Below are positions 1 through 64,000 of a stretch of DNA of 64,000 nucleotides, piece after piece. The stretch is from Rhizobiaceae bacterium (GTDB lineage Bacteria > Pseudomonadota > Alphaproteobacteria > Rhizobiales > Rhizobiaceae): positions 717,001 through 781,000 of the forward strand of contig JAILWO010000001.1 in assembly GCA_025698895.1 (NCBI GenBank), written 5' to 3'. The translations under genes were made by a program, and so were the position numbers. The notes beneath the pieces were generated by a model, which was given only the letters and a program-made list of their open reading frames with translations, made no database searches and was not told the DNA's origin. How positions within the stretch are numbered: position 1 is the stretch's first letter; every line of letters begins with the position of its first letter.

Positions 1-53
1 TCATCCTCCATCCTGCTATCGCTTCGACACATTCCTGGAAAGGCTGGGATCGC

Positions 54-716
54 GTGCACCGCATCTCAACGAGGGACGATATCGAGAAAGGGCTGGACGC
101 GTTGGTCCGGCTTGATCCGCGCCTCGGTCCGGTGCGCACGATCGCCGGCGAGGTTTCGTTGCGCCTGACCACTCCCGGCTTCGCCAGCCTCGCCTCCATC
201 ATCACCTCGCAACAGGTCTCGCGTGCCAGCGCCGAGGCGATCTTCGGCAGGCTCTCTCGCCTGATCGACCCGCTGACGGCGGCCACCCTCCTGGAGGCTG
301 GCGAGGAAGCGATGCGTGTGGCCGGCCTGTCGCGTCCCAAGCAAAGAACCCTTCTTTCGCTCGCCGGCGCGGTGGCCGGCGGCGAGATCGATCTCGAGGG
401 CCTGTGCGCGCTGGACGCGAACGCCGCGATTGCGCAGCTGGTCGCCTTGCCCGGCATTGGCCCCTGGACGGCGGAAGTCTATCTGCTGACCTGCGCCGGC
501 CACCCGGACATATTTCCGGCCGCCGACGTGGCGCTACAGAGCTCCGCCGGTGACGCCCTGTCGCTGGGCCGCCGGCCGGACAGGGCCACGCTGGCCGTCA
601 TGGCCGAATCATGGGCACCCTGGCGGTCGGTCGCGGCGCGGCTCCTGTGGGCCTATTACGGTGTCACACGCGGCCGGGCCGCCGATCCTGTTTTGCCGGC
701 GGCAGCCGCGGGCTGA
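54..716 (+). CDS. DNA-3-methyladenine glycosylase II (AlkA/HhH-GPD family)
   Basis: Base-excision repair glycosylase that removes alkylated bases from DNA. The 220-residue protein carries the helix-hairpin-helix stretch LPGIGPWTAEVY (about residues 132-143), followed by the family's catalytic aspartate, D158, in FPAADVAL. It matches the short bacterial form without the N-terminal domain of E. coli AlkA. The GTG start at 54 has GGAAAGG about 10 bases upstream. It stands alone; the next gene on the same strand begins 117 bases later. Family assignment is firm; the lesion range is not visible from sequence. Confidence 0.88.
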   Translation: MHRISTRDDIEKGLDALVRLDPRLGPVRTIAGEVSLRLTTPGFASLASIITSQQVSRASAEAIFGRLSRLIDPLTAATLLEAGEEAMRVAGLSRPKQRTLLSLAGAVAGGEIDLEGLCALDANAAIAQLVALPGIGPWTAEVYLLTCAGHPDIFPAADVALQSSAGDALSLGRRPDRATLAVMAESWAPWRSVAARLLWAYYGVTRGRAADPVLPAAAAG

Positions 717-833
717 AAAGCCGGCAAATCCGGGGGTTGTGAACCCCGGCACGCGATTTGCCCGCTTCACATTCCTGTCACCTGCCGCTAACACTATCCG
801 CGCCGACCCGTAAATATGCACGGAGGAGCGCAC

Positions 834-1391
834 GTGACGATCGCCGTCTCGCCGGATGGACTGCCAGCGCTGGTCCTGAACGCGGACTACAGACCCCTGA
901 GCTACTATCCGCTGTCGCTCTGGTCGTGGCAGGACGCGATCAAGGCGGTGTTCCTCGAACGGGTCAACATCATCGCCGAATATGAGCACGCTGTTTCGTC
1001 GCCGAGCTTCTCGATGAAACTGCCCAGCGTGGTCTGCCTGAAGCAGTATGTGAAACCGTCCAGGCATCCGGCCTTCACGCGCTTCAACGTCTTCCTGCGT
1101 GACCGATTCCAGTGTCAGTATTGCGGTTCAAGGGAGGAACTCACCTTCGACCATGTCGTGCCCCGCCGCTGCGGCGGCGCAACAACCTGGGAGAACGTGG
1201 TGGCTGCCTGTTCTCCCTGCAATCTCAGGAAGGGCGGCATGATGCCGGCCCAGGCGAAGATGTGGCCCCGGCAGGCGCCCTATCCGCCAACCGTGCATGA
1301 TTTGCACAACAACGGGCGGATGTTTCCACCCAACTATCTGCATGAGAGCTGGATGGACTTCCTCTACTGGGACGTCGAACTGGAGCCGTAG
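834..1391 (+). CDS. HNH endonuclease family protein
   Basis: A 185-residue protein with a C-terminal HNH nuclease domain. Two zinc-binding CxxC pairs (C94/C97 and C126/C129) bracket the DH pair at residues 106-107 and an N within WENVV. I chose GTG 834 because GGAGG at 822-826 lies seven bases before it; the upstream ATG at 816 has no such site and overlaps it. Close relatives are widespread single-copy chromosomal genes in Rhizobiales and are not part of a restriction system. No methylase or other defence gene is adjacent, so a housekeeping role is more likely than defence. The exact function is unknown. Confidence 0.85.
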   Translation: MTIAVSPDGLPALVLNADYRPLSYYPLSLWSWQDAIKAVFLERVNIIAEYEHAVSSPSFSMKLPSVVCLKQYVKPSRHPAFTRFNVFLRDRFQCQYCGSREELTFDHVVPRRCGGATTWENVVAACSPCNLRKGGMMPAQAKMWPRQAPYPPTVHDLHNNGRMFPPNYLHESWMDFLYWDVELEP

Positions 1392-1534
1392 CAGCCTCGC
1401 CGGTCCGCTTGGCCTTTATGGCAATTGCGGCTGGCGGTCCCGCGCCAAATACTTTCCCTCAGCGCAAAGCGCCCGGCGGGCTTTCTCGGGAGGAGCAGTC
1501 CGCCTCCACCCGGCTTCGCGCGAGGGAGGATGCT

Positions 1535-3619
1535 ATGAAATCGAGACTGCTGAGAACGGCCGCCCTGCTGTCGGCGCTGGCGGCCATCCCGGCGCTTTCC
1601 CAGGATGGGCCGCCCGTAACCGAAGTAACCGGCGATCGGATCGTCAATGCCGATCAGGAGCCTGGGAACTGGCTCTCGCACGGACGCACCTATTCCGAGC
1701 AGCGCTACAGTCCCCTCGACCAGATCACGACCGACAATGTGGGTGAGCTCGGCCTCGGCTGGTTCGCGGACCTGCCGGAGCGACGCGGCATCGAAGCGAC
1801 ACCCATAGTCGTCGATGGCCGCATGTATGTCTCGTCGGCCTGGTCGAACGTCTACGCCTTCGATGCAAAGACCGGCGAACCGCTCTGGTCGTGGGATGCC
1901 GGCGTACCGAAAATCAAGGGCAAGGATGCCTGCTGCGACGTGGTCAATCGCGGTGTCGCGGCCTGGGGCAACAACATTTACGTCGCCACGATCGACGGAC
2001 GCCTCGTCGCACTGGACGCCGGAACCGGCGAGACTGTGTGGGACAAGAACACGATCGATCCAGACTGGCCCTACACGATTACCGGTGCGCCGCGCGCGGC
2101 CGACGGCAAGATCGTCATCGGCAATGCCGGCGCGGAACTGGGCGTGCGTGGCTACGTCACCGCCTACGACGCCGAAACCGGCGATCAGCTATGGCGCTTC
2201 TACACCGTGCCGGGCGACCCTTCGAAGGGTTTCGAGAATGCGGCCATGGAGATGGCTGCCGAAACCTGGACCGGCGAATGGTGGAAATATGGTGGCGGCG
2301 GCACCGTCTGGGATTCGATCGTCTACGATCCCGAACAGGACTATTTCTACCTCGGCGTGGGCAATGGAGCGCCCTGGAACCGCGACATCCGTTCGCCCGA
2401 TGGCGGCGACAATCTGTTCCTTTCATCCATCGTCGCGGTCAAGGCCGATACCGGCGAATATGTCTGGCACTACCAGGGTACGCCCGGCGACACCTGGGAC
2501 TTCACCGCCACTCAGCAAATCATGATGCTCGATCTCGAGATTGACGGCGAGATGCGCAAGACGCTGGTCCAGGCGCCCAAGAACGGCTTCTTCTACGTCA
2601 TTGACCGTACCAATGGCGAGCTGATCTCGGCGAACGGCTATGTGCCGCAGACTTGGACCAGCGGCATCGACATGGAGACCGGACGTCCGATCGAGACCGA
2701 GGGCGCGCGCTACCCCAATCCGGATGAGCCGACGCTGGTCTTTCCGTCGCCCTTTGGCGGGCACAACTGGCATCCGATGGCCTACAGTCCGCAGACCAAC
2801 CTGGTCTATTTCTCGGCCCAAGAAATCCCCTTCGTCTTCCGCAAGGATACGGAGTTCGAGTTCGCCCAGGGTCGCTGGAACCTCGGCACGCGGTTTGAAT
2901 ACTCCTCTCTGCCGGAAGACCCGGCCGAGGTAGCCAAGCTCCTGCCCCTGCTCAAGGGCCGGCTGCTGGCCTGGGACCCCGTGAAGAACGAGGAAGCCTT
3001 TCATGTGGAACATCCAGGCCCATGGAATGGCGGCGTGCTGGCAACCGCCGGCGGCCTTGTCTTCCAGGGTACGCCGGGTGGAGAATTTGCTGCCTACGAC
3101 GCCGCCAATGGTGACAAGCTTTGGAGCACGCAGACCAATACCGGCGTCGTCGCCGGGCCCGTCTCATACGCGGTCGATGGCGAGCAGTATATCGCTGTTA
3201 CAGTGGGCTGGGGCACGGTCTTTGGCCTGATCGTGCCCGGCGCGCAGGAACCGCGAAGCCGGGTGCTGGTTTTCAGAATCGGCGGCGAGGAGACCCTGCC
3301 GGCTTCGGAGATGGCGGCGGCCGAATGGCCCGAACTCGAAGAGGTATCGGCTTCCGCGGAAGCGATCGCGCACGGCAAGTCACTCTACCTTACGCAATGC
3401 TTCATGTGCCACGGCGACGCGGCGATGTCGGGCGGCGTGCTGCCGGACCTGCGCATGGCGCAGCCCGAGGTCCACGCGATCTGGAATGAAATCGTGCTGG
3501 ATGGTGGCTTTAACGAGAAGGGCATGCCCTCCTTTGGCGACGTGATGAGCCCTGACGACGCGCAGGCGATCCGTCAGTACATCCTGGCTAGGGCGCACGC
3601 GACCAGGCCGAAAGACTGA
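1535..3619 (+). CDS. PQQ-dependent alcohol dehydrogenase with fused cytochrome c (quinohemoprotein)
   Basis: Periplasmic oxidation of alcohols with electron transfer from PQQ to an internal heme. The 694-residue protein starts with a signal peptide of about 22 residues ending ALS-Q. It has the eight-bladed propeller repeats, the vicinal disulfide C133-C134 that sits over PQQ, the putative catalytic D322, and a C-terminal cytochrome domain with CFMCH at 622-626. Residue 324, two after D322, is Thr. Lanthanide-using enzymes have Asp there, so the sequence points to a calcium enzyme. The start at 1535 follows GGGAGGA at 1524-1530. No PQQ synthesis genes are nearby. Substrate is unknown. Confidence 0.9.
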   Translation: MKSRLLRTAALLSALAAIPALSQDGPPVTEVTGDRIVNADQEPGNWLSHGRTYSEQRYSPLDQITTDNVGELGLGWFADLPERRGIEATPIVVDGRMYVSSAWSNVYAFDAKTGEPLWSWDAGVPKIKGKDACCDVVNRGVAAWGNNIYVATIDGRLVALDAGTGETVWDKNTIDPDWPYTITGAPRAADGKIVIGNAGAELGVRGYVTAYDAETGDQLWRFYTVPGDPSKGFENAAMEMAAETWTGEWWKYGGGGTVWDSIVYDPEQDYFYLGVGNGAPWNRDIRSPDGGDNLFLSSIVAVKADTGEYVWHYQGTPGDTWDFTATQQIMMLDLEIDGEMRKTLVQAPKNGFFYVIDRTNGELISANGYVPQTWTSGIDMETGRPIETEGARYPNPDEPTLVFPSPFGGHNWHPMAYSPQTNLVYFSAQEIPFVFRKDTEFEFAQGRWNLGTRFEYSSLPEDPAEVAKLLPLLKGRLLAWDPVKNEEAFHVEHPGPWNGGVLATAGGLVFQGTPGGEFAAYDAANGDKLWSTQTNTGVVAGPVSYAVDGEQYIAVTVGWGTVFGLIVPGAQEPRSRVLVFRIGGEETLPASEMAAAEWPELEEVSASAEAIAHGKSLYLTQCFMCHGDAAMSGGVLPDLRMAQPEVHAIWNEIVLDGGFNEKGMPSFGDVMSPDDAQAIRQYILARAHATRPKD

Positions 3620-3643
3620 AAAGGCCCGGACCTCCCTTGACCT

Positions 3644-3675
3644 GACGGGCGGAGCCATGCCGCCCGTCCTTTTTT
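3644..3675 (+). terminator. Rho-independent terminator after the PQQ dehydrogenase
   Basis: Perfect 9-bp stem GACGGGCGG (3644-3652) and CCGCCCGTC (3660-3668) with a 7-base loop, followed by C and six T. It lies 25 bases past the dehydrogenase stop and just before the 3' end of the convergent dsbB gene. Confidence 0.85.
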
Positions 3676-3677
3676 GG

Positions 3678-4193
3678 TCAGGCCTTGATGAAGGCGCCTC
3701 TAAGGGCGATCGCGGCCAGGATGGCGCTGGCGACCACGTTCCAGCCTGCGAAGGACAGCCCCAGGAAACGCCCGGCCGCCTGATCGCACGAAGGAGGCAC
3801 AACCTGGTTCAGCTGGCCCAGCACACCGCCCGAGCCGCCGCTGTCGACCGACGGCGAAACGACGCCGCAGTCGGTCGGACCCTGCCACCAGCCCCATTCC
3901 ACACCGGAATGGAACGCGCCGAGATAGAGGCTCCAGAGCATCAGCCCGCCGCCGACGAGCAACAATCCGCGGGTGAGCCATGCAGGTCCTTTCAGCATGG
4001 CGCTGAGAAAAGCGCCCAGCATGACGGGAATGCCGACATAGTAGGGGGTACGCTGCTCCAAGCACAGCATGCAGGGTATATAGCCGCCAATATGCTGGAA
4101 GCCGAGCGCCGTACCTACTGTGATGATCATGCCGGCCGCGACGACCAGCGCCGTCAGGGTCTGGGTGGAGCCGGACGGTCCGGTGAGGGTCAT
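3678..4193 (-). CDS. dsbB: Disulfide bond formation protein B (DsbB family)
   Basis: Inner-membrane protein that reoxidises the periplasmic thiol oxidase DsbA and passes electrons to quinone. The 171-residue protein has four hydrophobic segments. Periplasmic loop 1 carries the cysteine pair C41/C44 (CMLC) and loop 2 the pair C109/C136, the standard DsbB arrangement. The start at 4193 follows AGGTG; a longer reading frame upstream has no ribosome site. No dsbA is present in the window. It is a single gene ending against the PQQ dehydrogenase terminator. Confidence 0.85.
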   Translation of the reverse strand: MTLTGPSGSTQTLTALVVAAGMIITVGTALGFQHIGGYIPCMLCLEQRTPYYVGIPVMLGAFLSAMLKGPAWLTRGLLLVGGGLMLWSLYLGAFHSGVEWGWWQGPTDCGVVSPSVDSGGSGGVLGQLNQVVPPSCDQAAGRFLGLSFAGWNVVASAILAAIALRGAFIKA

Positions 4194-4295
4194 GCTTTCA
4201 CCTGTCGGGATTCGGGCGGGCAAGTTGGTCCGCCGTCGCGGCAAAATCAAGCCGCCGCGTCCGCTGTCAGGTCACGAGGGCGCGAGCGCTGGTCC

Positions 4296-4763
4296 CTATC
4301 CGCCCAGTTCCGCCATTTGGGGGATTGCTGCTTTTGACGCCGCGGCGACCGCGCCCGGACAATGCGGGATCTGGTCGAGTCTCGGCCAGGCCTGCGGATA
4401 CATCACCGCCATCCGTGCGCCCATGCGCAGGATGAAATAGGCGCTGTCGCCGACCTTGCCGGTGCCCTTGGCCACGCTGATCTTGCCGTCGACGGTCGGA
4501 TGTCTCGTTTCGCGCTGCTGGGACAGTATGGCCTGAACGAGCGGATCACTGTCCTGCCCGGTGCATTTTCCGGTAATCGCCACATTCTTGTAGATCGCCT
4601 TCGCGGCCGGCGTCGTCAGGTGGAAGTCCCGCGAAAGCGTGTAATACCACTGAACGAAGGATATGTCGGTCGCATTGTTGTTGGCGCCGCCCTTGCCGAC
4701 GGAACTGTCGAGATTCCACATGAACTTGGCGTATCCTGGGGGGCCGTAGACATAGGGTGTCAT
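4296..4763 (-). CDS. Unrecognised protein with a peptidoglycan-binding-like motif pattern
   Basis: I do not recognise this 155-residue protein as a named family. The start at 4763 follows AGGAG seven bases away; the longer open frame runs back through the tRNA gene and is artefactual. There is no signal peptide or membrane segment. The N-terminal pattern SVGKGGANNNATDISFVQ, followed by ITGKC, then PLVQAILSQQ and VDGKIS, resembles the order SVG-GG-N-DV--VQ / G-C--L--AI--FQ / -DG-I seen in some peptidoglycan-binding-like modules carried by phage and type VI secretion proteins. That likeness is my inference from pattern only. It sits alone between dsbB and tRNA-Leu. Confidence 0.6.
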   Translation of the reverse strand: MTPYVYGPPGYAKFMWNLDSSVGKGGANNNATDISFVQWYYTLSRDFHLTTPAAKAIYKNVAITGKCTGQDSDPLVQAILSQQRETRHPTVDGKISVAKGTGKVGDSAYFILRMGARMAVMYPQAWPRLDQIPHCPGAVAAASKAAIPQMAELGG

Positions 4764-4920
4764 TTTCCGCTCCTGACGAAGCCAATCGTCACCCCCGCTA
4801 AAGGCCGCGCGGCTGCCCGAATGTCTGCGAAGCGGATCACATTGGGGCACCGCGACGAGAAGGCGGCTCGGTTCCTTGCAGCACCCATCGCGCGGGAAGC
4901 GGCAGACCCGCGATGTTCGG

Positions 4921-4948
4921 TTGACGACAGGGGCACCAACCGTATAGT
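4921..4948 (+). promoter_or_regulatory. Sigma-70-type promoter of tRNA-Leu
   Basis: TTGACG (4921-4926), a 16-base spacer and TATAGT (4943-4948) lie 30 bases before the mature tRNA 5' end. This is the best-looking housekeeping promoter in the window. The spacer itself carries a copy of the tRNA 3' end. Confidence 0.65.
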
Positions 4949-4978
4949 CCGCGCCATCCGCCGGTTCGCCCGGCCGGA

Positions 4979-5063
4979 GCCCCTGTGGCGGAATTGGTAG
5001 ACGCGCTCGACTCAAAATCGAGTTCCGCAAGGAGTGCTGGTTCGATCCCGGCCAGGGGCACCA
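4979..5063 (+). tRNA. tRNA-Leu (anticodon CAA)
   Basis: The gene folds as a class II tRNA. The acceptor stem is GCCCCTG paired with CAGGGGC, the D-arm GCGGAATTGGTAGACGC, and the anticodon stem CTCGA/TCGAG encloses the loop CTCAAAA, giving anticodon CAA. A long variable arm and the T-arm TGGTTCGATCC follow. The discriminator base is A and CCA is encoded (5061-5063). It reads UUG leucine codons. Confidence 0.95.
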
Positions 5064-5083
5064 AAACAATTTCGCTTCGGACG

Positions 5084-5257
5084 TCACACGCCGCGCGCCG
5101 ACATCCGCTCGCGCTTGCGGGCAGCGTCGATCATCTCCCGGTTCAGATCATCCTGCGACTGGGCCAACGGGCTGCGCGATTCCAGACGCATGGGCGTCAC
5201 GCTCGCGCCGCAACCGGCAAGCACCGACAGTCCGACGAGAAGAACCAGAAGCTTCAT
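5084..5257 (-). CDS. Small lipoprotein of unknown function
   Basis: A 57-residue predicted lipoprotein. A basic start (MK) and hydrophobic stretch end in the lipobox LAGC, so lipidation is expected at C16. The mature part is about 41 residues, polar and rich in Arg, Asp and Ser, with no recognised domain. The true start at 5257 gives a normal signal; the longer frame upstream does not. It lies 80 bases past rpsP on the same strand and may be co-transcribed with it or separate. Similar tiny lipoproteins are frequent and poorly characterised in Rhizobiales. Confidence 0.65.
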   Translation of the reverse strand: MKLLVLLVGLSVLAGCGASVTPMRLESRSPLAQSQDDLNREMIDAARKRERMSARGV

Positions 5258-5305
5258 GCGTGACTTGTCCTGAATTTCCGGGCCGCATGTCAAGGCGCGA
5301 GCGGA

Positions 5306-5322
5306 GCGGCGAGGATCGCCGC
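5306..5322 (-). terminator. Possible terminator hairpin after rpsP
   Basis: GCGGCGA and TCGCCGC form a perfect 7-bp stem with a 3-base loop just past the rpsP stop. There is no T-run, so this may be a processing or weak termination site rather than a true intrinsic terminator. Confidence 0.3.
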
Positions 5323-5336
5323 CCCGTCTCTGGACA

Positions 5337-5798
5337 TTACTCGGCCTTGGCTTCTTCAGTCGCGGCTTCCTCAGCCGGGGCCTCGGCGGCGGGAGCTTCC
5401 TCGGCGGGTGCCTCCGCGGCTTCCTTGGCTGCGGCCTCCTCCTCGGCCTTCCTGGCGGCGGCTTCCTCTTCAGCCTGCTTTGCGGCGGCCAGGCGCTCCT
5501 GCGCCTTCTTGCCGGGCTCGGCCTTGTTGGGGTTGCTGCGGGCCGGGCGCGTGGCCAGGCCGGCCTGGTCGAGGAAGCGCAGCACGCGATCGGTCGGCTG
5601 CGCGCCGTTGTCGAGCCAATGCTTTACACGCTCCTGGTTGAGCGTCACGCGCTCCGCGTCCTTTGGCAGCATAGGGTTCCACGAGCCAAGCTGCTCGATG
5701 AAACGGCCGTCGCGCGGGCTGCGCACATCCGCAACAACCACGTGGTAGTAAGGGCGCTTCTTGGAGCCGGCGCGGGCCAGGCGGATCTTGAGGGGCAT
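5337..5798 (-). CDS. rpsP: 30S ribosomal protein S16
   Basis: Small-subunit ribosomal protein. The first 80 or so residues are the conserved S16 core ([20 protein letters not shown], then [16 protein letters not shown]). The 153-residue protein is almost twice the usual bacterial length because of a C-terminal tail of about 70 residues made mainly of Ala and Glu. Such tails occur in alphaproteobacterial S16 but this is a long one. It is the last gene of the ffh-chorismate mutase-rpsP operon. The usual followers rimM, trmD and rplS are absent here. Confidence 0.95.
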
Positions 5799-5832
5799 TC
5801 TGGTCTCCGTATTCTACGTTACTTGTGTTGGT

Positions 5833-6159
5833 TCAGGCAGTCTCGTCCCGACTTTCCGCCGGGGCATTTCCTTCGGCGATCGCGCGGTGGTTCCTGCGAA
5901 CCTCCTCCACGACCAGCCGGAAGAATTCTTCAACGAAGGCCGGATCCAGACCGGCCTCTCCGGCAAGCCCGCGCAGCCGCTCGGCCTGGGCTGCTTCGCG
6001 GGCGGCATCCAGGGCGGGCATGCCGTGTCGGGCCTTTAGCAGACCGACCTCGCGCGTGCGCCGGAAGCGTTCCGCAAGGATATGAACCAGCGCGGCATCG
6101 AAATTGTCGATCGAGGCACGCAGACGGTCCAGTTCGGCCATCGTTTCCTTGTCCGTCAT
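5833..6159 (-). CDS. Chorismate mutase (AroQ class)
   Basis: Converts chorismate to prephenate for phenylalanine and tyrosine synthesis. The 108-residue protein is a single all-helical AroQ domain: the N-terminal helix carries LRASIDNFDAALVHILAERF, then K in LLKARHG and a C-terminal helix FFRLVVEEVRRNH. It starts six bases after the ffh stop and ends 34 bases before rpsP, so the three genes form one operon; this order is common in Rhizobiales. There is no signal peptide, so it is cytoplasmic. Confidence 0.88.
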   Translation of the reverse strand: MTDKETMAELDRLRASIDNFDAALVHILAERFRRTREVGLLKARHGMPALDAAREAAQAERLRGLAGEAGLDPAFVEEFFRLVVEEVRRNHRAIAEGNAPAESRDETA

Positions 6160-6165
6160 GCTCGC

Positions 6166-7740
6166 CTACTTTTTCCTGCCGGGGCCGGGCAGGACACCCG
6201 GACCGCCCAGCCCGGGCAGTCGCGGTCCGCCAAGGCCCGGAAGCCCGCCAGACGCGCCACCCAACCCGGGCAATCCACCAGGCACGCCCTTGGCCAGTCC
6301 TCCCGACTGCGCCTGCTTCTGCAGCGCCTTCAACTGCTCTGGATCCATTTTCGAGAGATCGGGCATGCCGCCCATGCCTCCCAGCCCCATCTTGGCGGCC
6401 AGGCCGCCCATCGCGCGCTGCATCATGCCCGCGCCCTTTCCCTTGCCGCCCATCGCCTTCATCATGTCGGCCATCTGGCGGTGCATCTTGAGCAGCTTGT
6501 TGATCGCGGCCGCATCCGTGCCGGATCCTGCCGCGATGCGCTTCTTGCGGCTATGCTTGAGCACGTCGGGATTGGAACGCTCGGCCGGCGTCATGGACTG
6601 GATGATCGCGATCTGGCGCGCGAAAGTCTTATCGTCGAAACCCGCCGCCGCTATCTGGTCCTTCATCTTTCCCATGCCGGGCATCATTCCCATGATGCCG
6701 CCCATGCCGCCCATCTTCTGCATCTGGCGAAGCTGGTCGGCGAGGTCATTCAGGTCGAATTTCCCGGCCTGCATCTTCCTCGCCATCGCCGCGGCCTTTT
6801 CCGCGTCGATCGTCTCGGAAGCCTTCTCGACCAGGCTGACGATATCGCCCATGCCTAGGATTCGGTCGGCGACGCGTTTGGGATGAAACTCCTCCAGCGC
6901 ATCCATCTTCTCGCCGACACCGACCAGCTTGACCGGCTTTCCTGTGACCGCCCGCATTGAAAGGGCCGCGCCACCGCGCCCATCACCATCCATGCGGGTA
7001 AGCACCAGTCCGGTAATGCCGACACGCTCGTCGAAGGAGCGGGCCAGATTGACCGCGTCCTGGCCAGTCAGCGCGTCGGCAACCAGCAGGATCTCGTGCG
7101 GGTTCGTCGCGGCCTTGATCTCGGCCATCTCGGCCATCAGAGGCTCGTCGATATGCGTGCGGCCAGCGGTATCAAGAATGACGACGTCATGGCCACCGAG
7201 TTTCGCCGCCTGCACGGCGCGCCTGGCGATTTCGACCGGCGTCTGGCCGGCGACGATCGGCAAGGTGGCCACCGACACCTGATCGCCGATCTGCCTGAGT
7301 TGCTCCTGCGCGGCCGGGCGGCGCGTGTCCAGCGACGCCATCAGGACTTTCTTGCCCTGCCGTGCCGTCAGCCGGTTGGCGATCTTGCCGGTGGTCGTGG
7401 TCTTGCCGGAGCCTTGCAGGCCGACCATCATGACCACCACCGGCGCGGGCGCATTGAGGTCGATGGACTGGCCTTCCTCGCCCAGCATCGCCACGAGTTC
7501 ATCGTGAACGATCTTGACGACCATCTGGCCGGGCTTGATCGACCTCAGCACCTCGGCGCCGACCGCTTTCGCGCGCACCTTGTCGGTGAAGGAGCGGACC
7601 ACCTCAAGCGAGACGTCGGCCTCGATCAGCGCGCGGCGAACCTCGCGCAGCGCCGCCGAGACATCGGCCTCGCTGAGCGCGCCGCGACCGGTGAGGCCGT
7701 TGAGGATGGAGCCGAGCCGCTCCTGAAGGGATTCGAACAT
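6166..7740 (-). CDS. ffh: Signal recognition particle protein Ffh
   Basis: GTPase of the signal recognition particle; it binds 4.5S RNA and delivers nascent membrane proteins to FtsY. The 524-residue protein has the helical N domain, the G domain with P-loop GLQGSGKT (about residues 107-114), DTAGRTHID and TRMDGDGRGG, then the methionine-rich M domain. The C-terminal 45 residues are a Gly/Pro/Leu tail with repeated GLPGLGG units, an extension seen in this group. The start at 7740 (MFESLQERL) matches the family; the longer frame adds an unlikely N-terminus. First gene of the operon with chorismate mutase and rpsP. Confidence 0.96.
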   Translation of the reverse strand: MFESLQERLGSILNGLTGRGALSEADVSAALREVRRALIEADVSLEVVRSFTDKVRAKAVGAEVLRSIKPGQMVVKIVHDELVAMLGEEGQSIDLNAPAPVVVMMVGLQGSGKTTTTGKIANRLTARQGKKVLMASLDTRRPAAQEQLRQIGDQVSVATLPIVAGQTPVEIARRAVQAAKLGGHDVVILDTAGRTHIDEPLMAEMAEIKAATNPHEILLVADALTGQDAVNLARSFDERVGITGLVLTRMDGDGRGGAALSMRAVTGKPVKLVGVGEKMDALEEFHPKRVADRILGMGDIVSLVEKASETIDAEKAAAMARKMQAGKFDLNDLADQLRQMQKMGGMGGIMGMMPGMGKMKDQIAAAGFDDKTFARQIAIIQSMTPAERSNPDVLKHSRKKRIAAGSGTDAAAINKLLKMHRQMADMMKAMGGKGKGAGMMQRAMGGLAAKMGLGGMGGMPDLSKMDPEQLKALQKQAQSGGLAKGVPGGLPGLGGASGGLPGLGGPRLPGLGGPGVLPGPGRKK

Positions 7741-8058
7741 TCGTCTTCCTCGCTTCCCGCATTTCCTTCGCGAGAAGTAGTGAAGTGCCGCGCCGACCGA
7801 AAGACCAAAGCCGAACGACACCCGGGGGCGCATCGCGCTGCCGGGTGTTGACCTCCGGGATCGTGTCCTTGCCGTGCAAGGCTGCCCCGGTCGGTGGCTC
7901 GAGTCCTCGAACTCGTCGCTGAATTGCGCGTTCTAAAGCCGATACGGTCGGCCAAGTCAAGCCAGATGGCCGCTACTGGCCCGCTCCCTGTCCGGTAACG
8001 CGCCCATGACGGAAAGCTGTTCCGCCAACGCATCGACGATCACGCACGGATAGCGGAC
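7741..8058. other. Non-coding leader between ffh and the SH3/DUF1236 gene
   Basis: I see no convincing gene here on either strand. The stretch holds the putative ffh promoter (7932-7960) and, within the resulting leader of about 190 bases, a hairpin with perfect 8-bp arms ACACCCGG (7818-7825) and CCGGGTGT (7841-7848). No SRP RNA signature is apparent. Confidence 0.5.
7932..7960 (-). promoter_or_regulatory. Putative promoter of the ffh operon
   Basis: On the minus strand TTGACT (7960-7955), a 17-base spacer and TTTAGA (7937-7932) form a good sigma-70-like promoter reading toward ffh, with a leader of about 190 bases. Confidence 0.45.
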
Positions 8059-8086
8059 AAGCCGCCGGTTCGGCGACCGGCGGCTT
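8059..8086 (-). terminator. Hairpin after the SH3/DUF1236 gene
   Basis: Perfect 11-bp arms AAGCCGCCGGT (8059-8069) and ACCGGCGGCTT (8076-8086) with a 6-base loop, 20 bases past the stop of the gene at 8106. Only two T follow the stem, so intrinsic termination would be modest. Confidence 0.55.
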
Positions 8087-8105
8087 GGGCTTCCGGCAGG
8101 TCCGG

Positions 8106-8792
8106 TCAGCGCACGATATAGACGATCCGCCGCGTCTGCGGTTCGACCAGAACCGGCTGACCATTCACGTAGACATAGCGGTATTCGTAGTCGGGGATCT
8201 CGCGAAGCTCGACCGTCTCGGGCAGTCCCGCGCCGACCACGACCTCGCCGTCGAGATAGACCGGATCGACACGGCGCTCCACGACGTTGGATTCGACATA
8301 GGTGCGTACGCGCGCCGGAGGTTCGATCGCGGCCTCCGCGATCCCGCCCGTCGCGGCGCCCGCGACACCGCCGACAGCAGCTCCCAGAGGTCCGCCGACG
8401 ATCGCGCCGGCCACGGCGCCAGTCGCGGCTCCGGCCACAGCGCCGCCGCCGGTCGAGGCGGTTTCCTCATAAGTGACCGTCGGCACTTCCACCGTTGCGG
8501 GCCGCTCGGTCAGGACGACGGTCTCGCCGCCGGCATCCACGGTGAGATAGTCGGAATAGGCCCACCCCTCACCACCGTCGAAGGCGACCGAGCACCAGCG
8601 GCTGCCTTCGACGCACCCGCCAATGGTGGCGCCTTGGCCTGCGCCGATCACGCCGACGACCGGATAGTTCGGGCCGGGGCCGGCACGGACATTAAGGTCG
8701 GTGGTCGCACTCACTTGTGTCTGCGCGAATGCCACGCCCGACAGCATCGTCAAGCCGGCCAGCGCGGCCGGAATAGCAAGAAGTTTCGTCAT
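8106..8792 (-). CDS. SH3 and DUF1236 domain-containing envelope protein
   Basis: A 228-residue exported protein. It has a signal peptide cut near AFA-QT (residue 23), then a bacterial SH3 domain (about 28-85; start DLNVRAGPGPNYPVVG) with a likely disulfide in GGCVEGSRWC. A glycine-zipper-like hydrophobic stretch follows (about 112-150, GAVAGAIVGGPLGAAVGG). The C-terminal DUF1236-type repeats (VRTYVESN, VYLDGEVVVGAGLPETVELREIPDYEYRYVYVNG split in blocks) end the protein. The glycine zipper suggests outer-membrane association. Function is unknown; it is typical of Rhizobiales. A start at 8792 fits the signal. Confidence 0.8.
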   Translation of the reverse strand: MTKLLAIPAALAGLTMLSGVAFAQTQVSATTDLNVRAGPGPNYPVVGVIGAGQGATIGGCVEGSRWCSVAFDGGEGWAYSDYLTVDAGGETVVLTERPATVEVPTVTYEETASTGGGAVAGAATGAVAGAIVGGPLGAAVGGVAGAATGGIAEAAIEPPARVRTYVESNVVERRVDPVYLDGEVVVGAGLPETVELREIPDYEYRYVYVNGQPVLVEPQTRRIVYIVR

Positions 8793-9091
8793 GTCGTGGA
8801 ACTCCCTGGGGTTCGCCCCTTCGCGGCTCTAAACGGCGCGGTGGCCCGAACGTTCCCTCGCGGATGCGAGGGAGCCGTTCATTTCGGGGTCCGTCGGTGA
8901 AACGAAGGCCGGCTCGAGCCATCGCTCTCGCATGTTATACTGCCCGCTCGGCCGATAACGCAGTTGTGTAGCGGCCTATCGCTCGAGCGTGAGCTAGTGC
9001 ATATACCTTGGCTTTACCGATACATGACACCGCTGGGGGATCAACGCGGCCCGATTCGTCTCGGTGCCGGTTTGCTGCGAGGGTGAATGCG

Positions 9092-9913
9092 ATGGCGCAT
9101 TGGAAGAATTGGACGCGCAGGGCGCTCGGCGGCCTTGTGGCCATGGTGGTCGCCACGAGCGCGGCGGAAGCCGCGCGTTGCGGCAATGATGCGGGCGGCT
9201 TTCAGGCCTGGAAGGCCGAGTTCGCTCAGGAAGCGCGAGCGGCCGGCATCGGCAATCGCGGTCTCCAGGCGCTGGCCGGCACGGCCTACGCCACGAAGAC
9301 GATCCATGCGGATCGCAACCAGAAGAGTTTCAAGCTCACCCTCGACCAGTTCATGCAACGGCGAGGCGCGAACACCATCATCAGCAAGGGCCGTTCGCTG
9401 AAGCGCCAGAACGCGCAGCTGTTCGCCGCGATCGAGCGCAGCTACGGCGTTCCGCCTGGCGTGCTGATCGCCATATGGGGCATGGAGACCGGCTTCGGCT
9501 CCTTCCTCGGCAATTCGAACATCGTCTCCGCCGTGGCGACGCTCGCTTATGATTGCCGGCGTTCGGATTTCTTCACCCGCCAGCTTCTGGCCGCGCTCAC
9601 TCTGGTCGACAGGGGGGCGCTCAGCGCCAACGCCGTCGGCGCCGCGCATGGCGAAATCGGCCAGACCCAGTTCCTGCCCGTCAACGTTGTCAGATATGGC
9701 GTCGACGGCGACGGCGACGGCCGCATCGATCTGATCCGCAGCCGCGCGGACGCGATGGCCTCCACGGCCAACTTCCTGCGCGGCCATGGCTGGCGGCCGG
9801 GCGCGGGCTACCAGCCCGGACAACCGAATTTCGGCGCCATCCAGGGCTGGAACGCGGCTGGCGTCTATCAGAAGGCGATCGCCATCATCGCCGCGGAAAT
9901 CGACGGCGGCTGA
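9092..9913 (+). CDS. Lytic murein transglycosylase (MltB-like, SLT_2 family)
   Basis: Cleaves the glycan strands of peptidoglycan in the periplasm. The 273-residue protein has a signal peptide ending near AEA-AR, and the catalytic glutamate E132 in WGMETGFGSFLG. The family blocks GEIGQTQFLP and the C-terminal region FLRGHGWRPG and GWNAAGVYQKA follow. I chose ATG 9092 because GAGGG lies eight bases upstream and it gives a proper signal. It lacks a lipobox, so it is probably soluble in the periplasm, unlike E. coli MltB. It is monocistronic. Confidence 0.9.
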   Translation: MAHWKNWTRRALGGLVAMVVATSAAEAARCGNDAGGFQAWKAEFAQEARAAGIGNRGLQALAGTAYATKTIHADRNQKSFKLTLDQFMQRRGANTIISKGRSLKRQNAQLFAAIERSYGVPPGVLIAIWGMETGFGSFLGNSNIVSAVATLAYDCRRSDFFTRQLLAALTLVDRGALSANAVGAAHGEIGQTQFLPVNVVRYGVDGDGDGRIDLIRSRADAMASTANFLRGHGWRPGAGYQPGQPNFGAIQGWNAAGVYQKAIAIIAAEIDGG

Positions 9914-9941
9914 TACCACCGTCCGCCGCGCGGTCAGGACG

Positions 9942-10373
9942 TCATGAAGTGTCGTTGGGGCCGGCGGTGAGACCGTCGGGGGCGAGGGCGAGCCGGCCAG
10001 GGCGCGGCGTCATCCCCCTCTGTCTCGGGCTTCGCCCTCGCCACCTCCCCCCGCCAAGCGGGGGGAGGATGAGCGCGCAGCGCAGCAGGACGGCAAGGGC
10101 CTCGGCCAGTGCGTGCAAGCGCGCCGCAAGCAGCAGCGCGTCCTCCGGATCGTTTCCGGTCGTCCCGATGCCGGCGAAGGCCGGCTGCGGCATGCCCGTC
10201 GCCTCGGCGACGAAGTCGGCCACCACGGCCTCGGCCCGCCGCAACAGCCACAGGACGAAACAGCGTACCGGAAAGGACCGGTCAGCGGCGCGCTCCGCCA
10301 GCACGGCAAGCGCGACGAGAACGGCGATGATGCGCCGCAACCTCCCGTCCCATCTTGCCGTATCACCGTCCAT
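9942..10373 (-). CDS. Small hypothetical protein ending inside a palindromic repeat
   Basis: A 143-residue protein starting at 10373, seven bases after GGAGGT. The first 100 residues are Ala/Leu/Arg-rich and likely helical (RLRRIIAVLVALAVLAERA, then RCFVLWLLRRAEAVVADFV). They resemble an uncharacterised Rhizobiales family as far as I can judge. From about residue 103 the frame reads into a GC-rich palindromic repeat (10010-10070), which supplies the odd Pro/Arg/Gly-rich tail. The natural C-terminus was probably replaced when the repeat inserted. No function can be assigned. Confidence 0.55.
   Translation of the reverse strand: MDGDTARWDGRLRRIIAVLVALAVLAERAADRSFPVRCFVLWLLRRAEAVVADFVAEATGMPQPAFAGIGTTGNDPEDALLLAARLHALAEALAVLLRCALILPPLGGGRWRGRSPRQRGMTPRPGRLALAPDGLTAGPNDTS
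10010..10070. repeat. GC-rich palindromic intergenic repeat, copy 1
   Basis: Contains GGGC-TTC-GCCC and a perfect 11-bp hairpin CCTCCCCCCGC (10044-10054) / GCGGGGGGAGG (10058-10068) with a 3-base loop. The layout (CCCCCTCTG, then inverted GGGC, then C6/G6 stem) matches the dispersed palindromes common between genes in Mesorhizobium and relatives. Confidence 0.7.
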
Positions 10374-10709
10374 CTCGCGACCTCCGTTCACCGGCGGGCA
10401 TTGTCCGACGGGTCGCGGGGCACGTGGATAGATCCGAGGCAAGATTCGTTGAAGATGCCGGTTCTGCTGGGGGCGGCGCCGGAATCTGTTCACACCCCGC
10501 AAGGGGAAAGGGCCGGCGCATAGGGCTACGCCACCCCCTCCGGCCCCTCGGGCCACCTCCCCTCGAAGGGGGGAGGAAAGCCGCGCACGCTTTCCCCTCC
10601 CTCGGAGATGCCGAGCATAGCGAGGCAGGTGGGGTGGCATTTCAACGTCCCATATGATCGCTCTGCCCCGCGACGGCGGGCGCTCAATGCCGGCCCGCAC
10701 CCAGCCAGT
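10374..10709. repeat. Intergenic region with palindromic repeat copy 2
   Basis: No credible gene. Positions about 10495-10640 carry a second, longer and degenerate palindromic repeat: GCCACCCCCTCCGGCCCCTC, then an imperfect CCTCCCC / GGGGGGAGG stem (10556-10576), and a mirrored arm CTTTCCCCTCCCTCGG to GGTGGGGTGGCA. It belongs to the same general class as copy 1. The rest holds the leader of the small gene at 9942-10373. Confidence 0.6.
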
Positions 10710-11936
10710 TCAGCCTTTCCGGTCGCGCGCCGCCAGCGTCCTGAGCCTCAGCGCATTGAGGCGGATGAAGCCGGCGGCGTCCTTCTGGTCGTAGGCGCCG
10801 CGATCATCCTCGAAGGTCACCAGCGCGTCCGAATAGAGCGATTTGCCCGACCGGCGGCCCGTGACGATGACATTGCCCTTGTAGAGCTTCAGGCGCACCT
10901 CGCCCTCGACATGCTCCTGGCTCCTGTCGATCAGTGCCTGCAGCATGTCGCGCTCGGGGGAGAACCAGAAGCCGTTATAGATCAGCTCGGCGTAGCGCGG
11001 CATCAACTCATCCTTCAGATGCGCCGCGCCCCGGTCGAGCGTGATCGATTCGATCGCCCGATGCGCTGCGAGAAGGATCGTGCCGCCCGGTGTCTCGTAG
11101 ACGCCACGGCTCTTCATGCCCACAAACCGGTTTTCCACCAGGTCGAGCCGTCCGATGCCGTTGTCGCGGCCGAGGTCGTTGAGCCGCGCCAGCAGCGTCG
11201 CCGGCGACAGCTTCTCGCCGTCGATCGCCACCGGATCGCCCTTGACGAATTCCACGGTGATGTCGGTCGCCGCGTCAGGTGCGTCCATCGGCGAAATCGT
11301 GCGCTGGTGCACATATTCCGGCGGCTCGTTCCACGGATCCTCCAGCACCTTTCCCTCCGATGAGGAGTGCAGCAGGTTGGCGTCGACCGAGAACGGCGCC
11401 TCGCCGCGCTTGTCCTTGGCGATCGGGATCTGATGCTTCTCGGCGAAGTCGATCAGGTCGCTGCGCGACTTGAAATCCCAGTCGCGCCACGGGGCGATGA
11501 CCTTGATGTCGGGATTGAGCGCGTAGGCGGAAAGCTCGTAGCGAACCTGGTCGTTGCCCTTGCCGGTCGAGCCGTGCGAGACCGCGTCGGCACCGGTCTC
11601 TTTGGCGATCTCCACCAGACGCTTGGCGATCAGCGGCCGCGCGATCGACGTCCCCAGCAGGTAGAGCCCCTCATATTGCGCGTTGGCGCGGAACATGGGG
11701 AAGACAAAGTCGGAAACGAATTCCTCGCGAACGTCCTCGATATAAATATCCTTCGCGCCCAGCATCTCGGCCTTGCGGCGCGCCGGCTCCAGGTCGTCGT
11801 CGCCCTGGCCGAGGTCGGCGGTGAAGGTCACCACCTCCGCGCCTAATTCTGTCTGCAGCCATTTCAGGATAATGGAGGTGTCAAGCCCGCCCGAATAGGC
11901 AAGCACGACCTTCTTGACGTCTTTCCACTTCGACAT
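10710..11936 (-). CDS. argG: Argininosuccinate synthase
   Basis: Joins citrulline and aspartate with ATP to make argininosuccinate in arginine synthesis. The 408-residue protein has the family ATP-binding motif [12 protein letters not shown] near the N-terminus and the conserved blocks [20 protein letters not shown] and [12 protein letters not shown]. The length is normal. The start at 11936 ([11 protein letters not shown]) is the family start. It is a single gene; its putative promoter lies directly upstream. Confidence 0.96.
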
Positions 11937-11965
11937 GCCGGTCCCCGGAATTGAAAGCCGGGGCA

Positions 11966-11993
11966 CTCATATCAGGATCGTCGGCGCGGACAA
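11966..11993 (-). promoter_or_regulatory. Putative promoter of argG
   Basis: On the minus strand TTGTCC (11993-11988), 16 bases, then TATGAG (11971-11966), placing transcription start about 20 bases before the argG start codon. The -35 box is a weak match. Confidence 0.35.
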
Positions 11994-12003
11994 GCCGGCC
12001 CCT

Positions 12004-12177
12004 TCAGCGGCGGCGCGTCCCCGGAAAGAGCTGCGTGGCCAGGTCGTAGATCACCAGAGCGAAGCCGATCAGGATGACGATGCCGAGGTCGAGCCGCATC
12101 ACCTTGAAGAAGATGATGCCGAGGAAGACCGCCAGGCAGGCGAAGGCCAGGGCGGCCATGATGCGGTCAAGTGCCAT
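12004..12177 (-). CDS. 57-residue membrane protein at the end of the TRAP operon
   Basis: A short open frame that length filters miss. It encodes 57 residues beginning MALDRIMAALAF and ending QLFPGTRRR. Two hydrophobic segments (about 6-24 and 29-46) are split by KVMRLD, suggesting a helical hairpin. It begins 10 bases after the dctM stop on the same strand, so it should be on the same mRNA. Codon use is GC-rich in the third position like its neighbours. It may be an accessory subunit of the TRAP transporter or an unrelated small protein; no family is recognised. Confidence 0.6.
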   Translation of the reverse strand: MALDRIMAALAFACLAVFLGIIFFKVMRLDLGIVILIGFALVIYDLATQLFPGTRRR

Positions 12178-12187
12178 CGTCTCCTCC

Positions 12188-13609
12188 TCAGCGCCCGTAG
12201 AAATACTGCGGCAGGCCGTAGACCATCTGCGGGAAGTTATAGATCAGCACCATGCACAGGAACACCATCGCCACATAGGGCAGCGAGCCGGCGAAGATCT
12301 GGGTGAGCCTGACATGCGGCGGCGCGATGCCCTTGAGATAGTAGGCCGACATCGCCATGGGCGGAGTCAGGAACGACGTCTGCAGGTTCAGCGCGATCAG
12401 GATGCCGAAGAACAGCGGATCGACATTGAACAACGGCAGCAACGGCAGGAAGATCGGCACGAAGATGATGATGATCTCCGACCACTCGAGCGGCCATCCG
12501 AGCAGGAAGATGATCAACTGCGCCAGAAGCAGGAACTGCAGCGGCGTCATCTCCAGCCCGACAACGAAGTCGCGCACGATGTGTTCGCCGCCGAGATAGG
12601 AAAAAACCGAGGCGAATACCCAGGAGCCAACGAAAAGCCAGCACACCATCGCCGTCGTACGAACCGAAAGATAGACCGATTCCTGCAGCCGTTTCCAGGT
12701 CAAAGCACCGTAGGCGATGGCCAGCACGAGGCCGCCCAGTGCGCCGATCGCGGCGGCTTCGGACGGCGTCGCCAGACCCAGCAGAATCGCGCCCAGCACC
12801 GACAGGATAAGAATGGCCAAGGGGAAAAAGGAGGTCAGCAGCATATATGTCAGCTGGCCGAGCGACACCTCCTCCTCGGGCTTGACCTCCGCCTTCGGCG
12901 CCAGCCCGGGGTTGAGGATCGCGCGGGTGACGATATAGACGAGATAGAGACCGGCGAGCAGGAAGCCCGGTATGAGCGCGGCCGCATAGAGACGCACGAT
13001 CGAGGTGCCCGACGCCGCCGCATAGACAATCAGCATGATCGACGGCGGTATCAGGATGCCGAGCGTGCCGCCAGCGCAGATCACGCCCGAGGCGAACGTC
13101 TCATCGTAACGGGCCTTGAGCATGGCGGGGAAGGCAAGCAATCCCATCAGCGTCACGACAGCGCCGACGATCCCCGTGGCGGTGGCGAAGAGCGCGCATG
13201 TGATGAGTGCCGCGATCGCCATCGACCCGGGCAGTCTGCGCGCTGCGACGTTGAGCGTGCTGAAAAGCCGGTCGACGATGTTGGCGCGCTCGACGATGTA
13301 GCCCATGAACAGGAATAGCGGAATGGCCGTCAGCACGTCGTTGGCCATGACCGAATAGGTCTGGTTCACGAACAGGTCGAAGACGCGGTTGTTGAAGAAA
13401 CCGCTGACCCAGGTCTCGACCAAGGTCCATGTCCCGGCACCGTCCTCCAGAGCTCTTCCGTAGCTGCGCCACATACGCGCCGGGTCGAAATAGGCGTAGT
13501 AGCCGAAGCCGATCCCCATCGCCATCAGCGTAAAGGCGATCGGGAAGCCGAGCATGATGATGAAGATGAACAGGCCCAGCATCAGGATCGCGACTTGAGG
13601 CTCGGTCAT
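12188..13609 (-). CDS. TRAP transporter large permease (DctM family)
   Basis: The large membrane subunit of a tripartite ATP-independent periplasmic transporter, which uses the sodium or proton gradient to import carboxylates. The 473-residue protein is hydrophobic throughout with about 12 predicted helices, and has the family block GTLGILIPPSIMLIVYA. Its start codon overlaps the dctQ stop (ATGA), showing translational coupling. The sequence is of the subclass annotated as mannitol/chloroaromatic or alpha-keto acid TRAP systems; the real substrate is not visible. Confidence 0.92.
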   Translation of the reverse strand: MTEPQVAILMLGLFIFIIMLGFPIAFTLMAMGIGFGYYAYFDPARMWRSYGRALEDGAGTWTLVETWVSGFFNNRVFDLFVNQTYSVMANDVLTAIPLFLFMGYIVERANIVDRLFSTLNVAARRLPGSMAIAALITCALFATATGIVGAVVTLMGLLAFPAMLKARYDETFASGVICAGGTLGILIPPSIMLIVYAAASGTSIVRLYAAALIPGFLLAGLYLVYIVTRAILNPGLAPKAEVKPEEEVSLGQLTYMLLTSFFPLAILILSVLGAILLGLATPSEAAAIGALGGLVLAIAYGALTWKRLQESVYLSVRTTAMVCWLFVGSWVFASVFSYLGGEHIVRDFVVGLEMTPLQFLLLAQLIIFLLGWPLEWSEIIIIFVPIFLPLLPLFNVDPLFFGILIALNLQTSFLTPPMAMSAYYLKGIAPPHVRLTQIFAGSLPYVAMVFLCMVLIYNFPQMVYGLPQYFYGR

Positions 13610-14223
13610 GTACGCGGTCCCCCGGGCGTGACGATGTCGGCGGGCTCTTCGCCCTGAAGGGCCGCGAGGCCTTCTTCCTGCATCACCTTTTCAAGCTCCT
13701 CGACATCGGATTCCGGCCGCGGCCACGAGCCCGTGCGTATGGTGATGATGCAACGGAAGACCTGAGCAATGCCTTGAAACACAAGCAGGATGCCGGCGGC
13801 GATGATGACCGTCTTGAACTGGTAGATCGGGATGTTGGCCGGGCTCATCGAACTGACTTCGAAATAGCGCCAGGAACGGCTGGCATAGCGCCAGCCGGAG
13901 AACACCAGCGCCAGCACGCCGGGGAAGAAGAACAGGAAATAGAGGACGAGTTCCACCGTGGCCTGGGTGCGCGGCTTCCACAGCCTGTAGATGAAGTCAC
14001 CCCTGACATGACCGTCGCGCGACAGCGTGTAGGCGCCCGCCATCATGAACATCGTGCCATACATCATGTAGCTGAGATCGAAGGCCCAGGGCGTCGGCGC
14101 GCGAAACGCATAGCGCACCAGCACCTCGTAGCCGACGCCCAGCGTCATCAGCATGACGCACCAGGCGAACACCTTGCCGAACCACGCCGACAATTTGTCG
14201 GCGAACTTTATGTAGCTTTGCAT
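13606..14223 (-). CDS. TRAP transporter small permease (DctQ family)
   Basis: The small membrane subunit of the same TRAP transporter. The 205-residue protein has four predicted membrane helices and the DctQ features WFGKVFAWCVMLMTLGVGYEV in the first helix region and a conserved Arg-rich loop after helix 2. Its long polar C-terminal tail is rich in Glu. It lies 86 bases after dctP and overlaps dctM by four bases. The gap to dctP holds a strong hairpin that may lower its expression relative to the binding protein. Confidence 0.88.
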   Translation of the reverse strand: MQSYIKFADKLSAWFGKVFAWCVMLMTLGVGYEVLVRYAFRAPTPWAFDLSYMMYGTMFMMAGAYTLSRDGHVRGDFIYRLWKPRTQATVELVLYFLFFFPGVLALVFSGWRYASRSWRYFEVSSMSPANIPIYQFKTVIIAAGILLVFQGIAQVFRCIITIRTGSWPRPESDVEELEKVMQEEGLAALQGEEPADIVTPGGPRT

Positions 14224-14257
14224 CTCAAGAGCCTTCAGCCCGTCCGCCGCACAATCG

Positions 14258-14282
14258 GGAGGGACGGGATACCCGCCCCTCC
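14258..14282 (-). promoter_or_regulatory. Hairpin between dctP and dctQ
   Basis: In the minus-strand mRNA GGAGGGGCGGG and CCCGTCCCTCC form an 11-bp stem with one G-U pair and a 3-base loop. No T-run follows, so it looks like an mRNA-stabilising or attenuating element rather than a full terminator. Such hairpins often keep binding-protein mRNA in excess. Confidence 0.5.
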
Positions 14283-14309
14283 ACGGAATGCGTTCCTGTC
14301 AGGCGTGGC

Positions 14310-15428
14310 TCAGAGCTTGTCCGGATAATAGTGCTGGTAGGCCAGCCTGTAATCCGGCGAGTTCTGCAGGCTGAAATAGACCACGCGCTCGCACCACTCC
14401 TTCTGGCTGTCGACGACGCGCTTGAAGTAGTCGTCTTCCATCAGCGGTGGCAGGATCTTGTCCCATGCCTCAAGCTGCGCCTGCAGGATGGAGTCGGGCG
14501 TACGGATGACGTTGACGCCGGATTCGTTCTGCAGCTTCTCGAGGTCGGCCGAATACTGGTCCATGGCCAGCGAAAAGTTCGCCAGATGCGCGGCCTCGAC
14601 GCCATATTGCAGGATCGCCTGCAGGTCGGGATCCAGGCCGTCGAACGTATCCTTGTTGAAGATGTACTCGAACGATTCCGACGCTTGGTGATAGGACGAC
14701 AGCATATAGTTCTTGGCCACGTCCTGCGCGCCGAAACGGCTGTCCGAGGTCGGGTTGTTGAACTCGAAACCGTCGATCACGCCGCGTTCCATCGCCGGCA
14801 CGATCTCGCCGCCGGGAAGCTGAGCGACAGCCGCGCCCATCGCCTGGAAGAGGTCCGCCGCCAGACCGACCGTGCGGTATTTGAGACCCGCGAGCTGGCT
14901 TGCGTCCTCGATCGGCTCCTTGAACCAGCCGAAGGGCTGCGCCGGCATGCCGAATGACAGGAAGCCGACCACGTTGAGGCCAAGAATGTCCTGCGTCAGC
15001 TCGCGATAGAACTCGTAACCACCGCCATGGTAGAGCCAGGCGATCATCTGGTTGGCGTCGGCGCCGAAGACCGGGCCGGTTCCAAACAGCGAGGCCGCCT
15101 TGTTCTTGCCGTACCAGTAGACCGGCACGGTATGGGCGGCATCGATCGTTCCATCATGGCAGGCGTCCTGCACCTGGAACGCTCCGACGACGGCGCCGGC
15201 GGGCAGCAGTTCGATCTTCAGGCGGCCATTCGACATCTTGTCGACGCGCTCGACATATTGCTGCGCCATTTCCTGGAACACGTCCGACGCCGGCCAGGAC
15301 GACTGCATCCTGAGTGTGATCGGCGACTGAGCCAGGACCGCTGGGGCGGCGAGAGAACTTGCCGCGGCGGCGCCGCCGACAGTGGCGGCCCCGATGAATT
15401 TTCTACGCGAAAGGGCTTTGCTGCTCAT
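14310..15428 (-). CDS. TRAP transporter substrate-binding protein (DctP family, Tat-exported)
   Basis: Periplasmic solute receptor of the TRAP transporter. The 372-residue protein begins with a twin-arginine signal (SRRKFIGAATVGG, residues 6-18) cleaved after VLA, so it is exported folded. The family signature SWPASD and the later Arg-containing ligand segment (KYRTVGLAADLFQAMGAA) are present. It is of the TakP/mannitol-chloroaromatic type, whose members often bind keto acids or other organic anions. The start at 15428 follows GGGAGGAG. It leads the operon dctP-dctQ-dctM-small protein. Confidence 0.92.
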   Translation of the reverse strand: MSSKALSRRKFIGAATVGGAAAASSLAAPAVLAQSPITLRMQSSWPASDVFQEMAQQYVERVDKMSNGRLKIELLPAGAVVGAFQVQDACHDGTIDAAHTVPVYWYGKNKAASLFGTGPVFGADANQMIAWLYHGGGYEFYRELTQDILGLNVVGFLSFGMPAQPFGWFKEPIEDASQLAGLKYRTVGLAADLFQAMGAAVAQLPGGEIVPAMERGVIDGFEFNNPTSDSRFGAQDVAKNYMLSSYHQASESFEYIFNKDTFDGLDPDLQAILQYGVEAAHLANFSLAMDQYSADLEKLQNESGVNVIRTPDSILQAQLEAWDKILPPLMEDDYFKRVVDSQKEWCERVVYFSLQNSPDYRLAYQHYYPDKL

Positions 15429-15590
15429 CGATCGACTCCTCCCAAAGTCATGCCTTTTCATGCTGTCAGCACCGCTTACCATATTGCAAAGTCCATTGTA
15501 TGCAACCCGTGTGCCGGCGCTTTCGTCCGGGTCGGCGATCCGCTAGACAGCAATCGCCTCGCACCTTGCCACCCAGGAGCGCCGCCGCCG

Positions 15591-16232
15591 ATGACTTTCG
15601 TCCCGGACCTGCCCGTCTTCATCCAGTTCGCGATCGCGACCTTCGTGATCGCGATCACACCCGGTCCCGACATGACCCTTTTCGTGGGACGCGCGCTTTC
15701 CGAGGGCAAGGCGGCGGGCTTTGCCTGCATGGCCGGTACGCTGACGGGTATCCTGATCCACACCGCGCTGGTCGCGCTCGGGCTTTCGGCGCTTGTCGTG
15801 GCTTCACCGCAGGCCTTTCTCGTTCTCAAGATCGTCGGCGCCGGCTACCTGATCTGGCTTGCCTGGCAGGCGATCCGTCACGGGTCGGCATTCTCGCCCG
15901 AAGCGCGCGGCGGCGGCGGGCACACGATGTTCCAGAACTGGGCCACGGGGCCGGGCATCAACCTGCTCAATCCCAAGATCATCCTGTTCTTCATGACCTT
16001 CCTGCCGCAGTTCGTATCGACCTCTGACCCTCATGCCGCGGAAAAACTGTTTTTCCTGGGATTCTCGTTCATCCCGCTCTCACTTCCCGTGATCGTGCCG
16101 ATGGTGATCGCGGCAGACGGCTTCGCCGGACTGCTGAGGAAAAGCCCGCGTGTGACGCGCGTGGTGGACTATCTGTTCGCCGGAGTGTTTTCGGCCTTCG
16201 CCGTCAGGATACTGATGACCCAGGCCAGGTAG
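15591..16232 (+). CDS. LysE family amino-acid exporter
   Basis: A 213-residue inner-membrane protein with six predicted helices, of the LysE/RhtB superfamily. The family motif appears early (TPGPDMTLFVGRALSEGKAAG) and NWATGPGINLLNPKIILFF in mid-protein matches the RhtB block. Such proteins export amino acids or derivatives; the substrate is unknown. The start at 15591 follows AGGAG at 15575-15579. It is divergent from dctP and convergent with rlmN, ending five bases before the rlmN stop. Confidence 0.9.
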   Translation: MTFVPDLPVFIQFAIATFVIAITPGPDMTLFVGRALSEGKAAGFACMAGTLTGILIHTALVALGLSALVVASPQAFLVLKIVGAGYLIWLAWQAIRHGSAFSPEARGGGGHTMFQNWATGPGINLLNPKIILFFMTFLPQFVSTSDPHAAEKLFFLGFSFIPLSLPVIVPMVIAADGFAGLLRKSPRVTRVVDYLFAGVFSAFAVRILMTQAR

Positions 16233-16237
16233 CCGCC

Positions 16238-17476
16238 TCACGCCTCTCCGTGTCCGGCGATCATCATCGCCTCAAGCGCCAGCCGCTCCGACTTGCGCAG
16301 GCGCTCGGATTCGGACTTGAGCTGCCCACAGGCGGCCAGGATATCGCGCCCGCGCGGCGTACGGATCGGCGAGGCATAGCCGGCCGCGTTAACGTAGTCG
16401 GCGAAGCGCTCGATCGTTTCCCAGTCGGAGCACTGGTAGTTCGAGCCCGGCCAGGGATTGAAGGGGATCAGGTTGATCTTGGCCGGTATGCCCTTCAACA
16501 ACCGCACAAGCTCCTTCGCATCGGAAAGCGAGTCGTTGACGTCCTTCAGCATCACGTATTCGAAGGTGATCCGCCGTGCATTCGACAGCCCCGGATAGGC
16601 CCGGCAGGCGTCGAGCAGATCCTTGAGCGGATATTTCCTGTTGATCGGCACGAGCATGTCGCGCAGGTCGTCGCGCACGGCATGCAGCGAGATGGCAAGC
16701 ATCACGCCGATTTCCTCGCCGGTGCGGGCTATCTCTGGCACCACGCCCGACGTCGACAGCGTGATGCGTCGCTTTGACAGGGAAAGGCCGTCGCCATCGG
16801 ACGCGATCAGCAGCGCCTTCTTGACGTTCTCGAAATTGTAGAGCGGTTCCCCCATTCCCATCATGACGACGTTGGAAACCTTGCGCCCCTCGGCCGGCAC
16901 GATAGCACCGTCCGGCGTGTCGCGGTCGGGGAAGTCGCCCAGCCGGTCGCGCGCAACCATCAACTGCGCCAGAATCTCCTCGGCCGTCAGGTTGCGCACC
17001 AGCTTCTGCGTGCCGGTATGGCAGAACGAGCAGGTGAGCGTGCAGCCGACCTGGCTGGAGATGCACAGCGTGCCGCGGCCTTCCTCGGGGATGTAGACCG
17101 TCTCGATCTCGACCGGACGCCCGGCGCCGCGCGGCGGAAAACGCAGCAGCCACTTGCGCGTCCCGTCGCCCGATATCTGTTCCTCGACGATCTCGGGCCG
17201 CGCGATCGCGAAGCGCTCGGCAAGCCGGCCGCGCAGTTCCTTCGAGATGTTGAACATCTCGTCGAAATCGCTGACCCCGCGCACATAGAGCCAATGCCAG
17301 AGCTGCGAAGCGCGCATGCGAAGCTGCCTGTCCGGCACGCCGGCACCGGCCAGCGCCTCCGACAACTCCGCACGCGACATGCCCACCAGCGATGGCTTGT
17401 CGGTGAAGCGGGCACGGGCCTGTGCCGCGATCGCGTCGCGAGCGGCAGTGTCGGAAAGATCGAGTATCGCAGTCAT
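16238..17476 (-). CDS. rlmN: 23S rRNA/tRNA adenine-C2 methyltransferase RlmN
   Basis: Radical SAM enzyme that methylates C2 of A2503 in 23S rRNA and A37 of some tRNAs. The 412-residue protein has the iron-sulfur motif CTLTCSFC (C145, C149, C152) and the two catalytic cysteines: C138 in TLCISSQ and C383 in AACGQL. I prefer ATG 17476 (MTAILDLSD) because relatives begin this way; a GTG at 17503 is an alternative. It is convergent with the LysE gene. Confidence 0.95.
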
Positions 17477-17626
17477 GATAGCGTCAGATGGTGGCGTAGC
17501 CACCCGTTTTCAAAGACGTGCCGCCATAGCAGTTGTCGAAGACGGCGTCACGGCAGAGGCAACGAATATTGATAGTTTTCAGGAATTATCATAAAACCTT
17601 CCGTCGCCAGATGGAGGAAAATCGAT

Positions 17627-18073
17627 ATGACATGGCTTATTCCGCCCGTGCTCGTTGCCATTGTCGCGGTCGTTATGATCGCGCTTCACCGGGTCGCGCC
17701 GGTCGGACAGGTGCTGCCAGATCCCTTGAACTACGCCGTGGGTCTTCCGATCATGCTGGCGGGGCTCGCCCTGACGCTGTCTGCGTCGCGCCGATTTCGC
17801 CGCGTCGAGACCGAGATTCACACGTTCCGTCGACCTGGCCGTCTCGTCAGCGATGGTCCCTTCGCCTTCAGCCGAAACCCGATGTATCTCGGTTTTGCGG
17901 TGGCGCTGCTCGGATTTGCCGTCAAGCTCAACGCGCTGTCGACGCTGCCGCTTGTTCTGGCTTTCGTATTGGCGGCGCAGTTCTGGTACATCCCGTTCGA
18001 GGAACGGACCGCCGCGCGGGTTTTCGGAGAGGAGTACCAGGCCTACAAGAACCGCACCCGGCGCTGGTTCTGA
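17627..18073 (+). CDS. ICMT-like membrane methyltransferase
   Basis: A 148-residue integral membrane protein of the isoprenylcysteine carboxyl methyltransferase (PEMT/ICMT) superfamily. It has three to four hydrophobic segments and the family's C-terminal cofactor-binding blocks GPFAFSRNPMYLG and EERTAARVFGEEYQAYKNRTRRW. Bacterial members methylate small lipophilic or isoprenoid substrates, but the target is rarely known. GGAGG precedes the start. Its stop overlaps the start of the TetR gene (TGATG), so the two are co-expressed. Confidence 0.85.
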   Translation: MTWLIPPVLVAIVAVVMIALHRVAPVGQVLPDPLNYAVGLPIMLAGLALTLSASRRFRRVETEIHTFRRPGRLVSDGPFAFSRNPMYLGFAVALLGFAVKLNALSTLPLVLAFVLAAQFWYIPFEERTAARVFGEEYQAYKNRTRRWF

Positions 18074-18753
18074 TGGCGCGTCCGCGGACAGACGTCGACG
18101 CGACACGGTCCCGCCTGATCGAGACGGCCGAGCGACTCCTCAAACGGCGTGGCCCCGAACGCCTGACGGTGACGGAGGTCGCGAAGGCATGCCGCATGTC
18201 GCAGTCGAACGCCTATCGCTTCGTCGCGAACCGGCAGGAACTTCTCCAGGCGATGGGTGAGCGATGGTTCGCCGCGATAGAATTCGGCGTTCTGCAAGCG
18301 GCCCGCAGCACGGGCGATCCGTCCGAACGATTCGTGCAATATTTTCGCGAGCAGTATCGGCTCAAGCGCCAGCTGCACGACGCCGACCCTGATTTGTTCG
18401 CCGCCTATCTGCGGCTCGGCCTTGCGAACATGGAAGTCGTCGAGCGCCATCTCGAAAGGCTGCGCGAGGGGCTGAGCGACATTCTATCGGAACTCGAAGC
18501 AGCCCACCGGCTGAGGCGGCTGGACGCCCGCGAGGCGACGTTGCTGGCCGAGGCGCTGATGACCCGCTTCCGGGATCCCGGGCAGATCATGAGGCATGCA
18601 GCGACAGATAGTGCCGGTTTTGCCGAGGCAGCGGCACGATGCGTGCTCGGCGGCCTGTTGAATCCGGCAGCGACGACGAGCGCGCAAGACGATCACTTGC
18701 AGGACGAGATAGATTCCAGCGCCGCGGTAATGCCGCGCAACGAGAAGGTGTAG
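18073..18753 (+). CDS. TetR family transcriptional regulator
   Basis: A 226-residue repressor-type protein. The N-terminal helix-turn-helix spans about residues 12-58 (LTVTEVAKACRMSQSNAYRFVANRQEL in two pieces), and the C-terminal ligand domain is variable. Coupled to the ICMT-like gene by a TGATG overlap, it probably controls that gene or its own operon. Its last 61 bases overlap, on the opposite strand, the 3' end of the IalB gene, so the last 20 residues are encoded antisense to another protein. Confidence 0.87.
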   Translation: MARPRTDVDATRSRLIETAERLLKRRGPERLTVTEVAKACRMSQSNAYRFVANRQELLQAMGERWFAAIEFGVLQAARSTGDPSERFVQYFREQYRLKRQLHDADPDLFAAYLRLGLANMEVVERHLERLREGLSDILSELEAAHRLRRLDAREATLLAEALMTRFRDPGQIMRHAATDSAGFAEAAARCVLGGLLNPAATTSAQDDHLQDEIDSSAAVMPRNEKV

Positions 18754-19205
18754 GTCGTGTCGTTGCCGCGGCCCGACTTGGCGGCCACGCGCATGTCGGA
18801 ACCCGCGCGCATCGCCGCTACGAGCTGCGGCTCCTCGGCGGCGTTCTCCATCCAGGCCGACTTGCCGCGCGTGAACATGGTGAAGCGCTTGTCGCCCACC
18901 GTCACGGTGATCTTGGAATTGTCCTGGAAATTGTAGGACGCGATGAATTGCGGCTCGTAGGACACGTTCTGGCCGGGCTTCTGGCTGACGAAGAAGAAGA
19001 TGTCGCCATGGTCGAGGCTGGCCGGCTGCTTCTCGGTGGGAACCGTCAGCACGTAGCAGACCTTTCCGCCATCGCCCTGGTAGCTGTAGGTGCCCCAGGC
19101 ATTGTGCTGACCGATCTTCGTCGCCGACTGCGCGGCCGCTTGGCCTGCGATGCCGGCAAACAGTGCGATCGCGAGAGTCGTGATCAATCCGCGCATGGTG
19201 CCCAA
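18693..19205 (-). CDS. Invasion-associated locus B (IalB) family protein
   Basis: A secreted 170-residue protein of the IalB family, named for a Bartonella erythrocyte-invasion factor but widespread in free-living Rhizobiales. It has a signal peptide ending AAAQ, and conserved W in NAWGTYSY plus C in KVCYVL and the C-terminal SSCK, probably a disulfide. A TTG at 19205 follows AGAGGG at a good distance, while ATG 19196 is two codons later; either start gives a signal peptide. It may act in the periplasm; the role in this organism is unknown. Confidence 0.8.
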   Translation of the reverse strand: MGTMRGLITTLAIALFAGIAGQAAAQSATKIGQHNAWGTYSYQGDGGKVCYVLTVPTEKQPASLDHGDIFFFVSQKPGQNVSYEPQFIASYNFQDNSKITVTVGDKRFTMFTRGKSAWMENAAEEPQLVAAMRAGSDMRVAAKSGRGNDTTYTFSLRGITAALESISSCK

Positions 19206-19489
19206 CCGTTCCCTCTGCTGCCTGCCATAGTCGTCGCAGCCGCCCCGACCTCTCGCGCGACCGCTCGACTCATCTTTAGGTAATCAGGGTTTCCAAATGG
19301 TAACCCACTCTGCCCCAACTGTTCGCACGCCGCCGCCCCTGATGCGACGCGATATCCATGAATGCACGAAAAACGGCGAGAGTTTGACTATGACCCAACC
19401 CACAGAGGGTCGAACGGCGGACGCGCTGATATTCGAACGGTTTGTGTCCCGTACAGACCGCCGGTCGAGGCGAGCGCCGCCCGGCCGGC
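19206..19489. other. Non-coding region between the IalB and YkvA genes
   Basis: About 280 bases without a supported gene. It must hold the IalB promoter reading leftward and the 3' flank of the YkvA gene. I see no repeat or terminator of note. Confidence 0.4.
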
Positions 19490-19858
19490 TCAATCCTGCT
19501 CGAGCGCCTTGCGCGCGGCCTCGCGATGGCCGGGGGTAATGTGGGTGCGGATGGCGGCGAGCGCCGCGGCCAGCACGGCCGCGTCGTCGGTGAAACCGAA
19601 CCCGACGAGAAAATCCGGCACCATGTCGAAGGGCAGCACGAAATAGGCGAGCGCGGCCAGCAGGGTGCCGCGCACCCGCGTCGGCGTCCGCTCATCGAGC
19701 GCGCAGTAATAGGCCGCCACCACCTCATCCATGAACGGCACGTGCCGGGCCGCTCGCCGCGCGGTGGACCAGAAGCGCTTGCGCACATCCTCGGCGCGAC
19801 GTGCATTCTCCGCGTCGTCGCCGGGCTTGAGGAATTCGTCCATGCGCCTTGCATCCAT
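19490..19858 (-). CDS. YkvA family protein (DUF1232)
   Basis: A 122-residue protein with the DUF1232 hydrophobic core AALAYFVLPFDMVPDFLVGFGFTDDAAVL (residues about 68-96, read in parts), which ends in the family's typical P-D-P-D-like pattern, followed by an amphipathic tail. The N-terminal half is basic and helical. It is probably membrane-associated. The function of the family is unknown. It is followed on the same strand, after a 31-base gap upstream, by the pterin dehydratase gene, so the two may share a transcript. Confidence 0.8.
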   Translation of the reverse strand: MDARRMDEFLKPGDDAENARRAEDVRKRFWSTARRAARHVPFMDEVVAAYYCALDERTPTRVRGTLLAALAYFVLPFDMVPDFLVGFGFTDDAAVLAAALAAIRTHITPGHREAARKALEQD

Positions 19859-19889
19859 GATATTCAGATGTGGCCTGCCGCCTTGGCAT

Positions 19890-20186
19890 TCAAGATTTCG
19901 CGATCCGGTCCATGCGCGCCGCGAGATCGAAGTCGAGTTCCGTCAGCCCTCCGGCATCGTGCGTGGACAGCCTGACCTCGACAGTCTTGTAGACGTTCTT
20001 CCATTCAGGGTGGTGATCGAGTTTCTCGGCCGCCAGCGCAACACGGCTCATGAAACCGAACGCCTCGCTGAAATTCCTGAAGCTGAAGGTCTTCTCGATA
20101 CCGTCACCCGCCGCCGAAATGCTCCATCCGTCGAGTTCCTCCAACTTGCCTTCGATCGCGTTCTTCGCCAGCTTGTCACGCGCCAT
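19890..20186 (-). CDS. Pterin-4a-carbinolamine dehydratase
   Basis: Recycles pterin cofactor after aromatic amino acid hydroxylation. The 98-residue protein has the family active-site pattern LDHHPEW, NVYKTVEVRL and STHDAGGLTELDF. The start at 20186 gives the usual length; the much longer open frame upstream is antisense to the phosphatase gene and not coding. No phenylalanine hydroxylase gene lies in the window. It is divergent from the LMW phosphatase, with 45 bases between starts. Confidence 0.92.
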   Translation of the reverse strand: MARDKLAKNAIEGKLEELDGWSISAAGDGIEKTFSFRNFSEAFGFMSRVALAAEKLDHHPEWKNVYKTVEVRLSTHDAGGLTELDFDLAARMDRIAKS

Positions 20187-20231
20187 CGCTCCGCTCCACG
20201 TTCGTTCGCATCCTATTCGGCCACAACGCCC

Positions 20232-20696
20232 GTGACCACGCCGCGATCCATCCTCTTCGTCTGCCTCGGCAATATTTGCCGATCGCCGCTCGCAGAGGGC
20301 GTATTCCGGACCGTGGCGGCCGAACGCGGCCTCGACGGGCTGCGGATCGACTCGGCCGGCACCGGGGACTGGCACGAGGGCGAAAGACCCGATCCCCGCG
20401 CGATCGCGATTGCCGCACACCACGGCATCGACATTTCCCGCCAGAGAGCGCGAAAGCAGAACAGGGCGGATTTCGACGCGTTCGACCTCATCCTCGCCAT
20501 GGACCGTTCGAACCTGGACATCGTCCGGGCACAGGCGCCCGCTGGCCGCGAAGACCGGGTCAGGCTCTATCTCGACCATACGCTCGGCCGCATGGCGGAC
20601 GTTCCGGACCCCTATTTCGGCGGGCCGGACGAATTCGCTTCCGTCTACCGCATGGTCCACGAAGCGTCGCTGGCGCTTGCGGCGAAACTGGCATAG
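20232..20696 (+). CDS. Low-molecular-weight protein tyrosine phosphatase
   Basis: A 154-residue phosphatase. The P-loop CLGNICRS (C11 to S18) matches the LMW-PTP pattern C-x5-R-S, and the general-acid Asp is in DPYFGG near the C-terminus. In bacteria these enzymes dephosphorylate tyrosine kinases of polysaccharide systems or other targets; no kinase is nearby. The GTG start at 20232 has only a weak ribosome site. The last 52 bases overlap the 3' end of the convergent thpR gene. Confidence 0.92.
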   Translation: MTTPRSILFVCLGNICRSPLAEGVFRTVAAERGLDGLRIDSAGTGDWHEGERPDPRAIAIAAHHGIDISRQRARKQNRADFDAFDLILAMDRSNLDIVRAQAPAGREDRVRLYLDHTLGRMADVPDPYFGGPDEFASVYRMVHEASLALAAKLA

Positions 20697-21250
20697 CGCT
20701 GCGCCGGCTGGTCGGCCTGGCCGAGCGACCATGCCTCTTCGACGACATAGGGACCGCCGCCGACCGCATCGCGCGACGACATCATCACGAAACGACCGAC
20801 CCGGAACGGCTCGGTGCGGAAATTGCCGCGCGCCGCCAGATAGGCGGCGACGTCGGCCACGGCCGCATTGCGCAGGCGCGCCACCGTAACGTGCGGCGAA
20901 AACTTGCGCTGGTCGGCCGGCAGGCCCAGTCGCCTGGCGATGCGATCGATCTCCGCCTGCAATGCCGCCAGGTCGGGCGAGGCCGACACGCCCGCCCAGA
21001 TCGAATGAGGTTTCTTGCCGCCGAAGCTGCCGACGCCCGACAGCGCGAGCTGGAAGGAGGGTCGCTTCACGCGGTCGAGCGCATGCGCGATCTCGTCGGC
21101 GACATGGCCTTCGATGTCGCCGAAGAAGCGGAGCGTAAGGTGGTAGTTCTCCGGATCGACCCAGCGCGCTCCGGGCAGGCCGCCGCGCAGGAGGGTCAGT
21201 GACAGGGCCGCATCGCGCGGGATCTCGAGGGCGGTGAACAGACGCGGCAT
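20645..21250 (-). CDS. thpR: RNA 2',3'-cyclic phosphodiesterase (2'-5' RNA ligase family)
   Basis: A 201-residue member of the 2H phosphoesterase superfamily that opens 2',3'-cyclic phosphates on RNA. Both catalytic HxTx motifs are seen: HLTL (H37) and HVTV (H120). The start at 21250 follows GAGGAGG; the longer frame is unlikely. Its final 52 bases overlap the phosphatase gene on the other strand, giving a C-terminal tail rich in Ala and Ser. The biological substrate is not known in this group. Confidence 0.92.
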   Translation of the reverse strand: MPRLFTALEIPRDAALSLTLLRGGLPGARWVDPENYHLTLRFFGDIEGHVADEIAHALDRVKRPSFQLALSGVGSFGGKKPHSIWAGVSASPDLAALQAEIDRIARRLGLPADQRKFSPHVTVARLRNAAVADVAAYLAARGNFRTEPFRVGRFVMMSSRDAVGGGPYVVEEAWSLGQADQPAQRYASFAASASDASWTMR

Positions 21251-21380
21251 GGTGGCCTCCTCGATTCGAACTGTCGGCTCCGAGCGAATCACCGATCGTA
21301 TGAACGGGCAAGCGGTTTGTTCCCGTTCAAAACAGATTTGCGGCACGGTGTGGCCAAACCGTCATGCGCCGGCAAATCCG

Positions 21381-22028
21381 TCAGGACGGATCGCTTTTCC
21401 GACCTTTCATTGCGGCCTCGACCGCGGGTATCGCGCGCCGGACCATCTCGGCAACACCGTCCGCGTTGGGATGCATCCCATCCTCGAGCAGCAAATTCCG
21501 CTGGGCGGCGACGCCGTCCAGGAAGAACGGGTAAAACGGCGCGCCGTGCTTTTCGGCCAGACGTGGATAGATGCCGTTGAAGGCGTCCGCATAATCCCGG
21601 CCGAGATTGGGCGCCGCCATCATGCCCGCGAGCAGCACGTCGATGCCCCGGTCGTCGAGGCGCTCCAGCATCTCGTCGAGGTTCTTCTCGGTCACCTCCG
21701 GCGAAATGCCGCGCAACATATCGTTGGCGCCCAATTCGAGGATCACCAGATCGGTCCCTTCGGGCACCGACCAGTCGAGCCGCGACAGGCCGCCAGTCGT
21801 CGTATCGCCCGAAACGCCGGCATTCTCCACGACCACGTCATGACCCCGGTCACGCAGCGCCGCTTGCAACTGTTCGGGAAAGGATTCGCCGGGCGCCAGT
21901 TCGTACCCCGCCATCAAACTGTCGCCGAAGCCCACGATACGGTAGGGCTCGGCCAAAGCGGGCGCGGCAAACCATGCCGTTGACAAAACCGTTATCGCAA
22001 CGAGGCGTATCAACTGTTTGAAAGGCAT
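21381..22028 (-). CDS. Arylesterase / GDSL hydrolase (TesA-like), exported
   Basis: Periplasmic esterase, also called lysophospholipase L1 or thioesterase I. The 215-residue protein has a signal peptide ending ALA-EP, the SGNH blocks GFGDSLMAGY (S37), a glycine in VSGDTTTGG, N in ELGANDML, and D/H in DGMHPNADG, so the catalytic set is complete. It is divergent from an ABC transporter of the YbbA/YbbP type, an arrangement conserved in many proteobacteria including E. coli (tesA-ybbA-ybbP). Confidence 0.92.
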   Translation of the reverse strand: MPFKQLIRLVAITVLSTAWFAAPALAEPYRIVGFGDSLMAGYELAPGESFPEQLQAALRDRGHDVVVENAGVSGDTTTGGLSRLDWSVPEGTDLVILELGANDMLRGISPEVTEKNLDEMLERLDDRGIDVLLAGMMAAPNLGRDYADAFNGIYPRLAEKHGAPFYPFFLDGVAAQRNLLLEDGMHPNADGVAEMVRRAIPAVEAAMKGRKSDPS

Positions 22029-22114
22029 GGTGTGGCACCCATATCCGCTGCGCCGGCCTTCGCCGGACATTCCGCAACAGTCCGTGGCCGGACCGGCATC
22101 ACCAGATATAGGAC

Positions 22115-22819
22115 ATGCTCGCCGTGACAAAACCCGCGATCGAACTGGTGGACGTGTCGCTGAGGCTGGGACACGGCGCATCCGCCGTCGACGTGCTGAA
22201 GAATGTCTCGCTGACCGTGCCGGCGGGCGAAGCCACCGGCATAGTCGGGCCTTCCGGGTCGGGAAAAACCACGCTGCTGATGGTCGTCGCCGGACTGGAG
22301 AGCGTGGATAGCGGCACCGTTCGCATCGCCGGCCAAGTGCTGAATGGCAAGAGCGAGGACGCGGTCGCGGCCTTTCGCGGCCGCACAATCGGGATCGTCT
22401 TCCAGTCCTTCCACCTGATCCCCAACATGACGGCGCTCGAGAACGCCGCCGTGCCGCTGGAGCTTGCGGGCCATGCCGATCCGTTCGGCGTGGCGGAACG
22501 CGAACTCGCCGCCGTCGGCCTGAGGGACCGGCTGACGCACTATCCGGGCGAACTGTCCGGTGGTGAACAGCAGCGCGTGGCGATCGCCCGGGCGCTCGCG
22601 CCCGATCCGCGCATCCTGATCGCCGACGAGCCGACCGGCAATCTCGACCAGACGACGGGCCGGCAGATCGCCGATCTCCTCTTCGACAAGGCCCGCGAAC
22701 GGGGCACCACCCTCGTCCTCGTCACTCACGATCCAGCGCTCGCCGCGCGCTGCGGTCGTCAGGTGGCCATGCGCTCGGGGCGCATCGAGGAACCGGTGCC
22801 GCTCGCGGTCACCGCATGA
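22115..22819 (+). CDS. ABC transporter ATP-binding protein (YbbA/LolD-like)
   Basis: A 234-residue ATPase with Walker A GPSGSGKT (residues 45-52), Q-loop in VFQSFHL, signature LSGGEQQR, Walker B ILIADEPTG and switch His in VTHD. It groups with the MacB/LolD/YbbA class that powers mechanotransmission or lipoprotein handling rather than substrate import. Its stop overlaps the permease start (ATGA at 22816-22819), so the pair forms one transporter. It is divergent from the esterase gene. Confidence 0.93.
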   Translation: MLAVTKPAIELVDVSLRLGHGASAVDVLKNVSLTVPAGEATGIVGPSGSGKTTLLMVVAGLESVDSGTVRIAGQVLNGKSEDAVAAFRGRTIGIVFQSFHLIPNMTALENAAVPLELAGHADPFGVAERELAAVGLRDRLTHYPGELSGGEQQRVAIARALAPDPRILIADEPTGNLDQTTGRQIADLLFDKARERGTTLVLVTHDPALAARCGRQVAMRSGRIEEPVPLAVTA

Positions 22820-25365
22820 CGGCCGCACGCGCGCTCGCCCTGGCGGTCCGGTTCTCGTTGCGCGAGATGCGCGGCGGCCTGTCGGGCTTCCTGATCTTCA
22901 TCGCCTGCATCGCGCTCGGCGTCGGCGCCATCGGCGGCGTCAACTCGCTGGCCCGCTCCATCACCGCCGGTGTCGCCAACGAGGGCCAGACGCTCCTCGG
23001 CGCCGACATCCGCTTCGAACTCAACCAGCGCGAGGCGGACGCCGAGGAGCGCGCCTTCCTGGAAAGCCTCGGCGACTTGGCCGACAGCGCCAACATGCGC
23101 TCGATGGCGCGTCTGGAGGACGGGTCCGACCAGACGCTGGTCGAGGTCAAGGCCGTCGACGGGGCCTATCCGCTCTATGGCGAACTCGTCACCGACCCGC
23201 CGCTCGACCACGATGCGCTGTTTGGCGAGAGGGACGGCGCGCATGGCGCGACCGCGCCCGACCTGCTGTTCGAGCGCCTCGGCCTCGCCGTCGGCGATCG
23301 CCTTCGCCTCGGCGGCGTGACATTTGAATTGCGCGCCAGGCTCGTCACCGAGCCGGACCTCGTCTCGGACGGCTTCGGCTTCGCGCCGAGACTGATGGTC
23401 TCGATGGAAGGCTTGCGGTCTTCCGGCCTCGTGCAGCCCGGCAGCCTTGTCGAGCATGTCTACAAGATCCGCCTGGACCCGGGCACGACGGGCTCCGACC
23501 TGGAAAGAATCCGTGACCGTGCCGCGCAGGAGTTCCCGCAGGCCGGCTGGAGCATCCGCTCGCGCCTCAACGCCGCCCCGGCCCTGTCCTCCAACATCGA
23601 GCGCTTCTCTCAGTTCCTGACCCTGGTCGGCCTGACCTCGCTCGTGGTCGGCGGCGTCGGCGTGGCCAATGCCGTACGCGCCTATCTGGAAAGCAAGCGC
23701 TCCGTGATCGCCACCTTCAAGAGCCTCGGCGCGTCGGGCCGCTTCGTCTTCACGGTCTATCTGGTCCAGATCGGGATCATCGCCGCGATCGGCATCCTGA
23801 TCGGACTGGTGATGGCGATATTCGTGCCGATGCTGGCGGCCACCGCGCTTGCGTCCGTGCTGCCGGTGCCGACCGAAGGGGCGATCTATCCCGATGCGCT
23901 CGCGATCGCGGCCGTTTTCGGCGCCCTGACAACATTGGCCTTCGCGCTGATGCCGCTCGGTCGCGCCCGCGACGTACCGGCCACGTCGCTGTTTCGCGAA
24001 CACGGTTTCGAGGGACGCGGCTGGCCGCGACCTGCCTACATCGTTTCGGCCGTCCTGGTGGCGGTGGCGCTGGGCCTGCTCGCCATCTGGTTCGCCGAGG
24101 AACGGCGTGTCGCGCTGACCTTCCTCGGCGGCATCGTATTCTCTTTCCTCGTGCTGCGGATGGTGGGAGTCGGGGTTCAGTGGCTGGCCCACCGCGCGCC
24201 GCGCGTCTCGTCCACCCCGCTGCGCATGGCGCTCGGAAACATCCACCGGCCCGGCGCGCTGACGCCGACAGTGGTGCTGTCGCTCGGCCTCGGCCTGACG
24301 CTGCTGGTCACGATCGGGCTGATCGACGGCGATCTGCGCCGCCAGATCGCGGGCAACCTGCCCGAACGCGCGCCGAACTTCTTCTTCGTCGACATCCAGA
24401 ACACCGAGGTCGAGGAATTCGCTTCGCTGGTCGAGGCCGAAGCGCCCGACGGCAAGCTCGTGCGCGTGCCGATGCTGCGCGGGCGCATCATGGCGCTCAA
24501 CGGTATCGAGGTATCGAAGATCGAAGTGCCGCCGGAGGGAGCCTGGGTGTTGCGCGGCGACCGCGGCATCACCTATGCGAGGAACATCCCCGAAAACGCG
24601 ACGCTTACCGAAGGTGAATGGTGGGATCCGGACCATTCCGGCGAACCGCTGGTGTCTTTCGCCGCGGAGCAGGCAGGCGAGATCGGACTTGAAGTCGGCG
24701 ACACGGTGACCGTCAACGTGCTCGGCCGCAACGTCACCGCCCGTATCGCCAATCTGCGCAACGTGGAATGGGAATCGCTCGCGATGAACTTCGTCATGGT
24801 GTTCTCGCCCAACACCTTCGCTGGCGCGCCGCATGCCTGGTTGGCGACGCTGACCGACCAGACCGCCACCCCCGAACAGGAATCGCGCCTGCTCAATGCC
24901 GTCACGCGCGCCTTCCCTTCGATCACCACCGTTCGCGTCAAGGACGCGCTCGACGTGGTCAACCGCATCGTCGGTCAGCTCGCGACCGCGATACGGGCCG
25001 CCGCGGCCGTCGCGCTGATTGCCTCCATCCTGGTGCTTTCGGGGGCGCTGGCGGCGGGGAATCGCGCCCGCATCCACGACGCGGTCGTTCTCAAGACGCT
25101 GGGAGCGACGCGTCGTACGCTGATAACCGCCTTCTCGCTGGAATATCTGCTGATCGGGCTGGCGACCGCGATCTTCGCTCTGGCGGCGGGTGGTGTCGCG
25201 GCCTGGTTCGTGGTCACGCGCATCATGACGTTGCCTTCCAGCTTTCAGCTGGACATGGCGCTGACAACCATCCTGGTCACGCTGGTGCTGACCGTCGGCC
25301 TCGGCCTGGCCGGCACCTGGCGGGTGCTCGGCCACAAGGCGGCACCCGTCCTGCGCAATCTCTGA
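22816..25365 (+). CDS. ABC transporter permease, FtsX-like (YbbP family)
   Basis: An 849-residue permease with about ten predicted helices: one near the N-terminus (residues 20-40), a cluster of three at about 265-385, a second cluster at about 410-520 and a last set at about 725-840. Two large extracytoplasmic regions lie between. This is the duplicated FtsX-domain layout of YbbP (COG3127). Together with the ATPase and the adjacent esterase it may handle lipids or envelope components; the substrate is unproven even in E. coli. The annotation is certain at the family level. Confidence 0.92.
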   Translation: MTAARALALAVRFSLREMRGGLSGFLIFIACIALGVGAIGGVNSLARSITAGVANEGQTLLGADIRFELNQREADAEERAFLESLGDLADSANMRSMARLEDGSDQTLVEVKAVDGAYPLYGELVTDPPLDHDALFGERDGAHGATAPDLLFERLGLAVGDRLRLGGVTFELRARLVTEPDLVSDGFGFAPRLMVSMEGLRSSGLVQPGSLVEHVYKIRLDPGTTGSDLERIRDRAAQEFPQAGWSIRSRLNAAPALSSNIERFSQFLTLVGLTSLVVGGVGVANAVRAYLESKRSVIATFKSLGASGRFVFTVYLVQIGIIAAIGILIGLVMAIFVPMLAATALASVLPVPTEGAIYPDALAIAAVFGALTTLAFALMPLGRARDVPATSLFREHGFEGRGWPRPAYIVSAVLVAVALGLLAIWFAEERRVALTFLGGIVFSFLVLRMVGVGVQWLAHRAPRVSSTPLRMALGNIHRPGALTPTVVLSLGLGLTLLVTIGLIDGDLRRQIAGNLPERAPNFFFVDIQNTEVEEFASLVEAEAPDGKLVRVPMLRGRIMALNGIEVSKIEVPPEGAWVLRGDRGITYARNIPENATLTEGEWWDPDHSGEPLVSFAAEQAGEIGLEVGDTVTVNVLGRNVTARIANLRNVEWESLAMNFVMVFSPNTFAGAPHAWLATLTDQTATPEQESRLLNAVTRAFPSITTVRVKDALDVVNRIVGQLATAIRAAAAVALIASILVLSGALAAGNRARIHDAVVLKTLGATRRTLITAFSLEYLLIGLATAIFALAAGGVAAWFVVTRIMTLPSSFQLDMALTTILVTLVLTVGLGLAGTWRVLGHKAAPVLRNL

Positions 25366-25434
25366 CCCTGCGTCGGCCCGCGACAGCGGCTTTGCCGCTT
25401 GCTCACCCGGCGCGGCGGCGACTACCGTCGCATC

Positions 25435-25806
25435 ATGGCAAATCACCCGCGCGGTTCGTCCGCCGCACTCACCTTCCCGCTTCTTCTGTGCCTGACCATC
25501 CTCGCGGGCTGCGTCTCCGACCAAGGATCGGCCGACGATCCGCGCGAGGCCGGCGAGGAACGCCAGCCTGCGGTCGCCACCTATAGCTGCGGCGAAGACG
25601 GCGGCATCATCATTGAAAACAAAGGCGACAGCGTTGTCGTCGCGGCAACGTCCTCGGGAGAGGAGGCTCCCGACCCGGTCGAGCTTCCGGCCGCCCCAGC
25701 CGACCAACGCAGCCGCTATGCCGCCTCGATCTACGCGCTCCTGCTGGAGGGCCGCGAAGCGATGTGGATCGCCGGCCGTGAGCCGCCCATGACCTGCACG
25801 AGATGA
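25435..25806 (+). CDS. Lipoprotein, possibly MliC-like
   Basis: A 123-residue predicted lipoprotein with lipobox LAGC (C26). The mature part has a Cys in TYSCGEDG and a second in the C-terminal MTCTR, which would form one disulfide. The layout YxC near the start, SRYAASIYALLLEGREAMWI and a Cys at the end resembles the small beta-barrel of membrane-bound lysozyme inhibitors (MliC). That is my inference and the similarity is weak. It follows ybbP by 69 bases and may be its third gene or independent. Confidence 0.65.
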   Translation: MANHPRGSSAALTFPLLLCLTILAGCVSDQGSADDPREAGEERQPAVATYSCGEDGGIIIENKGDSVVVAATSSGEEAPDPVELPAAPADQRSRYAASIYALLLEGREAMWIAGREPPMTCTR

Positions 25807-25879
25807 AGGCTTCAACCGATTGAAGCGCAGGCATTGATTTTCCTGCATAAATCGAAGCGATTGAAATGTCGCCCGGCCT

Positions 25880-25908
25880 TTGACGCGCTGCAAAAACCGC
25901 ATTAGAAA
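25880..25908 (+). promoter_or_regulatory. Putative sdhCDAB promoter
   Basis: TTGACG (25880-25885), a 17-base spacer and TAGAAA (25903-25908) read toward sdhC about 90 bases downstream. Upstream lie an inverted repeat GCTTCAA/TTGAAGC (25809-25826) and two copies of CGATTGAA (25817-25824, 25858-25865) that could bind a regulator. Confidence 0.35.
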
Positions 25909-26000
25909 GCGCGCAGCCTCGGGTCGCCGAACGCCAACCCCGCGCCTCCACAGTGACGGCGCGCTCGCGCCCGGGCAGGGCGAAGCGTAGAGGGGCCGCC

Positions 26001-26408
26001 ATGAGCGAGACGACCGCGACGAAGATGAGGCCACGGCCGCTGTCGCCGCATCTGTTCATCTACAGGCCGATACCGACCATGGTCATGTCGATCATGCACC
26101 GCATCACCGGCGGCGCGCTCTATGTCGGCACGCTTCTGGTGGCCTGGTGGCTGATCGCAGCGGCGACTTCGCCGGTCGCCTTCAACACGGCCAACGCCGT
26201 CTTCGGGTCCGTCATCGGCCGGCTTGTCCTGTTCGGCTACACCTGGGTGCTCATGCATCACATGCTGGGCGGTATACGCCATCTCGTCTGGGACACGGGC
26301 TCGGGCTTGGAGAAGGAGACGGCGACGAAGATCGCCATCGGGCTGCCGATCGCTTCCTTCATCCTCACGATCCTGATCTGGATCGTCGGCTACATGGCGC
26401 GGGGCTGA
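26001..26408 (+). CDS. sdhC: Succinate dehydrogenase cytochrome b556 subunit
   Basis: Membrane anchor of complex II that binds heme b and ubiquinone. The 135-residue protein has three predicted helices and the family features RPLSPHLFIYRP, SIMHRITGG (quinone-site Ser/Arg) and the heme-ligand His in LMHHMLGGIRHLVWD. The start at 26001 follows AGGGG. First gene of sdhCDAB; the next gene starts three bases after its stop. Confidence 0.95.
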   Translation: MSETTATKMRPRPLSPHLFIYRPIPTMVMSIMHRITGGALYVGTLLVAWWLIAAATSPVAFNTANAVFGSVIGRLVLFGYTWVLMHHMLGGIRHLVWDTGSGLEKETATKIAIGLPIASFILTILIWIVGYMARG

Positions 26409-26411
26409 CCG

Positions 26412-26804
26412 ATGAAAAGCATCCACGATTTCCGCACGCCGCTCGGCCGGGTTCGCGGACTGGGCTCGGCGAAGGACGGCACCGGGACCTTCTGGCGCCA
26501 GCGGCTCACCGCGGTGGCCAATGTGCCGCTTCTGTTGTTCTTCGTCGGCCTGCTGATATCGCTCAACGGCGCGACCTACGACGAGGTCCGCGCCGCGCTC
26601 GCCAGCCCGCTGGTCGCGGTCGTGCTGATCCTGGTCATCCTGTCAGCCTTCGTCCACATGGCCATCGGCATGAAGGAGATCATCGAGGACTACGCGCATG
26701 ACGAGGGCGTCAAAGTCGCGCTGGTCATCGCCAACATCTTCTTCGTGACGGTCGTCGGCGCGGCCTGCGTCTTCTCCATCCTCAAGCTCGCATTCGGAGG
26801 CTGA
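26412..26804 (+). CDS. sdhD: Succinate dehydrogenase hydrophobic membrane anchor subunit
   Basis: Second membrane anchor of complex II. The 130-residue protein has three predicted helices; the pattern [22 protein letters not shown], then [20 protein letters not shown], is typical of alphaproteobacterial SdhD. The His in FVHM is the likely heme or quinone-site residue. It is tightly spaced between sdhC and sdhA. Confidence 0.93.
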
Positions 26805-26808
26805 AGCC

Positions 26809-28620
26809 TTGGCCGGTTCCTATACCTATGTCGACCACAAGTTCGACGTCGTGGTCGTCGGCGCCGGCGGCGCGGGCCTGCGCGCCACGCTTGGCATGGC
26901 CGAACAGGGGCTGAAGACGGCCTGCATCACCAAGGTCTTCCCGACCCGCTCGCACACGGTCGCCGCGCAAGGCGGCATCGCCGCCTCCCTCCAGAACATG
27001 GGCCGCGACAATTGGCAGTGGCACATGTATGACACCGTCAAGGGTTCGGACTGGCTGGGCGATGTCGATGCGATGGAATATCTGGCCCGCGAGGCGCCGG
27101 CCGCCGTGTACGAACTGGAGCACTACGGCGTGCCGTTTTCACGCACCGAGGACGGCCGCATCTACCAGCGCCCCTTCGGCGGCCACATGCAGAATTTCGG
27201 CGACGGCCCGCCGGTGCAGCGCACCTGCGCGGCCGCCGACCGCACCGGCCACGCCATCCTGCACACGCTCTACGGCCAGTCGGTGAAGAACAACGCCCAG
27301 TTCTTCATCGAGTATTTCGCGCTCGACCTGATCATGACCGATGACGGCGTATGCACCGGCGTCGTCGCCTGGAACCTCGACGACGGCACCATCCATCGTT
27401 TCGCCGCCAAGATGGTGGTGCTGGCGACCGGCGGTTACGGCCGCGCCTACTTCTCCGCGACCAGCGCCCATACCTGCACCGGCGACGGCAACGGCATGAT
27501 CGCGCGCGCCGGGCTGCCGCTGCAGGACATGGAATTCGTCCAGTTCCACCCGACCGGCATCTATGGTGCCGGCTGCCTGATCACCGAGGGCGCGCGCGGC
27601 GAGGGCGGTTATCTCGTCAATTCCGAGGGCGAGCGCTTCATGGAGCGCTACGCTCCGTCGGCCAAGGACCTGGCGTCGCGCGACGTGGTCTCGCGCTGCA
27701 TGACGATGGAGATCCGTGAGGGCCGCGGCGTCGGCAAGGAAAAAGACCACATCTTCCTGCATCTCGACCATCTCGACCCGGCGGTGCTGCACGAGCGCCT
27801 GCCCGGCATCTCCGAAAGCGCCAAGATCTTCGCCGGCGTCGACGTGACGCGCGAGCCGATCCCCGTTCTGCCCACCGTCCACTACAATATGGGCGGCATA
27901 CCCACGAACTACTGGGGTGAGGTGCTCAACGCCGACGGCGCCAATCCCGAACGTATCGCGCCGGGCCTCATGGCCGTCGGCGAGGCCGGCTGCGCGTCGG
28001 TCCACGGCGCCAATCGACTCGGCTCCAATTCCCTGATCGATCTGGTCGTGTTCGGCCGTGCCGCCGCGATCCGGGCCGGCGAGGTGATCGATCGCGAAGG
28101 CGCCATCCCCTCGATCAGCGAGCCGGCCGTCGAGAGGATCATGGAACGCTTCGACCGGCTGCGCCATGCAAACGGCTCCACGCCGACAGCCATGCTGCGC
28201 GAAAAGATGCAGAAGGCCATGCAGGAAGACGCCGCCGTCTTCCGCACCCAGGAGACACTGGAACAGGGCTGCCGGCGCATTTCCGAGATCTGGGGTGAAT
28301 TGCCTGACCTCAAGGTTCATGATCACTCGATGATCTGGAATTCCGATCTGGTCGAGACGCTGGAGCTGGAAAACCTGATGGCCTGCGCCATCACCACGGT
28401 CTACGGCGCCGAGGCGCGCAAGGAGAGCCGCGGGGCGCATGCCCGCGAGGATTTCGACAAGCGGGACGACGTCACTTGGCGCAAGCACACGCTGGCCTGG
28501 GTCAACGAAGCCGGCGAGGTGAAACTCGACTACCGGCCGGTTCACACCGACACCATGCTGCCGGAGAGCGAAGGCGGCATCAGCCTCGCCAGGATCGCGC
28601 CCAAGGCGCGGGTGTACTGA
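26809..28620 (+). CDS. sdhA: Succinate dehydrogenase flavoprotein subunit
   Basis: Catalytic subunit of complex II, oxidising succinate to fumarate. The 603-residue protein has the FAD-binding GAGGAGLRA, the covalent-flavin His H49 in SHTVAAQGG, and the active-site blocks [19 protein letters not shown] and [19 protein letters not shown]. It begins with an uncommon TTG at 26809, placed eight bases after GGAGG at 26796-26800; no better start exists. A TTG start may lower its translation relative to its neighbours. Confidence 0.97.
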
Positions 28621-28635
28621 TCGAAAGGGAAGAAT

Positions 28636-29415
28636 ATGGTCGAGCTCACGCTTCCCAAGAACTCGCAGGTCAGGCAGGGCAAGGTCTGGCCCAAGCCCGA
28701 GGGCGCCACGAACCTGCGCGAATACCGCATCTATCGCTGGTCGCCCGACGACGACGACAATCCGAGCGTCGATACCTATTACGTGGATCTGGACGATTGC
28801 GGACCGATGGTCCTCGACGGTCTCATCTGGATCAAGAACAAGGTCGATCCGACCCTGACCTTCCGCCGCTCCTGCCGCGAGGGCATCTGCGGCTCCTGTG
28901 CCATGAACATCGACGGCACCAACACGCTGGCCTGCACGAAGGGCATGGACGACGTGTCGGGCGCGGTGCGCATCTACCCGCTGCCGCACATGCCCGTCGT
29001 CAAGGATCTGGTGCCGGACCTGACCGTCCCCTACGCACAGCTCTCGTCCATCCAGCCCTGGCTGCAGACCGTCTCGCCGGAGCCCGCCAAGGAGTGGAAG
29101 CAGAGCCACGAGGACCGGCAGAAGCTCGATGGCCTCTACGAATGCATCCTGTGCTTCTGCTGCCAGACCTCCTGCCCCAGCTACTGGTGGAACGGCGAGC
29201 GCTATCTCGGTCCGGCCGTGCTTCTGCAGGCCTATCGCTGGCTGATCGATTCACGCGACGAGAAGACAGGCGAGCGGCTCGACAATCTGGAAGACCCTTT
29301 CCGGCTCTATCGCTGCCACACGATCATGAACTGCACCCAGGCCTGTCCGAAAGGGCTCAATCCGGCTAAGGCGATCGCCGAAATCAAGAAAATGATGGTC
29401 GAGCGGCGAGTATAG
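28636..29415 (+). CDS. sdhB: Succinate dehydrogenase iron-sulfur subunit
   Basis: Electron-transfer subunit of complex II. The 259-residue protein carries the [2Fe-2S] cluster ligands in [13 protein letters not shown] and LAC, and the [4Fe-4S]/[3Fe-4S] ligands in [12 protein letters not shown] and [17 protein letters not shown]. The end of the gene (GCCGAAATC to GAGCGGCG, 29377-29408) is repeated 84 bases downstream outside the gene, the mark of a partial duplication. Confidence 0.97.
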
Positions 29416-29460
29416 TGCGGCGATCGATTCTTCGGTTTGCGCGCTTTCGGCGGCGCGGCG

Positions 29461-29492
29461 GCCGAAATCAGGAAGATGATGGTCGAGCGGCG
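29461..29492 (+). repeat. Duplicated copy of the sdhB 3' end
   Basis: A 32-base stretch identical to the end of sdhB (29377-29408) except for two A-to-G changes, both silent or conservative if read in the same frame (KKMMVERR against RKMMVERR). It lies in the gap before the YceH-like gene and is no longer joined to an sdhB frame. Confidence 0.8.
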
Positions 29493-29515
29493 GGCCTGGG
29501 AGGACGGCGACCGGC

Positions 29516-30148
29516 ATGAACGACAGCGAACTTCCGCTTCTCACCGCGCCCGAAGCGCGCGTTCTAGGCTGCCTGATCGAAAAGAAGGAAACGACGCCCG
29601 ACGTCTATCCGCTGTCGCTCAACGGCGCGGTGGCGGCGGCCAACCAGAAGTCCTCGCGCGATCCGGTGATGACGCTGGAGCCCGGCGAGGTGCGGCACGC
29701 GCTGACGCGCCTCCAGGAAAAGGGGCTTGCCCGCCGGAGCTTCGCATCCCGCGTCGAGCGCTACGAGCACCTGATGCCGCAGCGCTTTTCGCTTACCGGC
29801 GGCCAGATCGCATTGATCGGGCTGATGCTGCTGCGCGGGCCGCAGACCGCGCACGAACTGCTGACCCGCTCGGAACGCATGGCCCGTTACGGCTCGATCG
29901 AGGACGTGAAGTCGGACCTCGACCTGATGATCGGCAGGAGACCGCCGCTGGTCGTGCATCTTGAACGCGGTCCCGGCCAGCGCGAGGACCGCTATACCCA
30001 TCTTCTGGCCGGTCCGGTGGAGGCTCCGCCGCCACGGGCCGCGACCGCCGTCTCCCGGCAGGCTTCGCCAGATGTCGAGGACAGGCTGCGGCGGCTGGAG
30101 GAGAGGGTCGCCGAACTCGAGGCGAAGCTGGCCGGCATGGCCGGCTGA
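29516..30148 (+). CDS. YceH family protein (DUF480)
   Basis: A 210-residue conserved protein whose first 170 residues form two winged-helix-like domains (LTAPEARVLGCLIEKKETTPDVYPLSLN and, later, LTGGQIALIGLMLLRGPQTAHEL). The C-terminal 35 residues form a short coiled coil (DVEDRLRRLEERVAELEAKL). The family is widespread and probably binds nucleic acid or regulates, but no function is proven. It ends three bases from the convergent L,D-transpeptidase gene. Confidence 0.9.
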   Translation: MNDSELPLLTAPEARVLGCLIEKKETTPDVYPLSLNGAVAAANQKSSRDPVMTLEPGEVRHALTRLQEKGLARRSFASRVERYEHLMPQRFSLTGGQIALIGLMLLRGPQTAHELLTRSERMARYGSIEDVKSDLDLMIGRRPPLVVHLERGPGQREDRYTHLLAGPVEAPPPRAATAVSRQASPDVEDRLRRLEERVAELEAKLAGMAG

Positions 30149-30151
30149 CGC

Positions 30152-30667
30152 CTATCGTGCCACCACAAGCACCGTCGTTCGCGACAGGAGCGGCAAAAGC
30201 CGGCGCAAGTCGCGTTCCGCAACCGCCACGCAGCCTTCCGTGGGCTGGTAACCCGGTCTCGCGACATGCAGGAAAATGGCGCTGCCCATGCCCCGCTTGC
30301 GGGGCCTGATGTTGCAGTCCAGCACGACGACGGCGTCGTAGAGCCGGTCGGTGCGCCACATCCGTTCGTGGCTCGCCGGAAAGGGAAGGCGCACTGGCCG
30401 GTTGTAGTTCGGGTCGCCCGGCGCGTCACACCAACCCTGGTCGGGCCGCGTCATCGTGACTGGCAGCATGGTTTGCCGGTCGAAGCGGCGTGGCTGCAGA
30501 TACACCCCGAGCAGGCGGAAGCGGCCCAGCGGCGTGGCGCCGTCTCCCTCGCGCTTGATCGCGCGTATGCCGCCCTTGCCAAGCGCGCAACGCATCACGA
30601 GCGTTCCGGCCCTGATGAAGCCTTCCGAGGGCATCCCCGGACGCGCCCTGACCGTCAAAACCGGCAT
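30152..30667 (-). CDS. L,D-transpeptidase family protein (YkuD domain)
   Basis: A 171-residue YkuD-domain protein. The active-site block is HVARPGYQPTEGCVAV, with H134 and the nucleophile C146. L,D-transpeptidases make 3-3 cross-links in peptidoglycan or anchor proteins to it; these links are abundant in polarly growing Rhizobiales. Unlike most, it has no clear signal peptide from the start at 30667, so it may be cytoplasmic or use an unrecognised route; the longer frame upstream does not add one. Single gene. Confidence 0.85.
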   Translation of the reverse strand: MPVLTVRARPGMPSEGFIRAGTLVMRCALGKGGIRAIKREGDGATPLGRFRLLGVYLQPRRFDRQTMLPVTMTRPDQGWCDAPGDPNYNRPVRLPFPASHERMWRTDRLYDAVVVLDCNIRPRKRGMGSAIFLHVARPGYQPTEGCVAVAERDLRRLLPLLSRTTVLVVAR

Positions 30668-30828
30668 CGAAGCGCCTTTCGCGCCCGCTGCCCCATTGCA
30701 TTCACGAATTTTCGAGTATGATCGTCGCACTGTACAAATCGCGGTGAGCGTCTATCTCGTCGCGAGGCTTCGTCATAAACCGTAGCCGGTCAACGTGTTT
30801 CGTGCATTTGTTCATAGCGGATTGGATC

Positions 30829-31512
30829 ATGACCTCACGCACCATTCTAATCGTGGATGACGACGACGACCTTCGAACCACGCTGGTCGAGCAGCTCTCG
30901 CTCTACGAGGAGTTCACGATCCAGCAGGAAGCGACCGCGACCAAGGGCGTGGCGGCCGCGCGCGCCGGCGTCGTCGACCTTCTGATCATGGATGTCGGCC
31001 TGCCCGACATGGACGGCCGCGAGGCGGTCAAGCTTCTCCGCAAGGGCGGCTACAAGGCCCCGATCATCATGCTGACCGGCCAGGACACCGATTCGGACAC
31101 GATCCTCGGCCTGGAAGCGGGCGCCAATGACTATGTCACCAAGCCTTTCCGCTTCGCCGTCCTGCTTGCCCGCATCCGCGCCCAACTCCGGCAGCACGAG
31201 CACAGCGAGGACGCCACCTTCAGCGTCGGCCAGTATACCTTCAAGCCCAGCCAGAAGCTGCTTCTCGACCAGCGCGGCGGCAAGGTGAGGCTCACGGAAA
31301 AGGAGGCCTCAATCATCAAATATCTCTACCGGGCCGACCAGAAGGTGGTGACACGTGACGTGCTGCTGGAGGAGGTTTGGGGTTACAATTCCGGCGTCAC
31401 CACCCACACGCTCGAAACCCATGTCTATCGGCTGCGCCAGAAGATCGAGCGCGATCCTTCCAATGCCGAAATTCTTGTGACAGAAAGCGGCGGTTACAAA
31501 CTCGTTCCCTGA
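30829..31512 (+). CDS. OmpR/PhoB-type response regulator, CenR-like
   Basis: A 227-residue two-component regulator. The receiver domain (1-125) has the acidic pocket DDDDD, phospho-acceptor D55 in IMDVGLPD, T in LTGQD and K in VTKPF. The DNA-binding winged helix (130-227) ends TESGGYKLVP. It closely resembles the essential alphaproteobacterial envelope regulator CenR as I recall that sequence; the link is from memory. No partner histidine kinase is adjacent. The next gene, encoding a cyclic-nucleotide-binding protein, is 65 bases downstream. Confidence 0.88.
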   Translation: MTSRTILIVDDDDDLRTTLVEQLSLYEEFTIQQEATATKGVAAARAGVVDLLIMDVGLPDMDGREAVKLLRKGGYKAPIIMLTGQDTDSDTILGLEAGANDYVTKPFRFAVLLARIRAQLRQHEHSEDATFSVGQYTFKPSQKLLLDQRGGKVRLTEKEASIIKYLYRADQKVVTRDVLLEEVWGYNSGVTTHTLETHVYRLRQKIERDPSNAEILVTESGGYKLVP

Positions 31513-31577
31513 CGGATTCGCCCGGCGACATTGGGGGGTCGTAAATCTCGGGCGAAGGGAGCGGGAGGGGACGATAG

Positions 31578-32039
31578 ATGGCGCTGGATGACGACATCCG
31601 CGTGCTCTCCCGCGTGGAGTTGTTCGCGGATATGACGCAGGAGCAGTTGCGCCTGCTTGCCTTCGGTGCCGAGAACATGCGGCTTTCGGCGGGCCGCGAC
31701 CTTTATCGCGAAGGCCATTTCGCCGACAGCGCCTTTCTCGTGGTCTCGGGCGCCGTCGATCTCTATCGCGAGCAGGACGGCGCGCGCGTGACGCTGCGCC
31801 GTGTTCCCGAAGGCTCGATTCTGGGCGAGTTCGCTTTGATCTCCGAGACCCGTCGCGTGACCGGCGCCATGGCCGCGACCGATTGCGACCTGATCCGCCT
31901 CAACCGCAAGCTGTTCCGCCGTATCCTGGAGGAATATCCCGAAACCGCGGCCGCGCTCCACCGGCGCATTTCCGCCCGCTTCCAGGCCATGGTGGCCGAA
32001 ATCGAGAAGCTGGAAGCCGCCTTCAGCAAAGACGGATGA
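31578..32039 (+). CDS. Cyclic nucleotide-binding domain protein
   Basis: A 153-residue protein that is nearly all one CNB domain: glycine-rich turns in RLSAGRDLYREGHFADSAFLVVSGAVDLY (in parts), PEGSILGEFALISETRRVTGAMAATDCDLIRL, where GEFALI matches the phosphate-binding cassette. It lacks a C-terminal helix-turn-helix, so it is not a Crp-type DNA-binding protein. The C-terminal 30 residues are helical. It probably senses a nucleotide or acts as a structural partner; the role is unknown. It is convergent with xthA. Confidence 0.85.
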   Translation: MALDDDIRVLSRVELFADMTQEQLRLLAFGAENMRLSAGRDLYREGHFADSAFLVVSGAVDLYREQDGARVTLRRVPEGSILGEFALISETRRVTGAMAATDCDLIRLNRKLFRRILEEYPETAAALHRRISARFQAMVAEIEKLEAAFSKDG

Positions 32040-32060
32040 TCCTTGCGGCGACGCCCGGCC

Positions 32061-32867
32061 TCAATCGAGAGCAAATGTCGCGATCACCGGCACATGATCC
32101 GAAGGGCGCTCCCAGCCGCGTGCGTCACGCACTATCTCGATCCGTTTGAGTGATCCGGCAAGGTTGTCCGACGACCAGATATGGTCGAGCCGCCGCCCCC
32201 GATCCGATGCGGCCCAGTCCTGGGCGCGGTAACTCCACCACGTGTAGAGCTTTTCCGGCTCGGGGTTGTGCTGGCGCATCAGGTCCACCCAGCCACCGGC
32301 CTTGCGCATCGCCTCGAAACTCTCGGTCTCGACCGGCGTATGGCTGACGACCCTGAGGAGCTGCTTGTGCGACCACACGTCGCTTTCCAGCGGCGCGATG
32401 TTGAGATCGCCGACCAGAATCGAGGAGAAGCCGTCCGACTGCTGAGCTGGCACCCCGTTCATCTCGGCGACGAAATCCAGCTTGTGCCGGAACTTCGGAT
32501 TGATGTCCGGATCCGGCTCGTCCCCGCCGGCCGGAACGTAGAAATTGTGCAGCAGGATCGTATGCGAGCCGGCTTCGAAGCGGGTCGAAATGTGGCGGCA
32601 GTCACCCATCGCGCAGAACTCGCGCCGCTCGTGAACCGCGATCGGGCGACGGGCAACGGTTGCCACACCGTGATAGCCCTTCTGTCCGCTGATGCCCATG
32701 TAACCGTAGCCGACCTTCTCGAACGCCTTGCGCGGAAACAGGTCATCCGGGCACTTCGTCTCCTGCAGGCACAGGATGTCCGGCTGGTACTCGGACAGGA
32801 AGCGCTCCACCAGCGGCATGCGCAGGCGCACGGAATTGATGTTCCAGGTGGCGACGGTCAGCGGCAT
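32061..32867 (-). CDS. xthA: Exodeoxyribonuclease III (AP endonuclease family)
   Basis: Repairs abasic sites and removes 3' blocks in DNA. The 268-residue protein has the exonuclease III fold with WNINSVR, LQETK (metal-binding Glu), HNFYVPAGGD, VGDLNIAP and SDHVPVIA. Start at 32867 (MPLTVATWNIN) is the family start. Length is normal. Its stop lies 21 bases from the convergent cyclic-nucleotide-binding gene. Confidence 0.95.
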   Translation of the reverse strand: MPLTVATWNINSVRLRMPLVERFLSEYQPDILCLQETKCPDDLFPRKAFEKVGYGYMGISGQKGYHGVATVARRPIAVHERREFCAMGDCRHISTRFEAGSHTILLHNFYVPAGGDEPDPDINPKFRHKLDFVAEMNGVPAQQSDGFSSILVGDLNIAPLESDVWSHKQLLRVVSHTPVETESFEAMRKAGGWVDLMRQHNPEPEKLYTWWSYRAQDWAASDRGRRLDHIWSSDNLAGSLKRIEIVRDARGWERPSDHVPVIATFALD

Positions 32868-32933
32868 GAGGTTCTCTGGCGGCGGGCGCGCGGACCCTGC
32901 CATCCGCACAGCACGGCTTCAAGCGCCGACACC

Positions 32934-32957
32934 AAAAGGGCGGCTCGACGCCGCCCT
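32934..32957 (-). terminator. Rho-independent terminator after lolA
   Basis: On the minus strand the stem AGGGCGGC/GCCGCCCT (32957-32950, 32944-32937; 5-base loop) is followed directly by TTTT. It sits 83 bases past the lolA stop and before xthA, separating the two transcripts. Confidence 0.75.
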
Positions 32958-33039
32958 GTCCACAACTATGTCGCCCTTTGTGGGATTGCTGGGCTGATGA
33001 TGGACTTCCGATGTCAGCCTCGCGGGTTGTCCCAGCCAG

Positions 33040-33678
33040 CTAAGGTGTGCGTCCGTTGTTCAGCCGGTTGGCGTCGGAGACCTTCTGGTAGTCGATGTTG
33101 AACATCGCCTGGTCGACCTGCACCCCTTCCTCGACATTGAAGATCATGACCGTCGTATCCTTGCCCTGCGCGTCGGTGATCGTCCACTGGCGCAATTCCG
33201 ACGTTTGGGGGTCGAACATCATCGTAATGGTGGAGTCGCCGAAGAGCGACTTGTCGGCCAGCTTGATCGTGGTCAGGTCGTCCTCCTCGCTGACGCTCTT
33301 GACCTTGCCGCCACTCAGATCGATGCGCTCGTCGAGCAGAAGCTTCAGCGGAGTCTGGGAGAGCGAATACAGGTCCCAGGTGTTCAGCTTGGGATTGTTG
33401 ATCACGACGGATTTGCCGTCCGCGATCACCTTGAAGTTTGAGGGCTTTTCGTAGTTGAAGCGTATCTTGCCCGGTCGCGAGATGAAGAACTTGCCGCCGG
33501 TCTGCTCGCCGCTCGGGCCGAACTGAACGAACTCGCCACTCATCGTGCGCACCGACGAGAAATGGTCGGCGATGCGCTGCGCCGTGTCCGAGGCGGCCGC
33601 CGCGCTGTGCGTCATCGGCGCCAGAAACGATACGATCGCGAGCGCGGCCACGCCTGTGAAAATGGTCCTGCGGATCAT
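33040..33678 (-). CDS. Outer-membrane lipoprotein carrier protein LolA-like
   Basis: Periplasmic chaperone that moves lipoproteins from the inner to the outer membrane. The 212-residue protein has a signal peptide ending AAAA-SD and the LolA pattern ADHFSSVRTMSGEFVQ, FFISRPGKIRFNYEKPSN and WDLYSLSQTPLKLLLDE. It belongs to the alphaproteobacterial LolA class (DUF/COG2834). It lies 92 bases downstream of ftsK on the same strand; ftsK-lolA adjacency is common. Confidence 0.9.
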   Translation of the reverse strand: MIRRTIFTGVAALAIVSFLAPMTHSAAAASDTAQRIADHFSSVRTMSGEFVQFGPSGEQTGGKFFISRPGKIRFNYEKPSNFKVIADGKSVVINNPKLNTWDLYSLSQTPLKLLLDERIDLSGGKVKSVSEEDDLTTIKLADKSLFGDSTITMMFDPQTSELRQWTITDAQGKDTTVMIFNVEEGVQVDQAMFNIDYQKVSDANRLNNGRTP

Positions 33679-33770
33679 GTGGATCTCCGTTGTCCGTGGC
33701 CGGTGTAGTTGCCCAGTGGGGCGTTTGTTGGGCGCATAACGCAGTTCTCACCCGGCCTGTTCCGGCACGG

Positions 33771-36368
33771 TCAGAATGCATCCTCGTTCTCGGTCGGCAC
33801 CAGGATCTCGCGCTTGCCGGCATGGTTGGCCGGGCCGACGATGCCTTCCTGCTCCATCCGCTCGATGATCGAGGCCGCGCGGTTGTAGCCGATTCCGAGA
33901 CGCCGCTGGATATAGCTGGTCGAGGCCTTGCCGTCGCGCAACACCACGGACACGGCCTGGTCGTAGGGATCCTCCGAATCCTCGAAGCCGCCGACCGCGC
34001 CGGATCCGCCGCCCCTGCCGCCGTCGCCCTCGTCTTCACCGTCGTCCTCGGTGATCGCATCGAGATATTCCGGAACGCCCTGCAGCTTGAGATGCGCCAC
34101 GACCCTCTCCACCTCCTCGTCGGAGACGAAGGGGCCATGGACACGCTGGATGCGCCCGCCGCCGGCCATGTAGAGCATGTCGCCCATGCCAAGCAGCTGT
34201 TCGGCGCCCTGTTCGCCGAGAATGGTGCGGCTGTCGATCTTCGATGTCACCTGAAACGAGATGCGGGTCGGGAAGTTGGCCTTGATCGTGCCTGTGATGA
34301 CGTCGACCGAAGGCCGCTGCGTGGCCATGATGACGTGGATGCCGGCCGCACGCGCCATTTGCGCCAGACGCTGCACCGCGCCCTCGATGTCCTTTCCGGC
34401 GACCATCATCAGGTCGGCCATCTCGTCGATGATGACCACGATATATGGCATCGCCTCCAGATCGAAGGCTTCCGTCTCGTAGATCGCCTCGCCGGTCTCG
34501 CGGTCGAACCCGGTCTGGACGGTACGCCTGATCTGCTCACCCTTCTTCTGGGCCTGCGCGACGCGCTGGTTGAAGCCGTCGATGTTGCGCACGCCGACCT
34601 TCGACATCTTGCGGTAACGATCCTCCATCTCGCGCACAGTCCACTTGAGCGCGACGACGGCCTTCTTCGGATCGGTGACGACTGGCGTCAGCAGGTGCGG
34701 GATGCCGTCATAAACCGAGAGCTCCAGCATCTTCGGGTCGATCATGATCAGCCGGCACTGTTCAGGCGTCATCCGGTAGAGGATCGACAGGATCATGGTG
34801 TTGATGGCCACCGACTTGCCCGAGCCGGTGGTACCCGCCACCAGCACGTGCGGCATCTTGGCGATGTCGGCGATAACCGAATCGCCGTTGATCGTCTTGC
34901 CGAGCGCCAGGCCAAGCTTCGCCTTTGTGTCCTCGAAGTCCTTCGAGGCAAGAATCTCGCGCAGATAGACCGTTTCGCGGCGCGCATTGGGCAGTTCGAT
35001 GCCAATGGCATTGCGGCCCGGTACCACCGCCACGCGGCAGGCGATGGCGCTCATGGACCGCGCGATGTCATCGGCCAGCCCGATCACGCGGCTCGACTTG
35101 ATACCGGGTGCCGGCTCCAGCTCATAGAGCGTGACCACCGGGCCGGGGCGGACATGGATGATCTCGCCCTTGACACCGAAATCCTCGAGCACACCTTCGA
35201 GCAGCCGGGCGTTCTGCTCGAGCGCGTCCTTGGAGAGCGACGCGTCGCGCGCCACGCTCTTCGGCTCGGCCAGAAAATGCAGCGAGGGCATTTCGAAACT
35301 GTCGGCTGCGATCAGTGATGCTTGCGCTTCGCGCCTGATACGGGTGCCTTCGCGCGCCCTCGGCGCGGGCGCCTCCACCCGGCTCGCGGCCGGCCCGCGC
35401 GTGGGACGCTGCAAGGCAACCGCACCGGCTTCATCTTCCTCGTCCAGGTCGAAGGGTGCGTCATCCACCAGCTCGCCGTCGAACCCGATCGAGTGGGGTA
35501 GTGACCGGTCGTCGGAGAAGCTGGGTTCGATCCGGGGTCCGCCATGGGTTCCGGGACGGAACTCCCCGAATTCATCCTGCTCCGCAACGGCGAGCGGGCG
35601 CCTCTGGCTCGTCCCCTGCGGCATCGGAACGAATCTGCGCAGGCGCGCCCGGGCAGCCAGCATCCAATGGGTCATGGCCCCAAGCGCCAGGAGGCCGGTT
35701 CCATCGTCCTCGTAATCCTCGTCGTCCTCCTCCTCGACCACGCCGCGATGGCGGCCGAGCCTCTCATGCTCGGCCGTCTGCTCCTCGTGCGGCCGCCGTC
35801 CGATGACGCCGGCGCCGAACGCCAGAAGCCAGACGGCCGGTGCCAGGAGGAGAATGCCGGTTGCCACTGCCAGGATGGGGAACATCGATCCGCCCGCGAG
35901 CGCCGCCGGCAACGCGATCGCCATGTCGCCGAATACGCCGCCGAGCCCGCTCGGCAGGGCCCAGGTCGGTGGCGCGCTCACACAGGCCGCGACGCCGGCC
36001 GTGAGCACCGCGCCGGCCAGCCACGCGATGCCGCGACGCGCCATGCGGTCCACGCCGCGGCCCGATGCGAGCAGCCAGCCCCAGCCGAGTGCCGGAATGC
36101 AGCCGACAAACGCGGCCAGACCGAAGAACTGCATTGCCAGATCCGCGAAGACCGCGCCCGCATAGCCTGCCGCGTTGGTGACCGAATTGTCCGTGGCGTG
36201 GCTGAAGCTCGGATCGGCGACGTTCCATGTGGCCAGAGCGGCCACCTGAAAGCCGAACAGGGCAAAGACGGCGAGCCCCGCGAGCCTGCTCAATTGCCGT
36301 CGGGCGAAGCCGGTCAGTCCGTCAGCACCGTCGTCGAATCTGTAGGTTTCGGAAAGCCCGGACCGCAT
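33771..36368 (-). CDS. ftsK: DNA translocase FtsK
   Basis: Septal DNA pump that moves chromosome ends and directs XerCD resolution of dimers. The 865-residue protein has an N-terminal membrane part with about four helices (residues 28-200), an acidic disordered linker (about 205-400), the RecA-like motor with Walker [14 protein letters not shown] (K518) and the C-terminal gamma DNA-reading domain ([23 protein letters not shown] in parts). The start at 36368 follows AGGGATGG; the open frame extends further without support. Confidence 0.95.
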
Positions 36369-36452
36369 GCGCCCATCCCTGTCGCCGTTCGGTAGCGGAC
36401 ACACGCCCTCGCGCGTTCGCGCCCGCACCGGCGTCACACTAGAACCGGTTGG

Positions 36453-36467
36453 TAAAGGCCCCATTAA
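36453..36467 (-). promoter_or_regulatory. CtrA-like site upstream of ftsK
   Basis: On the minus strand TTAA-N7-TTTA matches the CtrA consensus TTAA-N7-TTAA with one change. It lies about 90 bases before the ftsK start, a fitting place for a cell-cycle regulator. A single short motif can occur by chance. Confidence 0.35.
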
Positions 36468-36545
36468 CCATGGAGCTGCTGCCTAGAAACGAAGTCGCCG
36501 GACGCGCCAGTTCAACGGAGGGATGACCGTCCGGGCGACAGGTGG

Positions 36546-36578
36546 CAAAAAGATGAGGGCCCGGCGAACCGGGCCCTC
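36546..36578 (-). terminator. Rho-independent terminator after amtB
   Basis: Perfect 10-bp stem GAGGGCCCGG (36555-36564) and CCGGGCCCTC (36569-36578) with a 4-base loop, followed on the minus strand by ATC and five T. It closes the glnK-amtB operon 37 bases past the amtB stop. Confidence 0.88.
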
Positions 36579-36614
36579 CAGGCGAGGCGGCCGGAACCGC
36601 CACGACGGGCTGTG

Positions 36615-37997
36615 TCAGGAGAAACGCGTACCAGCCGCGGAGAACTCCGGATAGGCCTCCACGCCGATCTCGGCCTTGTCCATGCCCAGCTGCTCGGCCT
36701 CGTCGCTGGCACGCAGTCCCATGGCCGCCTTGATGACGAACCATACGATCAGAGAGACAGCGAAGGCGAATACGCCATAGGCGACGATGCCGACGATCTG
36801 GACACCGAAGCTTGCGTCGCCGTTCGTCAGCGGCACGGCCAGCGTGCCCCAGATGCCGGCGAGCAGGTGGACGGGAATGGCACCCACGACGTCATCGATC
36901 TTGAGCTTGTCGAGCAGGGGCACCGCGAACACCACGATCACGCCGCCGATCGCGCCGATGATAATCGCGGCGAAGGGCGAGGGCGTCAGCGGCTCGGCAG
37001 TGATCGACACCAGCCCGGCGAGCGCACCGTTGAGCACCATCGTGATGTCGACCTTGCGGTAGAGCACCTGGGTCAGGATCAGCGCTGCGACCACTCCGCC
37101 GCAGGCCGCCAGGTTGGTGTTGGCGAAAATGCGGCTGATGTCGGACACATCGGCGTTGGAGCCCATGGCGAGTTGCGAGGCACCGTTGAAGCCGAACCAG
37201 CCGAGCCACAGGATGAAGGTGCCCAGCGTGGCCAGCGCCATGTTGGAGCCCGGCATTGGATGAACCTCACCGGCGGCGCCGAACTTGCCCTTGCGCGCGC
37301 CCAGCAGGACGGCACCCGCCAGCGCGGCCCAGCCGCCGACCGAGTGGACCAGCGTCGAACCGGCGAAATCCTGGAAGCCCATCGCGTCGAGCCAGCCCGC
37401 ACCCCATTTCCACGAACCTGCGATCGGATAGATGAAGCCGGTCAGCACCACGACGAAGATCAGGAACGGCCACAGCTTGATGCGTTCGGCCAGCGTGCCG
37501 GAGACGATAGAGGCGGCCGTGGCCACGAACACCATCTGGAAGAACCAGTCGGACGCGACCGCGTAGTCGCCCTCGTTGGCCGTGCCCGCGGCCGGCCAGC
37601 TATAGGGCATCAGCGTTCCGAAATAGCCGCCGTCCACGTTGGTGTACATGAGGCTGTAGCCGACGACCCAGTACATGATGCCGGCGATCGAATAGAGGGC
37701 GATGTTCTTCAGAAGCTGCATCGACACGTTCTTGGAACGCACCAGCCCGGCCTCGAGCATGGCGAAGCCGGCCGCCATCCACATGACGAGGAAGCCGCCG
37801 ATCAAGAACAGCAGCGTGTTGAAGATGAACGCCGTTTCCGCCGCCGAAGCGAATTCCGGCGCGGCCTCGGCCGCCGCTTCCGCGGCAGGCTCCGCGGCTT
37901 CCTGGGCGAAGGCGGCGAGCGCACCGAAAGCGGTGAGCGCCAGGCCGCCGAGAAGGATCGGCCGCGCGGCCGATGCGATCTTCGAAAGTTCCATCAT
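36615..37997 (-). CDS. amtB: Ammonium transporter
   Basis: Trimeric inner-membrane channel for ammonium. The 460-residue protein has a signal-like N-terminus, an Ala/Glu-rich loop (33-50) and eleven predicted helices with the conserved twin His in GSTLVHSVGGWAA and AIPVHLLAGIWG (pore histidines). The Phe gate and Trp region are in QMVFVATAASIVSG and GWFGFNGASQL. It follows glnK by 24 bases, as in most bacteria, so the two are co-expressed and regulated by nitrogen supply. Confidence 0.95.
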   Translation of the reverse strand: MMELSKIASAARPILLGGLALTAFGALAAFAQEAAEPAAEAAAEAAPEFASAAETAFIFNTLLFLIGGFLVMWMAAGFAMLEAGLVRSKNVSMQLLKNIALYSIAGIMYWVVGYSLMYTNVDGGYFGTLMPYSWPAAGTANEGDYAVASDWFFQMVFVATAASIVSGTLAERIKLWPFLIFVVVLTGFIYPIAGSWKWGAGWLDAMGFQDFAGSTLVHSVGGWAALAGAVLLGARKGKFGAAGEVHPMPGSNMALATLGTFILWLGWFGFNGASQLAMGSNADVSDISRIFANTNLAACGGVVAALILTQVLYRKVDITMVLNGALAGLVSITAEPLTPSPFAAIIIGAIGGVIVVFAVPLLDKLKIDDVVGAIPVHLLAGIWGTLAVPLTNGDASFGVQIVGIVAYGVFAFAVSLIVWFVIKAAMGLRASDEAEQLGMDKAEIGVEAYPEFSAAGTRFS

Positions 37998-38021
37998 GGT
38001 CTCCTTGAACTCGGTTCGGCC

Positions 38022-38480
<459 letters not shown>

Positions 38481-38491
38481 TTAACTTATTG

Positions 38492-38507
38492 TAAAACAAT
38501 AGTTTTA
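38492..38507. promoter_or_regulatory. AT-rich inverted repeat upstream of glnK
   Basis: TAAAAC and GTTTTA form a 6-bp palindrome with a 4-base centre in a patch that is unusually AT-rich for this chromosome. It sits between the sigma-54-like promoter and the NtrC-like site, where a DNA-bending protein such as IHF could act. Confidence 0.35.
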
Positions 38508-38550
38508 TCGACAGCGGATGCCGTCGCGCGCTGCAGCACATACAAGCAAT

Positions 38551-38567
38551 TGCATGCCATAAGTGCA
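38551..38567. promoter_or_regulatory. NtrC-like enhancer site
   Basis: TGCATGCCATAAGTGCA has the paired TGCA ends and 17-base length of an NtrC site (consensus TGCACC-N5-GGTGCA). It is about 97 bases upstream of the -24 box, a normal enhancer distance. The inner bases match poorly. Confidence 0.4.
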
Positions 38568-38623
38568 GAATTCGCGCTGTGCCTATACTTTAGGCAGCAG
38601 TGGATGGAGGAAGCGCGGCGCGG

Positions 38624-39511
38624 TCAGGATTGTCTCGACGCCGGCCGCGTGCGCACCCTTATCAATCCCTCCTGCGCCACCGAGGCGATCAGCGTGCCGT
38701 CGCGGGAATAGAGCTCGCCGCGTGAAAAGCCGCGCGCGCTCGACGATGACGGGCTGTCGCAGGCATAGAGCAGCCAGTCATCCAGGTCCGGCGGCCGGTG
38801 GAACCAGATCGCGTGGTCGAGGCTGGCCACCTGAAGGTCGTCGTCGAAGGTGATCCGCCCATGGGCGTAGGTCGACGTATCCAGCAGCGTCAGATCAGAA
38901 AAATAGGCCAGCACCGCCGCCCGGATCGCGCCATCCTCGGGCACCGGGCCGCGGGCCCGAAGCCACAGATTCTGCCTCGGCGGCAGCTTCTCGCGCGTCA
39001 GCCAGTGGTCGAGGGATACCGGCTTGATGTCGAGCGCCCGGTCCCGGCTCCAGAAATTGTAGACGTTGGCCGGCAGCCGGTCGCCAAGTTCCCCCAGCAG
39101 TTCACCCTGCGTCTTGAGTTCCTCCGGCGGCGGCACGTCGGGCGGCATCGGCGTCTGGTGGTCGAGCCCGGGCTCCGCCACCTGGAAGGAGGCTTCGAGC
39201 GAGAAGATTGCGTGGCCGTGCTGGATGGCCACCACGCGCCTCGTGGCGAAGGAGCCTCCGTCGCGGATGCGGTCCACGTCATAGATGATCGGCACCTTGG
39301 GATCGCCCGGCAGCATGAAGTAGCCGTGCAGCGAGTGAACCGGCCGGTCGGCCGGCACCGTGCGCTGGGCGGCGACCAACGCTTGGCCGATGACCTGCCC
39401 GCCGAACACCCTTTGCCACCCGACCTGGGGGCTGCGACCACGAAACAGGTTGTGCTCGAGCCGCTCGAGGTTGAGTATGTCGAGCACGTCCTGCATGGCC
39501 TTGGCCACCAT
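38624..39511 (-). CDS. tesB: Acyl-CoA thioesterase II
   Basis: Hydrolyses acyl-CoA to free fatty acid and CoA. The 295-residue protein is a double hot-dog fold: the first half has LFRGRSPQVGWQRVFGGQVIGQAL, the second the active-site Asp in SLDHAIWFHR and the Gln/Ser region RGFSRGELYSRDGTLIASVAQEGLIR. The start at 39511 follows GGAGG and is the likely one; the longer frame overlaps the divergent hydroxylase gene. It is divergent from the Ubi hydroxylase with 81 bases between starts. Confidence 0.93.
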   Translation of the reverse strand: MVAKAMQDVLDILNLERLEHNLFRGRSPQVGWQRVFGGQVIGQALVAAQRTVPADRPVHSLHGYFMLPGDPKVPIIYDVDRIRDGGSFATRRVVAIQHGHAIFSLEASFQVAEPGLDHQTPMPPDVPPPEELKTQGELLGELGDRLPANVYNFWSRDRALDIKPVSLDHWLTREKLPPRQNLWLRARGPVPEDGAIRAAVLAYFSDLTLLDTSTYAHGRITFDDDLQVASLDHAIWFHRPPDLDDWLLYACDSPSSSSARGFSRGELYSRDGTLIASVAQEGLIRVRTRPASRQS

Positions 39512-39592
39512 CGCGGCATCCCTCCTGCCTGGAACCAACGGGGTGGCGGGCGGTTTCGGCCAGGGTAGCGGGACTGTCAAGACGGAGCGACA

Positions 39593-40846
39593 ATGACCGG
39601 TATGGACACAGGCGCGGACGAACGCTTCGACGTGGTGGTCGCGGGTGCCGGTTATGTCGGACTGGCGGTCGCGGTTTCCATTACCGGTGCCGCCCCGCAT
39701 CTGCGGGTGGCGGTGGTCGACGCGGCACCGGCCGATGTCTGGCGCAAGGACCGGCGCGCCTCCGCCATCGCGGCCGCCGCGCGCCGCATGCTCGACGAAC
39801 TCGGCTGCTGGACCGACATCGAGCCGAAAGCCGAGCCGATCCGCGAGATGATCGTCACCGATTCCCGCACCTCGGATCCCACACGCCCCGTATTCCTCAC
39901 CTTCGGCGGCGACGCCGAAGCAGGCGAGCCTTTCGCCCATATGGTTGCCAATGCCGATCTCAACGGCGCGCTGCGCGCCCGCGCGGCCGAGCGGGGCGTC
40001 GTCATGCTAGAAGGCACGCCGGTCCTCGGCTTCGAGACCGGACCGGGCGACACGCGGATCGAGACCGGCGACCGCGCGATCACCGCCCGCCTGCTGGTCG
40101 CGGCCGATGGCGTGAAATCACGGCTGCGCGATGCCGCCGGAATCCGCACCGTCTCCTGGGAATATGGCCAGTCCGGCATCGTGTGCACCGTCGGCCACGA
40201 GCGCCCGCACGAGGGCCGGGCGGAAGAGCACTTCCTGCCGGCCGGCCCGTTCGCGATCCTGCCGCTGAAGTCCGACGAGAAGGGCGGCCATCGTTCCTCG
40301 ATCGTGTGGACCGAACGAAGCGAGGATGCCGCTCGACTTGTCGCCGAGGACACGATTGTCTTCGAAACCGAACTCGAGCGTCGCTTCGGGCTGAAGCTTG
40401 GCGAGATCCATGTCGAGGACGCGCCGCGCGCCTGGCCGCTCGGCCTGATCCTGGCGCGCGACTTCGTGCGGCCGCGCTTCGCCCTCGCCGGCGACGCCGC
40501 CCACGGCATTCACCCGATCGCGGGTCAGGGTCTCAATCTCGGTTTCAAGGACGCCGCCGCGCTCGCCGAGGTCGTGGTCGAGGCGGACCGGCTCGGCGAG
40601 GACATCGGCGCGATCGACGTGCTGCGGCGCTATGAGCGCTGGCGCCGCTTCGACACGGTGCGTATGGGCGCCACGACCGACGTGCTCAACCGCCTCTTCT
40701 CAAACGATTTCGCACCGCTTCGTGCCGTCCGTGACATCGGGCTCGGCATGGTCGACCGACTGCCCGGCCTCAAGCGCTATTTCATCGCGCAGGCGGCCGG
40801 CATGGGCGGCGGCGAACCGAGGCTGCTGCGCGGCCAGCCGATCTGA
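39593..40846 (+). CDS. FAD-dependent ubiquinone biosynthesis hydroxylase (UbiH/COQ6 family)
   Basis: Hydroxylates the ubiquinone ring using FAD and NADH. The 417-residue protein has the dinucleotide motif GAGYVGLAVAVS, the DG-x-SxxR-like ADGVKSRLRD, and GDAAHGIHPIAGQGLNLGFKDAA, all typical of the UbiH/UbiF/VisC/COQ6 group. Members hydroxylate different ring positions, so which step this one serves is uncertain. Ubiquinone is the acceptor for the sdh complex encoded earlier in the window. Confidence 0.88.
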   Translation: MTGMDTGADERFDVVVAGAGYVGLAVAVSITGAAPHLRVAVVDAAPADVWRKDRRASAIAAAARRMLDELGCWTDIEPKAEPIREMIVTDSRTSDPTRPVFLTFGGDAEAGEPFAHMVANADLNGALRARAAERGVVMLEGTPVLGFETGPGDTRIETGDRAITARLLVAADGVKSRLRDAAGIRTVSWEYGQSGIVCTVGHERPHEGRAEEHFLPAGPFAILPLKSDEKGGHRSSIVWTERSEDAARLVAEDTIVFETELERRFGLKLGEIHVEDAPRAWPLGLILARDFVRPRFALAGDAAHGIHPIAGQGLNLGFKDAAALAEVVVEADRLGEDIGAIDVLRRYERWRRFDTVRMGATTDVLNRLFSNDFAPLRAVRDIGLGMVDRLPGLKRYFIAQAAGMGGGEPRLLRGQPI

Positions 40847-40965
40847 GCCGTTTCCTACGAAAGCGGGATGGCCGAACGCCGATCGCGTCCTACATGAGAG
40901 CTGCCGCGACCGCTGGGCTGCGGGTCCAAGCCGCCGGCAATCTTGCATCGTCAAAGGAGGGACGC

Positions 40966-41403
40966 ATGAAACGCACCGCCACCGCCGTCTGGAAGGGTAC
41001 GCTCACCGAGGGGTCGGGCACGCTCGACACGCAAAGCGGCGCCTTCGCCGGACAACCCTATTCCTTCAAGGGCCGCTTCCAGGACGAGAGCGGCACCTCG
41101 GGCACCAATCCGGAGGAACTGATCGCGGCCGCTCATGCCGGTTGTTTCGCCATGCAGCTTTCGCATTTGCTGGCCGAGAACGGAACGCCGGCCACCACGC
41201 TCGATGCAAGAGCGACTGTCCACTATGGCCCGGCCGAAGGCGGTGGCTTCGAGATCACCGAAAGCGCGATTGCGCTGGTCGGCGACGTGCCGGGCATCGA
41301 CGAGGCAAAATTCAGGGAACTGGCCGACAAGGCCAAGGCAGGCTGTCCGGTTTCGAAGGCGCTGGGCGCGATAAAAATCTCGCTCGACGCGAAACTGGGC
41401 TGA
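40966..41403 (+). CDS. OsmC family peroxiredoxin
   Basis: Thiol peroxidase that reduces organic hydroperoxides, usually in stress. The 145-residue protein has the two OsmC catalytic cysteines, C60 in AAAHAGCFAMQL and C126 in KAKAGCPVSKAL, and TNPEEL just before the first. AAGGAGG lies just before the start. It stands alone, 118 bases after the hydroxylase. Confidence 0.93.
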   Translation: MKRTATAVWKGTLTEGSGTLDTQSGAFAGQPYSFKGRFQDESGTSGTNPEELIAAAHAGCFAMQLSHLLAENGTPATTLDARATVHYGPAEGGGFEITESAIALVGDVPGIDEAKFRELADKAKAGCPVSKALGAIKISLDAKLG

Positions 41404-41468
41404 GAGTCCGTCAGCGAGCGCGGCCCCGGCTCCCACGGAGGCGTGGCCGCCCGCCCAGCTTCGGCCGG

Positions 41469-42077
41469 TCAGTAACCGGGAATGCCTTCGAAAGCCTCCC
41501 CGCCCCAGACCTGCCGGATTCGGTCGTCGCGTCCGCAACCATTGCGGTAGAATTTGTAGCGAACCGGATTCTTCCTGTAGTAGTCCTGATGGTAGTCCTC
41601 GGCCGGCCAGAAGGCCGGTGCCTTGACGACCTCCGTCGCCACCGGCTCGCCCAGCGCCTGGATGGTCTCTGTCTTCGACTTGCGCGCCGCGTCCGCCTGG
41701 GCCTGGCCGATCGTGTAGATCGCGGTTGTGTAGCTGTAGCCCCGGTCGCAGAACTGGCCGCCGCCATCGGTCGGATCGACCGAGCGCCAGAAGATGGCGA
41801 GCAGCGTTTCGTAGCTCACCCGCCCAGGATCATAGGCGATTTCGACAGCCTCGCGGTGCCCCGCCGCCGCATGGTTCTTATAGGTCGGGTTGTCCGTCGA
41901 GCCGCCGATATAGCCGGAAACGGTTGCTGTCACGCCCGGCACCTTGTCGAAATCGGCTTCCACGCACCAGAAGCAGCCTCCCGCGAAGATCGCCTTCCGT
42001 GTTTCGGCCGAAACCGAAGGCGTCCCGGCGATCAGTCCGAAGAACACGAGCGTCGTGACGAAGGCGGTTCTGGTCAT
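41469..42077 (-). CDS. msrA: Peptide-methionine (S)-S-oxide reductase, exported
   Basis: Repairs oxidised methionine. The 202-residue protein has a signal peptide ending SVSA, so it works in the periplasm, then the active-site GCFWC (C35 and C38), SGYIGG and GHREAVEI, typical of MsrA. Most MsrA proteins are cytoplasmic; a periplasmic one implies a thiol donor there. It is convergent with the OsmC gene, which also deals with oxidative damage. Confidence 0.92.
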   Translation of the reverse strand: MTRTAFVTTLVFFGLIAGTPSVSAETRKAIFAGGCFWCVEADFDKVPGVTATVSGYIGGSTDNPTYKNHAAAGHREAVEIAYDPGRVSYETLLAIFWRSVDPTDGGGQFCDRGYSYTTAIYTIGQAQADAARKSKTETIQALGEPVATEVVKAPAFWPAEDYHQDYYRKNPVRYKFYRNGCGRDDRIRQVWGGEAFEGIPGY

Positions 42078-42190
42078 GGGCGATCCTCCACTGCAACCGC
42101 ACGCTACGACAAGCGGCGGATCGTTCAAATCAAGCCGCTACAAGCCTTCGTGAAGGCCTGTCTGATCCGGTGTCCGGGATCGACGGGCGC

Positions 42191-42598
42191 TCACACGCCC
42201 CACCAGCCGATCACCACTCCCATGATCAGCGCCACGCCCAGCCAGTGTCCCGCATCTATCACCGTCAGGTCCCAGCCATAACCTTCGTAGCGCTGATTGA
42301 CGGTCGTCACGGTCGCCATGAAGCCCAGCCACACCATGGCGCCGGAGATCAACCCGTTGCGGATGGTGACCTGGCCATCGCCGAGATGGCCGATAACGCC
42401 GGCCAGCACCCAGGCCATGATCAGTTCCGCCACGAAGCTGACAACGAACAGCGACGGCGACATCTTCACCGTCGTCGGATCGATGCGCGCGGCACGCAGC
42501 CATGGTTTTGACAGGCCGCCATACCACAATGCGCCGAAAGCGAAGGCGGCGATCGCCGCAAGCAGAATGCCGATATAGCTCATTCCCGCAAATGCCAT
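42191..42598 (-). CDS. DUF1761 family membrane protein
   Basis: A 135-residue protein with four predicted helices: about 4-25, 50-75, 85-105 and 115-135. The start block AFAFGALWYGGLSKPWLRA and VIDAGHWLGVALIMGVVIGWW match DUF1761. The start at 42598 follows GGAGGG; a start five codons earlier is possible. The family's role is unknown. Confidence 0.85.
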   Translation of the reverse strand: MAFAGMSYIGILLAAIAAFAFGALWYGGLSKPWLRAARIDPTTVKMSPSLFVVSFVAELIMAWVLAGVIGHLGDGQVTIRNGLISGAMVWLGFMATVTTVNQRYEGYGWDLTVIDAGHWLGVALIMGVVIGWWGV

Positions 42599-42653
42599 GG
42601 CGGTTCCCTCCATGCCCTGCTGCCCGGAAGTGAACGCCTGCCTCGCAGGTTCG

Positions 42654-43310
42654 TCAAGTAATCCGCCAAACGGTGGTGCGCTTGATCTCCGCGTCTTCCA
42701 ACGCGCGTGTCACCGGCACCTCGTAGACGGCGAGCTCCTTGAGGCATCCTCTGGGCAGGTAGGACCGGCCGGGGTCTCCAACGAGGATTTCCGTTCCCCG
42801 AAGGCGAAGCGCTTCGAACCAGGGCATGAGCCGCTCCGCGAGCGCCTTGTCGTAGAAGACATCGCCGGCCAGCACCAGATCCCAGGCACTCGCCCGGCCG
42901 ATCAGATCGGCGATCTCGAATGCGACGCGGACGGCGTTCAGCCGGGCGTTCAGCGCCACGGCGGCTTCGCACCATGGGTCGATATCGGCGGCGATGACGG
43001 AACCGGCACCCGCCATCGCGGCCGCGATAGCCACCAGCCCTGAGCCCGTGGCGAAGTCGAGCACACGGCGGCCCTTCACGATCGACGGGTTGTCGAGGAC
43101 ATGACGGGCCAGACCCTGACCGCCGGCCCAGGCGAATGCCCAGAACGGCGGTGGCAGGCCCATCGTCTCCAGTTCCTCCTCGGTCTTCAGCCACAGTTGA
43201 TGCGCCTCGTCGGCCAGATGAAGGCCGATCTCGGGCACGTGCGGCGGTCGTCTGACGGCGGTGTTGGCCAGGATGAAGGCGCGCGCCCTGTCCAGCCCGA
43301 CCGGTTTCAC
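42654..43310 (-). CDS. SAM-dependent methyltransferase (ETF-beta lysine methyltransferase-like)
   Basis: A 218-residue class I methyltransferase with LPPPFWAFAWAGGQGLARHVLD and the SAM-binding VLDFATGSGLVAIAAAMAGA. The family (COG3897) includes enzymes that methylate lysines of electron transfer flavoprotein beta. I chose GTG 43310 because it overlaps the EVE gene stop (GTGA) and gives the usual short N-terminus; an ATG at 43355 is an alternative. Part of the run gpsA-YciI-EVE-methyltransferase. Confidence 0.82.
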   Translation of the reverse strand: MKPVGLDRARAFILANTAVRRPPHVPEIGLHLADEAHQLWLKTEEELETMGLPPPFWAFAWAGGQGLARHVLDNPSIVKGRRVLDFATGSGLVAIAAAMAGAGSVIAADIDPWCEAAVALNARLNAVRVAFEIADLIGRASAWDLVLAGDVFYDKALAERLMPWFEALRLRGTEILVGDPGRSYLPRGCLKELAVYEVPVTRALEDAEIKRTTVWRIT

Positions 43311-43738
43311 TTGGGTGCTGGCGAGAGTCCGCCCATGCGACACACTTCCGCCCATTCCGCATCGGTCACCGGCTGGACCGAAAGCCTGGAGTTGACGACC
43401 AGCACCATGTCCTTGAGCTTGTCATTCGCCTTGATTTCGGTGAGCGGCACGGGCCGCGGCATATCCTTCACGGCCTTGACGTCCACGCATTCCCACCGCG
43501 CGTCGTCGGTGGTGGAATCGGGATGCGCCGGCCTGACGACCTCGACGATCCCGACCACTTCCAAACCCTCCTGCGAGTGGTAGAAGAAGCCCTTCTCGCC
43601 GGGCTTCATGGCCCTCATGTTGTTGCGCGCCTGATAGTTGCGCACCCCGTCCCATTCCTGACCGGCCTCGCCCTTCTTCTTCTGCATTTCCCACGACCAA
43701 GTCGAGGGTTCGGATTTGAACAGCCAGTAGGCCATCAT
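43307..43738 (-). CDS. EVE domain-containing protein
   Basis: A 143-residue protein made of one EVE domain, a PUA-like fold that binds modified bases. MAYWLFKSEPSTWSW, GVRNYQARNNMRAMKPGEKGFFYHS and NSRLSVQPVTDAEW are the family blocks. Stand-alone EVE proteins are housekeeping in Alphaproteobacteria rather than part of a modification-dependent defence system; no McrB-like gene is nearby. The start overlaps the YciI stop (ATGA). Confidence 0.92.
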   Translation of the reverse strand: MMAYWLFKSEPSTWSWEMQKKKGEAGQEWDGVRNYQARNNMRAMKPGEKGFFYHSQEGLEVVGIVEVVRPAHPDSTTDDARWECVDVKAVKDMPRPVPLTEIKANDKLKDMVLVVNSRLSVQPVTDAEWAEVCRMGGLSPAPK

Positions 43739-44031
43739 GCATTCTCCGGCTTGTTGAAGACCCAGTTCCAGGGCAGCACCTCGACGGAACCGAACAACCC
43801 CGCCTTGGCATAGGGATCGCCCGCCGCGATCACCTCGGCGGCGGCCTGGTCTTCGACTTCGACCATCACCATGCTGCCGATTGGGTCTCCTTTGCCGTCC
43901 AGAAACGGTCCGGCGAATTTGAGCAGGCCGCTATCGTTCAGCCCGTCGAGATACGCCGCATGTTCGGGCCGCGTCTTTTTGCGGACATGAAGATGTCCGG
44001 GCTTGTCCTTGCAGATCAGGGCGAACAGCAT
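43735..44031 (-). CDS. YciI family protein
   Basis: A 98-residue ferredoxin-like fold protein with MLFALICKDKPGHLHVRKKTRPEHAAYL at the start and DPYAKAGLFGSVEVLPW near the end; the conserved His in the R-x-x-H-x-x-Y pattern is present. The family holds diverse small enzymes of unknown activity. It sits between gpsA (16 bases) and the EVE gene (four-base overlap), as in many Rhizobiales. Confidence 0.88.
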   Translation of the reverse strand: MLFALICKDKPGHLHVRKKTRPEHAAYLDGLNDSGLLKFAGPFLDGKGDPIGSMVMVEVEDQAAAEVIAAGDPYAKAGLFGSVEVLPWNWVFNKPENA

Positions 44032-44047
44032 CGCGGTTCTTTCCTCC

Positions 44048-45040
44048 TCAATTGTCCTCGGTCTTGAGCGGCCGCGACAAAAGCGTCTCGACGGCCTCGC
44101 CAATAGTCAGGCGATGTTCCAGCAGCATCGCGGTCGCGGCGATGATCGGCGCATCGATCCCGTGCTGCCGCGCCAGACGCGCGGCGATACCGGCGGTGGC
44201 AACGCCCTCGGCCAGTTTCAGTCCTTCGAGCGGCGCGCCACGACCAAGCTCGACGCCATAGGCGAAATTGCGCGATTGCGCCGAGGCGCAGGTCAGCATC
44301 AGGTCTCCCAGTCCCGAGAGCCCCATCAGCGTACCGGGCCGCGCGCCCAGCGTGGTAGCAAATCGCCGCAGTTCGACGAAACCCCGCGTGGCGAGCGCGG
44401 CCTGGGCGCTGGCTCCCAGCCCGGCCCCGGACGCCGCACCGACGGCGATGGCGAGCACGTTCTTCAGGGCGCCGCCGGCCTCCACGCCGGCAAGATCGTC
44501 GCTCGAATAGCAGCGGAAACCGGGTCCGGACAGCCGCGCGGCGAGTTTCGCGGCGAGGTCGCCGTCCTCCGACGCCACGGTGACGGCGGTCGGCAGGCCC
44601 CGTGCCACGTCCGCCGCGAAACTCGGTCCCGACAAGGCGGCCAGCGGCACAGCGCCCAGCGTCTCGCGCGCAACGGCGGAGGGGAAGAGGCCGGTCCCCT
44701 TCTCGATGCCCTTGGCGCACAGGACAAGAGGCACATCCGGCGGCAGATACGGCCGGCCCAGTGGCAAAACCGCACGCAGCGTCTGAGCGGGCGTCACCGC
44801 GAGCACGGTTTGAGCCCCTGTCATCGCCTTGGCCATGTCCGTCGTAGCGACGATGCGGTCGTCCAGCGGCACGTCTGGCAGATAGCGTGGGTTGACCCGT
44901 TGCCGGTTGATCGCCTCCACTGTCGCTGCGTCTCGCGCCCAGATCGCCACATCCAGGCCCCCGCGCGCCAGCATCTGCGCAAGCGCCGTTCCCCAGGCTC
45001 CGCCACCCAGCACGGTCGCCTTGCCGGAGGAGGCGGTCAC
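44048..45040 (-). CDS. gpsA: Glycerol-3-phosphate dehydrogenase [NAD(P)+]
   Basis: Makes glycerol-3-phosphate for phospholipid synthesis. The 330-residue protein has the NAD-binding [20 protein letters not shown] (catalytic Lys in this region) and [14 protein letters not shown]. Length and order are normal. Its start overlaps the tsaD stop (ATGA), so the two are coupled. Confidence 0.95.
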
Positions 45041-46143
45041 GCCTTGGCACCCCGCTTGCCGCCACCCACCAGCGGCGCGGCGCGCGCATCGAGCGGCCAG
45101 CGCGAACGCGGCGGCATGTGCATGGCGTCCTCATCCTCCGCCAGACCGGCTGTCAGTCGCTCGATCCCCGCCCAGGCGATCATCACGGCATTGTCCGTGC
45201 AGAGGCGCGGAGGCGGGGCTTCCATGGTGAACCCGTTCTCGCCGCAAAGCCTTTCCAGCCCCGCCCGCAAGGTCCGGTTCGCCGCCACGCCACCCGCCAC
45301 GACAAGCACCGGGTTCTCCTGGTCGGGATAGCGCTCGCGAAAGCGGGTCAGGCTCTTGCCGACCCGCTCCGAAAGCGTGTCCGAAACCGTCTTTTGAAAC
45401 GACGCGCATATGTCGGCGACATCCGCTTCCGCCAGCGGCGCCAGCGATGTCGCCGCCTGACGCACCGAGGTCTTGAGGCCGGAGAAGGAGAAATCCGGCC
45501 GCGCCTCGCCCGAAAGCGGACGCGGGAAGGCGAAGCGGGTCGGGTCGCCCGCCAGCGCCGCCTGCTCCACACTTGGCCCGCCGGGATAGGGCAGTCCCAG
45601 CAGCTTCGCGGTCTTGTCGAAGGCTTCGCCGAGCGCATCGTCGATCGTGGTTGCCCAGCGCTCATAGCGCCCGACACCCTCCACGAGGATCATTTGGGTA
45701 TGTCCGCCCGAAACCAGCAGCAGCAGATAGGGGAAGGACAAACCGGAGGTCAGGCGCGCGGTAAGCGCATGCCCTTCCAGATGATTGACCGCAACAAGCC
45801 TCACGCCCGAGGCCGCCGACAGGGCCTTGGCCGTCATCATGCCGGCGATCAGACCGCCGATCAGTCCCGGTCCCGCCGTCACGGCGATCGCGTCAAGCGC
45901 GGTCAGCTTAGTCGCGGCATCGTCGAGCGCCGCCTCGATCACCCCGTCGAGCGCCTCGACATGGGCGCGCGCCGCGATTTCCGGCACCACCCCGCCGAAG
46001 GCGCTGTGCGCCTCGATCTGGCTGAGCACGATGTCGGACAATACCGTTGCCTTGCCGGCCGCGTCTCGCGCGACCACCGCCGCAGCCGTCTCGTCGCAGC
46101 TCGTCTCGATGCCCAGCACGGTCAGACCGCCATCGCCTGTCAT
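45037..46143 (-). CDS. tsaD: tRNA threonylcarbamoyladenosine biosynthesis protein TsaD
   Basis: Transfers threonylcarbamoyl to A37 of ANN-reading tRNAs, an essential modification. The 368-residue protein has the metal-binding HLEGH (Kae1 motif), the ATPase block [24 protein letters not shown] and VSGGHTQM. A Lys-rich C-terminal tail ends the protein. It is divergent from hemC with a 70-base shared promoter region; this face-to-face pairing is standard in Alphaproteobacteria. Confidence 0.97.
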
Positions 46144-46213
46144 GATTGCCCGACCGCTCCTGGCCCGTTACGACTGTTCGGAAACGTTGGCGGCCTATCA
46201 CGGACTCGACCGC

Positions 46214-47143
46214 ATGCAAACAGATGGTCTGACGATCGGAACCCGCGGCAGCGCCCTCGCGCTGGCCCAGGCCCATGAGACGCGCCGCCGGCTGATGGCC
46301 GCGCACGGCCTTCCCGTGGAAGCGTTTCCGGTCGAGGTGATCTCGACCAGCGGCGACCGCATACAGGATCGTCCGCTCTCGGAGGCCGGCGGCAAGGGCT
46401 TGTTCATCAAGGAGATAGAGGAAGCGCTTCTGGACGGCCGCATCGACATCGCGGTGCATTCGTCCAAGGACATGCCCACCCTCCTGCCCGACGGGCTGGT
46501 CATAGCCGCCTTTCTGGAACGCGAGGACCCGCGCGATGCCTTCATCGGCCGCAGCGCTCCGCGCCTTTCCGAACTGCCCCGGGGCGCGGTGGTCGGTTCG
46601 TCATCGCTGCGTCGCCAGGCGCTGATCCGCAGGCTCAGGCCCGACATCTCTGTCGTCATGTTCCGCGGCAATGTGCAGACACGGCTGCGCAAGCTCGCCG
46701 AAGGCCAGGTCGACGCGACGCTGCTGGCCAATGCAGGACTGAAGCGTCTCGGCATGGCAGACGTGATCACCGAACTGTTGCCGCTGGAGGACTTTCCACC
46801 CGCCCCCGGCCAGGGGGCGATCTGCATCGAAACACGCGCCACGGATGCGCGCGCCATCGGCATGCTGGCGCCGCTGCGTCATGCCGAGACCGAGGCCGCG
46901 CTGGTGTGCGAGCGGGCCTTTCTTGCCTTCCTGGATGGCTCCTGCCGCACGCCCATCGCCGGCTATGCACGCATCGAGGGTGACAGAATCAGCTTTTCGG
47001 GCATGATCCTGTCGCCCGACGGGTCCGAAACGCACCAGATCGGGCAAGAGGGGCGAGCCTTGGACGCAGAGGCGGTTGGCCGCGCGGCCGGCCAGGCTAT
47101 TCGCGAAAAGGCCGGAGCGCGTTTCTTCGAGTCCTGGGATTGA
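46214..47143 (+). CDS. hemC: Hydroxymethylbilane synthase (porphobilinogen deaminase)
   Basis: Joins four porphobilinogen units in heme synthesis. The 309-residue protein has [33 protein letters not shown] (catalytic Asp region) and the dipyrromethane attachment site C244 in DGSCRTPIA. First gene of the hem operon; hemD follows after three bases. Confidence 0.96.
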
Positions 47144-47146
47144 TCC

Positions 47147-47869
47147 GTGCGCGTGCTCGTGACGCGTCCGGAACCGGGAGCATCGCGGACCGCGCGGCGT
47201 CTGGCGGAGGCCGGCCACCAGCCTCTCCTCCTGCCACTGAGTCGAATCGAGCCTTTGCCCGCGCAGCTTGATGCCTTGCCCGACGCGGTGGCCGCCACCA
47301 GCGCCAATGCCCTTCACAACACGCCCGCCGAACTCGTCGAAAAGCTCCGTGACCTGCCGGTATTCGCGGTCGGTGATGCGACCGCGGCGGCGGCGGCGGC
47401 AGCCGGCTTTCACGATGTTCGTTCCGCCGCCGGCGACGCTGCCGCGCTGGCTCGTCTGGTTCGCAGCCATACACCGCCGGTCAGTCGGCTGGCGTGGTTG
47501 TGCGGTCGCCGCCGCAAGCCCGGCTTCGACGAGGCCATGCTCGCCGCAGGCATCGCCGTCGAGATCGTGGCGACCTATGACGTGGTGGATGTGGAACTGG
47601 ATCAGGCGCTGGTCGAGGCTGTCCTGGGAAAGGCGCCTCCCGACACGGCGCTCGTCTATTCCCCGAATGGCGCGCGCGCCTTGCGGCGTCTCGCCGCGCG
47701 GGACGAACAGCTAGCGCGTACCCCATCGATCCTTTGCATCTCGGCCGACGCGGCATTGCCGTTGGAAGGCCTGTTCGGATCCGTAACGATCGCGGAAACG
47801 CCTGACGAAGATGCGATGTTCGATCGCCTTGCGCGCCTGAAGGAACGGGCGGAGCCGGGGCGCGTTTGA
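47147..47869 (+). CDS. hemD: Uroporphyrinogen-III synthase
   Basis: Cyclises hydroxymethylbilane to uroporphyrinogen III. The 240-residue protein is of the poorly conserved HemD fold: VLVTRPEPGASRTARRLAEAGHQPLLLPLSRIEP at the start, LPVFAVGDATAAAAAAAGF and VYSPNGARALRRL later. It begins with GTG three bases after hemC. Identity rests on both the pattern and its place after hemC. Confidence 0.92.
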   Translation: MRVLVTRPEPGASRTARRLAEAGHQPLLLPLSRIEPLPAQLDALPDAVAATSANALHNTPAELVEKLRDLPVFAVGDATAAAAAAAGFHDVRSAAGDAAALARLVRSHTPPVSRLAWLCGRRRKPGFDEAMLAAGIAVEIVATYDVVDVELDQALVEAVLGKAPPDTALVYSPNGARALRRLAARDEQLARTPSILCISADAALPLEGLFGSVTIAETPDEDAMFDRLARLKERAEPGRV

Positions 47870-47966
47870 GGAGTTTCTTGCAAGCCCCGTTTGTGCTCGG
47901 CACTATCTGTCTCTAAACGGACGGCACGGTCCCAACCGTTACCGCTCTTGCGAACCGGAGCCCGCC

Positions 47967-49601
47967 ATGGTGAAGCCGCCGAAAATCCGGCATTCGAAAT
48001 CGAGGAAAGATCCGGTCACCATCGATCTGGACGAGAAGGATGTCGTGCGGGAGCCGGCCCGGTCGCAGGCCGCCAAGGCCGACCCGACCGCGAAGGGAGC
48101 TTCCGCTTCCGGCAGCGCTTCCGCATCCTCTGGCGCGTCGAAGCCGGCCGATGCCACTCCATCGGGAACGACCGCTTCGCCTTCCGCCGAGAGCAAGTCG
48201 ACTTCCGCGCCGTCCGGTCGGCCTTCCACGTCCCCCGGCAAGGAAGAGAGCGCTTCGCCCAGGTCCGAAGCATCGAAAAAACCGGATTCCGCCGCCTCGG
48301 GCTCGGAGACACCGGCTTCCGCCGCGAATCCCGCCGCCGGAAGCCGGACTTTCGGCCGCCAGTCACCATCCGGATCGGGGGCGGGCGCCACGGTTTCGCC
48401 GGGCGCGGACAGGGCGACTGAGAAGGCACCCGGATCGTCCGACTCCAAGCCATCCGGAAGGCCGACGCCATCCGACGCCAAGCCGCGCGGCGGCATATCG
48501 GCGCTGGCCGCCGGCGTGATTGGCGGGGTTATCGCCTTTGGTCTAGCCGCGGGACTTCAGGCGGCGGGGGTGCTTCCCTTCGGAGACGGCAGTTCCGTCG
48601 TCGAGCAGCAGAGCGGCGCGGGAGAGGCGGTCCGCGCCGAGATCGAGGCGCTGCGCGCCGAGGTCGCGCAACTTCAGGACCAATCGACCACAGCATCCGA
48701 GGATGCCGGCTCTGCGGAACTCGCGGCACTGAGCGATCGCATCGACGAGCTCGCCGGCGCGGTCGAGCAATTGCGCAACGCGCCGCCTCCCGCGTCAACC
48801 GAGGGCGCGGCTGGCGACGAGCAGTTCACGGCCCTTTCGGAGCAGGTCGCCTCTCTGGAGAGCTCGCTGTCGGACCTCGCCGCATCGGTCGATCCCTCGG
48901 GGCTGGAATCGCTCCGCGCGACCGTTGCAGAGCTCGGAAGTACGATTGCCGAGCAGCAACAGGCCACCGCCGAGGCGGACGAGGCCCGGTCGGAAGTCGT
49001 TTCCCGGCTGGACTCAATAGAGGAGAGGCTGTCCGCGCTCGACGAGACAGTCGAAGGCCAGCCCCGCATGGCGCGTGCCATCGCCGCCACCGCACTCAAG
49101 GCGGCCGTCGACCGTGGCGATCCGTTCGTGGCCGAACTCGACACCTATGCCGCGGTCGCGCCTGAGCCCGGTCAACTTGAAAAGCTGCGCGCCGTGGCCG
49201 CGAATGGTGTGCCCACACCAGGCGAGATCGAGGCGTCAATGGGCACCGCTGCGCCCGCCATGATCGATGCGGCGCAACCCGTCGATCCGGATGCCGGCGT
49301 CGTGGATCGTCTGGTCTCGAGCGCCCGGTCGCTCGTCTCCGTGCGGCCGATCGGCGCGGTTGAGGGCGACGACGTCCCAGCCATCGTGGCGCGCATGGAG
49401 GCCGCCATCCAAGCCGGCGACTACGAGACGGCACTTGCTGAATACGAGTCGCTGCCGGCAACGGCACAAGCGGCAGGCGCGGATCTGGCCGAAGATGTTC
49501 GTACCCGCATGGAGGCGGATGCGGCTCTCGCCGCGGTCATGTCCGATGCCGTACGGCCGGCCGGTGACGCTTCCGGCGACGCGCCGGCCAACGGAGGCTG
49601 A
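47967..49601 (+). CDS. Mic60/mitofilin-like membrane protein of the heme operon
   Basis: A 544-residue membrane protein homologous in layout to mitochondrial mitofilin. Residues 1-170 are Ala/Ser/Pro/Lys-rich and disordered; one helix (about 178-203, GVIGGVIAFGLAAGLQAAGV) spans the membrane; a coiled coil fills about 215-370; a conserved C-terminal mitofilin-like domain follows (MARAIAATALKAAVDRGDPF onward). Alphaproteobacterial Mic60 genes are known to lie in the hem operon and their products can bend membranes. Its low-complexity N-terminus may vary between strains. Confidence 0.85.
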   Translation: MVKPPKIRHSKSRKDPVTIDLDEKDVVREPARSQAAKADPTAKGASASGSASASSGASKPADATPSGTTASPSAESKSTSAPSGRPSTSPGKEESASPRSEASKKPDSAASGSETPASAANPAAGSRTFGRQSPSGSGAGATVSPGADRATEKAPGSSDSKPSGRPTPSDAKPRGGISALAAGVIGGVIAFGLAAGLQAAGVLPFGDGSSVVEQQSGAGEAVRAEIEALRAEVAQLQDQSTTASEDAGSAELAALSDRIDELAGAVEQLRNAPPPASTEGAAGDEQFTALSEQVASLESSLSDLAASVDPSGLESLRATVAELGSTIAEQQQATAEADEARSEVVSRLDSIEERLSALDETVEGQPRMARAIAATALKAAVDRGDPFVAELDTYAAVAPEPGQLEKLRAVAANGVPTPGEIEASMGTAAPAMIDAAQPVDPDAGVVDRLVSSARSLVSVRPIGAVEGDDVPAIVARMEAAIQAGDYETALAEYESLPATAQAAGADLAEDVRTRMEADAALAAVMSDAVRPAGDASGDAPANGG

Positions 49602-49603
49602 GG

Positions 49604-51475
49604 ATGATCCGCATCCTGTTCTATCTCGCGATCATCTTCGCGCTCGGCATCGGTTTCGCCTGGCTGGCAGACCGTCCCGGCGAGATGGTCGTCACCTTCG
49701 ACGGCTATCAATACACCGTCTCGCTGATGGTCGCGGCCGTTCTGGTCGTGGCGATCGTCGCGGTGGTTATGTTCGCATGGTGGATCATCAAGGGCATCTG
49801 GAACAGTCCCCAGGCGGTGTCGCGCTATTTCCGCGTCCGGCGCCGCGATCGCGGTTATCAGGCCCTTTCGACGGGCATGATCGCGGCAGGCGCCGGCGAC
49901 GCTTCGACCGCCAGACGCCACAAGAAGCAGGCCATGAAGCTGATCAGCGCGGATCAGGAGCCTCTCATTCACCTGCTCGATGCGCAGGCTTCGCTGCTGG
50001 AGGGTGATCACGACGCGGCCCGCTCCAAGTTCGAGGCTATGCTGGACGATCCCGAAATGCGGCTTCTGGGCCTGCGCGGCTTGTTTCTGGAAGCCGAGCG
50101 GCTGGGCGACCGTGACGCGGCCCACCATTATGCGCAAAGAGCGGCCGAGACTGCGCCGCAGCTTCCATGGGCGGCGTCTGCCACACTGGAGGCGCGCACG
50201 AGTCAACATGACTGGGACAGAGCGCTGCGCCTCCTCGAGACCCAGAAATCGACCCGCCAGATCGATCGCGAAGCCGCCGCCCGCCGCAAGGCGGTTCTGT
50301 TGACGGCCAAGGCCATGGATCTTCTCGAATCCGATCCGATGGCCGCCCGCAACGCGGCCACCGAGGCCAATCGCCTCGCACCGGAGCTCGTTCCGGCCGC
50401 GGTGATCGCGGCAAGAGCCCTGTTCCGGCAGGGCGACCTGAAGAAGGGCTCGAAGATCCTCGAAAGTGCATGGAAGCGGACCGCCCATCCCGAGATCGCT
50501 GACGCCTATGTGAACGCACGACCAGGCGACTCCACCCACGACCGCCTTTCCCGCGCCCGGCGACTGCGCTCGCTCCGCCTTAACAATGCCGAGGCCGAAC
50601 TGGTGGTCGCCCACGCCGCGCTGGCCGCCGGCGAGAACGCCGCCGCGCGCAAGCATGCGGAGTCGGCGATCCGAATCGCGCCGAGCGAGGCTGCCTATCT
50701 CCTGATGGCCGACATTGAGGAGGCCGAGACGGGCGACCAGGGACGCGTGCGGCAGTGGCTCGGCAAAGCCATCAAGGCGCCGCCGGATCCGGCCTGGGTC
50801 GCCGACGGCATCGTGGCCGAGCGCTGGGCTCCGGTCTCGCCGGTCACCGGCCGCCTGGATGCCTTCGAGTGGCGCCAGCCGGTCGAGCGTCTGGGCGCGG
50901 TCATTGATCAGGACAACGAGGATTCCCTGTTGCTGCCGCCAGCCGAGCCAGAGCCCGCGCCGAAGCCTGATCTCATCGTCCCCGGCCCGACTCGGACCAC
51001 CGAGGAGACTGCTGGCGCGACGGGCGACAAACCCGGGACGGTCGCGCCGATCGTCGTGGAAGCCGAACCCGCCGTGACCGACTCTCCCGAGGACGACGAA
51101 GACGGCAAGCCGGTCGATCCGGTCGGCGAAAAAACAACCGCCGGGCGTTCCGACCCTGCCGCCGGCGCGGGATCCGCGACAGACGACCACTCCCGAACAC
51201 CTGCCGGAAAACCCTCCCGGGAAGCCGTAAAGGAAGAGGCCGCTGCCCCACTCCCGGCGGCCTCCAAAAAGCCCCCCGAATCCGCGCCCGAGCGTCCGTC
51301 GGGCGGGACGGTGGTCGGCCTTCCCGTTAGGGAGCGCGAGCCGCGCCACGCATCCGGAAACGCCGGGGCCGACGCGCCGCATTCCGACGCAGGCTTCATC
51401 CTGCCCGACGATCCGGGTGTCGACCCGAACGAGGCTGTCGAAGACGAGTCTTCGCGAAAGTTCCGGTTGTTCTGA
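49604..51475 (+). CDS. hemY: HemY N-terminal domain/TPR protein
   Basis: A 623-residue inner-membrane protein with two N-terminal helices (about 4-22 and 44-65), the HemY_N domain, TPR-like helical repeats through about residue 440 and a long disordered Pro/Glu/Ala tail (450-600). It starts two bases after the Mic60 stop. In this operon HemY-type proteins help heme synthesis, but the true biochemical role is unclear and this is not the oxidase of Gram-positive HemY. The tail's charge and Pro content differ from the rest. Confidence 0.88.
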   Translation: MIRILFYLAIIFALGIGFAWLADRPGEMVVTFDGYQYTVSLMVAAVLVVAIVAVVMFAWWIIKGIWNSPQAVSRYFRVRRRDRGYQALSTGMIAAGAGDASTARRHKKQAMKLISADQEPLIHLLDAQASLLEGDHDAARSKFEAMLDDPEMRLLGLRGLFLEAERLGDRDAAHHYAQRAAETAPQLPWAASATLEARTSQHDWDRALRLLETQKSTRQIDREAAARRKAVLLTAKAMDLLESDPMAARNAATEANRLAPELVPAAVIAARALFRQGDLKKGSKILESAWKRTAHPEIADAYVNARPGDSTHDRLSRARRLRSLRLNNAEAELVVAHAALAAGENAAARKHAESAIRIAPSEAAYLLMADIEEAETGDQGRVRQWLGKAIKAPPDPAWVADGIVAERWAPVSPVTGRLDAFEWRQPVERLGAVIDQDNEDSLLLPPAEPEPAPKPDLIVPGPTRTTEETAGATGDKPGTVAPIVVEAEPAVTDSPEDDEDGKPVDPVGEKTTAGRSDPAAGAGSATDDHSRTPAGKPSREAVKEEAAAPLPAASKKPPESAPERPSGGTVVGLPVREREPRHASGNAGADAPHSDAGFILPDDPGVDPNEAVEDESSRKFRLF

Positions 51476-51499
51476 CCGGACGGGTTGCGCTAGCACGTC

Positions 51500-52009
51500 A
51501 TGAATGACTCTCAGGCAACGGGCATGATCGACAGGCTGCTGACCTTTCTGCGCGACCTTCCAGGCGCGCCGCCGGGTAAGCCGGCTTTCGGGCTGGATGA
51601 TCCGCGCGTGGCCGCCGCCGCGCTCCTGTTCCACGTCATGGACGCCGACGGCGTACGCCGCCAGGAGGAGGTCGACAGGCTGCACGAACTTGTCGCCGGG
51701 ACCTGGTCGCTGTCCGGGCGCGAACTCGATTCGGTCATAGAGGCCGGCGAAGAGGCTGACCGGGATGCCGTCGACCTCTACGCCTTCACCAGCGTGCTGA
51801 TGCGCCATCTCGACCATGAAGCACGGCTGAAGTTCATCGGCCTGATGTGGGAAGTCGTCTATGCGGACCGCGAGCGGCACGAGATGGAGGACAATCTGGT
51901 GTGGCGGGTCGCCGAACTCACCGGCATCAGTTCACGCGAGCGCGTTTTGCTCAGGCGCAGTGCAGCCGCGCGCATGGGGGTTGCCGTCTCCGGCGACGAC
52001 GACGATTGA
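51500..52009 (+). CDS. TerB family (tellurite-resistance/DjlA N-domain-like) protein
   Basis: A 169-residue helical protein of the TerB family: DDPRVAAAALLFHVMDADGVRRQEEVDRLHELV then DLYAFTSVLMRHLDHEARLKFIGLMWEVVYADRERHEMEDNLVWRVA; the acidic residues in MDADG and YADRERHEMED match the metal-binding sites of the family (these blocks are quoted in parts). It is probably not a tellurite gene here; single-domain TerB proteins are common. Coupled to the next gene by a TTGA overlap. Confidence 0.85.
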   Translation: MNDSQATGMIDRLLTFLRDLPGAPPGKPAFGLDDPRVAAAALLFHVMDADGVRRQEEVDRLHELVAGTWSLSGRELDSVIEAGEEADRDAVDLYAFTSVLMRHLDHEARLKFIGLMWEVVYADRERHEMEDNLVWRVAELTGISSRERVLLRRSAAARMGVAVSGDDDD

Positions 52010-52740
52010 CCGCAAAGCCGGCAATCATCGCCCGTCCGCGTCCGATCCTGATCGTGCTGCATCAGGAACTCTCCAGTCCCGGCCGCGTCGGCCAGGTTCT
52101 GGTCGCTCACGGTTTCAACCTGGACATCCGGCGTCCGCCGCTCGGCGATCCGCTGCCCGACACGCTGGAGAACCATGCGGGCGCGGTCGTCTTTGGCGGT
52201 CCCATGAGTGCCAACGACCAGGACGAGTTCGTTCGGCGGGAGACGGACTGGCTCGCTGTGCCGCTCAGGGAGGATCGGCCATTCCTGGGGATCTGTCTCG
52301 GCGCGCAGATGCTGGTCAACCATCTCGGCGGCAAGGTGGAAGGTCATCGGGACGGGCTGGTCGAGATCGGCTGGTATCCGCTGAAGGCGACCGACGAGGG
52401 AAAATCCCTGCTGGACTGGCCCGAAATGGTGTACCAGTTCCATCGTGAGGGTTTCTCGCTACCGCGCGACGCAACCTTGCTCGCAACGGCCGAGACCTAT
52501 CCAAACCAGGCCTTCCGCTATGGCGAAAACGCCTGGGGCATCCAGTTCCATGCCGAGTTGACCCGCGTCATGATGCAGCGCTGGGTTGTCCGCGGTGCGC
52601 ACCGCTTCGTGCTGCCGGGCGCACAGCCGGGGCGCGACCACCTCGGCGGGCGGATGATCTGGGACATGCATCTCAAACGTTGGCTCGACGAATTCCTGGC
52701 GCTGGTCTTCGGCCTGTCCGCCGATAGGATAGGGCGATAG
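52006..52740 (+). CDS. Class I glutamine amidotransferase-like protein
   Basis: A 244-residue protein with the glutaminase triad: C97 in GICLGAQML, H182 and E184 in QFHAE. Stand-alone GATase1 proteins of this type resemble GMP synthase-like or YfeJ-like glutamine amidotransferases of unknown substrate. The start TTG at 52006 overlaps the TerB stop (TTGA), implying coupled translation. It is convergent with the MFS gene. Confidence 0.87.
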   Translation: MTAKPAIIARPRPILIVLHQELSSPGRVGQVLVAHGFNLDIRRPPLGDPLPDTLENHAGAVVFGGPMSANDQDEFVRRETDWLAVPLREDRPFLGICLGAQMLVNHLGGKVEGHRDGLVEIGWYPLKATDEGKSLLDWPEMVYQFHREGFSLPRDATLLATAETYPNQAFRYGENAWGIQFHAELTRVMMQRWVVRGAHRFVLPGAQPGRDHLGGRMIWDMHLKRWLDEFLALVFGLSADRIGR

Positions 52741-52741
52741 C

Positions 52742-53998
52742 TCACACCCGCCCGTCAAGCCGACGGGCCCTGCGCAGCGCGGGAAAGATCCAGGCCCACA
52801 TCGCCGCCACGCCGATCGCGCCCACCCCGCCGAAGACGACGGCCGGCACGGTGCCGATCCATGCCGCCATGGCGCCGGCGCGGAATTCGCCCAACTCGTT
52901 GGACGCACCCACGAACACCATGTTGACCGCGTTGACGCGGCCGCGCACCCGATCCGGCGTCCATAGCTGGATCAGCGTCTCGCGCACATAGACGGACACC
53001 ATGTCGGCCGCGCCGAGGCAAGCGAGCGCGGCGATCGACAACCAGGGGATCGTCGATACGCCGAACACGATGGTGAAGACGCCGAACAGCCCGACGAAGA
53101 AGAACATGATCAGGCCGGCATGGTCCTTGATCGGATGACCGGCAAGCCACATCGCAACGAAGATCGCGCCCATGCCCGGAGCGGCGCGCAGCAGGCCGAG
53201 GCCCCAGGGGCCGAGTTCCAGGATGTCGCGCGCATAGACCGGCAGCAGCGCCACCGCACCGCCCAGCAGCACCGCGAACAGGTCCATTGAGATCGCCCCC
53301 AGAACGATCTTTTCCGACCAGATGTAGCGGAAGCCGGCGAACAGCGTCTCCAGCGTCGGCTTGTCCACCTCGCTCTTCTGTGGCGGCTTCGGCAAAGAAA
53401 GGATCAGCACCGTCGCGCCGGCCATGAACAGAGCCGCCACCGAATAGGCCACCGCCGCGCCCAGTCCGTAGAGCAAGCCGCCGGCGACCGGGCCTACGAT
53501 CGTGGCCGTCTGCCAGGCGGACGAATTCCACGCCACGGCATTGGCGAAGTCCTTCGGCGGCACGAGATTGGCGACCAGCGAGGCGGCCGCAGGCCCTAGG
53601 AAGGCGCGCGCGACACCGAATACCAGCAGAACCGTAAAGACAGGACCGGGGCCAGACAGGCCACGCAACGTCAGCACGATCAGTGCGGCCGCGCAGGCGG
53701 CTTCGAAGGCCGTCGATACGCCCATCACCAGCCGCCGGCCGAAGCGGTCGGCGGTCGCACCGGTGACCAGCACGAGAAGCAATGCTGGCGCGAACTGGAT
53801 CAGGCCGACATAGCCGAGGTCCATCGGATCGCGGGTCAGATCGTAGATCTGCCATCCGACCGCGACCGAGACGATCTGCGTCGCGAAGGTGGCGAGGAAC
53901 CGCGACACCCAGTAGCGCAGGAACGGACCGTGGCGAAAGGCGGCGTATCGGTCGTCCGCGCTTTCGTCGGCGCTCATATCGGTGTTCGCGGATTCCAT
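52742..53998 (-). CDS. MFS transporter (enterobactin/EntS-like)
   Basis: A 418-residue major facilitator protein with twelve predicted helices and the motif-A-like GATADRFGRRLVMG between helices 2 and 3. It matches the MFS_3 or EntS-like group, often annotated as multidrug or siderophore exporters. A short acidic N-terminus precedes helix 1; ATG 53977 is an alternative start. The substrate is unknown. Confidence 0.9.
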   Translation of the reverse strand: MESANTDMSADESADDRYAAFRHGPFLRYWVSRFLATFATQIVSVAVGWQIYDLTRDPMDLGYVGLIQFAPALLLVLVTGATADRFGRRLVMGVSTAFEAACAAALIVLTLRGLSGPGPVFTVLLVFGVARAFLGPAAASLVANLVPPKDFANAVAWNSSAWQTATIVGPVAGGLLYGLGAAVAYSVAALFMAGATVLILSLPKPPQKSEVDKPTLETLFAGFRYIWSEKIVLGAISMDLFAVLLGGAVALLPVYARDILELGPWGLGLLRAAPGMGAIFVAMWLAGHPIKDHAGLIMFFFVGLFGVFTIVFGVSTIPWLSIAALACLGAADMVSVYVRETLIQLWTPDRVRGRVNAVNMVFVGASNELGEFRAGAMAAWIGTVPAVVFGGVGAIGVAAMWAWIFPALRRARRLDGRV

Positions 53999-54100
53999 GG
54001 CTGACCGGCTGCTGGGCCGGACGCGCCGGCAACGAGGCCCTCTACATCAAGGCAGCGGAACGCGAAGTGGGAAATCCGCTCTGGAACAATGCAATCCTGG

Positions 54101-54358
54101 TCACAGGAAGCTGATTATCGACGCCGCGATCAGCAGGATGCAGACCACCAGCAGTCCGAGATAGATCCTCGGCCGGTCGAACAGAACCGCCGGTGCGCAT
54201 CCCCACGCGACGGCGGAGGCGGCGAAGGCGTAAAGGAATCCGGTTTCGTTGCCGGCCATCAGGTTTGCCGCCATCAGGCCTCCGATCGTCAGCGCGCCGA
54301 AGACCACGATGAGCAGCGCCGCGTAGAACTCTCTTGTGTCCATCTCGGGCAAATCCAT
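54101..54358 (-). CDS. Small membrane protein of unknown function
   Basis: An 85-residue protein with three predicted helices (about 12-32, 40-58, 66-84): YAALLIVVFGALTIGG, FLYAFAASAVAWGCAP and IYLGLLVVCILLIAASII. It has no recognised family. The next gene on its strand is the MFS transporter, whose start lies 103 bases after the stop of this gene, so they could be on one mRNA. A start five codons later (MDTREF) is possible. Confidence 0.6.
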   Translation of the reverse strand: MDLPEMDTREFYAALLIVVFGALTIGGLMAANLMAGNETGFLYAFAASAVAWGCAPAVLFDRPRIYLGLLVVCILLIAASIISFL

Positions 54359-54806
54359 GTCCCTGGTTCGATTTTCCCATCCGCGTCATACCTGTCACCG
54401 TTCGCGGATGATTACAATCTCGGCGCAACAGAAGATGTCGCGGCCCGACAAGCGCCTTGCCAGCCAAAGCCATGGTGGCTGGTCCCACGCCGACCCCACC
54501 CACGCGACTCGGGCGAGACGACGTCTCCATTGACTCTTGTGGCAAAGCTCGTAGAAGCGCGATCGAACAGGATCATCGTCATGCGCGGCCTCCTCGTCGC
54601 CTTTCTTGCCTTCGAACTCGCCGGACGCTTCGCGCCGGCGGGCGGGCGCGTGCGCCGCCTGACGAAAACCCCGGCCAAAACGACCGTCGCCACGGTCTGA
54701 CCTCCCGGCCGCCCCCGCTCTCTCCCCGGGCCCGGCCCGGCGAGGCAGCCGCGCGGAGGTTCCGCCGGTTCCCCACTCAGAGCGGAGAGCGACAGGAGCA
54801 ATCATC
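54359..54806. other. Non-coding region before asd
   Basis: About 450 bases without a supported gene. Open frames here lack ribosome sites and have no recognisable product. It holds the putative asd promoter and, at 54716-54744, a run of GC-rich inverted bases. Confidence 0.45.
54530..54557 (+). promoter_or_regulatory. Putative promoter of asd
   Basis: TTGACT (54530-54535), 16 bases and TAGAAG (54552-54557) read toward asd and would leave a leader of about 240 bases. The -10 box is weak. Confidence 0.3.
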
Positions 54807-55841
54807 ATGGGTTTCAAGATCGCGGTTGCCGGCGCCACCGGAAATGTCGGGCGCGAAATGCTCAATATCCTCGAGGAGCGCGGCTTCCCCGCCGACGAGG
54901 TGGTGGCGCTCGCCTCCCGCCGCTCGGTCGGCACCGAGGTCTCCTACGGCGACAAGACGCTGAAGGTGAAGGACCTGTCGACCTACGACTTCTCCGACAC
55001 GGACATCTGTCTGATGTCGGCCGGCGGGTCGGTGTCGAAGGAATGGTCGCCGAAGATCGGCAGGCAGGGCTGCGTCGTCATCGATAATTCGAGCGCCTGG
55101 CGCTACGACCAGGACGTTCCGCTGATCGTGCCGGAGGTGAACGCCGACGCGATCGAGGGATTCTCGAAGCGCAATATCATCGCCAACCCCAACTGCTCGA
55201 CCGCGCAGATGCTGGTGGCGCTGAAGCCGCTGCACGACGCCGCCACCATCAGGCGCGTCGTCGTCGCCACCTACCAGTCGGTCTCCGGCGCCGGCAAGGA
55301 GGGAATGGACGAACTCTTCACCCAGACCCGCGCGGTCTTCGTCGCCGATCCGGTCGAGGCCAAGAAGTTCACCAAGCGCATCGCCTTCAACGTCATCCCG
55401 CATATCGACGTCTTCATGGACGACGGCTCCACCAAGGAAGAATGGAAGATGGTGGCCGAGACCAAGAAGATGCTCGACCCGAAGATCAAGGTGACCGCGA
55501 CCTGCGTGCGCGTGCCGGTTTTCATCGGCCATTCCGAGGCGGTGAACCTGGAGTTCGAGAAGCCGATCACGGCCGACGAGGCGCGCGACATCCTCCGGGA
55601 CGCGCCCGGCTGCCTCGTCATCGACAAGCGCGAGGACGGCGGCTACGTGACGCCGCTGGAATCGGCTGGCGACGACGCCACCTTCATCAGCCGCATCCGC
55701 GAGGATTCCACGATCGAGAACGGGCTGAACCTGTGGATCGTGTCGGACAATCTCAGGAAGGGCGCTGCGCTGAATACCGTCCAGATCGCGGAACTGCTGG
55801 TGGCACGCGGCCTGATCCAGCCAAAGAAGCAGGCGGCATAG
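54807..55841 (+). CDS. asd: Aspartate-semialdehyde dehydrogenase
   Basis: Makes aspartate semialdehyde for lysine, threonine, methionine and the peptidoglycan precursor diaminopimelate. The 344-residue protein has the NADP-binding GATGNVGREML, the catalytic C130 in NPNCSTAQM and ending blocks RVPVFIGHSEAVNLEFE. GGAG lies before the start. It is a single gene; the next is convergent. Confidence 0.96.
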   Translation: MGFKIAVAGATGNVGREMLNILEERGFPADEVVALASRRSVGTEVSYGDKTLKVKDLSTYDFSDTDICLMSAGGSVSKEWSPKIGRQGCVVIDNSSAWRYDQDVPLIVPEVNADAIEGFSKRNIIANPNCSTAQMLVALKPLHDAATIRRVVVATYQSVSGAGKEGMDELFTQTRAVFVADPVEAKKFTKRIAFNVIPHIDVFMDDGSTKEEWKMVAETKKMLDPKIKVTATCVRVPVFIGHSEAVNLEFEKPITADEARDILRDAPGCLVIDKREDGGYVTPLESAGDDATFISRIREDSTIENGLNLWIVSDNLRKGAALNTVQIAELLVARGLIQPKKQAA

Positions 55842-55877
55842 CACGCGTCGGCGGCAGGGCGGCGGCCGGGCCGCTGC

Positions 55878-57104
55878 TCACCCGCCGAGCAGCCCCCACA
55901 GCTTCTTCGGCTTGGAGCCGGCCGGCGCCGTCGGCGCTGCCTCGGTCTGCGGCGTGTCTGGCGTGGAGCCGGTCGAGGTGGCGTCGACCCTCGGCTTTGC
56001 CGGTGGTGGCGCCGTGGTCACGGCCGCTGGCTGCGCGGCCTGCGGCTGTGTCGAACCCGAACGGGCCCGTGCCTTTTCCTCTGCCTCGATCGCGCTTTTC
56101 AGCCGACCCATGCGAGACGTCGTCTGGATGACCTCGCCATTGGCGCCCATCACCGGTGGCTCCATCGTCACGCGCTCGCCGCGCGCACGCTTGCGGCTCC
56201 ACTCCGCGACGATCTTCGCTTCCTTCAGGCCCGCGATCGAAGGCTTCGGCTGGGACTTCGCCCCCTGCACCGTCGCCGTGGCGAAAGCAGCCTGATAGCT
56301 CTTGCGATGGCTCTGGAAGGCGCTCACCAGCGTTTCGGGCTGGCTGGAGGGCGGGCAGGCGCTGGCGGCACGAAAATCCTGGTCGTTCAGCGGATACTGA
56401 TTGAACACGTAGCGTCTGTCGCAGACATCCACCTTGGGCGGCACTTTGGTGATCTCGAAATGATCGTAGCCTTCCTTCAGCATCTCCCAGAACGCGAAGT
56501 TCGGGTCGTTCTTGTAACGCGCCATGTTCTCGGCCGTCATCCGGAACGGAAAGGCCTGCACCTGGAAGGCGGTCTGTCCGCCACGAAATGCCTCGCGCGC
56601 GAAGGCATAAATCTCCTCCATCTCGCGATCGTTCATCGAATAGCAGCCGGACGAGGAACAAGCACCGTGCACCATCAGATGCGCGCCGGTGCGCCCGTTC
56701 ACCCGGTCATAGGCGTTGGGAAAGCCCATGTTGAAGGCGAGATGGTAGCTAGACTTCGGGTTCATCTGAGCGGACGAGACGGTGTAGAAGCCCTCCGGCG
56801 CCTGCCGATCACCCTCGGTGAACTTCGGGCCGAGCTTTCCGGAATATTTGCAGATGTCGTAGGTGGTCACGAGGTCGTAGCGGCCGTTGCCCTTCTGCTT
56901 CCAGACCTCGAGCTGGGCCTCTTCCTTGAAGATGCGCAGCATGATCGGCGAGCGCGTGGCCATATCCTTGGCCTGCATGACACGCACGAGCTTGGGCGGG
57001 AGCGACTTCTCGGCCTTGGGGGCAATGTCTTCCAGCGTCTCGTTGCAGCCAACCAGCGCCAGGGCCGACAAAGCAAGGACAGCACGAAGGAAGGGAATTC
57101 TCAT
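55878..57104 (-). CDS. L,D-transpeptidase family lipoprotein (YkuD domain)
   Basis: A 408-residue predicted lipoprotein (lipobox LVGC, C20) with a YkuD domain (about 35-185): LMVHGACSSSGCYSM carries the active-site His and the nucleophile Cys at about residue 154. A second conserved region (185-300) with VDVCDRRYVFNQYPLND follows, and the last 100 residues are a low-complexity Pro/Ala/Thr tail. It may cross-link peptidoglycan or anchor outer-membrane proteins, as L,D-transpeptidases do in Rhizobiales. The start at 57104 gives a proper signal. Confidence 0.87.
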   Translation of the reverse strand: MRIPFLRAVLALSALALVGCNETLEDIAPKAEKSLPPKLVRVMQAKDMATRSPIMLRIFKEEAQLEVWKQKGNGRYDLVTTYDICKYSGKLGPKFTEGDRQAPEGFYTVSSAQMNPKSSYHLAFNMGFPNAYDRVNGRTGAHLMVHGACSSSGCYSMNDREMEEIYAFAREAFRGGQTAFQVQAFPFRMTAENMARYKNDPNFAFWEMLKEGYDHFEITKVPPKVDVCDRRYVFNQYPLNDQDFRAASACPPSSQPETLVSAFQSHRKSYQAAFATATVQGAKSQPKPSIAGLKEAKIVAEWSRKRARGERVTMEPPVMGANGEVIQTTSRMGRLKSAIEAEEKARARSGSTQPQAAQPAAVTTAPPPAKPRVDATSTGSTPDTPQTEAAPTAPAGSKPKKLWGLLGG

Positions 57105-57317
57105 GGCTGGCAACTGGTCCCCTGCGGCGGAACGGCACGAGCGCCCCTGCTCGTCTCGTTCCCTCGGAAAGGCCGGACACTGGCGGATTAGCCTTGATAA
57201 AGGCTTACCGCAAGTATTAACGCCCTTCCGCGGCGGGACTTCCGCCAATCTCGGGGCGAATTTGTGGCGAGCGTCGCATCACTGCAACGCCGGCGACTGA
57301 AAGGGGACAAGGAACCG

Positions 57318-58268
57318 CTAGAGAGTGCGGCCGATCGCGAGGAATTTCTCGCGCCGGTGATCGCGGAAATCGGTCTCTGCCTGTGACAGTTCCTCGAAGG
57401 CCGTGGCGATTTGCTCGCCGGTCGCCTGGATCACGGCTTCCGCGCCTCGATGCGCGCCGCCCAGCGGCTCGGCGATGATCGCATCGATGACCTTCATGTC
57501 CAGCAGGTCCTGCGCCGTGATCTTCATGGAGGTTGCCGCGTCACGGGCGCGGGTGGAATCGTGCCACAGGATCGACGCCGCACCCTCCGGCGAAATCACC
57601 GAATAGATGGCATGCTCCAGCATATAGACCCTGTTTGCCGTCGCGATCGCGATCGCGCCACCCGACCCGCCCTCGCCGATGATGACCGAGACCGTCGGCA
57701 CGGTCAGCGCCAGACAGGCGGCGGTCGAACGGGCGATCGCCTCCGCCTGTCCGCGTTCCTCCGCGCCGATCCCCGGATAGGCTCCGGCGGTGTCGACAAG
57801 GCTGATCACGGGCGTCTTGAAGCGCTCGGCCAGTTCCATGATCCGCACCGCCTTGCGGTAGCCCTCGGGCCGCGCCATGCCGAAATTGTGCTTGAGCCGC
57901 GTTGCGGTGTCTGAGCCTTTTTCCTGGCCGATCACGGCGACCGGCTCGCCGCGGAAGCGCGCGAAACCGCCTACAATGGCATTGTCTTCGCCGTAGGCGC
58001 GATCACCGGCCAAGGGCGTGAAGTCGGTGAACAGCGATCCGACATAGTCGAGGCAATGCGGCCGGTCGGGATGGCGCGCCACCTGCGCCTTCTGCCAGGG
58101 CGCGAGCGACTTGTAGACGTCGCGCAGGGCATCGCGCGCGCGCTTTTCGAGCCGGGAAATCTCCTCTTTCGTGTCGACCGCCTCGCCCTCCTCCATAAGC
58201 TTCTTGAGTTCGAGGATCTTGCCCTCGAGTTCGGCGACCGGCTTTTCGAATTCGAGATAGTGATACAT
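57318..58268 (-). CDS. accA: Acetyl-CoA carboxylase carboxyltransferase subunit alpha
   Basis: Carboxyltransferase half of the enzyme that makes malonyl-CoA for fatty acid synthesis. The 316-residue protein starts MYHYLEFEKPVAELEGKI and has DTAGAYPGIGAEERGQAEAI and GEGGSGGAIAIATANR, the CoA and carboxybiotin site blocks. The start at 58268 is the family start; an upstream in-frame ATG is not supported. It lies 107 bases after xerD on the same strand. Confidence 0.97.
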   Translation of the reverse strand: MYHYLEFEKPVAELEGKILELKKLMEEGEAVDTKEEISRLEKRARDALRDVYKSLAPWQKAQVARHPDRPHCLDYVGSLFTDFTPLAGDRAYGEDNAIVGGFARFRGEPVAVIGQEKGSDTATRLKHNFGMARPEGYRKAVRIMELAERFKTPVISLVDTAGAYPGIGAEERGQAEAIARSTAACLALTVPTVSVIIGEGGSGGAIAIATANRVYMLEHAIYSVISPEGAASILWHDSTRARDAATSMKITAQDLLDMKVIDAIIAEPLGGAHRGAEAVIQATGEQIATAFEELSQAETDFRDHRREKFLAIGRTL

Positions 58269-58375
58269 GCGCTCACTTGGGAAAACAGTCGGGATGGCTT
58301 GCACGCAATGCCGCGCGCCCGCTCCGGAACGTCCTCCGGAGGGCGGAAATGCGCCCTCACATAGACCTGCTGCCC

Positions 58376-59278
58376 CTAATCGGCAAGCGGATGGTGGTCG
58401 CGGACCAGCGCAACCAGCCTTTCCTCGAGCACATGGGTGTAAATCTGAGTGGTCGAAATGTCGGCGTGGCCAAGCAGTTGCTGCACCGAGCGCAGGTCCG
58501 CGCCGTTCTGAAGCAGGTGGCTGGCGAAGGCATGCCGCAGGATGTGGGGAGAGAGCTTCGCGGCCGGGATGCCGGCACGCGCGCCGAGCATCTTCAGATC
58601 GCGTGCGAAGACCTGGCGCGGTAGGTGGCCGCTCGCCGACTCGGCCGGAAAAAGGAAGCGGCTGTCATCTTCGCCGCGCGCGTCAAGCCAGGCGGCAAGC
58701 GATTCACGGGCCTTCGGCGTCAGCGGCACCAGGCGCTCCTTGTCGCCCTTGCCGCGAACCACGAACCAGCGTTCATCCCGCGTGGCAACCGAGACCGGAA
58801 GAGCGACGAGTTCGGACACACGCAGGCCGGTCGCGTACAGCGTCTCCACCAGCGCCCGCAGCCTCAGAGCGGCGCGGCCCGACGCGGAATTTGCGTCGGC
58901 CTTTGCAGCGTCGGTTTCCGCCTGGTCGAGCAGGGCTGTCACGTCGTCGATGGACAGTGTCCTGGGCAGGCCCCGTGCCTTGCGAGGTGCGTCCAGCGTG
59001 GCGGTAGGGTCGTCGCGCCGCAATCCTTCCGCGTAAAGGAAACGGTAGAACTGCCGCAACGCCGACAGACGCCGCGCTTGGGTGGAGCGCGCCAGGCCTT
59101 GCGCCTCGAGCCCCGCCGCATAGCGGCTGACCTCATCCGCGCCGGCCTCGAAAAGGCGCGAAATCGCACCTCGGGCGTCGTCTAGATCGCGTCGGTAGGC
59201 TTCGAGCGTATTGCGGCTGGCGCCGCGCTCGGCCGCCATCATTTCCAGAAAGGCCTCGATGCGGCTCACGTCGCTCAT
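58376..59278 (-). CDS. xerD: Site-specific tyrosine recombinase XerD
   Basis: With XerC it resolves chromosome dimers at dif, prompted by FtsK, whose gene is also in this window. The 300-residue protein has the phage-integrase N-terminal domain and the catalytic set: Arg in [11 protein letters not shown], Lys in [12 protein letters not shown], HxxR in HILRHAF, and the Tyr in TTQIYTHV. It is chromosomal, not an element integrase: no att sites or prophage genes are near. It stands next to the small membrane gene and divergent from aroK. Confidence 0.94.
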
Positions 59279-59288
59279 GGCGCCATCG

Positions 59289-59438
59289 CTATTGCGAGGG
59301 GTTGAGTTTCTCGGGCGGGATGCGAACCGTCATTTCGCCCGTGTTCGGCTCCACGAACATCACCAGCGCATACATGGCACCATAGACAATGCCTGCCAGG
59401 ATCGCGATGGTCATCAGGAAGCGGAAGAGGGTTGGCAT
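59289..59438 (-). CDS. 49-residue membrane protein upstream of xerD
   Basis: A short gene below usual length filters. It encodes 49 residues from [16 protein letters not shown] to EKLNPSQ, with one hydrophobic segment (about 4-29) and a polar C-terminal tail [15 protein letters not shown]. The stop is 10 bases before the xerD start on the same strand. I believe a similar small protein accompanies xerD in other Rhizobiales, from memory only. It is likely a single-pass membrane protein of unknown role. Confidence 0.7.
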
Positions 59439-59548
59439 CGTTCGGCGGTTCCGTCATTCGGGGCGAATGGCGCCTCGTCCCTTATGGTGTGGTGCCCGCG
59501 CCCTGGCAAGCCCGCCTGTAGCCCCGCCTTGACGGAACCGGCGCTTTC

Positions 59549-60160
59549 ATGTCGTTACCGCCTTCCATGACCGGACCCGCCCCCATCGCAGAAACCGAAA
59601 GCCGCGCCGACACGCTGCGGCGACTTGGCGGGCGTTCGATCGTGTTCATCGGTCTGATGGGGGCGGGCAAGACGGTGATCGGACGCAAGGTCGCGCAGGC
59701 ATTGTCCTTGCCTTTCGTCGACACCGACCATGAGATCGAAACGGCGTCGCGCATGTCTATTCCGGAGCTGTTCGAACATTATGGAGAACCGGAGTTCAGG
59801 GCGCTCGAACAGCGCGTCGTCTCTCGCGTCATGCGCGAGGGGCCGCAGGTCGTCTCGACGGGGGGCGGCGCCTTCATGAACGCCGAGACTCGCGCCATGA
59901 TTATCTCCGAGGGCCTGTCCGTCTGGCTCAAGGCCGATCTTGACCTCTTGATGGAACGCGTCGCAAAGCGCCAGAACCGGCCCTTGCTGCATGCGGCCGA
60001 TCCGCGCGGTGTCATGGCGCGCCTGATGGCGGAGCGCTATCCGATCTACGCGCAAGCCCATATCATGATCGAGACGCGGGACGACCGCAAGGAGACGATC
60101 GCGACCGAGGCGCTCCAGGCGATAGGGCAGCGCCTGCGCGAAGAGGATGAAGCACGATGA
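59549..60160 (+). CDS. aroK: Shikimate kinase
   Basis: Phosphorylates shikimate in aromatic amino acid synthesis. The 203-residue protein has Walker A GLMGAGKTVIG, the substrate-binding DTDHEIE and the GGGAF block (VVSTGGGAFMN). An N-terminal tail of about 30 residues precedes the domain, so ATG 59567 is an alternative start. Its stop overlaps the aroB start (ATGA). Confidence 0.95.
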   Translation: MSLPPSMTGPAPIAETESRADTLRRLGGRSIVFIGLMGAGKTVIGRKVAQALSLPFVDTDHEIETASRMSIPELFEHYGEPEFRALEQRVVSRVMREGPQVVSTGGGAFMNAETRAMIISEGLSVWLKADLDLLMERVAKRQNRPLLHAADPRGVMARLMAERYPIYAQAHIMIETRDDRKETIATEALQAIGQRLREEDEAR

Positions 60161-61284
60161 CGGCCCAAACCCACGGGGATATCCGCGTCGAGGTCGGTCT
60201 CGGCGCGCGATCCTATGACATCCTCATCGGCGAAGGCTTGATAACGCGGGCCGGCGCCGCGATCGCCGCGCGCCTGCCCGGTGTACGCGCCGCCATCGTC
60301 ACCGACGAAAACGTTGCCGGCCATCACCTCGACCTGTTGCGCGATAGCCTCGAGGGCGCCGGCATCGCTCACACGGGGATCGTGCTGCCGGCGGGTGAGA
60401 AGACCAAAAGCTTCCCCGCCCTCGAGCACGCCGTTGATGCCGTGCTCGAAGCCCGGCTCGAGCGCGGCGACATCGTGATCGCGCTTGGCGGCGGCGTCGT
60501 CGGAGACCTGGCCGGGTTCGTGGCCGGCATCGTTCGGCGCGGCATGCGCTTCGTCCAGGCTCCGACCTCGCTGCTGGCCCAGGTCGATTCCTCGGTCGGA
60601 GGCAAGACCGGCATCAATACCGCCCGCGGCAAGAACCTTGTCGGCCTGTTTCACCAGCCGGCACTGGTACTGGCCGACACCGCCGCCCTCGACACGCTGT
60701 CGGCGCGCGAGTTCCGCGCCGGCTATGCCGAGGTGGCCAAATACGGTCTCATCGACCGGCCCGACTTCTTCGCCTGGCTGGAGAACAACTGGCGCGACGT
60801 CTTTTCCGGCGGTCCGAGCCGCACGCAGGCAATTGCCGAATCCTGCCGTGCCAAGGCCGAGATCGTCGCCCGAGACGAATACGAGACCGGCGACAGGGCA
60901 CTTCTCAATCTCGGTCATACGTTTGGTCATGCGCTGGAGGGAGCTGTCGGCTACGATTCGGCCCGGCTCGTGCATGGGGAAGGCGTGGCGATCGGCATGG
61001 CGCTGGCGCATCGCTTTTCGACGCGTCTGAACCTGGCCAGTCCCGACGACGCCGTCCGTGTCGAGACGCATCTGAAGGCTGTAGGCCTGCCGACCCGCAT
61101 CGCCGATATTCCCGGCGAGATGCCGGGGGCGACACGGCTGATGGACTATATCGTCCAGGACAAGAAGGTATCACGCGGCGCCCTCACCTTTATCCTGACA
61201 CGCGGGGTGGGGCGCTCGTTCGTCGCGCGTGACGTGCCGCCGTCCGAGGTGCTTGCCTTCCTGGAACAGCAGGTGGGGCCATGA
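60157..61284 (+). CDS. aroB: 3-dehydroquinate synthase
   Basis: Second step of the shikimate pathway. The 375-residue protein has the NAD-binding GGGVVGDLAGFVAGIVRRG, TSLLAQVDSSVGGKTGIN (active site) and the metal ligands His in NLGHTFGHALE and HGEGVAIGM. Coupled to aroK and, by an ATGA overlap, to the CorC-type gene downstream, which is therefore on the same mRNA. Confidence 0.96.
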   Translation: MTAQTHGDIRVEVGLGARSYDILIGEGLITRAGAAIAARLPGVRAAIVTDENVAGHHLDLLRDSLEGAGIAHTGIVLPAGEKTKSFPALEHAVDAVLEARLERGDIVIALGGGVVGDLAGFVAGIVRRGMRFVQAPTSLLAQVDSSVGGKTGINTARGKNLVGLFHQPALVLADTAALDTLSAREFRAGYAEVAKYGLIDRPDFFAWLENNWRDVFSGGPSRTQAIAESCRAKAEIVARDEYETGDRALLNLGHTFGHALEGAVGYDSARLVHGEGVAIGMALAHRFSTRLNLASPDDAVRVETHLKAVGLPTRIADIPGEMPGATRLMDYIVQDKKVSRGALTFILTRGVGRSFVARDVPPSEVLAFLEQQVGP

Positions 61285-62552
61285 CGACCGGGCTTTGGAT
61301 CACAATCGCCGTTATTCTCTTTCTGATCATCCTGTCCTTCCTGTTTTCGGGGACGGAGACGGGGATGACGGCGGTCTCGCGCGCCCGACTTCATTCGCTC
61401 GCCAGCAGCGGAGACCGACGCGCCTCGATCGTCGAGCGCCTGACCGAGCGAAAGGACCGTCTCGTCGGCGCGCTTCTGATCGGCAACAACCTGGTCAACA
61501 TCCTGGCGTCCGCGCTTGCCACCAGCGTGCTGCTCACCATCTTCGGCGAAGCCGGCGTGATCTACGCGACCGTCGCGATGACGGTGACGCTGGTGATCTT
61601 TTCGGAAATCCTGCCCAAGTCGCTGGCACTGTGGCGGCCCGAGAAATTTGCTCTCTTCGTGGCTCCTTTCGCGCAACTCGTCATGCTCCTGTTCGGAGCC
61701 CTTTCTTCGGCGGCCAATTTCCTCGTCCGCTCGATGCTGTCGGTGATAGGCGTCCATCTGGGCCGCGACGACCCGATGCTTTCCCCGCATGAGGAAATCA
61801 GGGGAACCGTCGCGGTGCTCCACAAGGAAGGCCAGATGGTCAAGCAGGAGCGCGACCGTCTCGGCGGCCTGCTCGATCTTGTGGACCTCGAAGTCTCAGA
61901 CATCATGGTCCATCGAACCAATATGCGCATGGTCAATGCGGACGACCCGCCTGAGGCCGTGGTGCGCGAGATCCTGAACAGCCCCAACACCCGCATGCCG
62001 ATCTGGCGCGGCACGAGCGACAACATCGTCGGCATCGTTCACGCCAAGGATCTTCTGCGCGCCCTGCACGAAGTCGACAACGATCCGTCCCGCATCGATC
62101 TGATGAAAATCGCCGGCAAGCCCTGGTTCGTGCCCGACACCACCACGCTGCACGACCAGCTCAACGCTTTCCTGCGCCGCAAGAAACATTTCGCCATCGT
62201 CGTCGACGAGTATGGCGAGGTGGAGGGTCTGGTCACACTGGAAGATATCGTCGAGGAGATCGTCGGCGAGATCGCCGACGAGCACGACATCGATATCCAG
62301 GGCGTCAAGCAGGAGGCCGACGGCTCTGTGGTGGTGGAGGGCTTCGTGCCGATCCGGGATCTCAACCGGGCACTTGACTGGAAACTGCCCGACGAAGAGG
62401 CAACCACCATCGCCGGGCTGGTGATACACGAGACGCAGACGATTCCCGAGGAGAAGCAGGCCTTCACCTTCCACGGGAAGCGGTTCGTCGTGCTCAGGCG
62501 CGACAAGAACCGCATCACCCGTCTCAGGATCAGGCCGGCCGAGACCGGCTGA
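61281..62552 (+). CDS. HlyC/CorC family membrane protein (CNNM + CBS domains)
   Basis: A 423-residue protein with an N-terminal CNNM membrane domain (four helices within about 1-150), paired CBS domains (VSDIMVHRTNMRMV and VDEYGEVEGLVTLEDIVEEIVGE) and a C-terminal CorC/HlyC domain. The family transports or regulates magnesium or other divalent ions. It is not a hemolysin despite the name. Its start overlaps the aroB stop; the aroK-aroB-CorC order is conserved in Rhizobiales. Confidence 0.92.
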   Translation: MTTGLWITIAVILFLIILSFLFSGTETGMTAVSRARLHSLASSGDRRASIVERLTERKDRLVGALLIGNNLVNILASALATSVLLTIFGEAGVIYATVAMTVTLVIFSEILPKSLALWRPEKFALFVAPFAQLVMLLFGALSSAANFLVRSMLSVIGVHLGRDDPMLSPHEEIRGTVAVLHKEGQMVKQERDRLGGLLDLVDLEVSDIMVHRTNMRMVNADDPPEAVVREILNSPNTRMPIWRGTSDNIVGIVHAKDLLRALHEVDNDPSRIDLMKIAGKPWFVPDTTTLHDQLNAFLRRKKHFAIVVDEYGEVEGLVTLEDIVEEIVGEIADEHDIDIQGVKQEADGSVVVEGFVPIRDLNRALDWKLPDEEATTIAGLVIHETQTIPEEKQAFTFHGKRFVVLRRDKNRITRLRIRPAETG

Positions 62553-62558
62553 TCCGCC

Positions 62559-62840
62559 TCACCATCTGGTCGGCTCGCCCGGCGCGGCCGGCTCGATCGC
62601 GAGCGCATGGACGCCGGCAGCCAGTTCTTGGGCCAGCGCCGCGTTCACGGCCCGGTGGCGCTCGATCCGGTTCATTTCCGCAAAGGCGGCCGCGACGATG
62701 CGCACGCGAAAATGTGTCTCGCCGGTGCCGTCGAAACTCTCCTGATGGCCCGCATGGAGGTGACTTTCGTTGATGACGGAAAGCCGTTCGGGTCGGAATG
62801 CGGCGGCGAGCTTCGATTCGATCGCCTGCTGGATGGACAT
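62559..62840 (-). CDS. BolA family protein
   Basis: A 93-residue BolA-like protein with the invariant His (in HAGHQESF, likely iron-sulfur ligand), the FRVRIVAAAFAEMNRIERHRAVNAAL block and a C-terminal tail. BolA proteins pair with monothiol glutaredoxins to handle iron-sulfur clusters or regulate cell shape. Convergent with the CorC gene; divergent from the J-domain gene, an order standard in Rhizobiales. Confidence 0.93.
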   Translation of the reverse strand: MSIQQAIESKLAAAFRPERLSVINESHLHAGHQESFDGTGETHFRVRIVAAAFAEMNRIERHRAVNAALAQELAAGVHALAIEPAAPGEPTRW

Positions 62841-62989
62841 TGGCGGCCTCTCCTCCTATGTGTTGCGCGGGCGGCAACGCCCTCTCCCGCATAAGCGGCG
62901 AGCGTCCGGCGAGCCAGCCGGCTAGGGCCAAAGTCCCACAAAAGTCAATTCTTGTATCCTGCGCCGAAGCGCCCCATGATTCCGCGCCC

Positions 62990-63610
62990 ATGAAACCCAA
63001 TTCGCCATGGTTCGAAAAGATTCGCGTCCGGCCCGATCGTGACGGGCCGGCCACGGCGACGCATGAGCCGATCTGCCAGTGGGACGGATGCAAGCGCGAG
63101 GGAACCCATCGCGCCCCGGTGGGACGCATGCGCGAGGGCGAGTATTTCCGGTTCTGCATCGATCATGTCCGGGAATACAACAAGGGTTTCAATTACTTCT
63201 CTGGACTCGCCGATTCCGACATAGCACGTTTCCAGAAGGAGGCCCTGACCGGCCACCGCCCGACCTGGAAGATGGGGGCCAACGGATCGGCACGCACGGC
63301 GCCGGACTTCGCCCAGAAACGGTCGGGACGCGCGGGCTACTACAACCGCATCCGCGATCCGTTTGGAATGTTCGGTGATGGCGGCGCGGCACCGCGGCCG
63401 CGCGAGCGAAAGGCCAAGCCCCTGGAGGCCAAGGCGCTGGAAACGCTGGGCCTGGCGGCGAATGCGACTGGCGCCGAGATCAAGGCGCGTTATAAGGAAC
63501 TCGTGAAGCGCCACCATCCCGACGCGAATGGCGGCAGCCGGGGCTCCGAGGACCGGTTCCGGGACGTCATCCAGGCCTACCGCCTCCTCAGGCAGGCGGG
63601 ATTGTGCTGA
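62990..63610 (+). CDS. J-domain (DnaJ-like) protein with N-terminal Cys/His module
   Basis: A 206-residue protein whose last 65 residues are a J domain (ALETLGLAANATGAEIKARYKELVKRHHPDANGG; HPD present; shown in parts). The N-terminal 60 residues have C-x4-C (CQWDGC) and C-x2-H (CIDH), which may bind a metal. It probably recruits an Hsp70 to a specific client. Found next to bolA and cobS in Rhizobiales. Start at 62990 gives the usual N-terminus. Confidence 0.88.
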   Translation: MKPNSPWFEKIRVRPDRDGPATATHEPICQWDGCKREGTHRAPVGRMREGEYFRFCIDHVREYNKGFNYFSGLADSDIARFQKEALTGHRPTWKMGANGSARTAPDFAQKRSGRAGYYNRIRDPFGMFGDGGAAPRPRERKAKPLEAKALETLGLAANATGAEIKARYKELVKRHHPDANGGSRGSEDRFRDVIQAYRLLRQAGLC

Positions 63611-63687
63611 CTGCCCCGGCTGACTAAGACAAGCCCGATAAATCGCAGATACGTTGCGCGCAACCGCGCGAAGGCAGACAGGCTGAT

Positions 63688-64000
63688 ATGAACAAGGTCG
63701 ACCGCGACATCGCCAACCTCCCCGACACGACCGTCTCGATCCGCGAGACCTTCGGCTTCGAATCCAAGATGGTCGTTCCGGCCTACTCGACCTCGACCGA
63801 GCATGTGCCGGACATTGATCCCGACTATCTGTTCGACGAGCAGACCACGCTGGCGATCCTGTCGGGCTTCGCCCACAATCGGCGCGTCATGGTCTCCGGC
63901 TATCACGGCACCGGCAAATCGACGCATATCGAGCAGGTCGCCGCGCGGCTCAACTGGCCGTGCGTGCGCATCAACCTCGACAGCCATGTCAGCCGCATCG
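63688..64000 (+). CDS. cobS: Cobaltochelatase subunit CobS (partial)
   Basis: ATPase (AAA+) subunit of the aerobic cobalt chelatase in cobalamin synthesis. The window ends within the gene. The first 104 residues match CobS: MNKVDRDIANLPDTTVSIRE, PDYLFDEQTTLAILSGFAHN and Walker A GYHGTGKST. CobT normally follows outside the window. GGCTGAT and a weak AG-rich stretch precede the start. Confidence 0.95.
   Translation, partial: MNKVDRDIANLPDTTVSIRETFGFESKMVVPAYSTSTEHVPDIDPDYLFDEQTTLAILSGFAHNRRVMVSGYHGTGKSTHIEQVAARLNWPCVRINLDSHVSRI

What the first reader, a model, noticed from the sequence alone, without database searches (positions are those of the whole stretch)
4296..4763. Orphan protein with a peptidoglycan-binding-like motif order
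The 155-residue protein shows SVG-GG-N--D---VQ, then G-C, PLVQAI-SQQ and -DGKI in an order I associate with cell-wall-binding modules of phage or secretion-system proteins. It has no signal peptide and no neighbour of that kind, so it could be a stray effector remnant or a new use of the fold.
Basis: inference. Interest (0 to 1): 0.5.

Follow-up and report, generated by a model that had tools for sequence, protein, structure and literature searches.

The report
Orphan wall-binding-fold protein, tracks T6SS
A small unannotated bacterial protein appears to have the fold of a cell-wall-binding domain but no visible export signal, and every relative's genome that could be checked also carries a type VI secretion machine, which makes it a candidate for an overlooked cargo or helper of that machine.

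Summary
The ORF is real: 4296-4763, minus strand, 155 aa, with the motif order described. It is unlabelled in Pfam, NCBIfam, PHROGs and PDB sequences, but not alone: I found a sparse family of solo ~150-aa proteins without visible signal peptide (16 aligned, eight positions invariant). The fold reading holds moderately: in a second-look structural alignment all 8 listed entries are peptidoglycan-binding-domain (PGBD) folds (best Z 7.3), and PG_binding_1 is the Pfam family touched by most members (5 of 16, all below cut-off). Foldseek alone gave nothing significant.

The gene is intact and conserved, so not a remnant. No immunity-like or T6SS neighbour was found, but the genome has a T6SS elsewhere, and 13 of 13 whole genomes tested that hold a clear member have the T6SS sheath gene, against 66 of 294 in the window's family and 46 of 61 in the genus of locus L015. 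Five members sit in the ATP synthase operon, which fits an effector poorly.

Best reading: a new PGBD-fold variant, probably orphan T6SS cargo acting at the wall (0.4). Main rival: a cytosolic protein-protein module (0.33). Secretion and peptidoglycan binding are untested.

The parts
4296..4763 (-). the gene: 155-aa solo PGBD-fold protein without visible signal peptide
4770..4774 (-). AGGAG, likely ribosome-binding site 6 bases before the ATG
   Evidence: upstream string; assignment by eye
4650..4703 (-). residues 21-38, SVGKGGANNNATDISFVQ: family signature leading into the first PGBD helix
   Evidence: V22 G23 N28 D33 Q38 invariant in 16 of 16; helix 31-45 in the model
4563..4565 (-). Cys67, conserved in 12 of 16
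4515..4547 (-). residues 73-83, DPLVQAILSQQ: at the place where the PG_binding_1-like members P0012 and P0014 have GSxTIxAIxxFQ
   Evidence: A7 alignment; YcbB alignment; helix 74-85
4476..4490 (-). residues 92-96, DGKIS: DG invariant in 16 of 16
4356..4388 (-). residues 126-136, WPRLDQIPHCP: C-terminal extension motif with Cys135 (13 of 16)
3678..4193 (-). downstream co-directional dsbB (disulfide bond formation protein); possible operon partner, not shown
   Evidence: PF02600 E 4.1e-30; gene-call start at 4193
4979..5063 (+). tRNA-Leu(CAA), upstream on the other strand; limits the gene on that side

Best explanation
It is a member of an unannotated family of ~150-residue, single-domain proteins with a peptidoglycan-binding-domain (PGBD) fold and no visible signal peptide, found sparsely in Alphaproteobacteria and in two Burkholderiales-type MAGs. 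[quoted passage not shown] Shown here by computation: a real conserved gene, a likely fold, no T6SS or immunity-like neighbour found, and co-presence with a T6SS in all 13 whole genomes tested. Inferred: that it is secreted, that it binds peptidoglycan, and any effect on a target. No catalytic domain was recognised, so if it is an effector it would act by binding or by an undescribed site.
For: Fold: AlphaFold model mean pLDDT 80, pTM 0.81. VIA-align second look: 8 of 157 aligned chains reached Z 2 or more, and all 8 are PGBD-fold entries: CtpB C-terminal domain (4 entries, best Z 7.3, rmsd 2.2, 79 aligned), SleB N-terminal domain 6tci (Z 6.9), 1lbu residues 1-81 (Z 6.6), 5tv7 (Z 6.4), 4xxt (Z 5.8) (that 6tci and 1lbu 1-81 are PGBDs is recalled; for CtpB). 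Sequence bridge: the divergent G964 copy P0012, picked up over positions 10-45 of the family profile at E 5.4e-5, hits PG_binding_1 at E 0.0055; PG_binding_1 is matched weakly by 5 of 16 members, every other Pfam family by 1; the top PDB sequence hit of the profile is the YcbB stretch 263-319 in the same register (E 0.15, not significant). T6SS link: VipB/TssC in 9 of 9 whole genomes and in all 6 carriers among the 61 genomes (2 shared), so 13 of 13 distinct genomes; background 66 of 294 in the window's family (3 of 3 carriers positive, hypergeometric 0.011) and 46 of 61 in the L015 genus (6 of 6, 0.17). Both carriers of close members in the window's family have a TssC of one subtype, seen in 16 of 294 genomes (66% identity or more to the window genome's TssC; chance about 0.003, or 0.008 if the 10 VipB-positive genomes whose TssC I did not read were all of it). 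The divergent copy P0012 lies 4.8 kb from TssK in G964.
Against: Foldseek found nothing significant (best E 1.8) and the tool warns that Z under 8 may mean only a common arrangement. The model of homologue P0009 was poor (pLDDT 65) and matched only CtpB (Z 5.3, 5.1), then Hook domains (Z 3.3, 2.9). PG_binding_1 is never over its cut-off and the window protein itself gets no hit. Among 17 loci no T6SS component was matched by the query set used, and no shared partner that could be an immunity gene was found among flanking ORFs; TssK near P0012 is the one exception seen. Five of 17 loci put the gene in the F1-ATPase operon, an odd place for an effector. The T6SS counts are small and not phylogenetically independent; in the L015 genus alone they are not significant. 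The third carrier in the window's family, G798, has another TssC subtype (48% identity). The chromosome of the Terrarubrum carrier was not tested; its plasmid record has no VipB.
Confidence: 0.4

Rival explanations
1. A cytosolic protein that uses the PGBD fold as a protein-protein or dimerisation module and never leaves the cell. Its partner might be a housekeeping complex; insertion between atpD and atpC suggests steady co-expression with ATP synthase.
For: No visible signal peptide (by eye). Best structural match is the CtpB domain, described as a dimerisation motif resembling PGBDs despite distinct function (passage, PMC3808539). Five close homologues sit in the atp operon: atpD-gene-atpC in L008, L016, L041, just after atpC in L015, L017 (atpC by Pfam for L008, L016, L017 and atpD for L008).
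Against: Sparse distribution (for example 6 of 61 genomes in one genus) is odd for a housekeeping helper; 13 of 13 co-presence with T6SS is unexplained; 12 of 17 loci are not at atp.
Confidence: 0.33
2. A T6SS adaptor or accessory that works inside the producer, for example helping to load a separate effector or helping the machine pass the wall.
For: Same T6SS co-presence; no toxin-like family hit and no recurring immunity-like neighbour.
Against: Not beside T6SS components in the loci compared, P0012 apart; absent from most T6SS-positive genomes (6 of 46 in the L015 genus have it).
Confidence: 0.12
3. A peptidoglycan-binding protein exported by another route, or a phage- or plasmid-derived lysis module.
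For: PGBD-like fold; top viral structure hit is an N-acetylmuramidase, but E 1.1 is not significant.
Against: No visible signal; tblastn of the phage collection found nothing for P0001, P0002 or P0006. Flanks were not searched systematically for integrases or phage genes.
Confidence: 0.08

Closest known systems
PG_binding_1 (Pfam PF01471), PGBD fold as in 1lbu, SleB N-domain, 5tv7
   Same: Predicted helical fold; order VQ ... A[IV]xxxQ ... DG
   Different: No member over the Pfam cut-off; where P0012 and P0014 have DGIxGSxTIxAI the close family has CxGxxxDPLVxAI; C-terminal WPRxDxxxxCP extension; stands alone, without recognised catalytic domain and without visible export signal
CtpB C-terminal domain (Bacillus subtilis)
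   Same: Best structural match, Z 7.3 over 79 residues
   Different: There it is part of a protease and serves dimerisation (passage); here it is a whole protein
Orphan T6SS effectors such as Tme (PMC7046647; start of abstract, three passages)
   Same: Candidate found by comparative genomics and not by neighbourhood
   Different: Tme effectors have immunity partners and a toxin domain with a transmembrane helix (passages); here neither was found and delivery is not shown

Membership tests
PGBD fold / PG_binding_1 (PF01471) | Pfam profile score over the curated cut-off | tested here: not met
   0 families for P0001; 5 of 16 members match, best E 0.0055 with 17.3 bits against 23
PGBD fold / PG_binding_1 (PF01471) | PGBD fold | tested here: met
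   8 of 8 VIA rows are PGBD folds, best Z 7.3; moderate only: predicted model, Foldseek not significant, second model weaker
PGBD fold / PG_binding_1 (PF01471) | binds peptidoglycan | not testable with these tools
   needs a pull-down assay
T6SS effector | a T6SS in the same genome | tested here: met
   13 of 13 whole genomes tested; own cluster has VipB, VgrG domains, and VipA, TssF, TssG, ImpA_N and a ClpB-type ATPase
T6SS effector | gene beside vgrG, hcp, PAAR or in the cluster, or fused to a T6SS marker domain | tested here: inconclusive
   no T6SS match in 17 loci with ORFs of L024-L027, VgrG included, but Hcp and PAAR were not identified among the queries; TssK 4.8 kb from the divergent copy P0012 only. 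Orphan effectors lack this feature (passage)
T6SS effector | adjacent immunity gene (antibacterial effectors) | tested here: not met
   window neighbours are dsbB and tRNA-Leu; no partner recurring across 17 loci except genes of the atp locus and common families. A different immunity gene at each locus is not excluded elsewhere
T6SS effector | T6SS-dependent secretion | not testable with these tools
   needs a secretion assay

The most novel reading that the evidence does not exclude
A new class of T6SS passenger: a small, non-enzymatic, signal-less wall-binding protein without immunity partner, delivered by particular T6SS lineages, with its gene repeatedly placed in constitutive operons such as the ATP synthase operon instead of in T6SS islands.
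Probability: 0.25. Interest if true: 0.75.

Novelty: new variant of a known kind. Interest (0 to 1): 0.5.

Why it matters
If it is T6SS cargo, annotation pipelines would miss it: no Pfam domain over threshold, no T6SS neighbour, no immunity gene. It would show a wall-binding fold being delivered without a recognised enzyme, and a cargo gene sitting inside one of the most conserved housekeeping operons. If it is not cargo, it would be a case of the PGBD fold working inside the cytoplasm, in some genomes beside ATP synthase genes. A secretion assay would decide between the two.

Tried and rejected
Searches without result: Pfam, NCBIfam, PHROGs for P0001; PDB by sequence, best E 1.1; phage collection with P0001, P0002, P0006; plasmid collection beyond the Terrarubrum record; genome contigs with the single sequence, 36 pattern matches and no relative. 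Single-sequence genome searches found only the window's genome at E 0.001 in 41 relatives. PADLOC gave only E 0.038 and 0.023 hits to unrelated models. Foldseek against PDB and viral models gave no significant hit; PGBD entries absent from the list are not thereby excluded.

Hits dropped before counting: L005, a 17-residue match in a phage contig on the strand opposite to a longer phage ORF; G304 and G407 (E 0.0076 and 0.0096, each with a stop inside); G280 (E 5.5e-4; another frame is open through the place); G226 (E 6.0e-4, frame of 102 codons; its flanks were used, its genome was not tested for T6SS); L020, an apparently broken copy in a Steroidobacter MAG, not tested for T6SS. The Terrarubrum carrier is not among the 13 because only its plasmid record was searched.

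Script slip: the label filter for G106 also caught G1060 and G1067, so those two carriers were left out of the group table; they are drawn in the same subclade as the other Bosea carriers.

Ideas rejected: stray remnant (conserved, intact); phage lysis module (no phage relative found); effector-immunity pair (no partner found). A disulfide role with dsbB was considered because two cysteines are conserved (12 and 13 of 16), but the window's dsbB had no match among flanking ORFs of the other 16 loci, so it stays an idea.

Literature: searches (searches listed 15 of 40, 8 of 13, 10 of 29 and 8 of 65 papers). No title or abstract start in those listings was about this family, on a gene between atpD and atpC, returned 0 papers. 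This covers only that library.

Full report
The observation. A GTG at 5087 would lengthen it, but that stretch covers a tRNA-Leu gene; four of five homologues have a methionine in the same column, the fifth a TTG one codon earlier, and an AGGAG lies just upstream. No family in Pfam, NCBIfam or PHROGs and no PDB sequence matched it.

Relatives. A plasmid-collection search gave one relative, a 'hypothetical protein' of Terrarubrum flagellatum (about 30% identity). A two-row profile found 3 carriers in 297 genomes of the window's family (own, G964, G798) and 1 of 398 in a phylum sample (own only). The window's genus holds only its own genome here; in G964's genus 1 of 4 genomes has the gene. A three-row alignment found 6 loci in the genome collection out of 54 pattern matches: two Bosea, a Rhizobiales MAG, a Burkholderiaceae MAG, a Rubrivivax MAG and an apparently broken copy in a Steroidobacter MAG. 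A class sample added G106 and weak hits in G226 and G280 (4 of 289 with own); an earlier single-sequence class search gave 3 of 385, own and two chance-level hits. The genus of L015 gave 6 carriers of 61, one of them with two copies. Sixteen members align; eight positions are invariant in 16 of 16. As translated they are 148-160 residues long. Eight of them, the window protein included, form a close subgroup at 49-55% identity to it.

The fold. The window protein with five homologues was modelled at mean pLDDT 80, pTM 0.81. Foldseek against the PDB gave no significant match (best E 1.8, CtpB). VIA-align on 157 of Foldseek's top chains left 8 with Z of 2 or more, and all 8 are PGBD-fold: CtpB C-terminal domain (4 entries), SleB N-domain, 1lbu residues 1-81, 5tv7 and 4xxt, Z 7.3 to 5.8. 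The tool notes that Z below 8 can be common; the agreement of all rows on one fold is what persuades. A model of homologue P0009 was worse (pLDDT 65) and matched CtpB at Z 5.3 and 5.1, then Hook domains at 3.3 and 2.9. Sequence gives an independent hint: divergent members P0012 and P0014 carry DGIxGSxTIxAIxxFQ and touch PG_binding_1 below cut-off (E 0.0055 and 0.065); 5 of 16 members do so; the top PDB profile hit is YcbB 263-319 in the same register, E 0.15. The fold need not mean wall binding: the CtpB paper describes that domain as a dimerisation motif resembling PGBDs despite distinct function (passage, PMC3808539).

Surroundings. Downstream lies dsbB on the same strand (PF02600), upstream the tRNA-Leu. 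In 17 loci (including the weak G226 place), ORFs over 90 aa from two T6SS regions (L024-L027) matched only transporter, regulator and ligase-type genes, and all-against-all comparison of flanking ORFs within 5 kb showed no recurring partner apart from atp-locus genes and common families. In five loci the gene lies in the F1-ATPase operon: between atpD and atpC in L008 (G964), L016 and L041 with 18-25 bases to atpC, and 159 and 213 bases after atpC in L017 and L015 (atpC by Pfam for L008, L016, L017 and atpD for L008, the rest by similarity). All five belong to the close subgroup of eight. One literature search on this returned 0 papers.

Type VI link. The window genome has a T6SS on another contig: VipB, VgrG domains, VipA, TssF, TssG, ImpA_N and a ClpB-type ATPase. 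VipB was found in 9 of 10 genomes or records carrying a member; the tenth is only a plasmid record. With the L015 genus this is 13 of 13 distinct whole genomes. Background: 66 of 294 in the family and 46 of 61 in the genus; the hypergeometric chances are 0.011 and 0.17. The family samples differ slightly in size (297, 294); all three carriers are in both. The two family carriers of close members have TssC of one subtype, seen in 16 of 294 genomes at 66% identity or more to own TssC. I read 61 of the 109 VipB places, covering 56 of 66 positive genomes, so 16 is a lower bound; the chance is about 0.003 for 16 and 0.008 for 26. The third carrier, G798, has another subtype (48%). In a FastTree of 60 TssC, G798 and G106, holders of the divergent copies P0006 and P0014, are sisters in a different clade from the rest; the Bosea, G1045, G964 and own TssC share a starred 24-row branch, the two Burkholderiales-type ones a neighbouring branch, and G1043 has a further TssC far outside. 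The shuffle test there is weak (37 and 36 of 500), and a naming slip left G1060 and G1067 out of its groups. These genomes are related, so the figures overstate the evidence somewhat. The divergent copy P0012 in G964 lies 4.8 kb from TssK, with a caspase-domain gene and an 828-aa ORF between.

How it may work. Shown by computation: a real family, a likely PGBD fold, T6SS co-presence, no immunity-like partner found. Seen by eye: no signal peptide. Inferred: cytosolic synthesis, loading into the T6SS, action at the wall. The conserved cysteines could pair after reaching an oxidising periplasm, but this is only an idea. The atp-operon placement and the CtpB top match keep a cytosolic protein-protein role as a strong rival.

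Verdict. This is a new variant of a known fold family with an interesting but unproven link to T6SS.

Noticed in passing
L008:7152-7604, L016:8001-8453, L041:7818-8270, L015:8001-8453, L017:8001-8453: Family members inserted in the F1-ATPase operon, between atpD and atpC in three genomes and just after atpC in two; an unusual place for an accessory gene.
   Followed up: partly
L014:2651-4102: In G964 a caspase-domain protein (PF00656) with a weak PG_binding_2-like stretch lies between TssK and the divergent family member P0012.
   Followed up: no
window 3678-4193: dsbB directly downstream of a gene whose family conserves two cysteines; possibly coincidence.
   Followed up: partly
L020:8001-8309: Apparently broken copy of the family in a Steroidobacter MAG, overlapping the end of a 2650-aa repeat-rich ORF on the other strand.
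   Followed up: no
L040:7864-8310: A second, divergent family copy in the genome of L016 (G1044), away from the atp operon; that genome holds two members.
   Followed up: partly
L004:10935-11414 and L039:7360-7800: A GFA-type gene (so annotated in L004) lies within about 600 bases of the family member in two unrelated loci, 34% identical to each other; may be chance, as the type is common.
   Followed up: no
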